Assembly: GCA_003135135.1 (NCBI GenBank)
Contig: PLDK01000043.1
Location: 77,734 to 129,106 of the forward strand
Direction of reading: 5' to 3'
Source of the DNA: Deltaproteobacteria bacterium
GTDB lineage: Bacteria; Desulfobacterota; Binatia; Binatales; Binataceae
Length of the DNA: 51,373 bases
Shown here: piece by piece, positions 1-51,373 of the stretch
Layout: each line of letters starts with the position of its first letter
Numbering within the stretch: position 1 is the first letter of the stretch
Made by a program: the position numbers and the translations under genes
Notes under the pieces: model-generated
The model's database searches: none
What the model was told of the DNA's origin: nothing
The model's input: the letters and a program-made list of their open reading frames with translations, nothing else

Positions 1-24
1 GCCGCCCGCCGCGCAGGCGATTAG
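1..24 (+). CDS. possible 3' end of parA (partial)
   Basis: Frame 1 reads AARRAGD and a TAG stop at 22-24, followed 63 bases later by parB. ParA ATPase genes commonly lie directly upstream of parB, so these last seven codons may be the parA tail. Only the position and the in-frame stop support this; no ParA motif is inside the window. Confidence 0.3.
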   Translation, partial: AARRAGD

Positions 25-87
25 GGTGCAGCGGGAATCTGGTGCGGTGCGGAATCTGGAAGCGATCACGATCGCGAATAACAAAGG

Positions 88-1041
88 ATGAAGAGGATGA
101 TGCGGAAACCATTGGGACGCGGGCTCGATGCGCTGATCGGCACGGCGGCGGTGGAAATTGAAATTGGCGCGGATGTCGACAACGACAGTGCTGGCGGCGG
201 CGGAGCGCATTTCAGGATGGCGCCGGTCGCGAGTATCACGGCGGGGCCGTTTCAGCCGCGGATAAATTTCGACAAGGAGCGGCTGGCCGAACTTACCCGC
301 GCGATCCAGAGCCAGGGGATTATCGAGCCGCTGATCGTGCGGCGGATCGCGGGCGCGTCGGCGGCGGGGGAAAGCGACGGGCCGCGCTACGAGCTGATCG
401 CGGGCGAGCGGCGGCTGCGTGCGGCGCGTGCGGCGGGTCTGGAAGCGGTTCCGGTCGTGGTGCGGGAACTCGACGATCGCGCGGCGCTGGAAATGTCGCT
501 GGTCGAGAATATCGTGCGCGAGGATCTGAACGCGGTCGAAGAAGGGCTGGCGTTTTTCCGGCTCGTCGAGCATTTCGGGCTGACCCAGGACGAAATCGCG
601 GGACGAGTCGGCAAGAGCCGTTCCTACGTGAGCAACGCGATTCGATTGCTGGAACTGCCGCAGCCAATCCTGAATATGATTGCGAAGGGGGAACTCAGCG
701 CGGGGCAGGCGCGGCCGCTGCTCGCGATTGAATCGCCCGACGCGCAGCTGTCGGCGGCGCGGCGGATCGCGGCGGTCGGAATCTCGGCGCGCGGCGCCGA
801 AGAGATTGCCACCGCGCATCGCCCACGCACGTCGAAAACCGCATCCGCCCGATCCGCCGCCGATGCGAATCTGAACGCGCTCGCCGAGGGCCTGCAACGC
901 GCGCTCAAGCGCAAGGTCAGAATTTTCAAGCGGCGCGGGCGAAGTCCGGGACGAATCGAAATCGATTACTACGACGATAACGATCTGACCGCGGTCGCCG
1001 AGATGCTGCTGGGGAATTCGCGGGCCGCATTGCGCGCGTAG
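88..1041 (+). CDS. parB: ParB/Spo0J family chromosome partitioning protein
   Basis: 317 aa, a normal ParB length. ParB binds parS sites near the origin, clamps on DNA in a CTP-dependent way and partners ParA in chromosome segregation. The N-terminus has the short basic GRGLDALIG segment that in this family contacts ParA. The CTP-binding core shows GERRLRAARAAG (about residues 106-117) and ENIVREDLN. A helix-turn-helix follows (LTQDEIAGRVGKSRSYVSNA, about residues 164-183), and the C-terminal part looks like the dimerisation domain. The ATG at 88 follows AAAGG closely. A codon-rich alternative start lies only four codons downstream (MMRK). A 10-bp perfect hairpin sits 30 bases after the stop. 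No complete parS site was seen in the window. Confidence 0.95.
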   Translation: MKRMMRKPLGRGLDALIGTAAVEIEIGADVDNDSAGGGGAHFRMAPVASITAGPFQPRINFDKERLAELTRAIQSQGIIEPLIVRRIAGASAAGESDGPRYELIAGERRLRAARAAGLEAVPVVVRELDDRAALEMSLVENIVREDLNAVEEGLAFFRLVEHFGLTQDEIAGRVGKSRSYVSNAIRLLELPQPILNMIAKGELSAGQARPLLAIESPDAQLSAARRIAAVGISARGAEEIATAHRPRTSKTASARSAADANLNALAEGLQRALKRKVRIFKRRGRSPGRIEIDYYDDNDLTAVAEMLLGNSRAALRA

Positions 1042-1177
1042 GCAGGGGCAAAAGGGAGAACTTGATTGTATGCGGAACCCGCCGTGGGTTCCGCACCTCC
1101 TTGGGCAGGGCTGAGCCCTGCACCGCAGTGAGAAGACGCGAAAATCTGCGCAGCGCATCTTTTCGCGACTATGCGAT

Positions 1178-1267
1178 GGGCAGGAGTGACCCCTGACCGT
1201 GGCGACGGCAGCGCAGTATTAACCCGTTGGCAGGGGGCCGCGCGCGACAACGGAGCGCGGCCTGTTA
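1178..1267 (-). repeat. dispersed repeat, copy A (reverse orientation)
   Basis: Reads, on the minus strand, as the same element found at 1803-1920 and 30641-30757 and, in the same orientation as this copy, at 51230-51346. Shared blocks are GTGGCGACGGCAGCGCAGTA, a TTAA-containing segment, CCGTTGGCAGGG and a GC-rich inverted stem. This copy has lost part of one arm (GCGACAACGGAGCGCGG in place of the longer stem). Confidence 0.85.
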
Positions 1268-1278
1268 GAACTTTCTTT

Positions 1279-1398
1279 GTGTCATCCTGAGCGCAGCGAA
1301 GGATCTCGCGCGTAAGCGCGTGCTGCCGGCGACGGACGCAGGAGTCTTCGTTGTCCGTCGAGATTCTTCGCTACAGCAGCTTTCGCTCAGAATGACAC
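1279..1398. repeat. imperfect palindrome of the GTCATCCTGAGC type
   Basis: Left arm GTGTCATCCTGAGCG (1279-1293) pairs with CGCTCAGAATGACAC (1384-1398) with one mismatch. A second inner arm pairs GCAGCGAAGGATCTCG (1292-1307) with the complement of CGAGATTCTTCGCTAC (about 1360-1375). This two-arm layout, about 120 bp long, resembles the short palindromic elements with GTCATCCTGAGC arms that are scattered in many bacterial genomes. The element ends 27 bases before the DUF952 start. Confidence 0.75.
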
Positions 1399-1424
1399 GA
1401 GAGAAGCGAGGCCCGGTTAGAAGT

Positions 1425-1802
1425 ATGAGTGAGGAGAGAAGAAATCCCGGCCAGGGTGCAGGGGCTGGCCCCTGCCATATCGTCAAGCGGATTGAGTGGG
1501 CGCAGGCCGTTGCGCGGGGGACGTATGCGCCGGCGAGCTTGCGCGCGGAAGGATTTATCCATTGCTCGACTGTCGCGCAGGTGGCCGATACTGCGAACCG
1601 GTTTTACCGCGGGCATCATGGGCTCGTCGTGTTGTGTATCGACGAATCGCGGCTGAAGGCGGAGTTGAAGTACGAGGCGGCGGCGGGCGAGATGTTTCCT
1701 CATCTGTATGGAGAGCTGAACGTCGATGCGGTCGCGCGGGTGGTCGAGTTGCCGTGCGAGGCGGATGGATCATTTCGATTGCCAGCCGCGATGCAGGGCT
1801 GA
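1425..1802 (+). CDS. DUF952 family protein
   Basis: 125 aa from the ATG at 1425. The conserved DUF952 core is clear: CHIVKRIEWAQA, then LRAEGFIHCSTVAQV, NRFYRG, LVVLCID and FPHLYGELNVDAV, at about residues 19-110. The biochemical function of DUF952 is not established; the fold has been compared with ADP-ribosyl-type cyclase or transferase folds. Both ends are unusual. Residues 8-18 (PGQGAGAGPC) are encoded by a short copy of the local palindrome (1453-1476), and the final MQG plus stop lies in another palindrome (1791-1815). A longer in-frame reading from 1320 starts inside the GTCATCCTGAGC element, so I reject it. Repeat insertion seems to have rewritten both termini without breaking the core. 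Confidence 0.85.
   Translation: MSEERRNPGQGAGAGPCHIVKRIEWAQAVARGTYAPASLRAEGFIHCSTVAQVADTANRFYRGHHGLVVLCIDESRLKAELKYEAAAGEMFPHLYGELNVDAVARVVELPCEADGSFRLPAAMQG
1453..1476. repeat. short palindrome inside the DUF952 N-terminus
   Basis: GTGCAGGGGCTGGCCCCTGC is a near-perfect palindrome matching the arms of the dispersed repeat. The same string recurs at about 22748-22767, just before the HAD hydrolase gene. Here it is translated in frame. Confidence 0.8.
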
Positions 1803-1920
1803 GCAGGGGTGACCCCTGCACCGCAGGGCTGAGCCCTGCACCCAGTGTTAAGGCCGCCCGCCGTTGGCGGGCGCGGTCCCTGCCAAAGGCTTAAAACTGC
1901 GCTGCCGTCGCCACGGCCAG
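1791..1920 (+). repeat. dispersed repeat, copy B
   Basis: Begins with paired palindromes (GCAGGGGTGACCCCTGC and GCAGGGCTGAGCCCTGC), then GTGTTAAGGCCGCCCGCCG, GCGGGCGCGGTCCCTGCC, a TTAA block and CTGCGCTGCCGTCGCCACGG. It aligns directly with copy C at 30641 and inversely with copies A and D. It supplies the stop codon of the DUF952 gene. Confidence 0.85.
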
Positions 1921-2197
1921 TGAAAAACCCCGCGCGTAGCGGTCCGCTCCCGGGCGCGCGGAAGGGTTGATCCAATGGGCTGTGGAAATCCGCGACTCGA
2001 AACAACAATTCCCGACTGATCTTCAACTTTTGTCCCGCAGAGAACCGTTTCCGCCATGGTGTCGTGGGCACCTCCCCTGTAAGTTAGCCGAAGTTGAGAA
2101 AGCGAAAAGGGCGAATCGAGTGCGAACTTGATTCAGCCGGGTAGCGGCCGTTGCTGCGCGGCTTTTGACCACGTTTGCCTAGAGGAGGGAGGTAGTC
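1921..2197. other. intergenic leader before the surface-protein gene
   Basis: No gene is supported here. A GC-rich self-complementary stretch (CCGCGCG at about 1930 against CGCGCGG at about 1955) follows the repeat, and the region ends with a strong ribosome-binding site, GAGGAGGGAGG, about 6 bases before the ATG at 2198. I could not assign a confident promoter or riboswitch. Confidence 0.5.
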
Positions 2198-4918
2198 ATG
2201 GAAAATTTATTTGCAAGCCGAGTTGGTGAGCCGAGGAAATACTCATCGCCAGTCACCCGGCCTTTGCTGTTACTGTCGATGTTGCTGGTTTCGATTCTGG
2301 TGTTCCCAGGATCGATGCAAGCTCAGACCCTCCCGCCGCTTGGAACGGCTGTCAATTTCGGCATACTAGGCTCCACTGGGGTCACGAATACCGGCGCAAG
2401 CATCGTTCAAGGCGATGTTGGAGTGTGGGCAGGGACGTCGATAATTGGATTTCCGCCCGGGCTCCTGACCGGGTCGCTTTACACTGGTCCTGGTCCCGGC
2501 CCTGCAGAGACAGCCAACGCGGACGCCACCACCGCATATAATGATGCTGCTAATACTGTATTAAATCCCTGCCCCGGCGGTAACGATCTGACCGGCCAGG
2601 ATCTTGGGAATGTCAGCAGCCCGATCGCCCCCCTCCTTCCAGGGGTGTACTGTTTCTCCACCTCAGCCCAATTGACCGGGACGCTCTACCTTGACTTCAC
2701 CAGCTCCAGTAGTTTCTTCATCTTCCAGATCGGCAGTACCCTCACCACGGCGAGCGCCTCCAGCGTGGTGGCAGTTGGTTCTCCGCCGGCGTGCGTTGCC
2801 AATAACATCATCTGGCAGGTCGGCAGTTCTGCGACCCTGGGAACGGGTACCACGTTCTTAGGAGACATCATTGCGTTGGCCTCGATCACCGATAACGGGC
2901 CTGACGGGATCGTAGGCGCATCGAGCGAGGGCAGCTTTTGGGCCCTCACTGGCGCGGTGACATTGTCAGGCGCCACTACCGTTACAGCATGTGGCAGCAG
3001 CGCGCCCCCGCCCCCCACGCTTCCCTACATACAGGCGCTGAAGTTCTGTGACATCAATGGAGACGGTCTGCTCGATACGGGCGATCCTGGTATCAGCAAC
3101 TGGGAGATTATATTAAGCCCCGATCCGAACAAGTGCAGTGGGTTTACCAACGCGGACGGACTACTCACGTGCGCCGACCTCCCCTCCCCCGACATTTACG
3201 ATGTGTACGAGGGCAGCAAGCCCAACTGCGTGCATACCGCGACCTGCATCAACGGCGTGTGCGGCACTTGCAGCACGACTAGCGCAGATCTATGCGGAAA
3301 GACCAGCGATTGTCCTGCGGGTCAGACCTGCGTGCCGACGTACCCACCAGCGAATCCCGTCGCGATCGATCTGACGAGCGCGACTTCGCACGATCAGGTG
3401 GAGTTCGGCAACGTCTGTCTGGGAACCGGCGGCGGGAAGACGATGGCATTCTGGGAGTCCGCGAAAGGGCAGGCGCTGATAGATAGCACCGACTTGACGT
3501 TGCTGGATGGTCTCAATCTGGTCAAAGCGAACGGAACGTCCTTCAAGCCCAGCTCGAACGTGCAGCTCAAGAGCTGGCTGGCGGCCGCGACAACCACCAA
3601 CATGGCGTACATGCTCTCGGCTGAGCTCGCTGCGATGGAATTGAACGTGCAGCATGGCTATGTGAACGGTACTGCGCTGGTATTGGCCGGGACGGCTCCG
3701 GGCACATGCAGTGTTCCAGACCTATCCCTCCCCGGCTTCATTACTATCGACAACCTGATGGCCGACGCATCCGCCCAACTCGCGGCATCGGGCGGCAATT
3801 TGACGCTGGCTGGCAATCCCGCACGCGTATGCCAGACGTTCACCGAGAACGCGCTGAACGTGACGAACAACAATGCGAACTTCGCTGGTTGTCCGACGCC
3901 TGTAGTACGGCCAACGACCTGTCCCACTGCGACTCCAACCGCGACGGCCACGGCGACCGCGACGGCGACAGCCACTGCGACTCCAACCGCGACGGCCACG
4001 GCGACCGCGACGGCGACCGCGACGACGACGGCGACGGCCACTGCGAGTGCAACCGCGACGGCGACGGCCACTGTGACTGCAACCGCGACGGCCACTGCTA
4101 CTGCAGTTGCAACCTTGACGCCGACCGCGACTGCGACCGCAACCGCGACGGCCACTGCGACGGCCACCGCGACGCCAACTGCGACACCGACGACAACGGT
4201 CGTCTTCCTTACCTCCGGCACTAGCTGGACCGTTCCGAGCAACTGGAACAGCTCCAATAATACTATCGAGTGCATCGGCGGTGGTGCTGGTGGTGCTAGC
4301 GACTCGGCAGGCGGAGCGGGTGCTGGCGGTGGTGGCGGCTATAGCAAGATCAGCAATCTCTCGCTGACTCCTAGCGGTAGCGTTACCTACGCAATCGGAA
4401 CTGGGGGCATCGCGAACGTCAGCGGCGGAAGCAGTTATTTCAACGGCACGAGCTTAGCTGGCTCCTCGTGCGGTGCCGCCGGCGGGTCAGCGGGGTCGGC
4501 TCATACGGGCGGCGCCGGTGGTGCAACTGCCAGCGGTGTCGGCACGACCAAGCATGAAGGCGGTGCAGGTGGCAGTGGCACTAGCGCCACCGGTTCTGCC
4601 GGCGGCGGGGGAGCGGCTGGCCTCCACGGGGCAGGCGTTAATGGTGCGAATGGGACAACAACGCAGACCGGTGCTGGTGGCTCAGGTGATGCGGGTGCTG
4701 GTGGCGCCGGCGGTGCTAACACCGGAGGCGCTGCAGGCGGAAACGGTACGGAATACTCAGCCTCACCTAAGTATGGGAGTGGGGGCGGCGGTGGCGGCGG
4801 GCATATCAACATCGTTGGCGGAGCCGGCGGCACATACGGCGCTGGTGCCGGCGGCAGTGGCGACGTGGGCGGTGTTGGCGCAGGCGGCCTATGCGTCATC
4901 ACCTACACAACACCCTAA
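2198..4918 (+). CDS. secreted mosaic adhesin: DUF3494 ice-binding-like domain, Thr/Ala stalk, glycine-rich tail
   Basis: 906 aa, with a long N-region, a hydrophobic segment (LLLLSMLLVSILVF) and a likely signal-peptidase site after MQA at about residue 42. Residues about 48-266 match the DUF3494 ice-binding-like fold (FGILGSTGVTNTG, QGDVGVW, STSAQLTGTLYLD). Then comes a DINGDGLLDTGDPGISNWEI segment like SdrD/Cna-B or dockerin calcium-binding units (about 280-300), a Cys-rich patch (about 335-375) and a helical region (about 410-575). Residues 577-666 are almost pure Thr/Ala with Pro, a probable flexible or glycosylated stalk. Residues 667-906 are a glycine-rich domain opening with FLTSGTSWTVPSNW, as in phage-fibre-type Gly-rich domains. 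No sorting motif or C-terminal membrane anchor is visible. Ice binding is not demonstrated; adhesion or matrix roles are equally likely. Confidence 0.85.
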   Translation: MENLFASRVGEPRKYSSPVTRPLLLLSMLLVSILVFPGSMQAQTLPPLGTAVNFGILGSTGVTNTGASIVQGDVGVWAGTSIIGFPPGLLTGSLYTGPGPGPAETANADATTAYNDAANTVLNPCPGGNDLTGQDLGNVSSPIAPLLPGVYCFSTSAQLTGTLYLDFTSSSSFFIFQIGSTLTTASASSVVAVGSPPACVANNIIWQVGSSATLGTGTTFLGDIIALASITDNGPDGIVGASSEGSFWALTGAVTLSGATTVTACGSSAPPPPTLPYIQALKFCDINGDGLLDTGDPGISNWEIILSPDPNKCSGFTNADGLLTCADLPSPDIYDVYEGSKPNCVHTATCINGVCGTCSTTSADLCGKTSDCPAGQTCVPTYPPANPVAIDLTSATSHDQVEFGNVCLGTGGGKTMAFWESAKGQALIDSTDLTLLDGLNLVKANGTSFKPSSNVQLKSWLAAATTTNMAYMLSAELAAMELNVQHGYVNGTALVLAGTAPGTCSVPDLSLPGFITIDNLMADASAQLAASGGNLTLAGNPARVCQTFTENALNVTNNNANFAGCPTPVVRPTTCPTATPTATATATATATATATPTATATATATATATTTATATASATATATATVTATATATATAVATLTPTATATATATATATATATPTATPTTTVVFLTSGTSWTVPSNWNSSNNTIECIGGGAGGASDSAGGAGAGGGGGYSKISNLSLTPSGSVTYAIGTGGIANVSGGSSYFNGTSLAGSSCGAAGGSAGSAHTGGAGGATASGVGTTKHEGGAGGSGTSATGSAGGGGAAGLHGAGVNGANGTTTQTGAGGSGDAGAGGAGGANTGGAAGGNGTEYSASPKYGSGGGGGGGHINIVGGAGGTYGAGAGGSGDVGGVGAGGLCVITYTTP
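3925..4197 (+). repeat. coding low-complexity tandem repeat (Thr-Ala stalk)
   Basis: Degenerate tandem repeat built from ACN-GCN codon pairs with periodic CCN insertions, all in frame with the surface protein. Units such as GCGACGGCCACGGCGACC recur at 12- and 18-base spacing, a pattern prone to slippage that keeps frame only for multiples of three. Confidence 0.85.
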
Positions 4919-5239
4919 CAAACCTGAAGGCGACCTACAGGGCGAGACGTGAATCGAGGGAAAATACTCGAGCGAGATGGCGACCAGCGTGGTGTGTTTC
5001 ACTCTATCCACAGTCAGTTTACGACGGTGCCGAAGGGTTCGGCGGATGTGTTCAGGCTGGTTCCAGGGGGAACATTTCTTGACGGTAAATTCGCTCAAGA
5101 CGGTTGACGCCGGGGACTGGTTTGTGGGAAAAGAATTAACGAAAATATCCGGGGGCAGGACAAAATTCAGGGCTCTGCGGATTTGTGCGAGGCAGGCCAG
5201 AAGCCGTTTTCTGGCGCGAGTTACCAGGGAGGGACGGTA
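4919..5239. other. 321-bp gap between the adhesin and the collagen-like trio
   Basis: No convincing gene: the two short readings here lack ribosome-binding sites and family features. The right end carries GGAGGGACGG just before the ATG at 5240. It probably holds the promoter or leader of the collagen-like genes, but I see no clear -35/-10 pair or known riboswitch. Confidence 0.5.
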
Positions 5240-6235
5240 ATGCATGTATCATTCAGGCATGCGCGACGCGTGATGTTAGGCGCCGCGCTGGGGGTGCTGT
5301 TTCTCGCCGTTATGCCAGGCACCGGTCAGGCGCAGACGTGTTCCGACGGGACATGTGAAATCTGCATATCGCCGAAACACCAGACCGTAAACGTGCACGG
5401 CGGCAGCGCTTGCAAAGCACCCAACCGGTATTTCCAATGGGCTCAGACCGGGGCGGCGGGATCGGCCGGACCGATGGGTCTCATGGGTGTGGAAGGGCTA
5501 CAAGGACCGACGGGACCATCTGGCCCGAATGGACCGCAGGGTCCGGCGGGACCGGCGGGTGCAGTCGGAGTGGTTGGACCGACCGGGGCTACAGGTCCTG
5601 GAGGCCTAGCCGGAATAACGGGTCAGCAGGGACTGCAGGGATTGCAGGGGGCAACGGGTCCAACAGGTCCGACGGGACCGTCGGGTACGAACGGAACCAA
5701 CGGAACGCAATCGTTCCTGCTGGTTGGCGGCGACCTGGGCGCTACGCTCCAAGCTTACAATTATTCTACCTTCTTTAATCAATTTTTACTGGGCAACGCG
5801 TCATCCACCCCTCCGGGGAACAGCCCTCTCTACTACGGCCCGGGCAACGGCGTTGACGCTATTAACAACAGTGAAGCGGTGCCGATCGATGCTGGTACCG
5901 CCAGCCAACTCTACGTGCAGACCTCGAGCGTTCCCGGAGACGGTGAGAGCTACACGTTTGACCTATTGATAAACGGCAACCCTACCCCCGTTACATGCGC
6001 GATCGGTCTTCCCCCGAACGCGACGCTGACCGAGTGCAAAGACCTGGTTGATACACAGGCCTATAACGCGGGCGATACCATCGAACTTGAAGGCACAGCA
6101 TCGTGCTGCTCGAATCCGACCAACGTGATGTGGTCAGTGGTTATCACGCAGACTACGCCGGTGAGCGCCCCAATCCCGCTCGTGGCGAAGGGCGGGCAAC
6201 CCACAGCCGTAAACAAGATACAGGCGCCACAGTGA
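5240..6235 (+). CDS. secreted collagen-like protein 1
   Basis: 331 aa from the ATG at 5240, preceded by GGAGGGACGG. The signal peptide ends near GQA-QT (residue 31). A short Cys-containing N-domain follows ([10 protein letters not shown], ending FQWAQT), then an uninterrupted run of Gly-X-Y triplets from residue 71 to 154 (5450-5701): 28 triplets ending GTN GTN. The run is rich in GPT/GPS/GPA and holds a single charged residue (GVE). The C-terminal domain (about 160-315) has the conserved pieces [59 protein letters not shown] and MWSVVI, which recur in the next two proteins. It looks like a beta-rich trimerising head similar in layout to BclA or C1q. A probable extracellular trimer; the ligand is unknown. 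Confidence 0.9.
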
Positions 6236-6302
6236 ACGCACGATGAGAGAGCAACAAGTAAGGCAGGGTACGAGAATGGCAACAGTCAGGGAGGGGACCA
6301 GA

Positions 6303-7193
6303 ATGCCTCAATCTTATAAGAACGCGTGGCGCTGGCTCGTCGGAGCATCGGCGGCTGCGATGTTGATAGCGAGTATCGCGCCGGCGGCAAACGCGCAGGA
6401 AATCTCGCTGTGCATATCGAGGAAGGGCAAAATCGTTGGGATCGACATCCCGTGCGAGAACCATAACATCCGATTGGACTGGAACCTGCCCGGAGCTGCG
6501 GGCTCCCAGGGGCTGCAGGGTCCAACAGGCCCCACAGGTCCAATGGGCGCGGCGGGTCCCACAGGTTCGCAAGGCGCTGTAGGTGTAGCGGGTCTCCAGG
6601 GGCCGATGGGGTCGGTGGGCCTGACGGGCCCTGAGGGAGCGCAAGGAGTGACGGGCGCTGCAGGACCTACCGGAAATACCGGGCCGACGGGATTTATGGG
6701 TTCGGCGGGACCTACAGGTCCTTCGGGCACCAACGGCACCAATGGCGACTATGTTACGACTCTGACCGGTGGTTCGCTGGGCGACACGATCGGCGCGGAT
6801 GCGGGTATTCAGTTGACCGATGCCCTCGTCAACCCCCCCGTCCTCTATATGGGGCCGGGTAACGGAGCGGATTTCACCCAGTCGACAGTCGCAGTACCTG
6901 TTCCGGGTGGTGTGGCGTCCGATCTGCAGGTCGTGGTTTCGGGCGAGCCAGAAGCAGCGGATGCGGTCGGGACCGGTACATACACATTCTCGGTATGCGA
7001 CAACGGTAATTGCGCCACAGACATAACATGCCCAATTGTAGGCACCGCCACGACCTGCTCTGACGACACCGACACGTGGGGTTTCAGTCCGGGCGACACT
7101 ATCTCCATTCAAGCCTACAGCTCGGCGGGCACTCCCGCCACGGTCGATGTGTCGTGGTCTCTGGATTACGCCCTACCCGCGCCCCCGATATAA
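6303..7193 (+). CDS. secreted collagen-like protein 2
   Basis: 296 aa. I chose the ATG at 6303 because AGGGAGGGG precedes it and the resulting N-terminus ([19 protein letters not shown]) aligns with protein 3; upstream in-frame ATGs at 6243 and 6276 give poor signal peptides. Cleavage is likely after ANA at residue 31. The N-domain is [15 protein letters not shown] followed by LDW, nearly identical in plan to protein 3. The Gly-X-Y run covers residues 64-147 (6492-6743): 28 triplets, again ending GTN GTN, with one charged residue (GPE). The C-terminal head has [50 protein letters not shown] and VDVSWSLDY. Co-directional, 67 bases after protein 1. Confidence 0.9.
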
Positions 7194-7272
7194 GCGGTGC
7201 AGGAGTGGATGAATGAGTTCGTTAGCTGAACGCGGAACGGCCAGAGGGCAAAAGAAAATGGAGGGCGTCAAC

Positions 7273-8190
7273 ATGCCTGCTTCCTTGAAATTCGCGTGGC
7301 GCTGGATCGTCGGTGCGACCGCCGCCGCGATAATCGGCCTGGTAGCACTGCCAGGCGTTGGCCAGGCGCAAACTTTGTCGATTTGTATCAACAAGGGCAA
7401 CGGCAGAGTCAGGGGCATCGATGTTCCATGCCTCGCATCTCAGATCCAACTCTCGTGGGATATCACTGGACCACAGGGAGCGACGGGACCGACCGGACCG
7501 GCCGGATATGCGGGGCCGGCGGGTGTCCAAGGCGGGGCGGGTCTTGGAGGAGCGACAGGTCCGAGTGGGCCACAAGGAGCGGTGGGACCACAGGGTGCGC
7601 AGGGTCTTGCCGGGCTCACGGGACCTACGGGGCCATCAGGAATTCAGGGTAATCCTGGAATTCGAGGACTGGCCGGTCTGGCCGGCGCTACAGGCGTTGG
7701 GGGCACCAACGGCACAAGCGAGACCGGCAAAACCTTCCTGACCGGAGGTTCGCTGGGTACGTTTGGCTCTGACGCAGGTGTCGCGTTGGCCGGAGTTAAT
7801 GGTCTTACCTTTCTGGGGCCGGGCAATGGCTCGCAGCAATATAACGGCGGTGCCCTTGAGACCGCGGTGCCGATGAATGATGCGGGCGAAGCATACAACT
7901 TCTTTGTACGTATCGATCAAGCCCCGGGCAACGATCCGGGGACTGGCGTTCCCATGAGCTACACCTTCTACCTCTGCGACTTCCTCTCCCCTAATGATTG
8001 CGCCTACGCTAGTTCTTGTACCATCACCAACCCGGACACGACCTGTAATGACCTCTACAACACGACCGGCGCCTTCAACCCATTCGCCGCGGGCGATTTG
8101 CTCGCGGTGTGGGCGGAGCCCAATGACGAATTCGCGAATCCTGCGGACGTGACGTGGTCGGTCACTTATGACAAATCGTCACCGTTCTAG
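7273..8190 (+). CDS. secreted collagen-like protein 3
   Basis: 305 aa from the ATG at 7273 (MPASLKFAWRWIVGATAAA), preceded by ATGGAGGGCGTCAAC; the longer reading from 7213 would bury the signal peptide. Cleavage is likely after GQA at residue 32. The N-domain is CINKGNGRVRGIDVPC followed by LSW. The Gly-X-Y run covers residues 66-149 (7468-7719): 28 triplets ending GTN GTS, with one charged residue (GIR). The C-terminal head repeats the family blocks (GGSLGTFG, LGPGNG, AVPMNDAG, SYTFYLC, SSCTI, TTCND, AGDLLAVW, VTWSVTYD) and is slightly enlarged by an FLSPNDCAYA loop with an extra cysteine. Last gene of the trio, followed by a strong terminator. Confidence 0.9.
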   Translation: MPASLKFAWRWIVGATAAAIIGLVALPGVGQAQTLSICINKGNGRVRGIDVPCLASQIQLSWDITGPQGATGPTGPAGYAGPAGVQGGAGLGGATGPSGPQGAVGPQGAQGLAGLTGPTGPSGIQGNPGIRGLAGLAGATGVGGTNGTSETGKTFLTGGSLGTFGSDAGVALAGVNGLTFLGPGNGSQQYNGGALETAVPMNDAGEAYNFFVRIDQAPGNDPGTGVPMSYTFYLCDFLSPNDCAYASSCTITNPDTTCNDLYNTTGAFNPFAAGDLLAVWAEPNDEFANPADVTWSVTYDKSSPF

Positions 8191-8219
8191 CAGATCGAGA
8201 TTACTTTCGTGACTGAGGA

Positions 8220-8255
8220 CCCCCGGGACGCAAAGCCCGGGGGTTTTCTTTTTCT
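8220..8255 (+). terminator. intrinsic terminator after the collagen-like trio
   Basis: Perfect 8-bp stem CCCCCGGG (8220-8227) with CCCGGGGG (8236-8243), loop ACGCAAAG, followed by TTTTCTTTTTCT. It closes the plus-strand island and may also serve the convergent LLM gene, whose stop is 10 bases further on. Confidence 0.9.
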
Positions 8256-8265
8256 GCAAACGGAG

Positions 8266-9276
8266 CTACTTGAGGCGCGGCAACACTTCGGCGCCGAACC
8301 TGTCCAGCGAGCGACGCGCCTTGGCGGGATCGAGTCCCGGCAACTGCATCACGACGATCAACTCGGTCATCGGAGTCGAAGCGAGTACTTCTTCGAGCTT
8401 TGCGGCGACTTCGGAGGCCGTTCCGAGCACGCTGGTGCGTCTAAGCCTGTCCGGGTCCGGACGAATCAGCACCTTGCTCTGGTCGGTAGTGCCGGCAGCA
8501 GCCGAGAGCCATAGCCCGTAAAGCTCGGCCTGGTACATGAGCGCGTCGCGGGTGTCGCGCCACGCCTGTTCCTCGCTGTCGGCGACGTAAACCACGCGGC
8601 TGTTCGCGATACTGTAGCGGGCGGGATCCTTGCCGGCGGCTTTGAGCGCCTCGAGATAGATCCCGATTTCCCTGCGGCCACCGACGCACGCGAACGACAG
8701 ATCGAGCTCGGCGGCGCGCCGAATCGCTTTCGCCGCGCCTGCTCCCCACAGCAGCTCGGGATGCGGCTCGGTCACGGGCCGTGGCAGCACGCGCACGTCG
8801 CGGAACTTGAAATACCTGCCGTCGAAACTGAATCGCTCACCGCTCCACGCAAGCTTGAGAATCTCGATGGTCTCGAGCGTGCGGCCCAGTCGCTGCGCGC
8901 GCGGCACGCCGAAGCCCTCGAACTCCTCGGCCCGGTAGCCCAGGCCAATTCCCAGCCGCAGCCGGCCGCCCGAGACTACATCGACGAACGCCGCATCCTC
9001 GGCAAGCCTCAGCGGATGATAAAACGGCGCCAGCAGGACGTAGGTGCCGATGCTGACGCGGGTGGTGCGGGCCGCGATGGCAGCCGCCGCGGGCATCAGC
9101 GCGGGCAGGTAGCCGTCGTCGGTGAAATGATGCTCGGTGAGCCAGATGGAATCGAAGCCGAGCTGCTCGGCGGCCTCGGCCTGTGCGAGCGACTCGCGGT
9201 AGAGATCGCGAAACGACAGCGGCGAGCCCGGAGGATTGCGGAAATCGAGCTGATAACCAACTTTCACCTTGCGCAC
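8266..9276 (-). CDS. LLM-class (luciferase-like) flavin or F420-dependent oxidoreductase
   Basis: 336 aa. Bacterial-luciferase-like TIM-barrel enzyme using FMNH2 or F420. Family features are the N-terminal LAQAEAAEQLGFDSIWLTEHHF, the TRVSIGTYVLL strand, the HPLRLAEDAAFVDVVSGGRL segment and GLGYRAEEFEGFGV, which in this family binds the cofactor phosphate. The GTG start at 9276 has AGGTGAATC upstream at good spacing. The substrate cannot be read from sequence; monooxygenase and F420 reductase members look alike. Next upstream on the same strand is an SDR gene 56 bases away, so they may be co-transcribed. Confidence 0.9.
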   Translation of the reverse strand: MRKVKVGYQLDFRNPPGSPLSFRDLYRESLAQAEAAEQLGFDSIWLTEHHFTDDGYLPALMPAAAAIAARTTRVSIGTYVLLAPFYHPLRLAEDAAFVDVVSGGRLRLGIGLGYRAEEFEGFGVPRAQRLGRTLETIEILKLAWSGERFSFDGRYFKFRDVRVLPRPVTEPHPELLWGAGAAKAIRRAAELDLSFACVGGRREIGIYLEALKAAGKDPARYSIANSRVVYVADSEEQAWRDTRDALMYQAELYGLWLSAAAGTTDQSKVLIRPDPDRLRRTSVLGTASEVAAKLEEVLASTPMTELIVVMQLPGLDPAKARRSLDRFGAEVLPRLK

Positions 9277-9332
9277 GATTCACCTCATGGCGGAAGTTGC
9301 GACGGGTTGCGTGTCCGTTGTCCGCGCGGCAC

Positions 9333-10112
9333 TCAACGCGCGGCGAGACCGCCGTCAACAATCAATTCCGTGCCAGTGATATAGGACGCGTCGTCGGAGA
9401 GAAGAAAGACGATCGCATTTGCGATCTCCCACGGCGTTCCCTGCCGGCGCAGGGGGATTCGCGCGGCGACGGCGCTCTCGCGATCGCCGACCAAGCGGCG
9501 CACCATCGAGGAATCGATCAGCCCGGGCAGGATCGTGTTGACGCGGATGTTGTCGCGCGCGTGGGAAACCGCGGCCGAGCGTGAAAGCCCCAGGATCGCG
9601 GCCTTGGTCGCCTCGTAGGAAATCACCGAGTTGCTGCGCAACGCGGCCAGCGATGAAACGTTGACGATCGCGCCGCCGCCGGCTTTTGCGATCTCGGGCA
9701 CCGCGTAGCGCATCATCAGGAAATGGCCGCGCAGGTTGACCGCCAGCATCGTGTCGAACTGCGCGGTGGTGGTATTCAGCAAGTTGGCGCCGATGGCGAT
9801 TCCGACGTTATTCACCAGCAGATGGAGCGCGGAGAACGCGCGTATGGTTGCCTCGACGGCGCCGCGGCATTGCTCCTCGATGCTGACGTCGGCGGCGACC
9901 GCTTCGGCGCGTCCACCTTCGTCGCGAATTGCGGCGGCGGTTTGTTCAGCGAGTTCGAGCGAGCGATCGGCGACCATCACGGCCGCGCCTTCGCGCGCGC
10001 ACACTATTGCGGTGGCGCGACCGTTGCCGATGGAGAGTTCCTCACCCGCTTTCGCCGGTCCGTCCGCGCCGCCTCCGACGATTAACGCTACTTTGCCCGT
10101 CAGCCGAGCCAT
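9333..10112 (-). CDS. SDR family NAD(P)-dependent oxidoreductase
   Basis: 259 aa from the ATG at 10112 (MARLTGKVALIVGG), with GAGGAG 8 bases upstream; a TTG five codons earlier is less likely. Classical SDR features: NNVG (usual NNAG), catalytic Ser in VNVSS, the YEATK Tyr-x-x-x-Lys pair, the PGLIDSSM segment and the C-terminal ITGTELIVDGG. The cofactor loop is odd: between GGGAD and SIGNGRATA there are about ten extra residues (GPAKAGEEL), where most SDRs have a compact TGxxxGIG. This resembles an SDR subgroup with a GPGWGNG-type loop. Probably oxidises or reduces a hydroxy/keto group; substrate unknown. Confidence 0.92.
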   Translation of the reverse strand: MARLTGKVALIVGGGADGPAKAGEELSIGNGRATAIVCAREGAAVMVADRSLELAEQTAAAIRDEGGRAEAVAADVSIEEQCRGAVEATIRAFSALHLLVNNVGIAIGANLLNTTTAQFDTMLAVNLRGHFLMMRYAVPEIAKAGGGAIVNVSSLAALRSNSVISYEATKAAILGLSRSAAVSHARDNIRVNTILPGLIDSSMVRRLVGDRESAVAARIPLRRQGTPWEIANAIVFLLSDDASYITGTELIVDGGLAAR

Positions 10113-10276
10113 GATTTGTCTCCTCAAAAAATTGAACGATCAAGCGGCTCGCGCGCGGTTGGAAAGCGCCGCGCATATTGCATAGCTGCGGCATTAGCGC
10201 GGGTGTAAGTACCGCGTCAAGAGAACTCGGCAACGACAGCGCCGCAGCGGCAGCAGCAGCGGCGCATCGGGCGCGG

Positions 10277-10807
10277 TCAGGCGCCTTCGCGATCCTTGAA
10301 ACGGTGGTGCTGATTTGGATCGGGCGGTACCGTCAGCATTTCGCGGGAATAAATCTCGCCGAGATACTCGATCACATTGCGCATCGAGACTACCGCCGTC
10401 GGACGGCCCGCGCCGTCAACCAGCGGAATGTGGCGGAATCCCTCGAGCACCATCTTGTTCAGCGCGAACGCCACATTTGCGTCGGCCGGGAGCGTGAACG
10501 GATCGGCAGTCATCGACACAGACACCGGAGTGTGTAGGAGGTCGAGTGGCTGGGCCGCCACCTTCATCAGGATGTCGCGTTCGGTGAAGATGCCGGTGAG
10601 GCGGTCGTTCTCCATGATCAGAATGCACGAGCGCCGCTCCTTCTGCATCAGGTGAATCGTGTCGGCGAGAGTGGTCGAGGGGGAGACAGTCAGCGCCGGC
10701 TGCGATACAACTTCGCTCAGCACCGTGTGGGCAAGGGCGGATTCAAGAATGGGTCCGGGATGTTCGTCGTCGAATACCCGAGCGCGCGGATCGTCTTCGC
10801 CAGACAT
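10277..10807 (-). CDS. tandem CBS-domain protein
   Basis: 176 aa. Two CBS motifs form one Bateman module: the first around VSQPALTVSPSTTLADTIHLM to GIFTERDILMKV, the second around MTADPFTLPADANVAFALNKM to VVSMRNVIEYL. Stand-alone CBS pairs usually sense adenosine nucleotides or S-adenosylmethionine and act on a partner protein. No catalytic domain is attached. I chose the ATG at 10807 because GGAGG stands 8 bases upstream; the seven extra residues of the longer reading have no such site. Confidence 0.9.
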   Translation of the reverse strand: MSGEDDPRARVFDDEHPGPILESALAHTVLSEVVSQPALTVSPSTTLADTIHLMQKERRSCILIMENDRLTGIFTERDILMKVAAQPLDLLHTPVSVSMTADPFTLPADANVAFALNKMVLEGFRHIPLVDGAGRPTAVVSMRNVIEYLGEIYSREMLTVPPDPNQHHRFKDREGA

Positions 10808-10899
10808 GATGGAGTCCTCCGATGCCAATATTTTGGGATCACACAGTGTAGACGGTTCTCAAGTTTATGGCAAAGGGCGGGTAGTGTTTCAGGCTGTTA

Positions 10900-12519
10900 T
10901 TATGGGCGAGTTGCCGAAGCTTGGCGCGGCGGACCTAGCACCTCACGCACGAGGCCATCGCCTGTCACTTCCGCGGCCGCCATCAGACCCGAGAGCGCCA
11001 CGCCCATGATGCCATGGCCGGTGCGGCAACTCGCGCCGCAGAGATAGAGGCCTGAAACCTCGGTCTTCGAGCTGGGCCGGCGCAGCAGGAATTGATCCGG
11101 GATGGGCGCAATTCCGTAGGACGTTCCGCCCGTCGAGCCGGTGTACCTGGACTGAGTAAGCGGAGTCGCGACCTCTTCAAATGCAATCTGATCTGACAGT
11201 CCGGGGAAAACGCGCTCGGCGGCCGCGATGAGCGAGCGAGCGTACACCAGCTTGTGGTGCCGGTATCCTTCGCTGCGGCGGTAATTGCGGCTGCTGGCGT
11301 CCTCTTCGTTCACTCCCCACGCCGCTGGATCGGACGGCACGATAGACATGATCTGGAGGTTCGTGATCCCGTGCGGAGCCACGCGCGCGTTGGTCGGGTC
11401 CTTGATCGACGCGATCGTTGCATACGCGAACGGCTGCTGGGGAAACTCACCACGAGCGACGGCCGCATAGGCAGGCTCGCAGTCGTAGCCGGGATTAATC
11501 AGGTAGTTGGTGCGCGGATGATCTTCGGCCTTCAGGTCGCGCCGTATACCGAGATACAGGACTCCCAAAGCCGGGGACATCTCGAAGCGCCGGGTGCGAT
11601 CGATGGTCCTGGATTGAAGGTGCTCGGCGCCGACCAAGTCGATCATCGTGCGCTTCAGGTCCGCATCCGAGATCACGATCGGCGCCTGGATGAAACGCCG
11701 CCCCAGGTGCCGGCTGTCCAGTTCGACTCCCTCGACCTTGCCGTCGCGCACGGCGATGCGTTCGACCTTCGTGAGCAGTAGAACCTTGCCTCCGTATCGC
11801 TCGACCGCGTCGGCCAATCGATCCGAGATGACCTGTCCGCCACCTTTCGGATAGTAGGCGCCCTCCATGTAGTGGAGTGCGATGACCGCATGGACAAGGA
11901 GCGAAGCGCGGCTCGGCGGCATGGCATAGGTGCCGTTTTGGGCGGTCAGGACCGCCCTTAGCCGCGCGTCCCTGGTGCAGGAGTCGAGGAATTCGCCCAA
12001 GGTGGCATTTCTCCAGCGCAGGAGCATCAACGAGCGCACCAGCGTCGATGGCGCCTGGGCAGGATTTCCCATGAGCTTCGAAAATCGATCCACCTGGCGA
12101 AGCAGCGTGAGGTAGCGGTCGATCCCACGTTTCTCGCGCGGGAAGTATTCGCAGAGGCGGTCGCGAAAAATCTCCATCCCGCGGGGAATCTTGAACTCGA
12201 AGTCGGGAAAGACCAGCGTGTCGTATCCGTCTGGATCCAACTCTTCGAACTCCAGATCTTCGATTCCCGCGGCGCGCAGGAGCCGGGTCAGCATTCCATC
12301 GGCCTGGCAAGCGCCGATGTAGTGGAGACCGATGTCGAACTCGTAGCCTCTGCGCCGGAAGATAGTGGCGTTGCCGCCGGCGACGCTGTGCTGATCCACC
12401 ACCAGGACTTTTTTGCCCCGGCGCGCGAGGATTGCCGCGGCGGTCAGCCCTCCGGTGCCGGCGCCCACCACGATAACGTCGAAGCGTTCGTCGTTAAGCT
12501 CTCGATAGCGATCGCTCAT
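10900..12519 (-). CDS. FAD-dependent desaturase/isomerase of the CrtI-CrtISO family
   Basis: 539 aa from the ATG at 12519. The N-terminal dinucleotide-binding loop is VVGAGTGGLTAAAILARRGK followed by VLVVDQ, then AGGNATIFRRRGYEFDIGLHYIG, typical of phytoene desaturase, carotenoid isomerase and retinol saturase relatives. The C-terminus has GLYLCGASCRTGHGIMG, the second FAD contact. Likely acts on a polyene or similar lipid; no other carotenoid genes are nearby, so the substrate is open. It is divergent from a TetR gene across a palindromic operator, so that regulator probably controls it. Confidence 0.88.
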   Translation of the reverse strand: MSDRYRELNDERFDVIVVGAGTGGLTAAAILARRGKKVLVVDQHSVAGGNATIFRRRGYEFDIGLHYIGACQADGMLTRLLRAAGIEDLEFEELDPDGYDTLVFPDFEFKIPRGMEIFRDRLCEYFPREKRGIDRYLTLLRQVDRFSKLMGNPAQAPSTLVRSLMLLRWRNATLGEFLDSCTRDARLRAVLTAQNGTYAMPPSRASLLVHAVIALHYMEGAYYPKGGGQVISDRLADAVERYGGKVLLLTKVERIAVRDGKVEGVELDSRHLGRRFIQAPIVISDADLKRTMIDLVGAEHLQSRTIDRTRRFEMSPALGVLYLGIRRDLKAEDHPRTNYLINPGYDCEPAYAAVARGEFPQQPFAYATIASIKDPTNARVAPHGITNLQIMSIVPSDPAAWGVNEEDASSRNYRRSEGYRHHKLVYARSLIAAAERVFPGLSDQIAFEEVATPLTQSRYTGSTGGTSYGIAPIPDQFLLRRPSSKTEVSGLYLCGASCRTGHGIMGVALSGLMAAAEVTGDGLVREVLGPPRQASATRP

Positions 12520-12574
12520 GGCTTTGGCCTCATGGGTTGGCCGGCGAAGCCGCTTGCGCTTCGTCGGGTGGCTT

Positions 12575-12611
12575 GTTAACCTTGTTAACATTAAATGTTA
12601 ACGGTGTCAAC
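12575..12611. promoter_or_regulatory. palindromic operator between the FAD oxidoreductase and tetR
   Basis: A perfect 19-bp palindrome, GTTAACATT-A-AATGTTAAC, lies at 12584-12602. It is flanked by a GTTAAC at 12575-12580 and a degenerate GTGTCAAC at 12604-12611. The site sits between two divergent start codons (12519 minus, 12648 plus) and is strongly A/T-rich against its surroundings, as expected of a TetR operator. Binding is inferred, not shown. Confidence 0.8.
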
Positions 12612-12647
12612 ATACGCCCGTATCGCTGCCGGGAGGGCTTATCGGGC

Positions 12648-13307
12648 GTGAAGAAACGGATTTTGAGTTCCCGGGCGCGGCGCGGCCGTCCGCAGACGGG
12701 CCGCCCGCGCCGCCCCTACCATCACGGCAACCTGCGCGAAGCGATCCTGCAAGCGGCGCTCAGGCTCGTCGAGACCGTGGGTCCCGGCGGGCTCACGCTT
12801 CGCGCCACGGCGCGTTTGGCCGGGGTCTCGCAAGCCGCTCCCTACCGGCACTTCGCCAGCAAGGAAGCATTACTTGCAGCCGTCGCAGAAGAGGGGTTTC
12901 GAGCGCTGACTGCAATGCAGCGGGATAGCACGCGCCATAAGGCCGATCCTATCGAGGGTTTTCAAGCCTTAGGACTTGCCTACATTGGCTTCGCGAGCAG
13001 CCACCCATCCCACTTTCGGGTAATGTTCGCGCCCGAAGTAGCCGACAAGGTTGCGTATCCCACGCTGGCGGAGGCGTCGGCGGAAGCTTTCGGCCTGCTG
13101 GTGGATGTAATCGCGGAGTGCCAGAGGGCGGGTAAGGTGAAAGAGGGCGATCCAAAAGAGTTGGCGCTCGCCGCCTGGTCTATGGTTCATGGGCTCTCGG
13201 CTCTCGTGGTCGATCGCCAACTATCCGAGTTGTACCCTGTAAAGGTCGAAGAGATGGCCAGGAGCGTGACGCAGCGCCTCTTCGACGGCCTCGTGTTACA
13301 TCCGTGA
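12648..13307 (+). CDS. TetR/AcrR family transcriptional regulator
   Basis: 219 aa from the GTG at 12648, which has GGGAGGG about 10 bases upstream; the longer reading from 12537 would start across the operator. The N-terminal helix-turn-helix is typical: REAILQAALRLVETVGPGGLTLRATARLAGVSQAAPYRHFASKEALLAAV (read in parts, about residues 30-80). The all-helical C-terminal half is a TetR_C ligand domain with HPSHFRVMFAP and LAAWSMVHGLSALVVD, a pattern seen in TetR proteins responding to hydrophobic ligands. Most likely represses itself and the divergent FAD gene. Confidence 0.9.
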   Translation: MKKRILSSRARRGRPQTGRPRRPYHHGNLREAILQAALRLVETVGPGGLTLRATARLAGVSQAAPYRHFASKEALLAAVAEEGFRALTAMQRDSTRHKADPIEGFQALGLAYIGFASSHPSHFRVMFAPEVADKVAYPTLAEASAEAFGLLVDVIAECQRAGKVKEGDPKELALAAWSMVHGLSALVVDRQLSELYPVKVEEMARSVTQRLFDGLVLHP

Positions 13308-13359
13308 TCGAGGCCAAACTGTTGTAAACGGACATGAATGCTCGGCCAGGAGTCCTAAG

Positions 13360-14016
13360 ATGGCATTGAAGGTAGTAGGCGCTGGATTTGGACGAACCGG
13401 CACGCTCTCACTAAAGAACGCGCTTGAAAAACTCGGCTTCGGCCCCTGCTATCACATGATGGAAGTTTTTCCGCGCGCCGATCACGCCGCGATGTGGCAT
13501 CGGCTGGCATTCGGGCATCCGATGGACTGGGACCTGATATTCCGCGGCTTCCGCGCGACGGTCGATTGGCCGGGGGCGCGATGGTGGCGCGAAATCGCCG
13601 CGCATTACCCGGATGCGAAGGTGCTGCTCTCGGTGCGCGATCCGGAAGCCTGGTACAAGAGCGTGCGCGATACCATTTACCCGCCGATGAAATTGCCATT
13701 GCCCGACGGCGTGCCCGAAAACTTTCGGCTCCAGCAGGAGATGGTGCGGAAGGCAGTTCTCGCCGAGACGTTCGACAACCGCTTCGAGGACAAGGCTCAC
13801 GCGATCGAGGTGTTCAAGCGGCACACTCAAGAGGTCCGCGATGCGATCGATTCCGTGCGCCTGCTCGTGTTCGACGTGCGGGAAGGATGGACGCCGCTGT
13901 GCCGCTTCCTCGAGGTGCCCATCCCCGACGAACCGTTTCCGCGGCTCAACGACAGCGCGACGACACAGGCGATGTTCCGGCTGATGCAGGAATCAATTTC
14001 CCGCTCCTCAGATTGA
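13360..14016 (+). CDS. sulfotransferase family protein
   Basis: 218 aa. The start carries the 5'-phosphosulfate-binding loop GAGFGRTGTLSLKNALEKLGF, as in the Sulfotransfer_4 group of PAPS-dependent enzymes. HMMEVF and the VLLSVRDPEAWYKSVRDT segment (the 3'-phosphate contact, with Arg and Ser) follow. The protein is shorter than typical eukaryotic sulfotransferases but usual for this bacterial group. The acceptor is unknown. It ends 3 bases from the stop of the convergent desaturase. Confidence 0.9.
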   Translation: MALKVVGAGFGRTGTLSLKNALEKLGFGPCYHMMEVFPRADHAAMWHRLAFGHPMDWDLIFRGFRATVDWPGARWWREIAAHYPDAKVLLSVRDPEAWYKSVRDTIYPPMKLPLPDGVPENFRLQQEMVRKAVLAETFDNRFEDKAHAIEVFKRHTQEVRDAIDSVRLLVFDVREGWTPLCRFLEVPIPDEPFPRLNDSATTQAMFRLMQESISRSSD

Positions 14017-14019
14017 GTC

Positions 14020-15066
14020 CTAGCAGGACGCTTCGGCTTCGCTCCGGGGATGCTCTATCCGGGTTGCGCCCTGGGACTGGGTCGCAGGCGTGGGAGAGGT
14101 ATTGGTCGCGATGCGGGTCTCGTCGAGCAGGGCCTCATCCAGAAGTTCTGGGGGCACCTGGCGGAGGTCCCAGATGATGCCGGCCGCTTCGAGCATCTTG
14201 AGCACGTAGTAAGTGATGTCGATTTCCCACCAGAAAAAGCCGTTGCGCGCTGCCGCCGGGTAATGATGGTGGTTGTTGTGCCATCCCTCGCCGAGCGTGA
14301 CCATTGCGAGCGCGAAGCTGTTGCGGCTGTCGTCGCCGGTCTCGTAGCGGCGCCGGCCGAAGACGTGCGCAAGCGAATTGATCGTAAAAGTGCCGTGCGC
14401 AAGGACCACGGTCGAAATGAAAAAGCCCCAGATGAGCATTTGCGCGCCGGTCGTGTGCAGCCCCGGCGCGTAGCGCTGGAGAAAAGCCCCCAGCCCAAAC
14501 AGCGCGAAGCCGAGAACCGTCGGGACCAGCACGTCGAAGCGATCGAGAAACATCAGCTCCGGAAATTTCGCGAGATCGCGGACCACGCGCAACTCGGCGC
14601 GGAAGTTCGACTCCGACGTGATCCATCCGATGTGGCTCCAGATGAAACCATGCTGACGCGGCGAATGAACGTCGGCGGGCTGGTCGGAGCGCTGATGATG
14701 CAGCCGATGATGCGATGCCCACCATAGCGCCCCGCGCTGCACCGCCGTCGCGCCCATCACGGCGAACACGAACTGGCCGGCGCGCGAGGTCTTGAACGAG
14801 CGATGCGAAAAATAGCGATGGTAGAAGCCCGTGATCGCGAACATCCGGATGAAATACAGAGCGACGGCGACGCCAACCGCGACCGGGCTCCATCCGACCC
14901 AGATCACCCCGAGGCACATCAGATGGACTGCGACGAACGGGATGCATCGGAACCAGTCGGTCTTCTGCGGTCCGTCGGCGGCGGGACTGCCACCGGCCGA
15001 TGTGTCGAACCATCGCGCGATCGCAATGAGAAATCTGCGAGATGTACCTGGTGTCCCTGACGTCAT
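14020..15066 (-). CDS. acyl-CoA/acyl-lipid desaturase (delta-9 type)
   Basis: 348 aa from the ATG at 15066, which has GGGGAGA close upstream; the longer frame adds 37 unlikely residues. An integral-membrane di-iron desaturase: the three histidine boxes are HRYFSHR, HRLHH and HNNHH. Several hydrophobic spans (VAVHLMCLGVIWVGW, FVFAVMGATAV, VLGFALFGLGAF, LIWGFFISTVVLAHGTF) surround them. It introduces a double bond into fatty acyl chains and so adjusts membrane fluidity. An electron donor gene is not adjacent. Confidence 0.93.
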   Translation of the reverse strand: MTSGTPGTSRRFLIAIARWFDTSAGGSPAADGPQKTDWFRCIPFVAVHLMCLGVIWVGWSPVAVGVAVALYFIRMFAITGFYHRYFSHRSFKTSRAGQFVFAVMGATAVQRGALWWASHHRLHHQRSDQPADVHSPRQHGFIWSHIGWITSESNFRAELRVVRDLAKFPELMFLDRFDVLVPTVLGFALFGLGAFLQRYAPGLHTTGAQMLIWGFFISTVVLAHGTFTINSLAHVFGRRRYETGDDSRNSFALAMVTLGEGWHNNHHHYPAAARNGFFWWEIDITYYVLKMLEAAGIIWDLRQVPPELLDEALLDETRIATNTSPTPATQSQGATRIEHPRSEAEASC

Positions 15067-15160
15067 CCTGTCTCCCCGTTTCGCGCCGGAATCAATCCCG
15101 CGCAACGCCCGCTGATGATGCCCAGATTTGCGGGGCTGTGTGAACAAGCGCGAAATCGCT

Positions 15161-16030
15161 TCATTTGACCAGCGCAAGCATTTCGATGTCGTCGAAGCGC
15201 GTGTAGTCGATGCTTCTGCTGCCGTCCGGGTCGAGAATCAGCACGTCGGCGAAGCGCGCGCCCCAAATGATTTCGTCAAGTTCGTAGGTATGCCGGGCAT
15301 GAATGGTCTGAGAAAACGTTTCGTCGAGTCCGGTGATCGACACAACGATTTCGGGCTGGCTATTGGCAAGCGAGTCGTGGGTCTGGCCGAAAAGCGGACT
15401 GTCCTCGACGATGCGATGGACTGCGGTCCAAGACAACGCGAACATCGCACTGCTGCTGCGCGTCATGGTCAGATCGTAGAAGCGGCGGATGGATTCGCCC
15501 TCGACGGTGGTTTCCCAGCGGGTGAAAACGACGTGAATATTCGCCTCGACGATTCGGTTCGCGCGCATGTTCGCCATCCGGATCATCAGGCTGGTCGTGC
15601 CGTCGCGCGGGCCGATGACCACATAGCGGCTGAATCTGACGCGCGCGGTGGGCCGCGAGAACTTCGCGAATACCAGCCCGGTCATCAGCGCCAGCGCGAG
15701 CAGGCCAGTCAGCGCCTCGATGGAGACCAGGATGTTCGAGAACAGCGTGACCGGCACCATCTTGCCGTAACCGATCGTCGCCATGGTCTGTATGCTGAAA
15801 AAAAACATGTCGGCGAACGAGTGGTAACGGGCATTCTCCACGCCGCCGTCGAAGTAGTAGCCGACGGCAAACATAAGGTTGGCGATGATGAACGCCGAAG
15901 CGATTATGCCGATCAAGGCCGGCCACGAAACCGTCACCAAATAATGGTAGAGGTCGTCGAGCGCGCGGGTGGGCGCGCCACGAATCGCACTGTCACCCTT
16001 CATGACGGGGATGGTTGGTCGCTTCCGCAT
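15161..16030 (-). CDS. inward-rectifier potassium channel (KirBac type)
   Basis: 289 aa. Two membrane helices (SWPALIGIIASAFIIANLMF and ALTGLLALALMTGLVF) flank a pore loop with the K+ selectivity filter TIGYG at residues 85-89. The cytosolic beta-rich domain starts at FSRPTARVRFSRYVVIG and includes RMANMRANRIVEANIHV, the signature of the Kir C-terminal domain. Forms a tetrameric K+ channel; bacterial members are gated by lipids and pH. No strong ribosome-binding site is seen for the ATG at 16030; an ATG at 16003 is an alternative. Same strand as the desaturase, 94 bases upstream. Confidence 0.93.
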   Translation of the reverse strand: MRKRPTIPVMKGDSAIRGAPTRALDDLYHYLVTVSWPALIGIIASAFIIANLMFAVGYYFDGGVENARYHSFADMFFFSIQTMATIGYGKMVPVTLFSNILVSIEALTGLLALALMTGLVFAKFSRPTARVRFSRYVVIGPRDGTTSLMIRMANMRANRIVEANIHVVFTRWETTVEGESIRRFYDLTMTRSSSAMFALSWTAVHRIVEDSPLFGQTHDSLANSQPEIVVSITGLDETFSQTIHARHTYELDEIIWGARFADVLILDPDGSRSIDYTRFDDIEMLALVK

Positions 16031-16171
16031 CGGGGGAGAATATAGCGGAGGGCGTCCCTTGAAGGGATGGCTTGCCCTGTTCGAACTTATATCAGCGCGG
16101 GCCAGCGGCCAGCCAGAACACGGAGAGGAGTTCGGTTTTTCCTGGCCCGGGCGCCAGGGGCGGACAGCTGC

Positions 16172-16753
16172 TCACGCGACAACGTGGTCGGAGAAGCCGG
16201 CGACGTCGTGGGTCATGATGAGGAGATCGCGGGCGCGGCCGTCGCGGTCTTCGACCCAGTCTGAAAGCATCGCCTCGATTTGAAAACCCAGGCGCTCGAA
16301 GGAGGCGCGCGCGGCGGTCTGCTCGGTGGTCATCTGGGCGGTGATCTTTTTAAGCCCGAGCGAGCGCGCGAGATCAAATACTTCGGCCACCAGGCGCCTG
16401 CCGAGCCCGGTGCCGCGGTAACGCGACGAGGTAATGACTCGAATTTCGCCGATGTGCCGGGTCCATCGCGCCTGATCAAGATGAACGCTGGCGTAGGCGA
16501 CGAGCTCGCCGTCAATCTCGGTCAGCAGCGTGATGGTGTGTCCGTTCTTGATGTTATTGATCCACTGCCTCACGACGCTGCGGTCGGTGATGTCGGTGCG
16601 CAGAAAGAGCAGGTCGTCGGCGGGGAGCTTCTTGGCGAATTCGACTATCTTGTCGAGGTCGCTGGGTTCCATGACGCGAATGACGGCGCTGCGGCCGTCG
16701 CGGAGTTTAACCTGGATCGGATAGGGGCGGTTGGTCTTTATCTGCTCGGCCAT
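16172..16753 (-). CDS. GNAT family N-acetyltransferase
   Basis: 193 aa. Single GNAT domain: VIRVMEPSDLDKIVEFAKKL at the start, then IGEIRVITSSRYRGTGLGRRLVAEVFDLA, where RGTGLGRR is the acetyl-CoA pyrophosphate loop (R/Q-x-x-G-x-G/A), and ITAQMTTEQTAARASFERLGF. GGAGG is 6 bases before the ATG. The acceptor substrate is unknown. The gene stands alone on the minus strand, divergent from the WS/DGAT gene. Confidence 0.9.
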   Translation of the reverse strand: MAEQIKTNRPYPIQVKLRDGRSAVIRVMEPSDLDKIVEFAKKLPADDLLFLRTDITDRSVVRQWINNIKNGHTITLLTEIDGELVAYASVHLDQARWTRHIGEIRVITSSRYRGTGLGRRLVAEVFDLARSLGLKKITAQMTTEQTAARASFERLGFQIEAMLSDWVEDRDGRARDLLIMTHDVAGFSDHVVA

Positions 16754-17041
16754 CGGAACCTCCGGCGAACTACTGTGCGCAAGCGCCGCTATCGAGACTG
16801 CTCGTAAGATGCTTTTAACTTTTTAACTTTTCAAGTGCTAAGCAGTATGAATTCCCATCCTTAGATCAGCGCGGGCGGTCCGACAAGGGTCGCGGCGGCA
16901 CCATTCAACTTGCATTGAAACGGCCATGCCTGCCAAACTTTGCAGTCCACGGCAATGTCATTTCCAGGATCCTCCCAGCTTGGACCGGGCAGCGCGTCGT
17001 GGCCCAAGCTCCAAGGAAATCCGGCTCGGAGGTGAGTTCAA

Positions 17042-18586
17042 ATGGCCGAAACACCCGCATTTCCATCCCTCTTGAGCTATCGACTGTCGACGCAGGACGC
17101 GACCTTTATCTACGGCGAATCGCAAAGTGGTCCGCTGCATATCGGATCGATCGCACTGTTCGAAGGCCAGATCGATTTCAACGCCATGCTGGGGCATTTC
17201 GATGAACGGATGCATCTGGTGCCGCGCTACCGGCAGCGGCTGATCGGAGTTCCGCTGAATTTGGCGCACGCGATGATGGAAGACGACCCGGAATACTCGC
17301 TCGACAACCACATGCATCTCCATCAGCTGCCCGACGGGATGAGCGAAGCGGACGCGCTGGCAGAGATAATGCGCAGCTATCAGAAACCGCTCGACCGCAA
17401 GCATCCCCTGTGGGAACTACACACGTACCACAACCTGCAAGGAAATCGCACGGCGCTCTTGTGGAAGGTGCATCATTGCCTGGTCGATGGTGTGTCGGGC
17501 GTCGAGCTGACGAAAGTGATGTACGACTTCCGCGCGGAGCCGGAGGACATTCCCCAGCCGCCGGAACCGTGGGTGCCGGCGCAGCCCTCGAGCCAGGTTC
17601 GGCGGTTCGGGGAGGCGGTGCGTGATCGGATTCAAGGCGCCGTCAACTCGACGATCAACGCGGCCGTCGAAGCGATCGAGGATCCAGTGTGGGTGGCGGA
17701 GCGCGCGCGGCAGTTGGGGGTGGCGTCGCGGCTGGTGGCCGATCTGGCGACGCGGCGAATAGTGGCGACGCCATGGAACTCGACGCCGGTTTCGCAGGAA
17801 CGGATCGCGGCATGGACGAGTCAACCGTTCGCGGAGTTTCGCGCGATCAGATCGGCGTTCGGCGGATCGGTCAATGATGTCGTACTGACTATTTTGACCG
17901 AGAGCGCGGCGCGCTACTTGCAGCATCATGGATACGCCGTCGAAGGACAGGAACTGCGCATTGGATGTCCGGTCAACGTGCGGCACAAAGAGGAAAGGAC
18001 TTCGCTGGGGAACAGGGTCTCGATGATGTTCCCGACCTCGCCGGCGGCGCCGATGGATATCGTCGAGCGGCTGAAATTGATCTGCGAGGAGACCGAGCGG
18101 ATCAAGGCGGCTGGATTGGCGCAGGCTCTGGAAACGTTATTGCAGCTCAGCGACGCAATTCCACCGAGCATGATTGCTCCAGCAGGGCTCGCGGCGACCA
18201 CGATGTTGGACGTCGCGGGGCGGCTGGCGAAGTGGACGGATTGGAAGCCGCGGCCCGACGGCTTCGGGCTGCCTGCATTCGGGATCAATTTTGTCGCGAC
18301 CAACGTGCCGGGCGTGCAGGTGCCGCTATATGTAAACGGACACGTCTGCCTGGACATGGTACCGCTGGTACCGCTCGGCGCAACGCTGGGATATGCAGTC
18401 GCAATATTCAGTTACTATCGGAGTCTATACTTCGGAATGACCGCGGACCCGCGCGTAATGCCCGACGTTGCACTGATGAAAGCGTTCGTCGATGACGCGT
18501 TCGCGGAGCTGAAGCGGCGATGCGTGGGACATTCGGCGGAGAAAGCGGGACACGAGCCGGCGCTGAAGAGCGCAAGTGGCAGATAG
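17042..18586 (+). CDS. wax ester synthase/diacylglycerol acyltransferase (WS/DGAT)
   Basis: 514 aa. The catalytic HHxxxDG motif is HHCLVDG at residues 144-150; in this family the second His is the general base that transfers acyl groups from acyl-CoA to alcohols or diacylglycerol. The C-terminal half carries FGGSVNDVVLTILT and LGNRVSMMFPTSP, the family's second conserved blocks, and FVATNVPGVQVPLYVNG. GGAGGTGAG stands just before the ATG. Points to storage-lipid synthesis, in keeping with the desaturase nearby. It ends at a bidirectional terminator shared with the convergent GT39 gene. Confidence 0.94.
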   Translation: MAETPAFPSLLSYRLSTQDATFIYGESQSGPLHIGSIALFEGQIDFNAMLGHFDERMHLVPRYRQRLIGVPLNLAHAMMEDDPEYSLDNHMHLHQLPDGMSEADALAEIMRSYQKPLDRKHPLWELHTYHNLQGNRTALLWKVHHCLVDGVSGVELTKVMYDFRAEPEDIPQPPEPWVPAQPSSQVRRFGEAVRDRIQGAVNSTINAAVEAIEDPVWVAERARQLGVASRLVADLATRRIVATPWNSTPVSQERIAAWTSQPFAEFRAIRSAFGGSVNDVVLTILTESAARYLQHHGYAVEGQELRIGCPVNVRHKEERTSLGNRVSMMFPTSPAAPMDIVERLKLICEETERIKAAGLAQALETLLQLSDAIPPSMIAPAGLAATTMLDVAGRLAKWTDWKPRPDGFGLPAFGINFVATNVPGVQVPLYVNGHVCLDMVPLVPLGATLGYAVAIFSYYRSLYFGMTADPRVMPDVALMKAFVDDAFAELKRRCVGHSAEKAGHEPALKSASGR

Positions 18587-18600
18587 GAGGGAGCACCAGA

Positions 18601-18637
18601 ATTAGCGAAACCCAGTGTGGGCTTCGCTGATTTTGTT
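18601..18637. terminator. bidirectional intrinsic terminator
   Basis: Stem AGCGAAACCCA (18604-18614) pairs with TGGGCTTCGCT (18618-18628) with one mismatch and a GTG loop, and the pairing extends outward through A/T bases. The plus side is followed by GATTTTGTTT. It lies between the convergent stops of WS/DGAT (18586) and GT39 (18638). Confidence 0.8.
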
Positions 18638-20197
18638 TCAGTTCCTGCAGGCGTAGGACTTGCCGCGTTTGAGCAGTACGAGGCGGCGGTTGCCGTGGTC
18701 GGAAGTCAGTACCGGTTCGAGGCCGAGCGCGTCTCGCTGATTGGTCTTCCATACGTCGGCGGGCACGATGATGAAGCCGGGGGGCGCGTCGCCGAGACGG
18801 CCCTGGAGAACGGGCGCGTCGCGATCGAGGTAGAACAGCAGCGGCGCTACCTCTTCCTGAAATCCATAAAGATAAAGCGGGTCGGCGGGCGCGGCGACGC
18901 GGGCGATTTCTTCGGCGGCGGGCCGAAATGAATCGTCCCGGCATGACCGGACTTCCATCCGCGGTATATAGACAAAGTTGAAAACGACCAGCCCGGCGCA
19001 TAGGGCGGCAAATGCCCGGGTCGCGGCGCGGCGCCACGCAAGCGGAGGGACGCTGACCGTCCACCACGCGAGCATCACGGCGGCCGCGGGCCATACCGGC
19101 AGCAAATAGGAGCGGCGCTTGTAAGCGGCGATGCTGAAAAAGACGACGGTGGCGAAGTAGAAGATCGCAAAGAGGCGGACGGCATAGCGGGCGCGGTCGG
19201 AGCCGGCGGCCGCGGGGGAACGATCGCCCTCACCCGCGCTATTAAGTGCATCGCGGTCTTTCCCGGGGGAAGAGGTGGAATCGAAGCGGCACCGAATGAG
19301 TAATGGAGTGAGTAATGCGTAAACGGCGGCGACCGGGACCATCAGGCTCAGCGGGGCGGAGTTGAGCAGTACCGGTTTCAGGTAGTACCACGGCGCCATC
19401 GCGCCCAGCGAGCCGAAGAAGCGGCCGACATTTTCGCTGTCGATCTGACGATTGAGGAAGGCGAAGCGTCCGCCGAAGTAACATGCGAGATACCAGCTCG
19501 AAGCGATCGCGGCGCCGAGGATGATCGCGCCGGGATCGAGCATCGTCAGGATTTGGCGTCCACGGCGCTCGGCGAACATGAAGATGACGAGCGAAACGCC
19601 GGGAAGAATTGCGCCGACTGGCCCCTTGGCGAGCACCCCGAGACCCATCGCAACCGCCATCAGATAGAGCGCGGGCAGGCTGGATTCGATCCGCGCGGCG
19701 GGGCCGGAAGAGGTGGCGTCGCGGGGCATCCACCACAGAAATGCGAACAGGGCGAGCGACTCGAAGAAGCACAGTGTCATGTCGACGCGGCCGTAGCGGC
19801 CCTGGCTGACGTACTGGTAGGAGGCGGCGAGCGCGAGTCCGGCGAGGACGGCGGCGTCGATGCCGAGGAATTCGTACGCGAACAGCATCGTCAGGACCGC
19901 GCCGGCAACCGCGTAAAGCGCGGATGGGAGGCGCAGGTTGGCGGCGGTCACTTTGCGGGTTCCGGCGAGGCGATCGATCGCCACTGCGGTCCAATGGAAC
20001 AGCGGAGGTTTGTACATTGGGGCGATGCCGTTCTCGACCGGGAACAGCAGATGGCCGTGCTCGACCATCTGCTGGACGAACACGCCTTCGACGGCCTCGT
20101 TGCCGGTGCATACGTCGCCGGCGCCGAGCCGATGAAGCATCAGGGCGGCGGTGAGGAGAGCGACCGCAGCGATCGCGGCGGCGGATTTCAGGTTCAT
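18638..20197 (-). CDS. GT39-type (ArnT/PMT-like) membrane glycosyltransferase
   Basis: 519 aa. A multi-span membrane enzyme with an N-terminal helix (AAIAAVALLTAALMLHRLG) followed by a periplasmic loop with GNEAVEGVFVQQM and PMYKPPLFHW, the layout of ArnT/PMT enzymes that use polyprenyl-phosphate sugars. About ten more hydrophobic spans follow (such as LAGLALAASYQYVSQGRYGR) and a soluble C-terminal part. Probably transfers a sugar to a lipid or cell-envelope acceptor. Not linked to a lipid A or protein substrate gene here. Confidence 0.85.
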   Translation of the reverse strand: MNLKSAAAIAAVALLTAALMLHRLGAGDVCTGNEAVEGVFVQQMVEHGHLLFPVENGIAPMYKPPLFHWTAVAIDRLAGTRKVTAANLRLPSALYAVAGAVLTMLFAYEFLGIDAAVLAGLALAASYQYVSQGRYGRVDMTLCFFESLALFAFLWWMPRDATSSGPAARIESSLPALYLMAVAMGLGVLAKGPVGAILPGVSLVIFMFAERRGRQILTMLDPGAIILGAAIASSWYLACYFGGRFAFLNRQIDSENVGRFFGSLGAMAPWYYLKPVLLNSAPLSLMVPVAAVYALLTPLLIRCRFDSTSSPGKDRDALNSAGEGDRSPAAAGSDRARYAVRLFAIFYFATVVFFSIAAYKRRSYLLPVWPAAAVMLAWWTVSVPPLAWRRAATRAFAALCAGLVVFNFVYIPRMEVRSCRDDSFRPAAEEIARVAAPADPLYLYGFQEEVAPLLFYLDRDAPVLQGRLGDAPPGFIIVPADVWKTNQRDALGLEPVLTSDHGNRRLVLLKRGKSYACRN

Positions 20198-20271
20198 GCG
20201 AAGGCCATCGGGCTCGACGCAGAGATAAAATAGCTAGTCAATGTAGAATAGCTAATCACGGCATCGAATAG

Positions 20272-21459
20272 TCAGTCGAGCTCGGCGCGGAATATACTAA
20301 GACTCTTGATGCGTGAGGAATCGTAGCCGCGCCACTTGGCCGCGGAGACGTCGCGAGCATTCACGCGCTTGAATCCGAGGCGGGAGAAAAAGCCGGCGAC
20401 ACGATCCTCATTGGTGCATGCGAAAACGTATTTGAGGCGGCGAGCCCGGGCTTCCTTGAGGATCTCGCGGACCAGCACGGCGGCGACGCCCTCGCCCTGG
20501 AAGCGCGTCAAGGTGTACATCGCGGTGATTTCGCCCGCGCGGTCGCGGCGGTATGGCTCGGTCAGCAGCGAGCAGATTCCAGCGAGGTGTTCGTCGCCGA
20601 TTCGGTAGCCGAAGCATGAGGGCAAAATTTTCGCGATCTGGTCGGGGGTGCGGGGCAGCAACGAGCCTTCGGTCTGGCCGCGGACGATGAGTGCTTCAAC
20701 TTCTTCGAAGTCGTCGATTGAAACGGGGCGGACGAAGCCGTACTGCATCTCGGTGAACAGCGTTCCGGCGCCGATGAAGCTGAAGAGTTCCTCGTAAACG
20801 TCGTTTGGCGCGACCAGATTGACGGAACCGACGCCGTCTTCGAGGGCGTCGTGAGCGGCGCGGACGATGGCTCTGCGAGCGCGTGAGCGGAGATTACGCA
20901 TCGTGGCGCGGATGCGATGCTCCTCGACGAACGAGAGCCGTTGGCCGTTCTTGTCGATCAAGCCGCCACGCCGATCAAGCATCAGGAGCTTGAAGACGCG
21001 AAGCCGGCTGGCGAGCTCGCGCGCGAAGACGGTGAGATCGTCGGCGTCGTCGCGGCTCATCGAGGCGACGACGATCGATCCGGCGCGCAATCGTGCCCAG
21101 ATCTCGGCGACCGCGGAATCCGGTGGATACGGGCGCGAGCGAAGTCCGTCGGATGGATTGAAGACCGGGGGCGGTTCCTTTGGGGCGAGGCGGCCGAGCC
21201 GGCGCATCAGCTTGGGAAGTGCGCTCGGCGAAACGATGACGACGCATCGGGTTTGATTGCGCCGCAATTCGCGCAGCGTCAGCACCAGAGAATCGAAGTC
21301 GGAAATCCGCTGTCCGGCGGGAGGAATCAGCGCGAAGAGCAGGCTCTTGCCGTAGAATTCCTCGAGATAGAAGGTCTTCTCGGTGAAGACCGGGGCGCCG
21401 CGGCGTGGTTTGCCGACGAAGTCGCCGAGGCCGATAGCTCCGAAATCGTTCACGGGCAC
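20272..21459 (-). CDS. N-acetylglutamate-synthase-like protein (amino-acid-kinase-like domain + GNAT)
   Basis: 395 aa. The N-terminal part (about residues 25-215) has the arrangement of the amino-acid-kinase-like domain of ArgA-type synthases: YGKSLLFALIPP, LRRNQTRCVVIVS, then GSVNLVAPNDVYEELFSFIGAGTLF, which parallels the segment joining the two domains in N-acetylglutamate synthases. The C-terminal part (about 240-385) is a GNAT domain with RFQGEGVAAVLVREILKEARA and VAGFFSRLGFKRV. It may make N-acetylglutamate for arginine synthesis, but substrate residues cannot be checked by eye. The GTG at 21459 is used; another GTG lies two codons in. No arg genes are adjacent. Confidence 0.75.
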   Translation of the reverse strand: MPVNDFGAIGLGDFVGKPRRGAPVFTEKTFYLEEFYGKSLLFALIPPAGQRISDFDSLVLTLRELRRNQTRCVVIVSPSALPKLMRRLGRLAPKEPPPVFNPSDGLRSRPYPPDSAVAEIWARLRAGSIVVASMSRDDADDLTVFARELASRLRVFKLLMLDRRGGLIDKNGQRLSFVEEHRIRATMRNLRSRARRAIVRAAHDALEDGVGSVNLVAPNDVYEELFSFIGAGTLFTEMQYGFVRPVSIDDFEEVEALIVRGQTEGSLLPRTPDQIAKILPSCFGYRIGDEHLAGICSLLTEPYRRDRAGEITAMYTLTRFQGEGVAAVLVREILKEARARRLKYVFACTNEDRVAGFFSRLGFKRVNARDVSAAKWRGYDSSRIKSLSIFRAELD

Positions 21460-21499
21460 AGGGTTCGCGGGGCCAGCGTCGGGAGGTTCTTCAATTCGG

Positions 21500-21982
21500 C
21501 TATGCGGGCTGGGATTTGCCCGGCGATATCGCTCTGGACGCGACGTCGATGGGGGAACGCACCGCCGGCGACGGATGCGTCGCGGCTATTTCGGCGAGCG
21601 AGGTATCGGAGAAAACTTCGAGCAACACGCGCTGGCCCTTTTCCCAAACGCGATACATGCGGCACGTCGGCTGTAGAGCGCATGAGCTGCTGCCGTCGGT
21701 GCACAAGTTGAGCTTGATGGGACCCTCGACGGCTTCGATAATATCGCGAAACGTGACCGTGTCGGCATCGCGGGCAAGCTGGTAGCCGCCGCCGGGACCG
21801 CGGCGCGCGCGGACGAGGCCGCGGCGCATCAGATCGCGAATCACTTTTTCCAGATAATATTTCGGGATGTGCTCGCGACTGGCGATTTCGGCGCCGCGCG
21901 CGACGCCCGATGGATGATCGGCGAGATAGATCATCGCGCGTAGCGCGTACTCGATCTTGCGTGGTATCTGCATCAGGCTCAT
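21500..21982 (-). CDS. Rrf2 family transcriptional regulator
   Basis: 160 aa. The N-terminal winged helix is typical: IPRKIEYALRAMIYLADHP, YYLEKVIRDLMRRGLVRARRGPGGGY and the ITFRDIIEAVEG-like segment. Three cysteines at residues 94, 101 and 107 (NLCTDGSSSC, LQPTC) match the Fe-S-ligand region of IscR/NsrR-type members, so it may sense Fe-S status, NO or redox. An internal start at 21973 (MQIPRK) is the more typical Rrf2 N-terminus. It lies just downstream of ribE on the same strand, 29 bases apart across a TTTTCACT-type direct repeat. Confidence 0.9.
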   Translation of the reverse strand: MSLMQIPRKIEYALRAMIYLADHPSGVARGAEIASREHIPKYYLEKVIRDLMRRGLVRARRGPGGGYQLARDADTVTFRDIIEAVEGPIKLNLCTDGSSSCALQPTCRMYRVWEKGQRVLLEVFSDTSLAEIAATHPSPAVRSPIDVASRAISPGKSQPA

Positions 21983-22011
21983 GCGTTTTTCACTTTTTCA
22001 CTCTTCACTGT

Positions 22012-22623
22012 TTACGACGCGAGCGCCGTCGTCGCGCGTGTCGCGAGAATCTTCTCGACATACTTAACCAGCATGTCGTTCTCGATGTTGACGGTGTCAC
22101 CGGGCTGCTTGAAATCGAGCGTCGTCGATCGCAGCGTGTGGGGAATTATTTCGACGGAAAAGTTGCAGCCCTCAACCGAGAAGATGGTCAGGCTGATCCC
22201 GTCGATGCCGACCGAGCCCTTCTCGACCAGGTAGCGCGCTTGCGCGGGCGCGACCTCGAAGCTGAAGAGTTTTGAGTCGCCCTCGGGCTTGATCGACACG
22301 ATCCGGCCGATGCCGTCAACGTGGCCGGAGACCAGGTGGCCGCCGAGCAGCTTGCCGAGCGTGAGGCATCGCTCGAGATTCACACGGCGGGAGGGTTTCA
22401 GTTCGCCCAGCCCGGTGCATCGCAAGGTCTCGGCCGAGATGTCCATCGCGAAGCGGCTGGGGCCTTTGGAAATCACGGTCAGGCACGCGCCGCTGACGGC
22501 GATCGAATCGCCGATGTTGATTTCGGAAACGGGGAGCGAGGTATGGACAGAAATGACCGCGCCCTGGTCGGTTAGCTTGAGGCTTTCGACGGTGCCGAGG
22601 TCTTCGATGATACCTGTAAACAT
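22012..22623 (-). CDS. ribE: riboflavin synthase alpha subunit
   Basis: 203 aa, the usual length. Converts two molecules of 6,7-dimethyl-8-ribityllumazine to riboflavin and the pyrimidine donor. The true start is the ATG at 22623 (MFTGIIEDLGTV), the almost invariant N-terminus; the frame stays open for 500 bases upstream but that part overlaps another gene. Two homologous barrel domains: VSGACLTV with SAETL in the first, and GHVDGIGRI with VGIDGISLTI and IPHTL in the second. Other rib genes are not in the window, and no FMN riboswitch is seen upstream. Confidence 0.97.
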   Translation of the reverse strand: MFTGIIEDLGTVESLKLTDQGAVISVHTSLPVSEINIGDSIAVSGACLTVISKGPSRFAMDISAETLRCTGLGELKPSRRVNLERCLTLGKLLGGHLVSGHVDGIGRIVSIKPEGDSKLFSFEVAPAQARYLVEKGSVGIDGISLTIFSVEGCNFSVEIIPHTLRSTTLDFKQPGDTVNIENDMLVKYVEKILATRATTALAS

Positions 22624-22745
22624 CAAGTCTCCTGCGGAGCGCTGGTGCGGCGGGGAGAAATCTCCAGAAAAATCATATCTTTTTGATGGATAGCGGCGCA
22701 ACCAGAGCGGTCGGATCAAACGATATGCTTGGCTTTCCTGGAATG

Positions 22746-22767
22746 GGTGCAGGGGCTGGCCCCTGCT
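22746..22767. repeat. short palindrome before the HAD gene
   Basis: GTGCAGGGGCTGGCCCCTGC, identical to the copy inside the DUF952 gene (1453-1476) and related to the ends of the long dispersed repeats. It lies 14 bases before the HAD start codon, in the divergent ribE/HAD promoter interval. Confidence 0.8.
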
Positions 22768-22780
22768 AAGCTGGAACGGA

Positions 22781-23479
22781 ATGAAATCGAAGGCAAAGAA
22801 AAAACTCAAGGCGCTGCTGTTCGACTTTGGCGGCACGCTCGCATTCCTGGATTTCGAATTGCTGGCGCGCGAATTCTCGCGCGAAGGGCGCAAGCTCGAT
22901 GCACTGGCGCTCGAGCATGCCGAATACGCAGGCCGTGCGGCGATCGATCGACATCTGATGAGCGCGCCGGGCAAGCAAGCCGACGGTGCGGCGTATGCGC
23001 ATTTTTTTCGCGGCTGGATGAAGGCGGCGGGAATTCCGGAAGAGGAATTCAGCGAATGCGCGGCGAAGTTTGGCGCGATACATCGCGAGGCCACGCTCTG
23101 GCGCGTGGTGCGGCCGGGGACGTTCGAGGCATTGGAGGCGTTCAAATCGGCAGGATACAGGCTTGCGATCGTGTCGAATGCCGAGGGACAGGTCGAAGCG
23201 GACGCGAAACGATTCGGGCTGGCGTCGTACTTCGACGTGATAATCGACTCGCATGTTGTCGGGGTAGCAAAGCCCGACCCGCGGATTTTTCAAATCGCGC
23301 TCGAGCGCCTGGACGTCGGTCCCGACGAAGTGAGATTTGCGGGCGACATCTATTCGATCGACGTGGAGGGCGCGCGCGCGGCGGGAATCGAAGCGCGGCT
23401 GGTCGATCAGCATCGGCGCTACACCTGGGTCGATCACGAGAAGATTCGCCATATCGGGGAGCTGCATCGGATCGATTGA
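22781..23479 (+). CDS. HAD superfamily hydrolase (subfamily IA)
   Basis: 232 aa. Motif I is LLFDFGGTL at about residues 12-20: the nucleophile Asp is present, but the second Asp of DxD is Gly, as in some HAD-IA members. Motif II is VSNAEG, motif III the Lys in VAKPDPRIF, motif IV GDIYSIDVEGA with its Asp pair. The cap region is helical (residues about 25-100). Probably a phosphatase or dehalogenase of a small metabolite. It reads away from ribE; the start is weakly supported by GGAACGGA. Confidence 0.9.
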   Translation: MKSKAKKKLKALLFDFGGTLAFLDFELLAREFSREGRKLDALALEHAEYAGRAAIDRHLMSAPGKQADGAAYAHFFRGWMKAAGIPEEEFSECAAKFGAIHREATLWRVVRPGTFEALEAFKSAGYRLAIVSNAEGQVEADAKRFGLASYFDVIIDSHVVGVAKPDPRIFQIALERLDVGPDEVRFAGDIYSIDVEGARAAGIEARLVDQHRRYTWVDHEKIRHIGELHRID

Positions 23480-23508
23480 GGGTTCTCTTGTAAGAGGAAG
23501 ATTCAGCT

Positions 23509-24792
23509 ATGGGCGTGATAAGAGATCAATCGGAAAGGATTTTCACCGGCGCGATTACGACCCGCCAGTTCCATCCGCTCCTTCCGACCGGCGAGTACGA
23601 GGAAATTGCGGACGGCGTGATGTTCTACCGATGGTTTGCGAACGTGACGGCGGCCAAGACGCGCGAGGGGCTGGTGCTGGTGGATACGGGGGGCTACTTC
23701 AACCAGGACGCGACGGTGAAACTGATTCGGCAGTTCTCGCCGGAGCGGGTGAACACGGCGATCTACACGCACGGGCACGTCGATCACGCGTGCGGGATGC
23801 CGGCTATAGTCGCGGATGCGCAGAAGAACAAGGTGGCACGGCCGCGCGTGGTGGGACATCGCGCAGTCGCGGCGCGGTTCGATCGCTACAAGCGTACCGC
23901 CGGTTATAACACAGTAGTCAATACACGGCAGTTCAACCGGCCCGCGCCGTGGCCGACTGAGTATGTATATCCGGATACTTACTTCGATAATCAGTTGAAT
24001 GTAGTTGCTGGCGACGACAAGTTCGAATGCCATCATGCGCGCGGTGAAACCGACGATCATTGCTGGGTGTTCATCCCGCAGCGCAAGCTGCTGTGCACCG
24101 GAGATTTGATCATCTGGGCGGCGCCCAACGCGGGCAATCCGCAGAAGGCGCAGCGCTACGCGCGCGAATGGGCCGAGGCGCTGCGCGTGATGGCGAGACT
24201 GGGGGCGGAAGTGCTCGTGCCGGGCCACGGCTACCCGGTGTTCGGCGCGATTCGGGTGCGGCAGGTGCTGAACGACACCGCGAATTATCTGCAGAGCCTA
24301 TACGATCAGGCTATTGCAATGATGAATGCGGGCGCCGCGCTGGACGAGATAATTCACACCGTGAAGCCGCCGGCAAATCTCGCGGAAAAGCCGTGGCTGC
24401 AGGCCGTGTACGACGAGCCCGAGTTTATCGTGCGTAACATCTGGCGGCTGGAAGGCGGATGGTACGACGGCACGCCGTCGAATCTTAAACCCGCGAGCGA
24501 CGGCGAGCGGGCGCGGGAGATCGCGGCGCTGGCGGGCGGTGTGGCGTCGCTGATCGCGCGGGCGAATGAGAGACTGGCGGCCGGCGAAATCGTGCTGGCA
24601 TGTCATCTGGCGGATTGGGCGGTCGCGGCGGTGCCGGACGACAAATCGGCGCATGAAGTGCGGATGAGAGTCTATGCGGCGCGAGCGGATCGCGAGGAAT
24701 CGACGATGGCGCACGGGGTCTTCCGGTCGGCGGTGGTCGAGTCAGCGACGAAGGCGGGAGTCGCACCGCCCGAGGACAAGCGCAGCGCGTGA
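23509..24792 (+). CDS. MBL-fold metallohydrolase related to alkyl sulfatases
   Basis: 427 aa. The metal-binding motif is THGHVDHACG (His88, His90, Asp92, His93). Further ligands are likely in CHHARGETDDHCW and VPGHGYPV. The C-terminal helical part, after QAVYDEPEFIVRNIWRLEGGWYDGTPSNLKPA, matches the dimerisation region of alkyl-sulfatase-like MBL proteins, and the remaining helices continue it. There is no signal peptide, unlike secreted SdsA1-type enzymes, so it acts in the cytosol. It may hydrolyse a sulfate ester or related substrate. AGAGGAAG precedes the ATG. It follows the HAD gene by 29 bases, a possible operon. Confidence 0.87.
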   Translation: MGVIRDQSERIFTGAITTRQFHPLLPTGEYEEIADGVMFYRWFANVTAAKTREGLVLVDTGGYFNQDATVKLIRQFSPERVNTAIYTHGHVDHACGMPAIVADAQKNKVARPRVVGHRAVAARFDRYKRTAGYNTVVNTRQFNRPAPWPTEYVYPDTYFDNQLNVVAGDDKFECHHARGETDDHCWVFIPQRKLLCTGDLIIWAAPNAGNPQKAQRYAREWAEALRVMARLGAEVLVPGHGYPVFGAIRVRQVLNDTANYLQSLYDQAIAMMNAGAALDEIIHTVKPPANLAEKPWLQAVYDEPEFIVRNIWRLEGGWYDGTPSNLKPASDGERAREIAALAGGVASLIARANERLAAGEIVLACHLADWAVAAVPDDKSAHEVRMRVYAARADREESTMAHGVFRSAVVESATKAGVAPPEDKRSA

Positions 24793-24841
24793 GATCGCGC
24801 CGAGTCTTCGAGGCGCGGGTGAGACTCGACTTTTCACTTTT

Positions 24842-26056
24842 TCACTTCGTCACTGGCCGCGGGGGCAGCGTGAGTTTGCCGAGGACGGCGGGAGCCCGTG
24901 CACCGGTGACAGTGGGGATGTTGCCCTGGCGGCCGCGCAGCATCTGGAAGCCGAGAATGGCAAATGCGACGGTCTCAAGCGCATTGCCGTCAACGCCGAC
25001 GTTCGCGGCGGTGATCACTTCGAGATTGGGAAGCTCCGCCGCGATCATGCGCATCAAGGTTCGGTTTTGTGCGCCGCCGCCAGTGACGATCAACTGCCCT
25101 ACGGGACCACGGGGAAAAATGAAGCGGCGGCATGCGTCGGCGATCGATCGAGCGGTGAGGGCGGTGACGGTCGCGACCAGATCGTAGTCAACGATTTTCA
25201 TGCGGCGGGCGTCGGCGACGATCCGATCGGCGAGGTGAGTTCCGAATTCCTTGCGGCCGGTTGATTTTGGCGGTCGGCGGCGGAAATAAGGATTTCGCAT
25301 CAGCTTCGCGAGCAGCGGCTCGTTGACGTGGCCGCTGGCCGCGATGCGCCCGTCGCGATCCATCCGCAGGCGGCCGCCCGAGATTCGCGAAGCGAGCGCG
25401 TCCAGCATCATGTTCCCCGGGCCGGTGTCGAACGCGATCAGGTCGGCGTCGCCGAGGCGTGCGCGGGGCGGAATGTAAGTTGCGTTGCCGATGCCGCCGA
25501 TGTTCTGCACGACGCGGCCGCGCGTGGGGTCAGCGAACAGCCAGAGATGGGCGAGCGGGGCCAGCGGAGCGCCTTCGCCGCCGAGCGCGATGTCCATCGT
25601 GCGGAAGTCGGCGACGACCGGAACTCCGGTGGCCGCGGCGATGACGGCGGACTCGCCGAGTTGCATCGTGGAGGCGACCTGTCCGCGGGCCGCGCGGCGT
25701 GGCGGCAGATGAAAAAAGGTATGGCCGTGCGATCCGATGAACGCAACGTCGGAAAGTGCGACATGCGCGCGCCGGGCGATCTCGACGGCGGCACGTCCAA
25801 ACTCGCGACCGAGCGCGAAGTTGAGCGTGGAAATCGCCGCCGCGCCGATTTTTTCATCGGCGGAAGCCGCGAGCAATTCTTTGCGAAAGCGCGCAGGGTA
25901 CGGAAAAGTGTGAAACGCGATCAAGCGCGCGGGCGGACGAGAACGCTGGTCGAGTTCGACGACGGCGGCGCTCACGCCGTCGTGCGAGGTCCCGGACATC
26001 AAGCCAATCGCGAGAACTATCCGGCGGTCGAGTTTAATCGTGATTGCGCTCATCAT
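24842..26056 (-). CDS. anmK: anhydro-N-acetylmuramic acid kinase
   Basis: 404 aa. Cleaves and phosphorylates 1,6-anhydroMurNAc from peptidoglycan turnover to give MurNAc-6-phosphate. The ATP-binding start GLMSGTSHDG is at residues 18-27, and AFDTGPGNMMLD carries the catalytic Asp; VVADFRTMDIALGGEGAPL, QNIGGIGNATYI and VTGGGAQNRTL are also typical. Start chosen at the ATG at 26056 (an ATG also at 26053); the frame overlaps the end of the upstream binding-protein gene by 23 bases, implying translational coupling. The stop TGA lies in an AGTGAAAAAGTGAAAA repeat. murQ, the next pathway step, is not in the window. Confidence 0.95.
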   Translation of the reverse strand: MMSAITIKLDRRIVLAIGLMSGTSHDGVSAAVVELDQRSRPPARLIAFHTFPYPARFRKELLAASADEKIGAAAISTLNFALGREFGRAAVEIARRAHVALSDVAFIGSHGHTFFHLPPRRAARGQVASTMQLGESAVIAAATGVPVVADFRTMDIALGGEGAPLAPLAHLWLFADPTRGRVVQNIGGIGNATYIPPRARLGDADLIAFDTGPGNMMLDALASRISGGRLRMDRDGRIAASGHVNEPLLAKLMRNPYFRRRPPKSTGRKEFGTHLADRIVADARRMKIVDYDLVATVTALTARSIADACRRFIFPRGPVGQLIVTGGGAQNRTLMRMIAAELPNLEVITAANVGVDGNALETVAFAILGFQMLRGRQGNIPTVTGARAPAVLGKLTLPPRPVTK

Positions 26057-27299
26057 TATCCAGGTCCGATTCCTCCGATTCGGCGTCGCCGAGCGATTCT
26101 CGCGAATCGTCACGACGACTTAAGCGAAGCATCTCGATTCCCGCAAGGAGCAGGCGCAAGCCGGAGGGAAAATTGAGCGAGCTGGAGTCGTCGTGCGACT
26201 CAGGCGCGATAATCACCTTGCGCCCGCGGTGCCATTGCACGAGCAGCATCTGGTGACCGAGCTGGCGGCCGGTGACGCGATCGATCGAGAAGTCGCCGAA
26301 CATCGTGGTGGTTTGCAAGTTGGAGAATGCATCGCGGAGCATCGCGTCGTCGTGGCGGCCGGCGGCAGCGAGCGCGGCGGCGGTCAGGAGACCGGCGGCG
26401 TAAATCTGCGCGGCGGGATAATCGGGAGAATCGCCGGCGCCGGCGGTGACCATTCGGCGCGCAAACTCGGCGGGCGTTGGACCGAGGGCGGCCGCGATCT
26501 CGATGGAATCCTCCCACTGCGAAGGGCCGACGATTCCTTCTGCAAGTTCGCCCAAGTCCGATGCGAAGCGGCGCACACCGGCGGCGACGCATCCAAGCAC
26601 CGGAATATTGAGACGGGAAGATGCGACCGCGCGCATCACGGCGACATCATGTTCATAGCTGCCGGCGCTGGCGAGCGCGTTGACGCGGTTGCGTGCAAGG
26701 GCGGGGAAGAGCCGCGCGGGCGTGGAGGCGGGGTCGAACGCGCCATTCCATTTCACGCGGACGCGGACTCCGCGACGACGAGCGGCGCGTTCATCGGCGG
26801 CGCGCTCGAAGCCCGATGCAACCGCGCGAGCGAAGGGCGACTTCGACGCGACGATCGCGACGCGCTTGCGCCAGAGCTTGAGCTGGGTCAGCAAGCGGAC
26901 GAAGCCGCGCAAATAGTCACTTGCGGGACTGAGTACTCCGACGATCATCTTATAGCCGCGGTCGTAGAGTTCGTCGCCGGCGCCGCCGTGATTCACGAAG
27001 ACGCGGCCGGATTGTTCGACGATGCCCGAGGCGGCGCGGGTGAGGCGACTGGAGTACGGGCCGAAGATTATGTCTGCGCGGCGATCCGCGCAGAGAGCGC
27101 GATATATTTCGGCGCATCGCACGAGATCGCTCGCGTCGTCGTGGCATTCGAGCGCAAACTCACATCGCTCGCCGGCGACGCGGAGCGCGCTACTGGCGTT
27201 GGCGTCGGCGATGAACAAACGGATCGCGATTTCGGCCTGCCGGCCCATCGGAGAGTATTCGCCGGTGAGAGAGAGTGAGAGGCCGATGGTGATTTTCAC
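26034..27299 (-). CDS. leaderless LIV-BP-like (Peripla_BP_6) ligand-binding protein
   Basis: 421 aa, from the GTG at 27299, 10 bases after the stop of the preceding gene. The fold of ABC transporter amino-acid receptors is clear: ITIGLSLSLTGEYSPMGRQAEIAI at the start, then ADIIFGPYSSRLTRAASGIVEQSG, SPASDYLRGFVRLLTQ, RVAIVASKSPFARAVASGF, and a C-terminal DYPAAQIYAAGLLTAAALAAAG with TTTMFGDFSIDRVTGRQLGHQMLLVQW. There is no signal peptide or lipobox, and no permease or ATPase is nearby, so it is probably cytosolic, as is AmiC of the amidase regulon. The last 21 residues are very acidic (EESDLDNDE). Co-transcribed with anmK downstream. The ligand is unknown. Confidence 0.85.
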   Translation of the reverse strand: MKITIGLSLSLTGEYSPMGRQAEIAIRLFIADANASSALRVAGERCEFALECHDDASDLVRCAEIYRALCADRRADIIFGPYSSRLTRAASGIVEQSGRVFVNHGGAGDELYDRGYKMIVGVLSPASDYLRGFVRLLTQLKLWRKRVAIVASKSPFARAVASGFERAADERAARRRGVRVRVKWNGAFDPASTPARLFPALARNRVNALASAGSYEHDVAVMRAVASSRLNIPVLGCVAAGVRRFASDLGELAEGIVGPSQWEDSIEIAAALGPTPAEFARRMVTAGAGDSPDYPAAQIYAAGLLTAAALAAAGRHDDAMLRDAFSNLQTTTMFGDFSIDRVTGRQLGHQMLLVQWHRGRKVIIAPESHDDSSSLNFPSGLRLLLAGIEMLRLSRRDDSRESLGDAESEESDLDNDERNHD

Positions 27300-27309
27300 G
27301 GGAGGGAAG

Positions 27310-28164
27310 TCAGGGTGCGACTTCGGCGATGCCGCCCTTGATGACGGCCTGGCCGTCGGGATTGAAAGTCTCGTAAGCGAAAACTTTCCGGCCGTCGCGC
27401 TCGCCGTCGGCCCAGATTTTGGTGGTGATAGTCTGGCCGGGAAGCACGGGACGGGAGAAGCGCACGCGCAAGCGCTTGAGGCGAGTCGGGTCGCCGGCGC
27501 AGAGATTGTCGATCGCGACCTTCGAGGTAAACGCCATGGTGCAAAGGCCATGCACGATGATGCCCGGCAGGCCCGCCATCTTCGCGATGGTTTCATCGAC
27601 ATGGATCGGGTTGCGATCGCCGGAGGCCTCGGCGTAGCGGTAGGTCTGATCCTTGTCGATAGTTTGCGCGACTGAAAAGATCGGCTCACCGCGATCCGGC
27701 TCGATGGCGCGCGGTTCCGAGGCTGCGGCCTCGCGGTTTCGAGCGCCTCGAATAAAAGCGATGAAGAGTGCTTTCTGGACCGGTTGCCCTTTCTGGTTGG
27801 CGGCATTCAGCTCGACGGTTATGGTCTCGCCGGTGGCCTTGGTTTCGATCGAAATAATTTTTGCGGCCGCGGTTACTACGTCGCCGGGGCGAATTGGATT
27901 TGAAAATTCCATGTCCTGCTCGCCGTGAACGAGGCGGAGCAGGTCGACGTGCAGGTCAGGATCCATCATGGATTTCATGACGGCATCCCAAATGACGGTG
28001 ACGCCGAACATCGGCGGCGCGACGATGCCGCCGGGGCGGCTGGCGTCGAAGAACGCGGGGTTGTGGTCGTTGTACGCGCGCGCATAGCTCTGGATCGCGT
28101 CGAGGGTGACGTTGGTGGTCAGCGGTGGGAATTGGCGGCCCACGCAGGCTTTGTTGAGCGGCAT
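27310..28164 (-). CDS. two-domain MaoC-like (hotdog) dehydratase/hydratase
   Basis: 284 aa with two hotdog folds. The N-terminal half (about residues 5-130: YARAYNDHNPAFFDASRPGGIVAPPMFG, FSNPIRPGDVVTAAAKI) resembles MaoC dehydratase N-terminal domains. The C-terminal half has YAEASGDRNPIHVDETIAKMAGLPGIIVHGLCTMA, the hydratase-2 motif with the Asp/His pair (here D-x-N-P-I-H), and FSRPVLPGQTI. Such proteins hydrate trans-2-enoyl-CoA or dehydrate 3-hydroxyacyl-CoA. CGGAGA stands before the ATG. Its place between nagA and a binding-protein gene is unexpected for a fatty-acid enzyme. Confidence 0.9.
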   Translation of the reverse strand: MPLNKACVGRQFPPLTTNVTLDAIQSYARAYNDHNPAFFDASRPGGIVAPPMFGVTVIWDAVMKSMMDPDLHVDLLRLVHGEQDMEFSNPIRPGDVVTAAAKIISIETKATGETITVELNAANQKGQPVQKALFIAFIRGARNREAAASEPRAIEPDRGEPIFSVAQTIDKDQTYRYAEASGDRNPIHVDETIAKMAGLPGIIVHGLCTMAFTSKVAIDNLCAGDPTRLKRLRVRFSRPVLPGQTITTKIWADGERDGRKVFAYETFNPDGQAVIKGGIAEVAP

Positions 28165-28213
28165 CGATTGTCTCCGATTGATGGTGGTTTCGAAATTTTT
28201 CGTTGATCAGCGG

Positions 28214-29365
28214 CTAATTTATCTCGCGGCCGGCGATGAACACGGACTTCAACTCTAGCGCCCGGCTGAGCACGATTAAATCGGCGCGCGCGCCGGCCTG
28301 AATGCGGCCACGATCGCCCGCGCCGACGAGATTGGCGGGATTGGTCGCAGCCATCACGGCCGCATCGCCGATGCTGACGCCGGCTTTTTCGACCATTATG
28401 CGGACCCCATCGAGCATCGAGATGATGCTGCCCGCGAGCGTGCCGTCATCGAGGCGCGCGGCGCCGTCGCGAATCGATGTGCGCGCACGCCCGACATTTT
28501 TTTCGGAGGCAGAGGCTTTCGCCAGCGCGACTTTGTCGGTGACAAGGATCATCCCGTCTTTGCCGCGGGCGCGGCTGGCGATACGCAGCATCGCGGGATG
28601 CACGTGGACACCGTCGGGGATGATCGCGGCGAGTGCGGGTGACGGCGCGAGCGCGGCGGCGACAACGCCGGGATCGCGATGGTTCAACGGGCGCATCGCG
28701 TTGAACAGATGTGTGAACATCCGGGCACCGGCGGCGATGGCGGCGTTGGCCTGCTCGAGAGTCGCGTTGGTATGACCGATGGAGACGACCACGGCGCGCG
28801 CGGTAAGGCGCCGAATCGCGTCGAATCCGCCGGGCAACTCGGGCGCCAGCGTGATCAATCGAAGCGCGCGCATCGCGAGCACTCGTTCGAAGGCGTCGGC
28901 GCGCGGTTCGAGGTTGAGCGCGGGATGCGCGCCGAGGCGGAGCGGCGAAATGAACGGACCTTCGAGGTGCATGCCGAGAATGGCGGCCGCATCGGCGGAG
29001 TTATCGCGGCGCGAATTTTCAATCGCACCGGCGATCGACTCGTGAACCTGTGCGATCTTTTCAATTGGCGCGGTGACCGCGGTCGGCATCCAGGCCGTGG
29101 CGCCTTCGCGCGCGAGGTGGCGGCTCAGAGTGGCGAGTGCGTCCGCCGACGCGTTCATCACGTCGATACCGTGCGAGCCGTTGACCTGAAGATCGACGAA
29201 GCCGGGCAGGATGTAATCTTCGTCGCCGCCGCTGGATGCGGATTCGAGCGCGGTGATCCGATCGGTGAACGTGATGCGCCCGCGGACGAGCGAGCCGTCG
29301 GGCATTGCGATGCAGCCGGACAGTTTAGCGGCGGCCCGATTCGGCGATGTGGATTTGGGGGTCAA
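28214..29365 (-). CDS. nagA: N-acetylglucosamine-6-phosphate deacetylase
   Basis: 383 aa. Deacetylates GlcNAc-6-phosphate, a product of cell-wall recycling. The amidohydrolase core has LPGFVDLQVNGSHGIDVM, GMHLEGPFISP (metal Glu), SIGHTNAT, FTHLFNAMRPLNHRDPGV and GDGRIQAGARADLIVL-like ending; DGVHVHPAMLRIA and LVTDKVALA hold substrate and catalytic Asp residues. The likely start is a TTG at 29365 overlapping the TGA stop of the upstream ORF (TTGA), which gives a complete N-terminal sandwich; an ATG at 29305 would shorten it. First large gene of a minus-strand run to anmK. Confidence 0.92.
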   Translation of the reverse strand: MTPKSTSPNRAAAKLSGCIAMPDGSLVRGRITFTDRITALESASSGGDEDYILPGFVDLQVNGSHGIDVMNASADALATLSRHLAREGATAWMPTAVTAPIEKIAQVHESIAGAIENSRRDNSADAAAILGMHLEGPFISPLRLGAHPALNLEPRADAFERVLAMRALRLITLAPELPGGFDAIRRLTARAVVVSIGHTNATLEQANAAIAAGARMFTHLFNAMRPLNHRDPGVVAAALAPSPALAAIIPDGVHVHPAMLRIASRARGKDGMILVTDKVALAKASASEKNVGRARTSIRDGAARLDDGTLAGSIISMLDGVRIMVEKAGVSIGDAAVMAATNPANLVGAGDRGRIQAGARADLIVLSRALELKSVFIAGREIN

Positions 29366-29619
29366 TTCGCGCCGAATCGCTCTGCGAGCAGACGCGAGAA
29401 GCGCGGCATATAGATGAGGTCGAAGGTGTCTTCCTTGCCGGGAAACATCGCAACCGCGGCGCCCTTGAGCGCAAGGACGTGTTCCCATCCCTGTTCGAGC
29501 GTCATGTCATTGTCCTGAGCGATGGTCGCGAAGGTCAGCTCGACGAGGAAACGCAGCCGGCGGATCATTTTATTCTCATGCTCGATTTTCGCTGCGCGGT
29601 CGTAGTCGTGGTCGGCCAT
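29362..29619 (-). CDS. small conserved-looking protein (85 aa), function unknown
   Basis: 85 aa with mixed charge and no membrane segment. It opens MADHDYDRAAKIEHENKM, followed by a hydrophobic-rich helix (LRFLVELTFATIAQDNDM) and AVAMFPGKEDTFDLIYMPRFSRLLAERF. GGAGAACGC precedes the ATG. The stop overlaps the nagA start by 4 bases, so it is translated with nagA and is likely a real gene. I do not recognise the family. Confidence 0.7.
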   Translation of the reverse strand: MADHDYDRAAKIEHENKMIRRLRFLVELTFATIAQDNDMTLEQGWEHVLALKGAAVAMFPGKEDTFDLIYMPRFSRLLAERFGAN

Positions 29620-29744
29620 GAGTGCGTTCTCCGTGCGAGAGTGTCACTTTAAACCATCACTATATCATCGGAGCCGGAAGCGATCATGAGGCGACGGGGG
29701 CGGACTTGTCTCTATTGTCCGAGGATGCCAGATTCTAACGCGCT

Positions 29745-30650
29745 GTGAATCCAGTCCGCCTCAAAAGCAGCTTCATATATCTAGCCAACGCGGTGAACGA
29801 TCTGCGCGGGAATTGGTCGGTGCTGGCGGTTGTGCTGGCGCCGCTGGCGCTGGGGGCGGCATTGTGTCTGCTGCCGGACGCGTTGAATCTGCAATTCCGC
29901 CTCGCCAAGACGTTTGAGCCGGGCGCGCAAAATATCAGCTACGTGCAGGCGCAGGGCGTCGATGCGCCGGACACGGCCGCGCCGCTGCAAGAGCCGCAGC
30001 CGTTCTCGCCGTGGGTCACCAAGGCGCTGCATCTGATCGTTGGGTTGCTCACGCTGCTGGTGACGCTGGTCACGTTGTGTTCGCTCAAGAGGATCCACGC
30101 GGGACTCCGGAAGCCCGGGATTATTGGCGAAGCGATCGAGGTTTACCGGGAATCGATTCCGCTTGCGCCGGGGTTCATATGGGTGACGATTTTGCAACTG
30201 GCGGCGCCGGCGGCGGGATTATTTTTGTTCCAGGAGGCGTCAAGCTACATACCCGGTTCGATTGGCGTGTGGTCATATGTCGCGCTGGTGTTGATGATCA
30301 TGATCGGCGCGCTGGTGTACACGTGGTTGTACTTTGCGCAGTTCGCGCTGATCTTCGACGCAAAGCATAGCTGGCATGCGCTGCTGTTCAGCCGCGACCT
30401 GATGCGCAAGCGCTTTTTTAAAGTCGCGACGCGGATCGTGGTGTTTCTCGCGGTCTGGTCGGGATACAACTGGTGGGCCGCGGGAGCGTTTGTGGTGGTG
30501 AGCCTGCTGTTCGGGCCGGTCGGGGTGGTAACGGGTTTTCTCGGGACGACGATCTTTCTGGTCGGTCTTGGCGAGATTAGCGTGAACTTTGCGACCACCG
30601 CGTTCCTGGTCGCGGCGGGGCTGCGCCTCTATCAGGATTTGCAGGGGTGA
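29745..30650 (+). CDS. multi-pass membrane protein of unknown function
   Basis: 301 aa from a GTG at 29745. At least five hydrophobic spans: SVLAVVLAPLALGAALCLLP, ALHLIVGLLTLLVTLVTLC, FIWVTILQLAAPAAGLFLF, VALVLMIMIGALVYTWLYF and WWAAGAFVVVSLLFGPVGVV, with a last one near IFLVGLGEISVNFATTAFLVAAG. No enzyme motif is seen. The layout recalls bacterial DUF-type YIP1/DUF4013-like membrane proteins but I cannot name it. The last codons (LQG, stop) are formed by the edge of a dispersed repeat (GCAGGGGTGACCCC), so the original C-terminus may have been replaced. Confidence 0.75.
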   Translation: MNPVRLKSSFIYLANAVNDLRGNWSVLAVVLAPLALGAALCLLPDALNLQFRLAKTFEPGAQNISYVQAQGVDAPDTAAPLQEPQPFSPWVTKALHLIVGLLTLLVTLVTLCSLKRIHAGLRKPGIIGEAIEVYRESIPLAPGFIWVTILQLAAPAAGLFLFQEASSYIPGSIGVWSYVALVLMIMIGALVYTWLYFAQFALIFDAKHSWHALLFSRDLMRKRFFKVATRIVVFLAVWSGYNWWAAGAFVVVSLLFGPVGVVTGFLGTTIFLVGLGEISVNFATTAFLVAAGLRLYQDLQG

Positions 30651-30757
30651 CCCCTGCACCCGGTATTAAGGCCGCCCGCCGTTGTCGGGCGCGGCCCCTG
30701 CCAACGGCTTAATACTGCGCTGCCGTCGCCACGGCCAGGGGCTGCGGCCCCTGCACC
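30641..30757 (+). repeat. dispersed repeat, copy C
   Basis: Most complete copy. Left palindrome GCAGGGGTGACCCCTGC, then GTATTAAGGCCGCCCGCCG, GCGGCCCCTGCC, AACGGCTTAATAC, CTGCCGTCGCCACGGCC and a right palindrome GCAGGGGCCGCAGCCCCTG type. The blocks GTATTAAG ... CCGTTG and CAACGG ... CTTAATAC are inverted to each other, so the element folds on itself. It supplies the stop codon of the membrane protein gene. Confidence 0.9.
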
Positions 30758-30766
30758 TTGAGTGTT

Positions 30767-30796
30767 AAGAAAAGAAAAGATGCGGGACTTCGTCCC
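30767..30796 (-). terminator. possible intrinsic terminator of the NAD-GDH gene
   Basis: Read on the minus strand: hairpin GGGAC-GAA-GTCCC (30796-30784), then GCATCTTTTCTTTTCTT, 35 bases after the GDH stop. The stem is only 5 bp, so the call is moderate. Confidence 0.5.
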
Positions 30797-30829
30797 TGTT
30801 AGGAGGTTAAAGGGGAACAATCGCGCGGA

Positions 30830-33800
30830 TCAACTTGCCAGGCGGGAGAGGGCGCGAACCGTTACTTGAATCGCGGGCAGGCTCGGGGACGCAAGGGCCT
30901 TGAGTTCGTCGAAGAGCCGCGCGAGTTGCACGAATCGATTGGCGCGAACCCGCTTCAACTGCTCGATCGATTCATCGACACCGATATCGGGATCGTCGGC
31001 GATGGCGTCGAGCACCGCGCAGCACAGCGCGATCCGAGCGGCGCGAAGCTCAGTGGCGAGTTCGTCTGCGGCGCGCCGCTCCCAGCGGTCGTCAGCGCCA
31101 ATCGATTGAAGGGCATCTTCGAGAATTGTGAAGTTGAGTTGCGCGCTCAGGCGGAAGTACGCTCGAGCCGCATTTGCGGGTTCGATTTCGCGGGCGAAAC
31201 TCAGGCTCAGCACGCTCAGAATGTGATCGGCGAAGGCCAGGCGCGTAAGCCCGTGCGCCAGTTCGCCGTCCAGGACGTCGATCCGAAGCTCGCGATAGAG
31301 GCGCTCGAAGCGGTCGCGCTCGCCGGCCGCGAGCATCGACTCGAACTCGCCGGACAGCATTTCGAATGCGGGCTTGAAGCGGGTCACCGCGGCGCCGATC
31401 GAAGTGGCAGGTTCCAGTTCGCTGAGTGCCCATCCCGCAGCGATCCGGCAGGCGCGTTCGAGTGCGAGAAATGCGCCCAACTCCGATTCGGCCGCGGTCG
31501 CCGCGGCGTTGCGCTTGAGCATAGCGGCGCGTTCGTGAATCGAAAGCACCTCGGTCGCGATCACCCATGCACGGACGACATCCTCCGCTGCGACGCCACG
31601 ATCGCGCACGTGGCCGAAGACGAAAGTCGAGCCGACCAGTTCGACGAGTTCATTGACGGCGCGAGTCGCGATCAGCTCGTGGCGGAGGCGATGAGCGCCG
31701 ACGTCGGGGCTTGAGTGCCCGGCGAGCGAGGGCGGGAAGTATGGCTGCAGGAAACGTCCGACGAGGTACGAATCGTCAACCAGCACGGTGGTTTGAAGCC
31801 GCCGGATAAGATCGATCTTGGTGTAGGCCGCGGCCAGCGCAAGCTCGGGGCGGGTGAGCCCGGGGTAGCGTGACTGGCGCTCGTGAATCGCGTCGCGGGC
31901 GGGCAGCACGGGCTCCATCCCGGCCAGGATGCCGCGATCCTCGATGGCCTGGAGATGGTCGCAAAATTCGGTCAAGTGCGTGCGGCTGCGAAGCTGCTCG
32001 AGGCTGAGCGACAGCACCTGATCGCGATTGTCAGCGATGACACGGTCGGCTACTTCGCCGGCGCATGCGGCAAGCGCGCGGTTGCGCGCGTCGCGCGTGA
32101 GCTCGCCGCGGGCTACGGCAGGCTCGAGCAGAATTTTCAGATTGACTTCGTGATCGGACATATCCACGCCGGCCGAGTTGTCGATCGCGTCGGTGTTGAT
32201 ACGCCCGCCGGCGAGCGCGTACTCGATACGCGCCTTTTGGGTGAAGCCGAGGTTGCCGCCTTCGACGACTATTTTGGCGCGAAGCTCAGGCGCGGCGATT
32301 CGGCATGCGTCGTTGGCGTGGTCGGCGACTTCGGCGTCGGTCTCGGTCGTGGCGCGAATGTAAGTCCCGATGCCGCCGTTGTAAAACAGATCGACGGGCG
32401 CGCGCAGAATGCGCTGGATCAACGACTCTCCGTCGAGCGCATCGGAGTCGCATCCGAGCGCGGCGCGCACTTGCGGACTGAGATCGATTCGTTTCTGGCC
32501 GCGGCGGAAGACGCCGCCGCCGGCACTGATGAGCGCGGGATTGTAGTCCGCCCAACTCGAGCGCGGCAGATCGTAGAGCCGCTTGCGTTCGTCGAAGCTG
32601 GCTGCGGGGTCGGGGTCGGGATCGATGAAGATGTGCCGATGGTCGAAGGCGGCGATGAGCTTCAAGTTGCGCGAGCGCATAAGGCCGTTGCCGAACACGT
32701 CGCCCGACATGTCGCCGATGCCGACCATCGTGATCGGCGCGCCGCGGTCGGGATCGCGACCCATCTCGCGCAGATGCCGGCGCGCAGATTCCCACGCGCC
32801 GCGCGCCGTGATCGCCATCTGCTTGTGGTCGTAGCCGTGCTCGCCGCCCGAGGCGAAGGCGTCGCCGAGCCAGAAGCCGCGCTCGAGAGCGATCTGATTG
32901 GCGAGGTCGGAGAAACCCGCAGTGCCTTTATCGGCGGCCACGACGAGATACGGACCGTCGTTGTCCAGCACCCTGACGCGAGCGGGATGCACAGGGCCGT
33001 CGCCGGTGAGGTTGTCGGTGAGATCGAGCATCGCGTTGATCAGCGTCTGGTACGCCTCGACGCCGTCGCGGGGATCGGGCTGATGGCGTGGCCGCGGCTT
33101 GACGATGAAGCCACCCTTGGCGCCGAACGGGACTATGATCGCGTTCTTCACGGTCTGGGTCTTCATCAGATCGAGGATCTCGGTGCGGTAATCGTCGGGC
33201 CGGTCGCTGAAGCGAATTCCGCCGCGTGCGATGCGCCCGTGGCGCAAATGGCATCCTTCCATGCGCGGACTGTTGACGTGAATTTCGTAGAGCGGCGCGG
33301 TGTCGGGCAGGCCGGTGATGCGCGCGCTTTCGAACTTGAGCGCGATGTAGGGGTCGGGCGACGGCACCGCGCAGAAAAAATTGGTGCGCACGGTCGCCTC
33401 GACCAATGACAACAGCGCGCGCGCGGTGCGGTCGTCAACAATATTTTCGATCGCACCGAGACGAGCGAGATACGCTTGCCGCAGATCCGCGATTTTTTCC
33501 GGCGCGGCCGGACTGTCGAACGAGAGACGCGCCGTGAACAGTTCCAATAGCAACCTGGCAAGGTCGGGATATAGCAACAGAACGCGCTGCAAGCCGAGAC
33601 GAGCGGGCGACAGGCGCATCTGAAACCCGGCGACGAGGTACGCGCGCAGCAGGGCGACCTCGCGCCAGGCAAGGCCCGCAGTGAGAGTGAGCGCGTTAAG
33701 AGAATCGTCGTCGGCAATGCCGCTCCGCACGGCGGCGATCGCGTCGGCAACCAGTGCGGCGCCGGGAAATTTATCGAACGGCTGCGAGCCGGGTCCCTGC

Positions 33801-35647
33801 ACAGAAAAAACCTGCAGGTACGCGCGCGTCACTTTGCCGTCCGTTCGGGGACGAAGCTCGTGAGCGTCCTCGGCCAACACCTCGATGGCGAAGTTCTGCA
33901 AAGTAGGCATCAGATCGGACAGCATCGGAGCGTCGCCAAGGCCCATAATCCGTATGTCGCCGTCGGCGCCAGCATGGCCGTCGGCAGCGCTACGTCCGGC
34001 CTCGACCATGAAATCACGGCCGCCGGCGATTAGCGTTTCGACGTCTTCGAGGTCGACGACCGCGCGCGTTACGTCGATCGCTGCCTGATATTCAGCGCTG
34101 AACGCACCGGTCCATCGCTCAGCGAGCGAGCGTCCCCGCTTGGGTCCGAATTTTTTGATCAACCGCTCCTGCAAGCGATCGTCCCATCGTCTGGCGAGCT
34201 CGGCGATCGTGGTCTCAAGGCCGCGGATGACCGAAGCCTTCGGGGGATCGGCAAGGAAACAGAAATGGAGGCGCGCCGTGTAACCCTCGCCGAGCGCCAG
34301 GTAGAAATAGACCAAAGTGCCGTGGAGCGCGGCTGCAAGAGTATCCTGGATGCGCCGGCTAAGCTCGGCTGATCCGGCGTCGCGCGGCATCACCACCAGC
34401 GCGATCACGTTGCCGTGACGCACGTCGGGCGCAACGAAGAGTCGCACCGAGCCCGCGCTCTTAACGTCGAGGATGAGGCGCAACTGCGCGCGCAGTTCGG
34501 CGACGGGCGCGCGAAAGAGTTCATCCTTGGGGAAGCTGTTGAAGGCGGAAACGATTTCCTTGTAATCGTGCGAGCCGGGGGCGGCACCCTCGCACTCGAG
34601 CACTTCGCGCAGCTTCGCGCGCAGGACCGGAATGTGCTGCGCCTCCTCGGCGTAGGCCTTGGAGGTGAACAGCCCGACGAAATTATCGAACGCGACGACG
34701 CGGCCCGATGCGTCAGTGCGGCGAATCGAGACGCTATCCATCGGGCGGCGGCGATGCACGTGGGACTCGGCGCGAGTCTTGCCGATCACCAGCGGTGGTC
34801 CTTCGAAGAAGAGTTTGCGGCGCGCGGGTGAGAGTTCATCGAGCAAGACCGAGCTGCGAAATCGCGACTCGTCCTGCTCGCGCATGATGCCGAGTTCGGT
34901 GCCGGGATCGAGCACGAATCTGGCGGCGGCGTCGGCGCCGCTCACGAGATAGCGGCGATAGCCGAGAAACACGAAGCTGCCGTGGACGAGCCAGCGCATG
35001 AGGTCGCGGACCTCGATCAGTTCGCGGTTCGACGCGGTTTCCTCGCAGATCTGCAGGGCGCGGCCGGTCATCTGCTCGAAGTCGCCGGTCGCCGCGCGGA
35101 CCTCGGTGAGAATTGAGATGACATCGCGCTCGATTTGACGCGCCTGTTCGGGTGCGGGCGTTAGCTCCAGTTCCGCGTGAACGAATGATTCGCCGCGCTC
35201 GGTGGAGAGGGACTGCTCGAACGACGCGATCCGCCCCTGTTTGTCGCGAGTGACTTTGAAGACCGGGTGGAGCATCGTGCGAACGGTGGCGCCGAGATGA
35301 TGGAAATATTCGAGCACGCTATCGACGATAAACGGGCAATCGATCGTCACGGTCTCGACGATGGCGAGTGTGTCGTTGTCGTCGCCCGGGACAGATTCGA
35401 CGCGCGCGATCACGGGATCGGTGCGGACGGAAAAGAATTCGAACGCCGACTGCACGAGAGTAAGGCGCCGGTTGGCCGGGACCTGCTCTTGATTGTCGGC
35501 TGACTCGCGCGCGAAGAAACGCTCGGCGAAGGCGGAAACGAGGTGGGCGGAATCAGCGGGAAGATTCCTGTCGATTAGTTCGCGGAGGTCGGTCTCGATC
35601 GCCAAGGGCGTCACCTGGTGAATGCGCAGATAAAATGGCGCGACCAA
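30830..35647 (-). CDS. NAD-specific glutamate dehydrogenase, large (about 180 kDa) class
   Basis: 1605 aa, the size of the large NAD-GDH group known from Streptomyces and Pseudomonas. Oxidatively deaminates glutamate to 2-oxoglutarate and ammonia, feeding carbon to the TCA cycle. The N-terminal 700 residues hold ACT-like regulatory regions (FIVDSVLEYFHHLGATVRTMLHPVF). The catalytic core has RGGIRFSDRPDDYRTEIL, VKNAIIVPFGAKGGF (near 815-840, with the catalytic Lys), GIGDMSGDVFGNGLMRS (near 977), VVEGGNLGFTQKARIEYA (near 1135) and a helical C-terminal domain. The start is uncertain: TTG at 35647 or GTG at 35614, neither with a clear ribosome-binding site. The gene is divergent from the methyltransferase at 35711. 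Confidence 0.95.
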   Translation of the reverse strand: MVAPFYLRIHQVTPLAIETDLRELIDRNLPADSAHLVSAFAERFFARESADNQEQVPANRRLTLVQSAFEFFSVRTDPVIARVESVPGDDNDTLAIVETVTIDCPFIVDSVLEYFHHLGATVRTMLHPVFKVTRDKQGRIASFEQSLSTERGESFVHAELELTPAPEQARQIERDVISILTEVRAATGDFEQMTGRALQICEETASNRELIEVRDLMRWLVHGSFVFLGYRRYLVSGADAAARFVLDPGTELGIMREQDESRFRSSVLLDELSPARRKLFFEGPPLVIGKTRAESHVHRRRPMDSVSIRRTDASGRVVAFDNFVGLFTSKAYAEEAQHIPVLRAKLREVLECEGAAPGSHDYKEIVSAFNSFPKDELFRAPVAELRAQLRLILDVKSAGSVRLFVAPDVRHGNVIALVVMPRDAGSAELSRRIQDTLAAALHGTLVYFYLALGEGYTARLHFCFLADPPKASVIRGLETTIAELARRWDDRLQERLIKKFGPKRGRSLAERWTGAFSAEYQAAIDVTRAVVDLEDVETLIAGGRDFMVEAGRSAADGHAGADGDIRIMGLGDAPMLSDLMPTLQNFAIEVLAEDAHELRPRTDGKVTRAYLQVFSVQGPGSQPFDKFPGAALVADAIAAVRSGIADDDSLNALTLTAGLAWREVALLRAYLVAGFQMRLSPARLGLQRVLLLYPDLARLLLELFTARLSFDSPAAPEKIADLRQAYLARLGAIENIVDDRTARALLSLVEATVRTNFFCAVPSPDPYIALKFESARITGLPDTAPLYEIHVNSPRMEGCHLRHGRIARGGIRFSDRPDDYRTEILDLMKTQTVKNAIIVPFGAKGGFIVKPRPRHQPDPRDGVEAYQTLINAMLDLTDNLTGDGPVHPARVRVLDNDGPYLVVAADKGTAGFSDLANQIALERGFWLGDAFASGGEHGYDHKQMAITARGAWESARRHLREMGRDPDRGAPITMVGIGDMSGDVFGNGLMRSRNLKLIAAFDHRHIFIDPDPDPAASFDERKRLYDLPRSSWADYNPALISAGGGVFRRGQKRIDLSPQVRAALGCDSDALDGESLIQRILRAPVDLFYNGGIGTYIRATTETDAEVADHANDACRIAAPELRAKIVVEGGNLGFTQKARIEYALAGGRINTDAIDNSAGVDMSDHEVNLKILLEPAVARGELTRDARNRALAACAGEVADRVIADNRDQVLSLSLEQLRSRTHLTEFCDHLQAIEDRGILAGMEPVLPARDAIHERQSRYPGLTRPELALAAAYTKIDLIRRLQTTVLVDDSYLVGRFLQPYFPPSLAGHSSPDVGAHRLRHELIATRAVNELVELVGSTFVFGHVRDRGVAAEDVVRAWVIATEVLSIHERAAMLKRNAAATAAESELGAFLALERACRIAAGWALSELEPATSIGAAVTRFKPAFEMLSGEFESMLAAGERDRFERLYRELRIDVLDGELAHGLTRLAFADHILSVLSLSFAREIEPANAARAYFRLSAQLNFTILEDALQSIGADDRWERRAADELATELRAARIALCCAVLDAIADDPDIGVDESIEQLKRVRANRFVQLARLFDELKALASPSLPAIQVTVRALSRLAS

Positions 35648-35710
35648 GCGCGCGCATCAATTATAGGTCGCATCGCGCGAATTGCGTAGTGCAGATAAAC
35701 TTGGGTGCGC

Positions 35711-36961
35711 ATGCCGGAAATAGAAATCAGTGCGATGACATTCGGACCCTTCGGCGTCGGCCGTCGGGACGGCAAAGCTGTGATGGTCGCGGGCGCAGTG
35801 GCGGGAGACAGGCTGGACGTCGAGATAGTTTCCGAGCGCCGCGATTACGCGGTCGCGAAAATTCGCGAAATCCTCCGCGCGAGCGCCGAGCGCCGGGTGG
35901 CTCCGTGTCCGTATCTCCCGCGATGCGGTGGATGCGACTGGCAGCATATCGACTACGGTGCCCAAGTCCGGTTCAAGGGCGAAGTAGTCGCGCGCGAGCT
36001 GGGCCATGCGCTTGGCGTCGCGATCGATCCGGCGGGACTCATCGAACCGGCGCCGGCAGAGTTCGGTTATCGGTCGAGAATCCGGCTCAGGGTGGGCGCC
36101 AAAGGCGTGCTTGGCTTTTACTCCGCCGGCAGCAACACGATCGTCGAGATCGATTCATGCATGGTCGCCGAGCCGGGCATCCGGATGCCGCTGCATCTGG
36201 CGCGCTCGCTGGGCAAGCGAGTCGAAGAGATCGAGGTGGTGCGCGACGACGCACGCGAAGTCCAGGTCGCACATCTGAAGAAGCCGGCGGCCGAAGAGGA
36301 CCTCAGGCGGGCAAGCAACGTGCTCGAATCGGACCGCGAGATTGCGGGAATCGTGCTGCGATCGGGGACGCATCGCGCGACGGCAGGCGACAGCGCGATC
36401 GCAATCGAGCTCGAGGCTGGGTTATCGATCGAAGTGGACGCCGATTTCTTCAGCCAGGTGAATCGCGCGCAGAACCAGAAGCTCGTCGCGAGCGTGATGG
36501 AAATGGCGGCAATTCACGAATCGCCGGCAGTGCTCGATCTGTTTTGCGGCGCGGGGAACTTCAGCCTGCCCGCATCGCGGCGCGGCGCGCGAGTGACGGG
36601 GGTAGATGCCGATGCGGGAGCAATCGCGGCGGCGGCGCGCAACGCCGCGCGGTTGAAATTTCGCGACGCACAGTTCATCGCGATGAAGGCGTCGGCGACC
36701 GCAGATTTTCTGCATCGCGCGCGCTATCGTCCCGAGGTCATAATTCTCGATCCGCCGCGCACCGGCGCGCCCGATCTGATGGAACCGATCGTCAAGCTGC
36801 GTGCCCCGGGCGTCATCTACGTATCGTGCGACGTGACCACGCTGGCGCGTGATTTGCGCGTACTTGCGGCGGCGGGATACAAAATTAATCGCGTGCGCGG
36901 CTTCGATTTTTTCCCCAACACGCATCATGTGGAGATCGCAGTGCACGCGCTATTGACTTAG
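35711..36961 (+). CDS. class-I SAM-dependent RNA m5U methyltransferase (RlmD/TrmA-like)
   Basis: 416 aa from the ATG at 35711 (a GTG at 35705 is close). The N-terminal TRAM-type domain (EIEISAMTFGPFGVGRRDGKAVMVAGAV) binds RNA. A 4Fe-4S centre is indicated by Cys66, Cys72, Cys75 (CPYLPRCGGC) and Cys150 (DSCMV), as in RlmD. The methyltransferase domain has VLDLFCGAGNFSLPASRRGARVTGVDAD, ILDPPRTGA and the nucleophile Cys373 in VSCDVTTLARDL. Methylates C5 of a uridine, most likely in 23S rRNA. The exact target (U747, U1939 or other) cannot be told. Confidence 0.92.
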   Translation: MPEIEISAMTFGPFGVGRRDGKAVMVAGAVAGDRLDVEIVSERRDYAVAKIREILRASAERRVAPCPYLPRCGGCDWQHIDYGAQVRFKGEVVARELGHALGVAIDPAGLIEPAPAEFGYRSRIRLRVGAKGVLGFYSAGSNTIVEIDSCMVAEPGIRMPLHLARSLGKRVEEIEVVRDDAREVQVAHLKKPAAEEDLRRASNVLESDREIAGIVLRSGTHRATAGDSAIAIELEAGLSIEVDADFFSQVNRAQNQKLVASVMEMAAIHESPAVLDLFCGAGNFSLPASRRGARVTGVDADAGAIAAAARNAARLKFRDAQFIAMKASATADFLHRARYRPEVIILDPPRTGAPDLMEPIVKLRAPGVIYVSCDVTTLARDLRVLAAAGYKINRVRGFDFFPNTHHVEIAVHALLT

Positions 36962-37032
36962 ATCGTGGGGCATTCTTAATGTAATTGAGTGGTCGATTCC
37001 CGCATCCTCCCGCCGGAGGGTTGATCAAAGAG

Positions 37033-37284
37033 ATGCCCAAGCAGGAAAAGGAAAAGCTCCCAAGGCCGAAGATTACGATTATCCCGGGCCGCGGGGTGGC
37101 GCAGACAATCAATTATTTGCTTGAGGACCGGGATGACCTCGAATGGATCATCGCGGTCGGCCGCACGAAGAATGGTGAGCTGTTCTTCTACGACACCGGC
37201 GGCGACATCGTCGAGGATCTCGGCACGCTCGAGTACCTCAAGGCGCGAATCGTGCGCGCCCATTTCGGCGACGAATACGAATAG
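37033..37284 (+). CDS. small hypothetical protein (83 aa)
   Basis: 83 aa from the ATG at 37033; AAAGAG is adjacent and a GGAGGG lies 12 bases earlier. The charged start PKQEKEKLPRPKITIIPGRG is followed by VAQTINYLLEDRDDLEWIIAVGRTKNGELFFYDTGGDIVEDLG, and then YLKARIVRAHFGDEYE. It looks like a small globular beta/alpha protein. I do not recognise the family. It ends 3 bases from the stop of the convergent Rieske gene. Confidence 0.6.
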   Translation: MPKQEKEKLPRPKITIIPGRGVAQTINYLLEDRDDLEWIIAVGRTKNGELFFYDTGGDIVEDLGTLEYLKARIVRAHFGDEYE

Positions 37285-37287
37285 ACG

Positions 37288-37719
37288 CTAGTCTTCGAAT
37301 TCATCTTGCGGCGGACGAGCGTAGATGACTCCGTCTTCGATCTCCGTCGGCAGCCGGTAAAGAAATTTGCCGCATGCGGTCGGCGGTCCCGCGATACATT
37401 CGCCGTTGGCCGGCTCGTAATAGGCGTTGTGCGTCTGGCACATCAAGTAGCGGCCGTCTTCCGCGAAAAACTGATTATCCACCCAATCCATCGCCATCGG
37501 CACATGCCGGCATCGATTGACGTAGGCGTGGAACTCACCGCCGAAGTTGATCAGAAAACATTCCTCGTCGGCGCCGCGAATCGGCAGCATGAACTTCAGC
37601 GACTCGCCGGGCGCGAGCGAATCGATCCGCGCGACTCTGTAGCGGGCGGGCGTGGGCGCATCCTTGCGTCGCGGACGGGATCGGGTCAGGGCGGCGCTGC
37701 GTCGATGGTGGTCGGACAT
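37288..37719 (-). CDS. Rieske [2Fe-2S] protein
   Basis: 143 aa. The Rieske cluster ligands are Cys70/His72 (NRCRHVP) and Cys94/His97 (LMCQTHNAYYEPANGEC). FLINFGGEFHAYVNRC and GPPTACGKFLYRLPTEIEDG are the framing strands. The N-terminal 25 residues are Arg-rich and there is no signal peptide or membrane helix, so this is a soluble ferredoxin- or regulatory-type Rieske rather than a bc1 subunit. The redox partner is unknown. No clear ribosome-binding site; the start lies at tandem GTGTTAGCCGGAC repeats shared with the divergent MEMO gene. Confidence 0.9.
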   Translation of the reverse strand: MSDHHRRSAALTRSRPRRKDAPTPARYRVARIDSLAPGESLKFMLPIRGADEECFLINFGGEFHAYVNRCRHVPMAMDWVDNQFFAEDGRYLMCQTHNAYYEPANGECIAGPPTACGKFLYRLPTEIEDGVIYARPPQDEFED

Positions 37720-37722
37720 TGG

Positions 37723-37753
37723 GTGTTAGCCGGACGTTCTGTGTTAGCCGGAC
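37723..37753. repeat. tandem 13-mer in a divergent promoter
   Basis: GTGTTAGCCGGAC occurs at 37723-37735 and again at 37741-37753, 18 bases apart, next to the Rieske start. A third partial GTCGGACATT is at 37711. It may be a regulator site or a microduplication. Confidence 0.55.
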
Positions 37754-37901
37754 ATGGCGATTCGAAGCGATTGGCGGATTTTTCCGCGCGGAATTCCTGC
37801 CAGCTTGCCGGATTTTGTCAAAGCCCATAGCATCTGTAAACGCGGTGCTCGCGCCGGTGGCAAGCCGGGCCGTCGACTATCACCAAGATTTAGATTTCAC
37901 G

Positions 37902-39128
37902 ATGGAAAATCCAAAGATTCGGGCCGTCGAGGCTTTCCCCGTCGAGCAGCAGGGTCAGACGCTGATCTGTTTGCGCGATCCGAGCGGACTGGCGCCCGAA
38001 CCGATCATGCTCGGGATGGGCGCTTACTTCATCGTGACCTTATTCGACGGGAAGATGTCGCTGAAGGATATCCAGGCCGCGTTTGCGAAGCGCTTCGGCG
38101 AGATGATTCCGCTCGAGAAGCTCGACGAGCTGATAGCGGCGCTGGATGGCGCGTACTTCCTCGACTCGCCCGCATTTCATGAGCGCGAGCGGCGCGTGCG
38201 CGAGGAATTTCTGGCGAGCCCCGACCGTCCGGCAGCGCTGGTGGGGCTGTGCTACGAGAAAGATCCGGCGAAGCTGCGCTTGGAGCTGGCGGCGTACTTC
38301 GATCCTCCCGAGGGACCGGGCCGCGTTCCAGCGGTGAGGAAATCGGCGTCGCTCGCGGGCCTGATCGCGCCGCATATCGATCCGCGCCGAGGCGCGGCCG
38401 CCTACGCCCACGCCTACCATGAGCTGATGGCGCACGAGCCCCCCGAGTTGATCGTGATTTTGGGAACCTCGCACTACGGCGGCGGCCCCGAGCTGTTCAG
38501 CGCGACGCGCAAGAACTACGCGACGCCGTTTGGCGCGGTCGAGACCGACGGCGGTTTTATCGATCGGCTCGCGGCGCGTTACCAGGGCGATCTGTTCGCT
38601 GACGAGATGCTGCATCGCGGCGAGCATTCGATCGAATTCCAGGCGCTGTTTCTCGCCTACGCGTTCGGAGCGCGCGGCTACCAGGTCGTGCCGATCCTGG
38701 TCAGTTCATTCCATGAATTGGTAGCGAGCGGAGTCACGCCGGCGCGCGACTCCCGGGTTGGATCGTTCATCGCGGCGCTGAGATCCGAGCTCGACGCGGA
38801 GCAGCGCCGGGTGCTGATTCTTGCGGGTGTGGATTTCGCCCACGTCGGCAGGAAATTTGGCGACGAGTTCGGCGCTGATCGCGCGGTCGCCGAGCGCGTC
38901 CAGCGCGAGGATCTCGGCCTCATCGAAAATATCAAGCGCGGCGACCCCGAGGGCTTCTTCGCCGACATCGTGAAGGATCGCGATGCGCGGCGAATTTGCG
39001 GTCTGGCGCCGATGTATACCCAACTCGAGCTGCTGCGCGGCCGCAGCGCGCGATTGCTGAAATATGGAATCGCAATGGAACCGCAGAGCGAGTCGGCGGT
39101 GTCGTTCGCGAGCCTCGCGATCGACTAG
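37902..39128 (+). CDS. MEMO/AmrB-like protein with N-terminal PqqD-like winged-helix domain
   Basis: 408 aa. The C-terminal 260 residues are a MEMO1-like domain (AmmeMemoRadiSam system protein B): LIAPHIDPRRG (His158), ILGTSHYGGG (His191), GEHSIEFQALFLAYAF and RICGLAPMYT (Cys366), the metal/active-site set of the family. The first 95 residues (LAPEPIMLGMGAYFIVTLFDGKMSLKDIQAAFAKRF, split by helices) look like a PqqD-type winged helix, a peptide-binding fold. The usual AmrA and radical-SAM partners are absent nearby. Start at the ATG 37902 is chosen by homology start; the ribosome-binding site is weak. It shares a CTAG with the stop of the next, convergent gene. Confidence 0.88.
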   Translation: MENPKIRAVEAFPVEQQGQTLICLRDPSGLAPEPIMLGMGAYFIVTLFDGKMSLKDIQAAFAKRFGEMIPLEKLDELIAALDGAYFLDSPAFHERERRVREEFLASPDRPAALVGLCYEKDPAKLRLELAAYFDPPEGPGRVPAVRKSASLAGLIAPHIDPRRGAAAYAHAYHELMAHEPPELIVILGTSHYGGGPELFSATRKNYATPFGAVETDGGFIDRLAARYQGDLFADEMLHRGEHSIEFQALFLAYAFGARGYQVVPILVSSFHELVASGVTPARDSRVGSFIAALRSELDAEQRRVLILAGVDFAHVGRKFGDEFGADRAVAERVQREDLGLIENIKRGDPEGFFADIVKDRDARRICGLAPMYTQLELLRGRSARLLKYGIAMEPQSESAVSFASLAID

Positions 39129-39817
39129 ACGCCGGCGTACCAATCGTACCCTTGATCTTCCCAATACCCGCCGCTGCGATGCGGGAGAAAATTAACTTCG
39201 GTCAGGTACTTCACGTTCTTGTAGCCGAGCTTGACCGGCGAGTAGAGCCGCAGCGGGGCGCCGTGATCGGGATATAGCGCGTGCCCATTCATGCCGTATG
39301 CAAGAATGGTCTGCGGATGAAGCGAGCTTTCGATATCCCACGATGAAAAGTAGCCGGCGTCGAATGAACGGAACTCGACGTACTGCGCGTCGCGGCTGGC
39401 GCCGACCATCCGTGCGATCTCGCGCAGCTGCACGCCCTGCCACTCGGCCACCGCCGACCAACCCTCGACGCAATGATGGCGAATTCGCATGCTCGTTTGC
39501 GGCATCCGCTTGAGCTGTTCGAGCGAGAAGACGGACGGCCGCGTGACCAGGCCGCCCACCATGAGCATCCAATTGTCCGGTGCGAACGGAATCGTGTCGG
39601 AAATAAAGTAGCTCGGGAAAGCGGCCTCGGGCGTGAGCTCGGAGGAAGGCGGTTGCGGCGCGAGTCGAGTCGGCGAGAACAACAGGCGATCGACGCGCTC
39701 GTTCCACCGTTCCATCCCGGCAAGGAACATCGACGCGGGACGGCTGTCGCATCCGGCCAGCGCGGTGGTAGCGGCGAGACCCAGCAGAAGTTTTCGCCGC
39801 GTGATCAGGCTAGCCAC
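39125..39817 (-). CDS. Tat-exported lipoprotein of the sulfite-oxidase-like molybdoenzyme family
   Basis: 230 aa. The N-terminus has a twin-arginine motif (TRRKLLLG) and a lipobox ending LAGC (Cys23), so the enzyme is folded with its cofactor, exported by Tat and tethered by lipid. The Mo-ligand cysteine is Cys116 in RHHCVEGWSAVAEWQGV, and HGAPLRLYSPVKLGYKNVKYL closes the molybdopterin site, as in MsrP/YedY and sulfite oxidases. It lacks the C-terminal dimerisation domain of true sulfite oxidases. Substrate may be sulfite or a sulfoxide. The GTG at 39817 follows GGAGGACAGC and overlaps the upstream cytochrome gene by 8 bases. Confidence 0.9.
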   Translation of the reverse strand: MASLITRRKLLLGLAATTALAGCDSRPASMFLAGMERWNERVDRLLFSPTRLAPQPPSSELTPEAAFPSYFISDTIPFAPDNWMLMVGGLVTRPSVFSLEQLKRMPQTSMRIRHHCVEGWSAVAEWQGVQLREIARMVGASRDAQYVEFRSFDAGYFSSWDIESSLHPQTILAYGMNGHALYPDHGAPLRLYSPVKLGYKNVKYLTEVNFLPHRSGGYWEDQGYDWYAGV

Positions 39818-40481
39818 GCTGTCCTCCCGTCAACATGGTGACGATCGTCCGCGGATGAAGCGCGACGAGCATCAAGTGCATCGCGGTGAACAGTGCGAGC
39901 AAAACCAGGCAGCTCAGATGCACCACGCGCGCGACGTCGTATCCGCCGAATGCCGCGGTTATCCAGTACAACTGCACCGGTTTGTAAATAGCCAGTCCAG
40001 ATAGAACCACGACGACTCCGAACAGAATCGCGGACGTATAGGCGAGACGTTGAGCGCCGTTGTAGAAGTCCTCAGGCGGCGGAGTCTTACGAACGCGCAA
40101 GTAGTAACCGAGCATCGCCAGCGCATTCGCAGTATCGCGGCGCGGAATGAAAATGCGGCGCCGCCATTCACCGCTCGCGACCAGGTAGATCAGGTAGATC
40201 GCTGCGTTGAGGATGAGGAACCACGCGATCGCGAAATGCAAATGACGCGCGCCCGCAAGCCATCCGCCGATTCGCAGCCACGACGGCGGCGCGTCGTTCT
40301 GGAAGGGATACCAGCCATATTGTGCGCCGCGCGGACCGAGCGCCGGATACGCGGCCAGAATCTGCAGCCCGCTGCCGGCCATGATGACGAGCAGCGGAAT
40401 GTTAATCCAATGCGCCAGTCGAATCGCGGCGGGCTGCGCGCGTCGTTCCTTCCGTCGGTTTTCAGCGGTGGATGATCCCAT
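39810..40481 (-). CDS. cytochrome b561-type membrane subunit
   Basis: 223 aa from the ATG at 40481. Four membrane spans with heme-ligand histidines: HWINIPLLVIMAGSGLQILAAYP, HLHFAIAWFLILNAAIYLIYLVA, LAYTSAILFGVVVVLSGLAIY and HLSCLVLLALFTAMHLMLVALHP. This pattern is that of thiosulfate-reductase/formate-dehydrogenase-type cytochromes b. Directly upstream of, and overlapping, the sulfite-oxidase-like gene, so it probably exchanges electrons between quinone and that lipoprotein, the role YedZ plays for YedY. Confidence 0.92.
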   Translation of the reverse strand: MGSSTAENRRKERRAQPAAIRLAHWINIPLLVIMAGSGLQILAAYPALGPRGAQYGWYPFQNDAPPSWLRIGGWLAGARHLHFAIAWFLILNAAIYLIYLVASGEWRRRIFIPRRDTANALAMLGYYLRVRKTPPPEDFYNGAQRLAYTSAILFGVVVVLSGLAIYKPVQLYWITAAFGGYDVARVVHLSCLVLLALFTAMHLMLVALHPRTIVTMLTGGQRG

Positions 40482-40556
40482 TACCGACTCATATTGATGC
40501 CACCCGGGATCGTCAGTCACAACCCGGTATTGTTCGGCCGCGGCGGGAATCAACGA

Positions 40557-40634
40557 TGGTGGACGCACCTGGACTCGAACCAGGGACCTCTTGCATGTGA
40601 GGCAAGCGCTCTAACCGGGCTGAGCTATGCGTCC
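40557..40634 (-). tRNA. tRNA-Val (CAC anticodon)
   Basis: Reads on the minus strand with acceptor GGACGCA/TGCGTCC, D-stem GCTC/GAGC, anticodon stem CTTGC/GCAAG with loop CTCACAT (anticodon CAC), and T-stem CCTGG/CCAGG with loop TTCGAGT. The 3' CCA is encoded (40557-40559). It lies between cytochrome b and the NrfCD gene. Confidence 0.96.
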
Positions 40635-40843
40635 ACCGGAGCCTCGGATTATCGCGCCGGGCAGCGAACGCCGCAAGAGTGCAGGACCATGTGATGGCCG
40701 CAGGCCGCGGCGCGGTTTGCGTCCTCGGAACGGCGGAGATATTGGTGTAGCCGCCGCCGCACGCAGCCAGGCTCGACAGTGTCGCGTGATCGACTCGCAT
40801 CGATGCGCCATCCTGGCGCGTCGGCGCAATGCGGATCACGATC

Positions 40844-42376
40844 ATGCGTTATGGCTTTGTCATCGATCAGGAACGATGCATTGGATGTCATGCATGCACG
40901 GTGGCGTGCAAGGAAGAGCATAACGTTCCGATCGGCGTTTTCCGCACCTGGGTCAAGTACATCGAGAAGGGCGAGTTTCCCGACACCTCGCGCCACTTTG
41001 GCGTGCTGCGATGCAACCACTGCGACGCCGCACCGTGCATCGAGATTTGTCCCACCACGTCGCTGTATCGGCGCAAGGACGGCATCGTTGACTTCGACAG
41101 CGAGCGATGCATCGGCTGCAAATCGTGCATGCAGGCTTGTCCATACGACGCCCTCTACCTCGATCCAAACAGCAACACCGCGGCAAAGTGCAACTACTGC
41201 GCGCATCGCGTCGAGCTCGATCTGCAACCCGCGTGCGTCATCGTGTGTCCCACGCAGGCGATAATCACGGGCGACCTCGACGACTCGCAAAGCAACGTCA
41301 GCCGAATCATCGCGACGCAGGCCGTGAGCGCTCGCAAACCGTACAAGAACACCGAACCGAAACTATTTTACGTCGGAATCGACACCGATCTGCTTCAGCC
41401 GACCGTCCCGGCGCACCAGGAAAGTCACTTCTGGTCGGACCGGCAGCCGGGCGAAACGGGTTACGCCCTGGCCACGACTGACGAAGTGAACCGAGATGCG
41501 GGTGCGTCGCGAGTGGTTTACGACGTCGCGCATCCAGCGCCGTGGGGATGGAAGATTGCGGCTTATCTGTGGGCCAAGGCGATCGCTGCCGGCGTACTGA
41601 TCGTCGCGGCAATGTTGCTCGCACTCGGTGCTGAAAACGAGCGCGCGCTGATTAGTATCTCGAGCCCTATCGTTGCGATGATTTTCACCGGGCTGACCGC
41701 GCTGCTTCTGATTTTCGACCTTAAGCGGCCCGATCGTTTCTATTACCTGCTCACCAAGCCGAGCCTGCGATCGTGGGTAGTAATCGGCGCGTACATACTA
41801 ATCGCATACGGTGGCCTTTCGTTCGTCTGGCTATTCACATCGATTCTCGCCGGAACACCGTCCGGATTCATAGTATATCCTGCCGCCGCTTTTGGAATTG
41901 GTTCGGCTGGCTATTCCGCTTTCCTCTTCGCGCAAGGCAGGGGCCGCGACCTATGGCAGAGCCGGCTCTTTCTGTGGCAGTTGTTGTCACAGGCGATTGT
42001 TGCGGGTGCGTCAGTTCTGATCATCCTGGCCGCAATCGAAAGCCGCGATCCCCGGACGACGAGAACACTCGATGAAATACTGGTTATGTCTCTATTAGTC
42101 AGTCTCGCGATCGCGATGGACGAGTTGTTTTTCGAAAACTTGAGCGAGGATGCCAGGTTGGCGGCCGATCTGATGATCAGGGGCGAGCTTCGCCGGCAGT
42201 TCTGGCTGGGCGCGATTGGCCTGGGCTTGCTGTTGCCGTCGGCGATCCTGGCCGCGGGGCTTTACGCAGGTGTCTTGACGGCGCCGGCAGTGTTGGCAGC
42301 AGTATGCGCACTCGCAGGCATATGGATATTCGAGTCGATATGGATAGAAGCCGGGCAGGCTGTTGCGCTGAGTTAG
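40844..42376 (+). CDS. fused NrfC-NrfD electron-transfer protein (four 4Fe-4S clusters + membrane anchor)
   Basis: 510 aa. The first 170 residues hold four cysteine sets of the NrfC/DmsB kind: CIGCHACTVAC (from Cys12), CNHCDAAPCIEICP, CIGCKSCMQACP and CNYC with ACVIVCP. After a linker, about eight hydrophobic spans follow (WAKAIAAGVLIVAAMLLALG, SSPIVAMIFTGLTALLLIF, WVVIGAYILIAYGGLSFVW, LWQLLSQAIVAGASVLIIL and others), as in NrfD/PsrC quinone-binding subunits. Normally these are two proteins. There is no Tat signal, so the clusters should face the cytoplasm. Gap to the catalytic gene is 15 bases, a clear pair. An ATG at 40829 is an alternative start. Confidence 0.9.
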   Translation: MRYGFVIDQERCIGCHACTVACKEEHNVPIGVFRTWVKYIEKGEFPDTSRHFGVLRCNHCDAAPCIEICPTTSLYRRKDGIVDFDSERCIGCKSCMQACPYDALYLDPNSNTAAKCNYCAHRVELDLQPACVIVCPTQAIITGDLDDSQSNVSRIIATQAVSARKPYKNTEPKLFYVGIDTDLLQPTVPAHQESHFWSDRQPGETGYALATTDEVNRDAGASRVVYDVAHPAPWGWKIAAYLWAKAIAAGVLIVAAMLLALGAENERALISISSPIVAMIFTGLTALLLIFDLKRPDRFYYLLTKPSLRSWVVIGAYILIAYGGLSFVWLFTSILAGTPSGFIVYPAAAFGIGSAGYSAFLFAQGRGRDLWQSRLFLWQLLSQAIVAGASVLIILAAIESRDPRTTRTLDEILVMSLLVSLAIAMDELFFENLSEDARLAADLMIRGELRRQFWLGAIGLGLLLPSAILAAGLYAGVLTAPAVLAAVCALAGIWIFESIWIEAGQAVALS

Positions 42377-42391
42377 CTACAGACTATTGTA

Positions 42392-45223
42392 ATGAGTAAT
42401 AACCCGGAGCCGTTGAATCCTGCCGCGAAGGGTCTCGATCCGCCGGCCAATGGACTGGCAAGCTACCCTCCGCCGTCGCAATGGGAAGACTGGATCGAGT
42501 TCGATCCGGCGCATTGGCCGCGCAAGGTCGAGCGCCGGTATTCGATCATTCCTACGATATGTTTCAACTGCGAAGCGGGATGCGGCCTGCTCGCCTACGT
42601 TGACAAGGATACGCTCAAGATTCGCAAATTCGAAGGCAATCCCGAGCATCCCGGCAGCCGTGGCCGCAACTGCGCCAAGGGTCCCGCGACGATCAACCAG
42701 GTCAACGACCCGGAGCGAATACTCTATCCGCTCAAGCGCACCGGCCAGCGCGGCGAGGGAAAATGGCAGCGTGTGAGCTGGGACGAGGTGCTCGATGATC
42801 TGGCTGCGCGAATCAGAAAGGCTCTTGTCGAAGGACGGCGCAACGAAATCGTATACCATGTCGGCCGGCCCGGTCACGAGTTGATATACAATCAGCGCAT
42901 ACTACATTCGTGGGGGATCGACGGACATAATAGTCATACTAATGTATGTTCGGCCGGTGCGCGTACCGGATATGCATTCTGGCACGGCGCCGATCGCCCG
43001 TCGCCGGATCACGCCAATGCGCGTTTCATTTTGCTGCTGAGCGCGCATCTCGAGGCGGGTCACTACTTCAATCCGCACGCGCAACGGATAATCGAAGGCA
43101 AGCAGCGTGGCGCGAAGCTCTGCGTGATCGATACGCGCCTGTCCAACACCGCCAGCAAGGCGGACTACTGGCTATCGACGTGGCCCGGCACCGAAGCGGC
43201 GGTGCTGCTCGCGATGTGCAATGTGATTCTTCAGGAGGATCTCTACGACGCCGAATTCATGCGGCGATGGGTCAACTGGGAAGAGTATCTTCGCGAGGAG
43301 CATCCCGGGCGCCCGCTTCGATTCGACAGCTTCATCGCTGCATTGAAGGAGCTTTACGCTCCCTACACTCCGGAGTTCGCCGAGCAGGAGTCGGGTGCGT
43401 CTGGCGCTGTGATCGTGGAGGTCGCGCATGAGGCCGCGCGCGCAAAATCGGCGCTGGCGACGCACGTGTGGCGCAACGCGGCGGCGGGAAATCTTGGCGG
43501 ATGGCAGGTGGCGCGGGCGCTCGAATTTCTGGTCGTGTTGATGGGCGCCGTCGGCACGCCCGGTGGCACCAATCCGAATACTGCCAACAAGTTTGTGCCG
43601 ATGCCGCCGATGATTCCCGCGCCGCCGAATGTCTGGAACGAGATGATGTGGCCCCGCGAATTTCCGATCGCGTTCTTTGAAATGAGTTTTCTCCTGCCTC
43701 ATTTCCTGAAAGAAGGCCGCGGCAAACTGGCCGCGTATTTCACCCGCGTGCACAATCCGGTGTGGACGGATCCGGACGGAATGAGTTGGATAGAGGCGCT
43801 CAGCGATGAGAGCAAGGTCGAGCGGCACGCGTGCCTGACGCCAATTTGGAGCGAGACCGCCTGGTTCGCGGACTACGTGCTGCCGATGGGCCACGCGTCA
43901 GAACGGCACGATTTGCTCAGCCAGGAAACGCATTGCGCTCGATGGATCGGATTTCGGCAACCCGTGCTCAGGGTCGCGCTTGAAAAAAAAGGGCGGAAGT
44001 TCGCGACCACCTTGGAGGCGCATCGCGAGGCGGGAATCGGCGAGGTCTGGGAAGAAGACGAATTCTGGATCGAGCTTTCCTGGCGAATCGATCCCGATGG
44101 CGCACTCGGCATCAGGAAAAACTTCGAATCGCCGTATCGCGCCGGTGAGAAGTTAACGCTCGAGGACTACTACCGCTGGATCTTTGAGAACAGCGTGCCG
44201 GGCTTGCCCGCGGCGGCGCAGTCCCAAAAAATGACGCCGCTCGAGTACATGCGCAAGTACGGAGCGTTCCTGGTCGAGGACAACGTCTATCGCACGCACG
44301 AGGACGGCGTCGAGCGCGCAAAGCTCGACGGCGCGGCGACTAATCCGGCCACGCACGTGATTGAAAAGGGGCGCGAAGCGGTAGGAGTCGAAGTCGACGG
44401 CGAAAAGTACGTCGGCTTTCCGACGCCGTCGCGCAAGCTCGAATTCTATTCGAAGACTCTCAAGGAGTGGAAATGGCCCGAGTACTCAGTTCCGACCTAC
44501 ATCCGAAGCCATGTGCATCGCGACAATATAGATATAACCCGCGGCGAGATGTTGCTATTGCCCACGTTTCGGCTGCCCACCTTGATTCATACTCGATCCG
44601 GCAATGCCAAGTGGCTATACGAAATATCTCACAAGAACCCGGTCTGGATACACACAAAAGACGCACAACGATTCGGTTTCAAGACCGGAGACCTGGTCAA
44701 AGTGCATACCGAGATCGGCTATTTCATCGACAAGCTGTGGGTGACGGAAGGAATTCGGCCGGGAGTGATCGCATGCTCGCATCATCTTGGGCGTTGGCGC
44801 CTCGAGGAGAACTCCGGGGGTGAGCGATGGTCGACGGCGCTGGTCGATCTCAAGCAAAGGTCGCCGGGAAAATGGATGATGCGCCAGATTCACGGCATCA
44901 AGCCGTTCAAGAGCGAGGATCCCGACTCGGAGCGGGTATGGTGGGAAGATGCGGGCGTGCATCAAAACCTGGTATTTCCGGTGCAGCCTGACCCCGTCAG
45001 CGGGCAGCACTGCTGGCATCTGAAGGTGCGCGTCGAGAAACCGGCGCCGGGCGATCGCTACGGCGATATTTTCGTAGATACGAACCTCGCGCACGAGGTG
45101 TACCGGCGCTGGCTCAAGATGGCGCGGCCCGCGCCCGGTCCGGGTGGCCTTAGACGGCCGCTATGGTTGAACCGCGTGTATCGGCCTGCCCCTGAGGCAT
45201 TCTATTTTCCTGAAGACAGTTAG
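42392..45223 (+). CDS. molybdopterin oxidoreductase catalytic subunit (DMSO reductase family)
   Basis: 943 aa. The N-terminal 4Fe-4S site is Cys57, Cys60, Cys64 and Cys94 (CFNCEAGCG, RGRNCAKG). The likely Mo ligand is Cys186 in NVCSAGARTGYAFWHG. AHLEAGHYFNPHAQRI, VIDTRLSNTASKADYWLSTWPGTEAAVL and the C-terminal HTKDAQRFGFKTGDLVKVHTEIGYF are molybdopterin-guanine-dinucleotide binding regions. The nearest known relatives by layout are polysulfide/thiosulfate/tetrathionate-type enzymes (PsrA/PhsA). The N-terminus lacks a Tat signal, so with its NrfCD partner it should act on the cytoplasmic side. The substrate is not readable from sequence. Confidence 0.9.
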   Translation: MSNNPEPLNPAAKGLDPPANGLASYPPPSQWEDWIEFDPAHWPRKVERRYSIIPTICFNCEAGCGLLAYVDKDTLKIRKFEGNPEHPGSRGRNCAKGPATINQVNDPERILYPLKRTGQRGEGKWQRVSWDEVLDDLAARIRKALVEGRRNEIVYHVGRPGHELIYNQRILHSWGIDGHNSHTNVCSAGARTGYAFWHGADRPSPDHANARFILLLSAHLEAGHYFNPHAQRIIEGKQRGAKLCVIDTRLSNTASKADYWLSTWPGTEAAVLLAMCNVILQEDLYDAEFMRRWVNWEEYLREEHPGRPLRFDSFIAALKELYAPYTPEFAEQESGASGAVIVEVAHEAARAKSALATHVWRNAAAGNLGGWQVARALEFLVVLMGAVGTPGGTNPNTANKFVPMPPMIPAPPNVWNEMMWPREFPIAFFEMSFLLPHFLKEGRGKLAAYFTRVHNPVWTDPDGMSWIEALSDESKVERHACLTPIWSETAWFADYVLPMGHASERHDLLSQETHCARWIGFRQPVLRVALEKKGRKFATTLEAHREAGIGEVWEEDEFWIELSWRIDPDGALGIRKNFESPYRAGEKLTLEDYYRWIFENSVPGLPAAAQSQKMTPLEYMRKYGAFLVEDNVYRTHEDGVERAKLDGAATNPATHVIEKGREAVGVEVDGEKYVGFPTPSRKLEFYSKTLKEWKWPEYSVPTYIRSHVHRDNIDITRGEMLLLPTFRLPTLIHTRSGNAKWLYEISHKNPVWIHTKDAQRFGFKTGDLVKVHTEIGYFIDKLWVTEGIRPGVIACSHHLGRWRLEENSGGERWSTALVDLKQRSPGKWMMRQIHGIKPFKSEDPDSERVWWEDAGVHQNLVFPVQPDPVSGQHCWHLKVRVEKPAPGDRYGDIFVDTNLAHEVYRRWLKMARPAPGPGGLRRPLWLNRVYRPAPEAFYFPEDS

Positions 45224-45321
45224 TGCGGGAAGGATCCGCACAGCTCAAGCATGATGGGACGGCTACGCCAAGTGAGTAAGCAACGTCCCGGGTAGAGACT
45301 TAAGCTCGAGCGTGTGCGCCC

Positions 45322-45747
45322 TTAGCCGGCTGACATGAGACGGATAACTTCCGCGCGGCCCCATTCCACTTCAGCGCGATGCCGATTCGCCATCGCAGTC
45401 AGGTAGTCGTGTATGGGACCGGCTTCGGGGGCGAGTGCGAGCGCGACTTCGGTTTTGCGCGCGGCCCATTCCTGACCGCGTGACATCAGGTCCAGGCGAT
45501 CGCGAATCGACTCGAGCGCGGCGACTTTGTCGGCGAACGGCCCGACGGCGCTGGACGGGTTGCCGCCGTTGTCGCGTATCAGAGCCTTGAGTTCCTCGGC
45601 GTTGCGCTGTTCCATCGCACGCGACCCGGACAGGAACTTCTTCAGTTCGTCCTGCTTGACGTCGGTGATGAGCGTGCCGAGCGCGATCACTCCGGCGCGC
45701 TCGGATTCGAGCAAAAGGTTGAGTGCTTTTTCGAGCGCCGGATCCAC
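45322..45747 (-). CDS. small helical, ferritin-like-type protein, function unknown
   Basis: 141 aa, almost entirely predicted helix: MDPALEKALNLLLESERAGVIALGTLI, ELKKFLSGSRAMEQRNAEELKALI, and a C-terminal LTAMANRHRAEVEWGRAEVIRLM. The Glu/His spacing (E-x-x-R, HRAEVE) hints at a ferritin-like or DUF6306-type bundle, but a complete metal site is not certain. It lies convergent to the molybdoenzyme gene across a 98-bp gap with a GGGACG/CGTCCC hairpin (45256-45289) lacking a T-run. Confidence 0.7.
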   Translation of the reverse strand: MDPALEKALNLLLESERAGVIALGTLITDVKQDELKKFLSGSRAMEQRNAEELKALIRDNGGNPSSAVGPFADKVAALESIRDRLDLMSRGQEWAARKTEVALALAPEAGPIHDYLTAMANRHRAEVEWGRAEVIRLMSAG

Positions 45748-45817
45748 ATCGCGAACTTAGTAAGGGCAATCCGCCAGCGCAAGGAAATCGAGTCGCGTAC
45801 ACAACCGCGCGATAAAT

Positions 45818-46177
45818 CTATTTGTACAGCATCCGAAGCGAGGTCAGCAGCAGGAATACCCCGAAAATGCGGCGAAGCATCGCCCCGGGCATCTTTACGG
45901 CGTACACCGCGCCGATGTAAGCGCCGACCAGCAAGCCCAGGCCCAGCAGCAGCGCATACGTGACGTCGAGATGGCCGTGCTTGTAGTACTCGTACGCACC
46001 GAGGATTCCGACCGGAGGCAGCAGCGCGCCCAGCGAGGTGCCCACTGCGAGATGTTGATCGAAGCCGAGCACCAGCACGAGCACCGGGACGATCAGGACG
46101 CCTCCGCCGACGCCGACGAATCCGCCGAGTATGCCCGCGGCCAGCCCGAGTGCAAGAACGATTACGATTTGGCCCAT
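45818..46177 (-). CDS. half-size TauE/SafE-type membrane protein
   Basis: 119 aa from the ATG at 46177 (GGAGAC upstream). Three to four spans: IVIVLALGLAAGILGGFVGVGGG (GGFVGVGGG is the TauE/SafE hallmark), LGALLPPVGILGAYEYY, LLLGLGLLVGAYIGAVY, and FGVFLLLTSLRMLY. Full-length family members have about 250 residues with two such repeats. A single repeat would need to dimerise to form a channel. Family members export sulfite or organosulfonates, which would fit the nearby sulfur-type redox genes, but this is inference. Confidence 0.85.
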   Translation of the reverse strand: MGQIVIVLALGLAAGILGGFVGVGGGVLIVPVLVLVLGFDQHLAVGTSLGALLPPVGILGAYEYYKHGHLDVTYALLLGLGLLVGAYIGAVYAVKMPGAMLRRIFGVFLLLTSLRMLYK

Positions 46178-46258
46178 TATTGGTTTGTCTCCAGCGTTCA
46201 ATAATTTTGCGAGCGTATCAGAACGCGGGACGAAGATTGAAGACGGAGACGCGCGCCG

Positions 46259-49200
46259 CTAGTTGACTGCGTGGCGTTCGGGCTCGTCGTCGTACAGAGG
46301 CTCTACCAGCTTGAGCCGTGCGGGAGGCTTGCGGAAGTTGCGCAACCAATTCTCCATATCGTCGAACAGCGAGAAAGCGACCGGGGTAATCAGCAGCGTG
46401 ATCAGCAGGCACAGCGTCTGACCGCCGATCACGACCAGCGCGATTGCGCGAATCGAGCTGTCGCCGGCGCCCTGCCCAATCGCGACGGGGATCATGCCCG
46501 CGACCAGCGCCGCCGTGGTCATCAGGATCGGCCGCAACCGATCGCGATTCGCGGTCAGGATCGCCTGGCGGCGCGGCAGTCCGGCGCGCAGCAGGTTGAG
46601 GGTTTGATCGAGCTGAAGGATCGAATTCTTTTTCACGATGCCGAACAGCAGCAAAATGCCAAGCGTCGAGAACAGCATCAGATGCTCGCGAAAGACGAAC
46701 AGCGAGATCAGCGCGAACGGGACGGCCAGCGGAAGCGACAACATGATCGTGATCGGATGAACGAAGCTCTCGAACTGCGCCGCCAGCACCATGTACATGA
46801 AGATGATCGAGAGCAGGAAGGCGACCGTGAAGCCGGTGACCATCTCGCCGTAAAACTTGCTATTACCGCCGAACGCCGTGATATAGCCGGGCGGCAGATG
46901 AATCCGGCCGACCTCGCGCGTGACGGCGTCCATCACCTTGTTCATCGCGAATCCGGGCGCGAGGTTGAAGACGATCGAGATGTTGCGCTGGCGGTCCTGC
47001 CGATCGATCTGTACCGGGCCCGTCCCGTGCGTAAGCGTCGCCACGTTGTCCAGCCGCACCTGCCCAACCTTGCTCGAAGGAATCGTCAATCCCGCGACCA
47101 CGACCGGATTGTTGCGATCCTTCTCGGCCAACTGCAGGCGCACGTCGTAGGAATCCTGACCTTCGCGAAAGCGCGTGATCACGTCGCCCTGCACCATCGT
47201 GCGCATCGTCTGCGCGATATCGTCCACCGACACGCCCAAGTCGGCCGACTTGGAGCGATCGATGTTGACCTGAAGCTCCGGCAGCCCGCCTTCGTAGCTC
47301 GAGTCGAGATCGACGATGCCGGGGATTTTTCTGAGCCGCGTCATCAGCTTGTCGGCATATGCACGCAGCGTTTCGAGGTCGGGACCCCGCATGGCATATT
47401 CGACCGCCATTTCGTGATAGCCGCCCTGCTCCCACGGCTTGATCGGATCGACGCTCACGCGCAGCGCCGGAAACGCGTCCATCAACTTGCGTGCGTCGGC
47501 CATTACCAGTTCCTGGCTGCGGCGGCGCTGGCCGAGCGGGAAAAGCTTCGCATCAACTTCAGCGACCGTCACGCGATCGTCGCCGTTGGTGTCGCCGACG
47601 GTGGTGAACAGGTCGCGCACTTCAGGGATGGTGCGCAGCCGATCCTCGATCTGCGCGACAATTTGATCGGTATGCGCCAGTGAGTATCCCGGCGGCGTGC
47701 GGATGTTAACCGCGAATTCGCTCGAGTCGTCGTCGGGCATGAAAGTCGCGCCGACCAGTCTGCCCAGGAACGGGATCGAGACGACCAACGCAACCGACGC
47801 GACGACCAGCACCCATCGATGATCGAGCGACCAGCGCAGCGCCAGCGCATAGTAGTCCTCGATCCACCGGAAAATTTTCCAGTCCTTCGAGCTGTTATGC
47901 TTCGCGCCGCCCGTGCCCTTGGCTTTCAGATAGCGCGAACACAGCATCGGGGTCAGCGTAAACGAGACCAGCAGCGACACCATGATCGCGAACGCCATCG
48001 TCAGGCCGAACGAATTCAGGAACCGGCCCATCACCCCGTGGATGAACGCGACGGGTACGAAGATGACCACGAGCGACAGCGTAGTCGCACTGACGGCCAG
48101 CCCGACCTCGGCGGTGGCCGCTTTCGCGGCGGAGATCGGGTCCATGTTCTTTTCTTCGATGAAGCGGAAAATATTTTCGAGCACGACGATAGCGTCGTCG
48201 ATTACTATTCCGACCGCGAGCGTCAGCGCGAGCAGAGTCATGCGGTTGAGCGTGAAACCCATCCATAAGATCAACGAGTAGGTCGAGATGATCGAAACGG
48301 GAATCGCGACCGCGGCGATGACCGTCGAGCGAATCGAGCCGAGAAAAAAGAACACTACGATCGCCGCGCAGATGCCGCCGAGCACGAGATGCTCCTGCAC
48401 GGTGTGGACCGCGTCGCGGATGAACGCCGACGCGTCGCGCGTGAAGATCACGTCGACGCCCGGCGGCAGCGTGCCCTTGATCGTCTCGTAGCGCTCCCTG
48501 ACGCGATCGACGACCGCGATCGTGTTCTCGCCCGACTGCTTGCGCACCACCAGCGACACCGCATTCTTGTTGTCCCAGCGCGACAGCGAGCGCGGTTCCT
48601 TGACCCCATCCTCGACCGCCGCGACGTCGCCGACCGTTACCGGCCGGCCCTCGACCTCGCTGACTATTACCTTGGCGAAATCGGGAACCTCGGTGATACG
48701 CCCGAGCGTGCGCAGCATCTCCTCGGACATCCCCTGCTTCATGCGGCCGCCGGGGTACTCGACGTTTTGCCGTGACAGAGCGGCGCCGACCTGTTGAATC
48801 GTTACTCCCGTCGCGTGCAGCTTGTCGGCGTCGACGTCGACGTGAATCTCGCGCTCGCGTCCGCCGACGATATCGATCGCACCCACGCCGTCAACCGATT
48901 CGAGCGGTTCCTTGAGGCGCCGGCGCGCCAACTCGGTGAGTTCTTTCAGGCTCTGGTAGCCGGTAACCGTGATCGTCACGACCGGCACCGCGTCGAGGTC
49001 GAACTTCTGCACCATCGGCGGCTTGGTCCCTTCGGGCAGCTGATCGAGCACCGTCGAAATCTTGTCACGCACGTCCTGCATGGCGGCGTCGAGCCCGCGC
49101 TCGAGCTTGAACTCGATAATGACGCGGGAGACGCCTTCGAGCGTGTTCGAGCGCATCTCGTCGATTCCGCTGACGGTGTTGACCGCTTCCTCGATCGGCT

Positions 49201-49393
49201 TGGTGACCCGCGCCTCGGTTTCCTCGGGCGCGGCGCCGGGCAGGAACGTCGTGACCATCACGGTCGGCATATCGACCTTGGGAAACAGATCGACGCCCAG
49301 GCGCATGTAGGAGAACCATCCGAGCACGGCCAGCACGCCGACGAACATCGTGGCGAAGACTGGCCGGCGTACGCACAGATCGGCGAGAATCAC
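46259..49393 (-). CDS. RND efflux pump inner-membrane transporter (HAE1/AcrB-like)
   Basis: 1044 aa, the usual size. Proton-driven trimeric drug exporter. N-terminal RRPVFATMFVGVLAVLGW helix, then GAAPEETEARVTKPIEEAVNTVSGIDEMRS, typical of the porter domain. The proton-relay region in the fourth helix is LALTLAVGIVIDDAIVVLENI with the paired Asp, and the second half repeats it as LLLFGIVKKNSILQLDQTL. VTFFPDDD-like segments are seen as FMPDDDSSEF. The start overlaps the adaptor stop by 4 bases (ATGA). Drug or lipid substrate unknown. Confidence 0.95.
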   Translation of the reverse strand: MILADLCVRRPVFATMFVGVLAVLGWFSYMRLGVDLFPKVDMPTVMVTTFLPGAAPEETEARVTKPIEEAVNTVSGIDEMRSNTLEGVSRVIIEFKLERGLDAAMQDVRDKISTVLDQLPEGTKPPMVQKFDLDAVPVVTITVTGYQSLKELTELARRRLKEPLESVDGVGAIDIVGGREREIHVDVDADKLHATGVTIQQVGAALSRQNVEYPGGRMKQGMSEEMLRTLGRITEVPDFAKVIVSEVEGRPVTVGDVAAVEDGVKEPRSLSRWDNKNAVSLVVRKQSGENTIAVVDRVRERYETIKGTLPPGVDVIFTRDASAFIRDAVHTVQEHLVLGGICAAIVVFFFLGSIRSTVIAAVAIPVSIISTYSLILWMGFTLNRMTLLALTLAVGIVIDDAIVVLENIFRFIEEKNMDPISAAKAATAEVGLAVSATTLSLVVIFVPVAFIHGVMGRFLNSFGLTMAFAIMVSLLVSFTLTPMLCSRYLKAKGTGGAKHNSSKDWKIFRWIEDYYALALRWSLDHRWVLVVASVALVVSIPFLGRLVGATFMPDDDSSEFAVNIRTPPGYSLAHTDQIVAQIEDRLRTIPEVRDLFTTVGDTNGDDRVTVAEVDAKLFPLGQRRRSQELVMADARKLMDAFPALRVSVDPIKPWEQGGYHEMAVEYAMRGPDLETLRAYADKLMTRLRKIPGIVDLDSSYEGGLPELQVNIDRSKSADLGVSVDDIAQTMRTMVQGDVITRFREGQDSYDVRLQLAEKDRNNPVVVAGLTIPSSKVGQVRLDNVATLTHGTGPVQIDRQDRQRNISIVFNLAPGFAMNKVMDAVTREVGRIHLPPGYITAFGGNSKFYGEMVTGFTVAFLLSIIFMYMVLAAQFESFVHPITIMLSLPLAVPFALISLFVFREHLMLFSTLGILLLFGIVKKNSILQLDQTLNLLRAGLPRRQAILTANRDRLRPILMTTAALVAGMIPVAIGQGAGDSSIRAIALVVIGGQTLCLLITLLITPVAFSLFDDMENWLRNFRKPPARLKLVEPLYDDEPERHAVN

Positions 49394-50496
49394 GACTGCT
49401 CTTTCGCGGTCACCGCGGTGCCGTCGGCCAGGCGATCGACCTCGCTGACCGCGACGTGCTCGCCCTCCTTCAGCCCTGCGGTGATTTCGATCTGGTCGCC
49501 AACGACGCTGCCGGTGGTTACCTCGCGGGCACGAACGACTTCTCCATCGACGATGAATACGCGCGCGACCCCCGCATAGCGCAGCACCGCCAGGCTGGGT
49601 ACCAACAGCGCGCGATCGCGGCCGAGATCCATGGTCACGTGGGCGAAGAATCCCGGCTTCAGCGCGCCGTCGGGGTTGGCGACTTCGGCCTCGATCAGCA
49701 GCGTGCGGCTGCTTTCATCGAGCGCCGGCGCGATGCGCGTGATTTTTCCCGTGTACCACGCACCGGGCTTGGCGTCGATCGTAAGCTTCACCGGCATGCC
49801 GACTCGCGCCAGCGGCACGAACCGTTCCGGCATCGGGCAGCGCAGCTTGATCGGGTCGGTCGCTATCAGTTCGTAAAGCTCTTTGCCGGGCGACACGTAC
49901 TCACCGAGCGAGACCATCCGTTTTTGCACGGAACCGCTGAACGGGGCCTTGATTTCGGTGTCGCTGAGCTTCTTGCGCGCCATCGCGAGCGCCTCTTGCG
50001 CCGATTCCGTGTCAGCCTGATCGACGCGCAGCTGCGACGTCATCAGATCGAACTGCTCGGGCGAGATGGTCCCTTCTTGTCTAAGCGCCTTTGCGCGATT
50101 GTAGCGCGCGGTCGAGTTGGTAAGCTTGGCGCGCTCCTGGTCGAGCGCAGCCTGCGCGGTCTCAACCCGCAGGTCATATTCGCGCGGGTTGATTTTCATC
50201 ATCACCTGGCCGGCTGTAACCTTGTCGCCGAAGTCCACGGCTACCTGGGCGACCGCGCCTGCGACTTCCGACGACATAACCGCATGCTCGCGCGGGAAAA
50301 GCGCGCCCTGCATCTCGGCCGTGCGATCGAGACTCTGCTGATGCGCCGTGGCGACCGCGATCGAAATTGGCGCCGGCCCCGTCTTATCTTTTTCAACCTC
50401 GGCCGCGGCCGGTTGATGGCATCCGCAAAGCGCCAACGCGCCCAGCGCGGCCGCCAGTCCGGCGAAAGCCGAAACCCTGAAAGCCTTCAGTCGCAT
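49390..50496 (-). CDS. RND efflux periplasmic adaptor (membrane fusion protein)
   Basis: 368 aa. N-terminus FAGLAAALGALALCGCHQPAAA looks like a lipoprotein signal (LCGC). Barrel-sandwich start is REHAVMSSEVAGAVAQVAVDFGDKVTAGQVMMKI, followed by a helical hairpin (residues about 100-170), the second lipoyl half (DTEIKAPFSGSVQKRMVSLGEYVSPG) and a beta-barrel (GMPVKLTIDAKPGAWYTGKI). It bridges the transporter to an outer-membrane channel. No TolC-type gene is adjacent. Overlaps tetR by 10 bases and the transporter by 4, so the three genes are one operon. Confidence 0.94.
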   Translation of the reverse strand: MRLKAFRVSAFAGLAAALGALALCGCHQPAAAEVEKDKTGPAPISIAVATAHQQSLDRTAEMQGALFPREHAVMSSEVAGAVAQVAVDFGDKVTAGQVMMKINPREYDLRVETAQAALDQERAKLTNSTARYNRAKALRQEGTISPEQFDLMTSQLRVDQADTESAQEALAMARKKLSDTEIKAPFSGSVQKRMVSLGEYVSPGKELYELIATDPIKLRCPMPERFVPLARVGMPVKLTIDAKPGAWYTGKITRIAPALDESSRTLLIEAEVANPDGALKPGFFAHVTMDLGRDRALLVPSLAVLRYAGVARVFIVDGEVVRAREVTTGSVVGDQIEITAGLKEGEHVAVSEVDRLADGTAVTAKEQS

Positions 50497-51098
50497 GGAA
50501 TCGTCGCAATCCCTTTTAGAAAAAGTTCCACGACTGCTTCGGCATCCGATTCGAGCGGACTCGACGCCAGCTTGAGCAGCCGCCGCCGCAGCGATCCGGT
50601 CAGCATCTCGCCGAGCATGAACGCCGCGAATTGCGGATCGATCCGCCGAATCGCGCCGTGGTCGATCGCGTCCTGCAGCACCGACGCGACGAAATCGACA
50701 TGGGCGGCATAGACCCGCATGAATTCGCGGCCGTGCTGCGATTCGAGCTCGATATCGAGCGAATTACCGATGATAAGTGTCTTCAAAAAATCCTGGTTCG
50801 AGGCCAGCATCCGGAAATGGGCGAGGATGAGTTTGCGGATTCGGTCCAGCGGCGGCATCGAGGGATCGTCGGAGGCAAGGACCTCAGCCGTCATTTCGCG
50901 CAGACCCTCGATTACCGCGGTGTTCACCAGCTCGTCTTTGGTATCAAAGTAGAGGTAGATGGTGCCCTTGGCGACCTTCGCTTCCTCGGCGACGCGATCG
51001 ACCGTGGTGCCCTGCATACCGTATCGAGCCATCACGCGGCGTGCGGCTTCGAGGATCTCCCGCAGCCGGTATTCCTTGATTACTTCTTCCTTCGTCAT
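50487..51098 (-). CDS. TetR family regulator of the RND operon
   Basis: 203 aa. HTH: ILEAARRVMARYGMQGTTVDRVAEEAKVAKGTIYLYFDTKDELVNTA (in sections, residues about 14-60). The C-terminal ligand-binding domain is helical with HFRMLASNQDFLKTLIIG and AAFMLGEMLTGSLRRRLL. First gene of the operon it likely represses, as for AcrR. A 20-base-spaced CAGTCAGT pair lies 13 bases upstream of its ATG. Confidence 0.93.
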   Translation of the reverse strand: MTKEEVIKEYRLREILEAARRVMARYGMQGTTVDRVAEEAKVAKGTIYLYFDTKDELVNTAVIEGLREMTAEVLASDDPSMPPLDRIRKLILAHFRMLASNQDFLKTLIIGNSLDIELESQHGREFMRVYAAHVDFVASVLQDAIDHGAIRRIDPQFAAFMLGEMLTGSLRRRLLKLASSPLESDAEAVVELFLKGIATIPCD

Positions 51099-51110
51099 GG
51101 GGAAACTGGG

Positions 51111-51165
51111 CAGTCAGTCAAATGAACGTACAGTCAGTTTAGCCAAATTGCCGAAATTGAAGCAA
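51111..51165 (-). promoter_or_regulatory. promoter and operator of the tetR-RND operon
   Basis: CAGTCAGT occurs at 51111-51118 and 51131-51138, exactly 20 bases (two helical turns) apart, around the quasi-palindrome TGAACGTACA. On the minus strand a -35-like TTGCTT (51165-51160), an 18-base spacer and a -10-like TAAACT (51141-51136) overlap the upstream repeat. A repressor bound here would block the promoter. The -10/-35 match is imperfect. Confidence 0.65.
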
Positions 51166-51229
51166 GGGGGATTCCGAGCGGGTAAACGCAACCCGATGCA
51201 GGTAGAAGGGCATCTTCGTTTTAACACTG

Positions 51230-51346
51230 GGAGCAGGGATCACCCCTGACCGTGGCGACGGCAGCGCAGTATTACCCCGTTGGCAGGGGCCGCGCGCGCC
51301 AACGGCGGGCGGCCTTAATACTGGGTGCAGGGGTCACCCCTGCCGC
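51230..51346 (-). repeat. dispersed repeat, copy D (reverse orientation)
   Basis: Same element as copies B and C in reverse: CACCCCTGACCGTGGCGACG, CAGCGCAGTATTACCCCG, TTGGCAGGGGCCGCGCG, AACGGCGGGCGGCCTTAATA and a final palindrome GCAGGGGTCACCCCTGC. Located upstream of the tetR-RND promoter at the window's right edge. Confidence 0.85.
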
Positions 51347-51373
51347 GCGGTGCCGCGTGGGAGACCGAATCGG

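Follow-up and report, generated by a model that had tools for sequence, protein, structure and literature searches.

Tandem gene trios with matched collagen rod lengths point to a probable bacterial A-B-C collagen heterotrimer

Introduction

In C1q, a short Cys-bearing N-terminal segment is followed by a collagen rod and a jelly-roll head, and the three different chains are encoded by clustered genes. Bacterial collagens are described as homotrimers in the available part of a review on the subject. Homotrimers are also supported, in the available part of PMC13188886, for C. difficile BclA, which differs in this from the assembly proposed below. BclA is a bacterial collagen stalk that carries a TNF/C1q-like head, and its structure is among the matches to a head model described below. 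Within the open-licence literature, neither a natural bacterial collagen heterotrimer nor matched lengths were found in print.

The closest described gene organization is that of the collagen-like proteins (CLP/PCL) of Pasteuria ramosa, a Daphnia parasite belonging to Bacillota. According to the available sections of PMC13233619 (2026), they are encoded by three same-strand genes, one per sequence group, in fixed order and orientation, and this triplet organization is said to seem unique to P. ramosa. The function of the triplets is described as unknown in the available sections of PMC10329263. The words "heterotrimer" and "trimer" do not occur in PMC13233619, nor do "trimer" and "triple helix" in PMC10329263, and the available sections of both make no mention of matched run lengths.

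In this study, we have analysed a stretch of DNA of 51,373 nucleotides (the window) containing three tandem collagen-like genes, A, B and C, together with four further trios from related genomes. Three same-strand genes, one per type and in fixed order as in P. ramosa, are found in all five trios, the types being assigned by gene-order labels that agree with the tree at the support values given below. Such triplets had been said to seem unique to P. ramosa, and the trios of the window's family represent a second triplet system, in a different phylum and lifestyle.

Results

The three collagen genes of the window and their parts are as follows.

5240..6235, + strand: chain A gene, 331 residues, with a signal-like N-terminus, a four-Cys N-terminal segment, a Gly-X-Y run and a C-terminal head
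5450..5710, + strand: chain A Gly-X-Y run, 29 triplets, residues 71-157
5726..6160, + strand: chain A head (alignments A2 and A4), model mean pLDDT 71.6, first 30 residues below 50
6303..7193, + strand: chain B gene, 296 residues from the ATG at 6303 or 305 from the ATG at 6276, with a signal-like N-terminus, a two-Cys N-terminal segment, a Gly-X-Y run and a head
6492..6752, + strand: chain B Gly-X-Y run, 29 triplets, residues 73-159 (numbered from the 6276 start)
6768..7184, + strand: chain B head, predicted jelly roll near C1q/TNF heads, model mean pLDDT 86.3
7273..8190, + strand: chain C gene, 305 residues, with a signal-like N-terminus, a two-Cys N-terminal segment, a Gly-X-Y run and a head
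7468..7719, + strand: chain C Gly-X-Y run, 28 triplets, residues 66-149
7744..8184, + strand: chain C head (alignment A2)
8215-8248, + strand: terminator-like hairpin 3' of chain C, 13 pairs and a T tail

The genes are separated by gaps of less than 80 bp, and an RBS-like GGGAGGG lies 5' of the chain A ATG. Chain B has two candidate starts, because a 27-bp direct repeat at window positions 6251-6305 doubles its RBS and start codon. The hairpin at 8215-8248, which has the longest stem among the seven terminator-like sites of positions 4900-8400, where chance would give 3.2, is likely to be the end of an A-B-C transcription unit. The Cys-bearing segment is short in each chain and ends in W-x3. 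PF01391 scores above its curated cut-off of 27.2 bits in all three proteins (46.4, 54.9 and 41.7 bits), and the five matches at E ≤ 0.001 in the whole genome all fall inside these genes. NCBIfam models of streptococcal Scl1/Scl2 and Legionella Lcl, which share the Gly-X-Y region, gave partial matches mainly on the collagen part, with scores of 35-52 bits against cut-offs of 325-500. The three chains are clearly paralogous and their heads related (35-38% identity). The architecture proposed in the initial annotation, namely a signal peptide, a short Cys segment, an uninterrupted Gly-X-Y run and a related head in each protein, is thus borne out, with the N-termini judged signal-like by eye.

The same annotation had counted exactly 28 triplets in each run. 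That count stops at GTN GTN, GTN GTN and GTN GTS in A, B and C, respectively, and omits the next triplet in A (GTQ) and in B (GDY), the strict runs being 29/29/28. As a measure that needs no choice of the last triplet, we took the flank-to-flank length, which starts at a conserved Trp located four residues ahead of the run and ends where the head has its first Gly-Gly, and this is exactly 96 residues in A, B and C. The equality of length therefore stands, and is stronger by this measure than first stated, whereas the exact count does not. Against a rough background of 52 hand-entered run lengths from non-trio collagen genes (contig-end genes, artefact-like frames and L049, L050, L105 and L138 being left out), 0.43% of random draws of three runs agree to within one triplet.

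A single charged residue per run had also been reported, and this holds when 28 triplets are counted (GVE at triplet 5, GPE at 16, GIR at 22), whereas the 29th triplet of B, GDY, adds an Asp. Since most chains in two related genomes (G001 and G002, introduced below) carry several charges in their runs, the single charge is not a general feature, and we rejected it as a design feature. In the window trio, the charges are too few for seeking inter-chain salt bridges. The chain C run shows a weak 8-triplet periodicity in the protein (z 4.1), with DNA identity at 72 bp not raised.

A search for PF01391 covered 58 genomes, those of the window and its relatives, of which at least 28 have a match at E ≤ 0.001, as well as another 80 genomes of the class, of which at least 40 have one at E ≤ 1e-5. 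A profile built from 15 heads (alignment A2) found matches in 6 of 41 family genomes and in 12 of 148 class genomes, the six family ones included. As the matches listed and chosen stretches were covered, further trios whose heads are unrelated may have escaped notice. Four genomes were found to carry five trios in all: the window's own (G000), two others of the same genus (G001 and G002) and one of the same family (G016), which has two. Their lengths are given below, from flank to flank in residues and as strict runs in triplets, in the order A/B/C.

G000: 96/96/96 residues; 29/29/28 triplets
G001: 171/171/171 residues; 54/54/53 triplets
G002: 99/100/99 residues when anchored on GGDLG, 98/100/99 if the first GG of GGGDLG is used; 30/28/29 triplets
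G016, first trio: 69/69/69 residues; 16/18/19 triplets, or 20/18/19 when counted across one Gly-to-Glu change
G016, second trio: 141/141/141 residues; 44/44/43 triplets

Four of the five trios match to the residue and that of G002 is off by one, while the shared length varies more than two-fold between trios. When the B and C chains were permuted among trios, only the true arrangement of 14,400 was as tight in flank length, and 4 of 14,400 were as tight in run length. The initial annotation had proposed a survey of homologous loci, in which unrelated gene numbers and run lengths were to count against its reading, and the outcome is the opposite, with lengths equal or nearly equal within trios and different between them. 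As the four genomes with trios, among the 41 of the family and 148 of the class searched with the head profile, belong to a single family, and three of the four to one genus, the independent evidence amounts to about five length states.

The two trios of G016 stand in succession (L042:1-6123), the short one (69) before the long one (141), with the 5' end of the first gene cut by the contig, and one cell may thus make two rods of different length. The Gly-to-Glu change, at triplet 4 of the first chain of the short trio (L042:2-769), is the sole Gly break in 15 runs, and may be real or an assembly error.

Elsewhere in the family, G003 has one related head, on a 920-residue gene with five runs, and G024 has a weak head match with stops. 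Beyond the family, head matches were found in six class genomes (G040, G070, G074, G075, G112 and G138), and the stretches fetched from them hold single collagen genes or none, with the exception of G074, where two collagen genes of unequal run length adjoin, one of them cut by the contig end. A single-gene collagen of 1043 residues at L095:9248-12379, on the - strand, combines a 234-triplet run with a head related to those of the trios. When the profile was run over 395 genomes drawn across the phylum, with at most 10 candidates scored per genome, only G000 and G001 matched, G002 and G016 being either not drawn or missed. A search of genome contigs with chain B (P0002) gave 18 pattern matches and no relative, and a search of viral contigs with A3 found little or nothing.

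The chain types appear to be older than the lengths. Labelled by gene order alone, the chains cluster by type with two label changes, the minimum, a value reached in none of 200 shuffles, and the types keep one gene order in all five trios. From this fixed order and clustering, we conclude that the types split before the lengths changed, the triplication being the older event. In a nine-chain tree of the three same-genus trios, support is 100/99 for A and B and 72/74 for C. In the 15-chain tree (two changes), where the G016 branches are long, A is not one group and C has 57/49; in a tree of heads alone, grouping is seen for the A heads and for the B heads of these same-genus trios, and most else is unresolved.

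The runs themselves give no sign of copying within a trio. Identity at X and Y positions averages 0.244 within trios (15 pairs) and 0.223 in pooled shuffled triplets. Over the 30 pairs of same-type chains taken from different trios it is 0.286, and over the other 60 pairs 0.203. Against its own shuffles, no same-trio pair exceeds a z of 2 (0 of 15, mean 0.29), while 9 of 30 same-type pairs do so (mean 1.40). The values of the long G016 trio are 0.33-0.38, and 0.31-0.33 in its own shuffles. The likeness of runs within a trio does not exceed that of shuffled runs, which speaks against gene conversion.

With regard to changes in rod length, all three genes of the G001 trio carry a 72-bp (8-triplet) tandem array of their own, with unit sequences that differ between the genes. 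The arrays have a similar axial position (triplets about 12-34 in A, 11-36 in B and 11-39 in C), and the trios of the window, G002 and G016 gave no such array. The relationship between the genomes was judged from the genes next to the trio.

8266-10112, - strand: LLM-class oxidoreductase and SDR genes, named by eye, downstream of the trio

In each of G000, G001 and G002, these two neighbours lie 3' of the trio, to which they have no obvious functional tie. In the window, the LLM-type oxidoreductase is identical at 324/336 positions to that of G001 and at 306/336 to that of G002, and the SDR at 243/259 and 238/259, which makes G001 the nearer relative of the window. The collagen-chain trees group otherwise, with A joining G000 to G002 and B joining G001 to G002. 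Gain of the arrays in G001 is the simplest reading, and loss in the other trios may have taken place instead; in either case, by gain or loss, length changed in all three genes together. No insertion point common to the runs of the window and G001 was found, the best split differing between the chains.

The folds of the A and B heads were approached through predicted single-chain models, on which the match lists rest. For the B head, Foldseek gave three matches at E ≤ 0.001: cerebellin-1 (Cbln1, C1q domain, 5.2e-4), ExsFA and, third, a phage baseplate protein. With Cbln1, the top match, the probability is 1.00 and the TM about 0.5 for the predicted single-chain model. Among the later matches are ExsF, EDA-A2, 4-1BBL and C1QL3, along with many C1q/TNF chains. 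VIA-align ranked a cyanophage tail protein first (Z 8.6), followed by ExsFA (8.5) and 4-1BBL (8.4), with BxpB and BclA among its rows, a Z near 8 being one that can reflect merely a common arrangement. Phage proteins thus share the match lists. The A head has weak matches, mostly to the same C1q/TNF-like families and none at E ≤ 0.001. The B head is predicted to be a jelly roll close to C1q/TNF heads, and the folds of this type that it matches include known trimers. At the sequence level, Pfam C1q has no match in the full chains at E ≤ 1 or in the 15 heads at E ≤ 0.1, the heads are not covered convincingly by any Pfam family, the Pfam BclA C-terminal domain has no match in the trio chains at E ≤ 1, and the head profile found nothing below E 0.16 among PDB sequences.

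Discussion

We consider it quite probable that A, B and C form a natural bacterial collagen heterotrimer, made from one transcription unit and present at 1:1:1 in a single triple helix. The wider proposal, that of a natural bacterial ABC heterotrimer in which the rod changes length over evolution through synchronised insertions in all three genes and which is an independent counterpart of the C1q architecture, appears reasonably likely. The idea of a register-matched heterotrimer, already put forward in the initial annotation, is supported by the length matching across the five trios. Counted against it are the G002 trio, off by one and with runs of 30/28/29, the Gly-to-Glu change and the strict runs of 16/18/19 in the short G016 trio, the confinement of the trios found to four genomes of one family, the modest support for the C type and the scattering of A in the 15-chain tree, the best splits that differ between chains, the scarcity of charges in the window trio, and fold matches that come from single-chain models and include phage proteins.

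We infer that the genes are co-transcribed and that the chains are secreted and assemble at 1:1:1 as a heterotrimer, which would serve as a binding rod, either surface-bound or secreted. The three genes would be transcribed as one unit and the three chains exported. Their C-terminal heads would meet as a trimer of C1q/TNF-like jelly rolls (A+B+C), setting chain choice and register, and the triple helix would nucleate at the heads and zip toward the N-terminal Cys segment. Collagen rises by about 0.286 nm per residue, and the product would be a rigid rod of about 25 nm (87 residues) with a three-chain head, which it perhaps serves to display, as a binding head, on the cell surface. In a shared rod, an insertion in one chain would need a match in the other two, and lengths would in consequence be equal within a trio and drift between species.

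Equal lengths might also be expected if the three chains formed separate homotrimers, AAA, BBB and CCC, produced from one operon for the same surface layer, in which all rods reach one height. In the available part of PMC13188886, AlphaFold3 models of mixed C. difficile BclA heads show no interaction, and single-gene collagens with related heads occur in the class, both of which speak for separate assembly. The height of a layer, however, should tolerate a triplet or two, whereas four of the five trios agree to the residue. Furthermore, in three of the five trios (29/29/28, 54/54/53 and 44/44/43), at three different rod lengths, the run of chain C is shorter by one triplet and its linker longer by three residues; the one offsets the other, as would suit partners in a single rod. 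Two non-trio collagen genes with related heads in G138 have 51 and 56 triplets, although this is one pair only. In contrast to the trios, adjoining collagen genes seen outside them are unequal, none of three pairs being matched:

L129: 68 and 89 triplets
L037: 35+52 and 24+28 triplets
L094: 7+22 and 41 triplets

We regard separate homotrimers as unlikely.

Co-assembly that is not strictly 1:1:1, for instance as mixtures of A2B and A2C or with interchangeable heads, would fit the 35-38% identity of the window heads, and length matching alone leaves the stoichiometry free. The tandem genes nevertheless come as 3, 3, 3 and 6 in the four genomes, in one type order, and we hold such mixtures to be very improbable. 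The three genes are clearly paralogous and tandem collagen repeats recombine easily, but recent tandem duplication or gene conversion, copying one run three times in each trio, is rejected as the source of the equal lengths and seems extremely unlikely, since no same-trio pair exceeds its own shuffles with a z above 2, the chain types cluster across species and not within a locus, and the three 72-bp arrays of G001 differ in unit sequence.

The A-B-C heterotrimer would resemble C1q in layout, with a Cys segment, a collagen rod and a C-terminal head encoded by three clustered genes, and with a B head whose model matches the C1q domains of Cbln1 and C1QL3. This likeness, noted in the initial annotation, gains new support from the predicted jelly roll of the B head, through its matches to C1q/TNF chains, ExsFA, BxpB, BclA and some phage tail proteins. 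Unlike C1q, the trio lacks a Pfam C1q match, and a kink or bouquet of rods and a link to immunity or complement are not part of the picture drawn here. The likeness is one of layout, and homology to C1q is not claimed.

Three genes of matched lengths would provide a natural ABC collagen of bacteria that can be put to a direct test, and in which the head, predicted to trimerise, should set the chain composition and the register. The matched lengths are evidence for why three genes are needed. The same principle may lie behind the function of the CLP triplets of P. ramosa, and our results offer a testable answer as to the role of these infectivity-linked collagen triplets.

On its 5' side, the window trio has a further long gene, considered as a possible member of the system.

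2198-4918, + strand: Ice_binding-like protein, 906 residues (PF11999, E 5.2e-39), with a long Thr/Ala/Pro repeat linker and a Gly-rich C-terminal part

Since this gene does not adjoin the trio in G002, it was rejected as a member of the system. A Thr/Ala/Pro tail similar to that of this protein is found at the end of chain C in G001 (L035).
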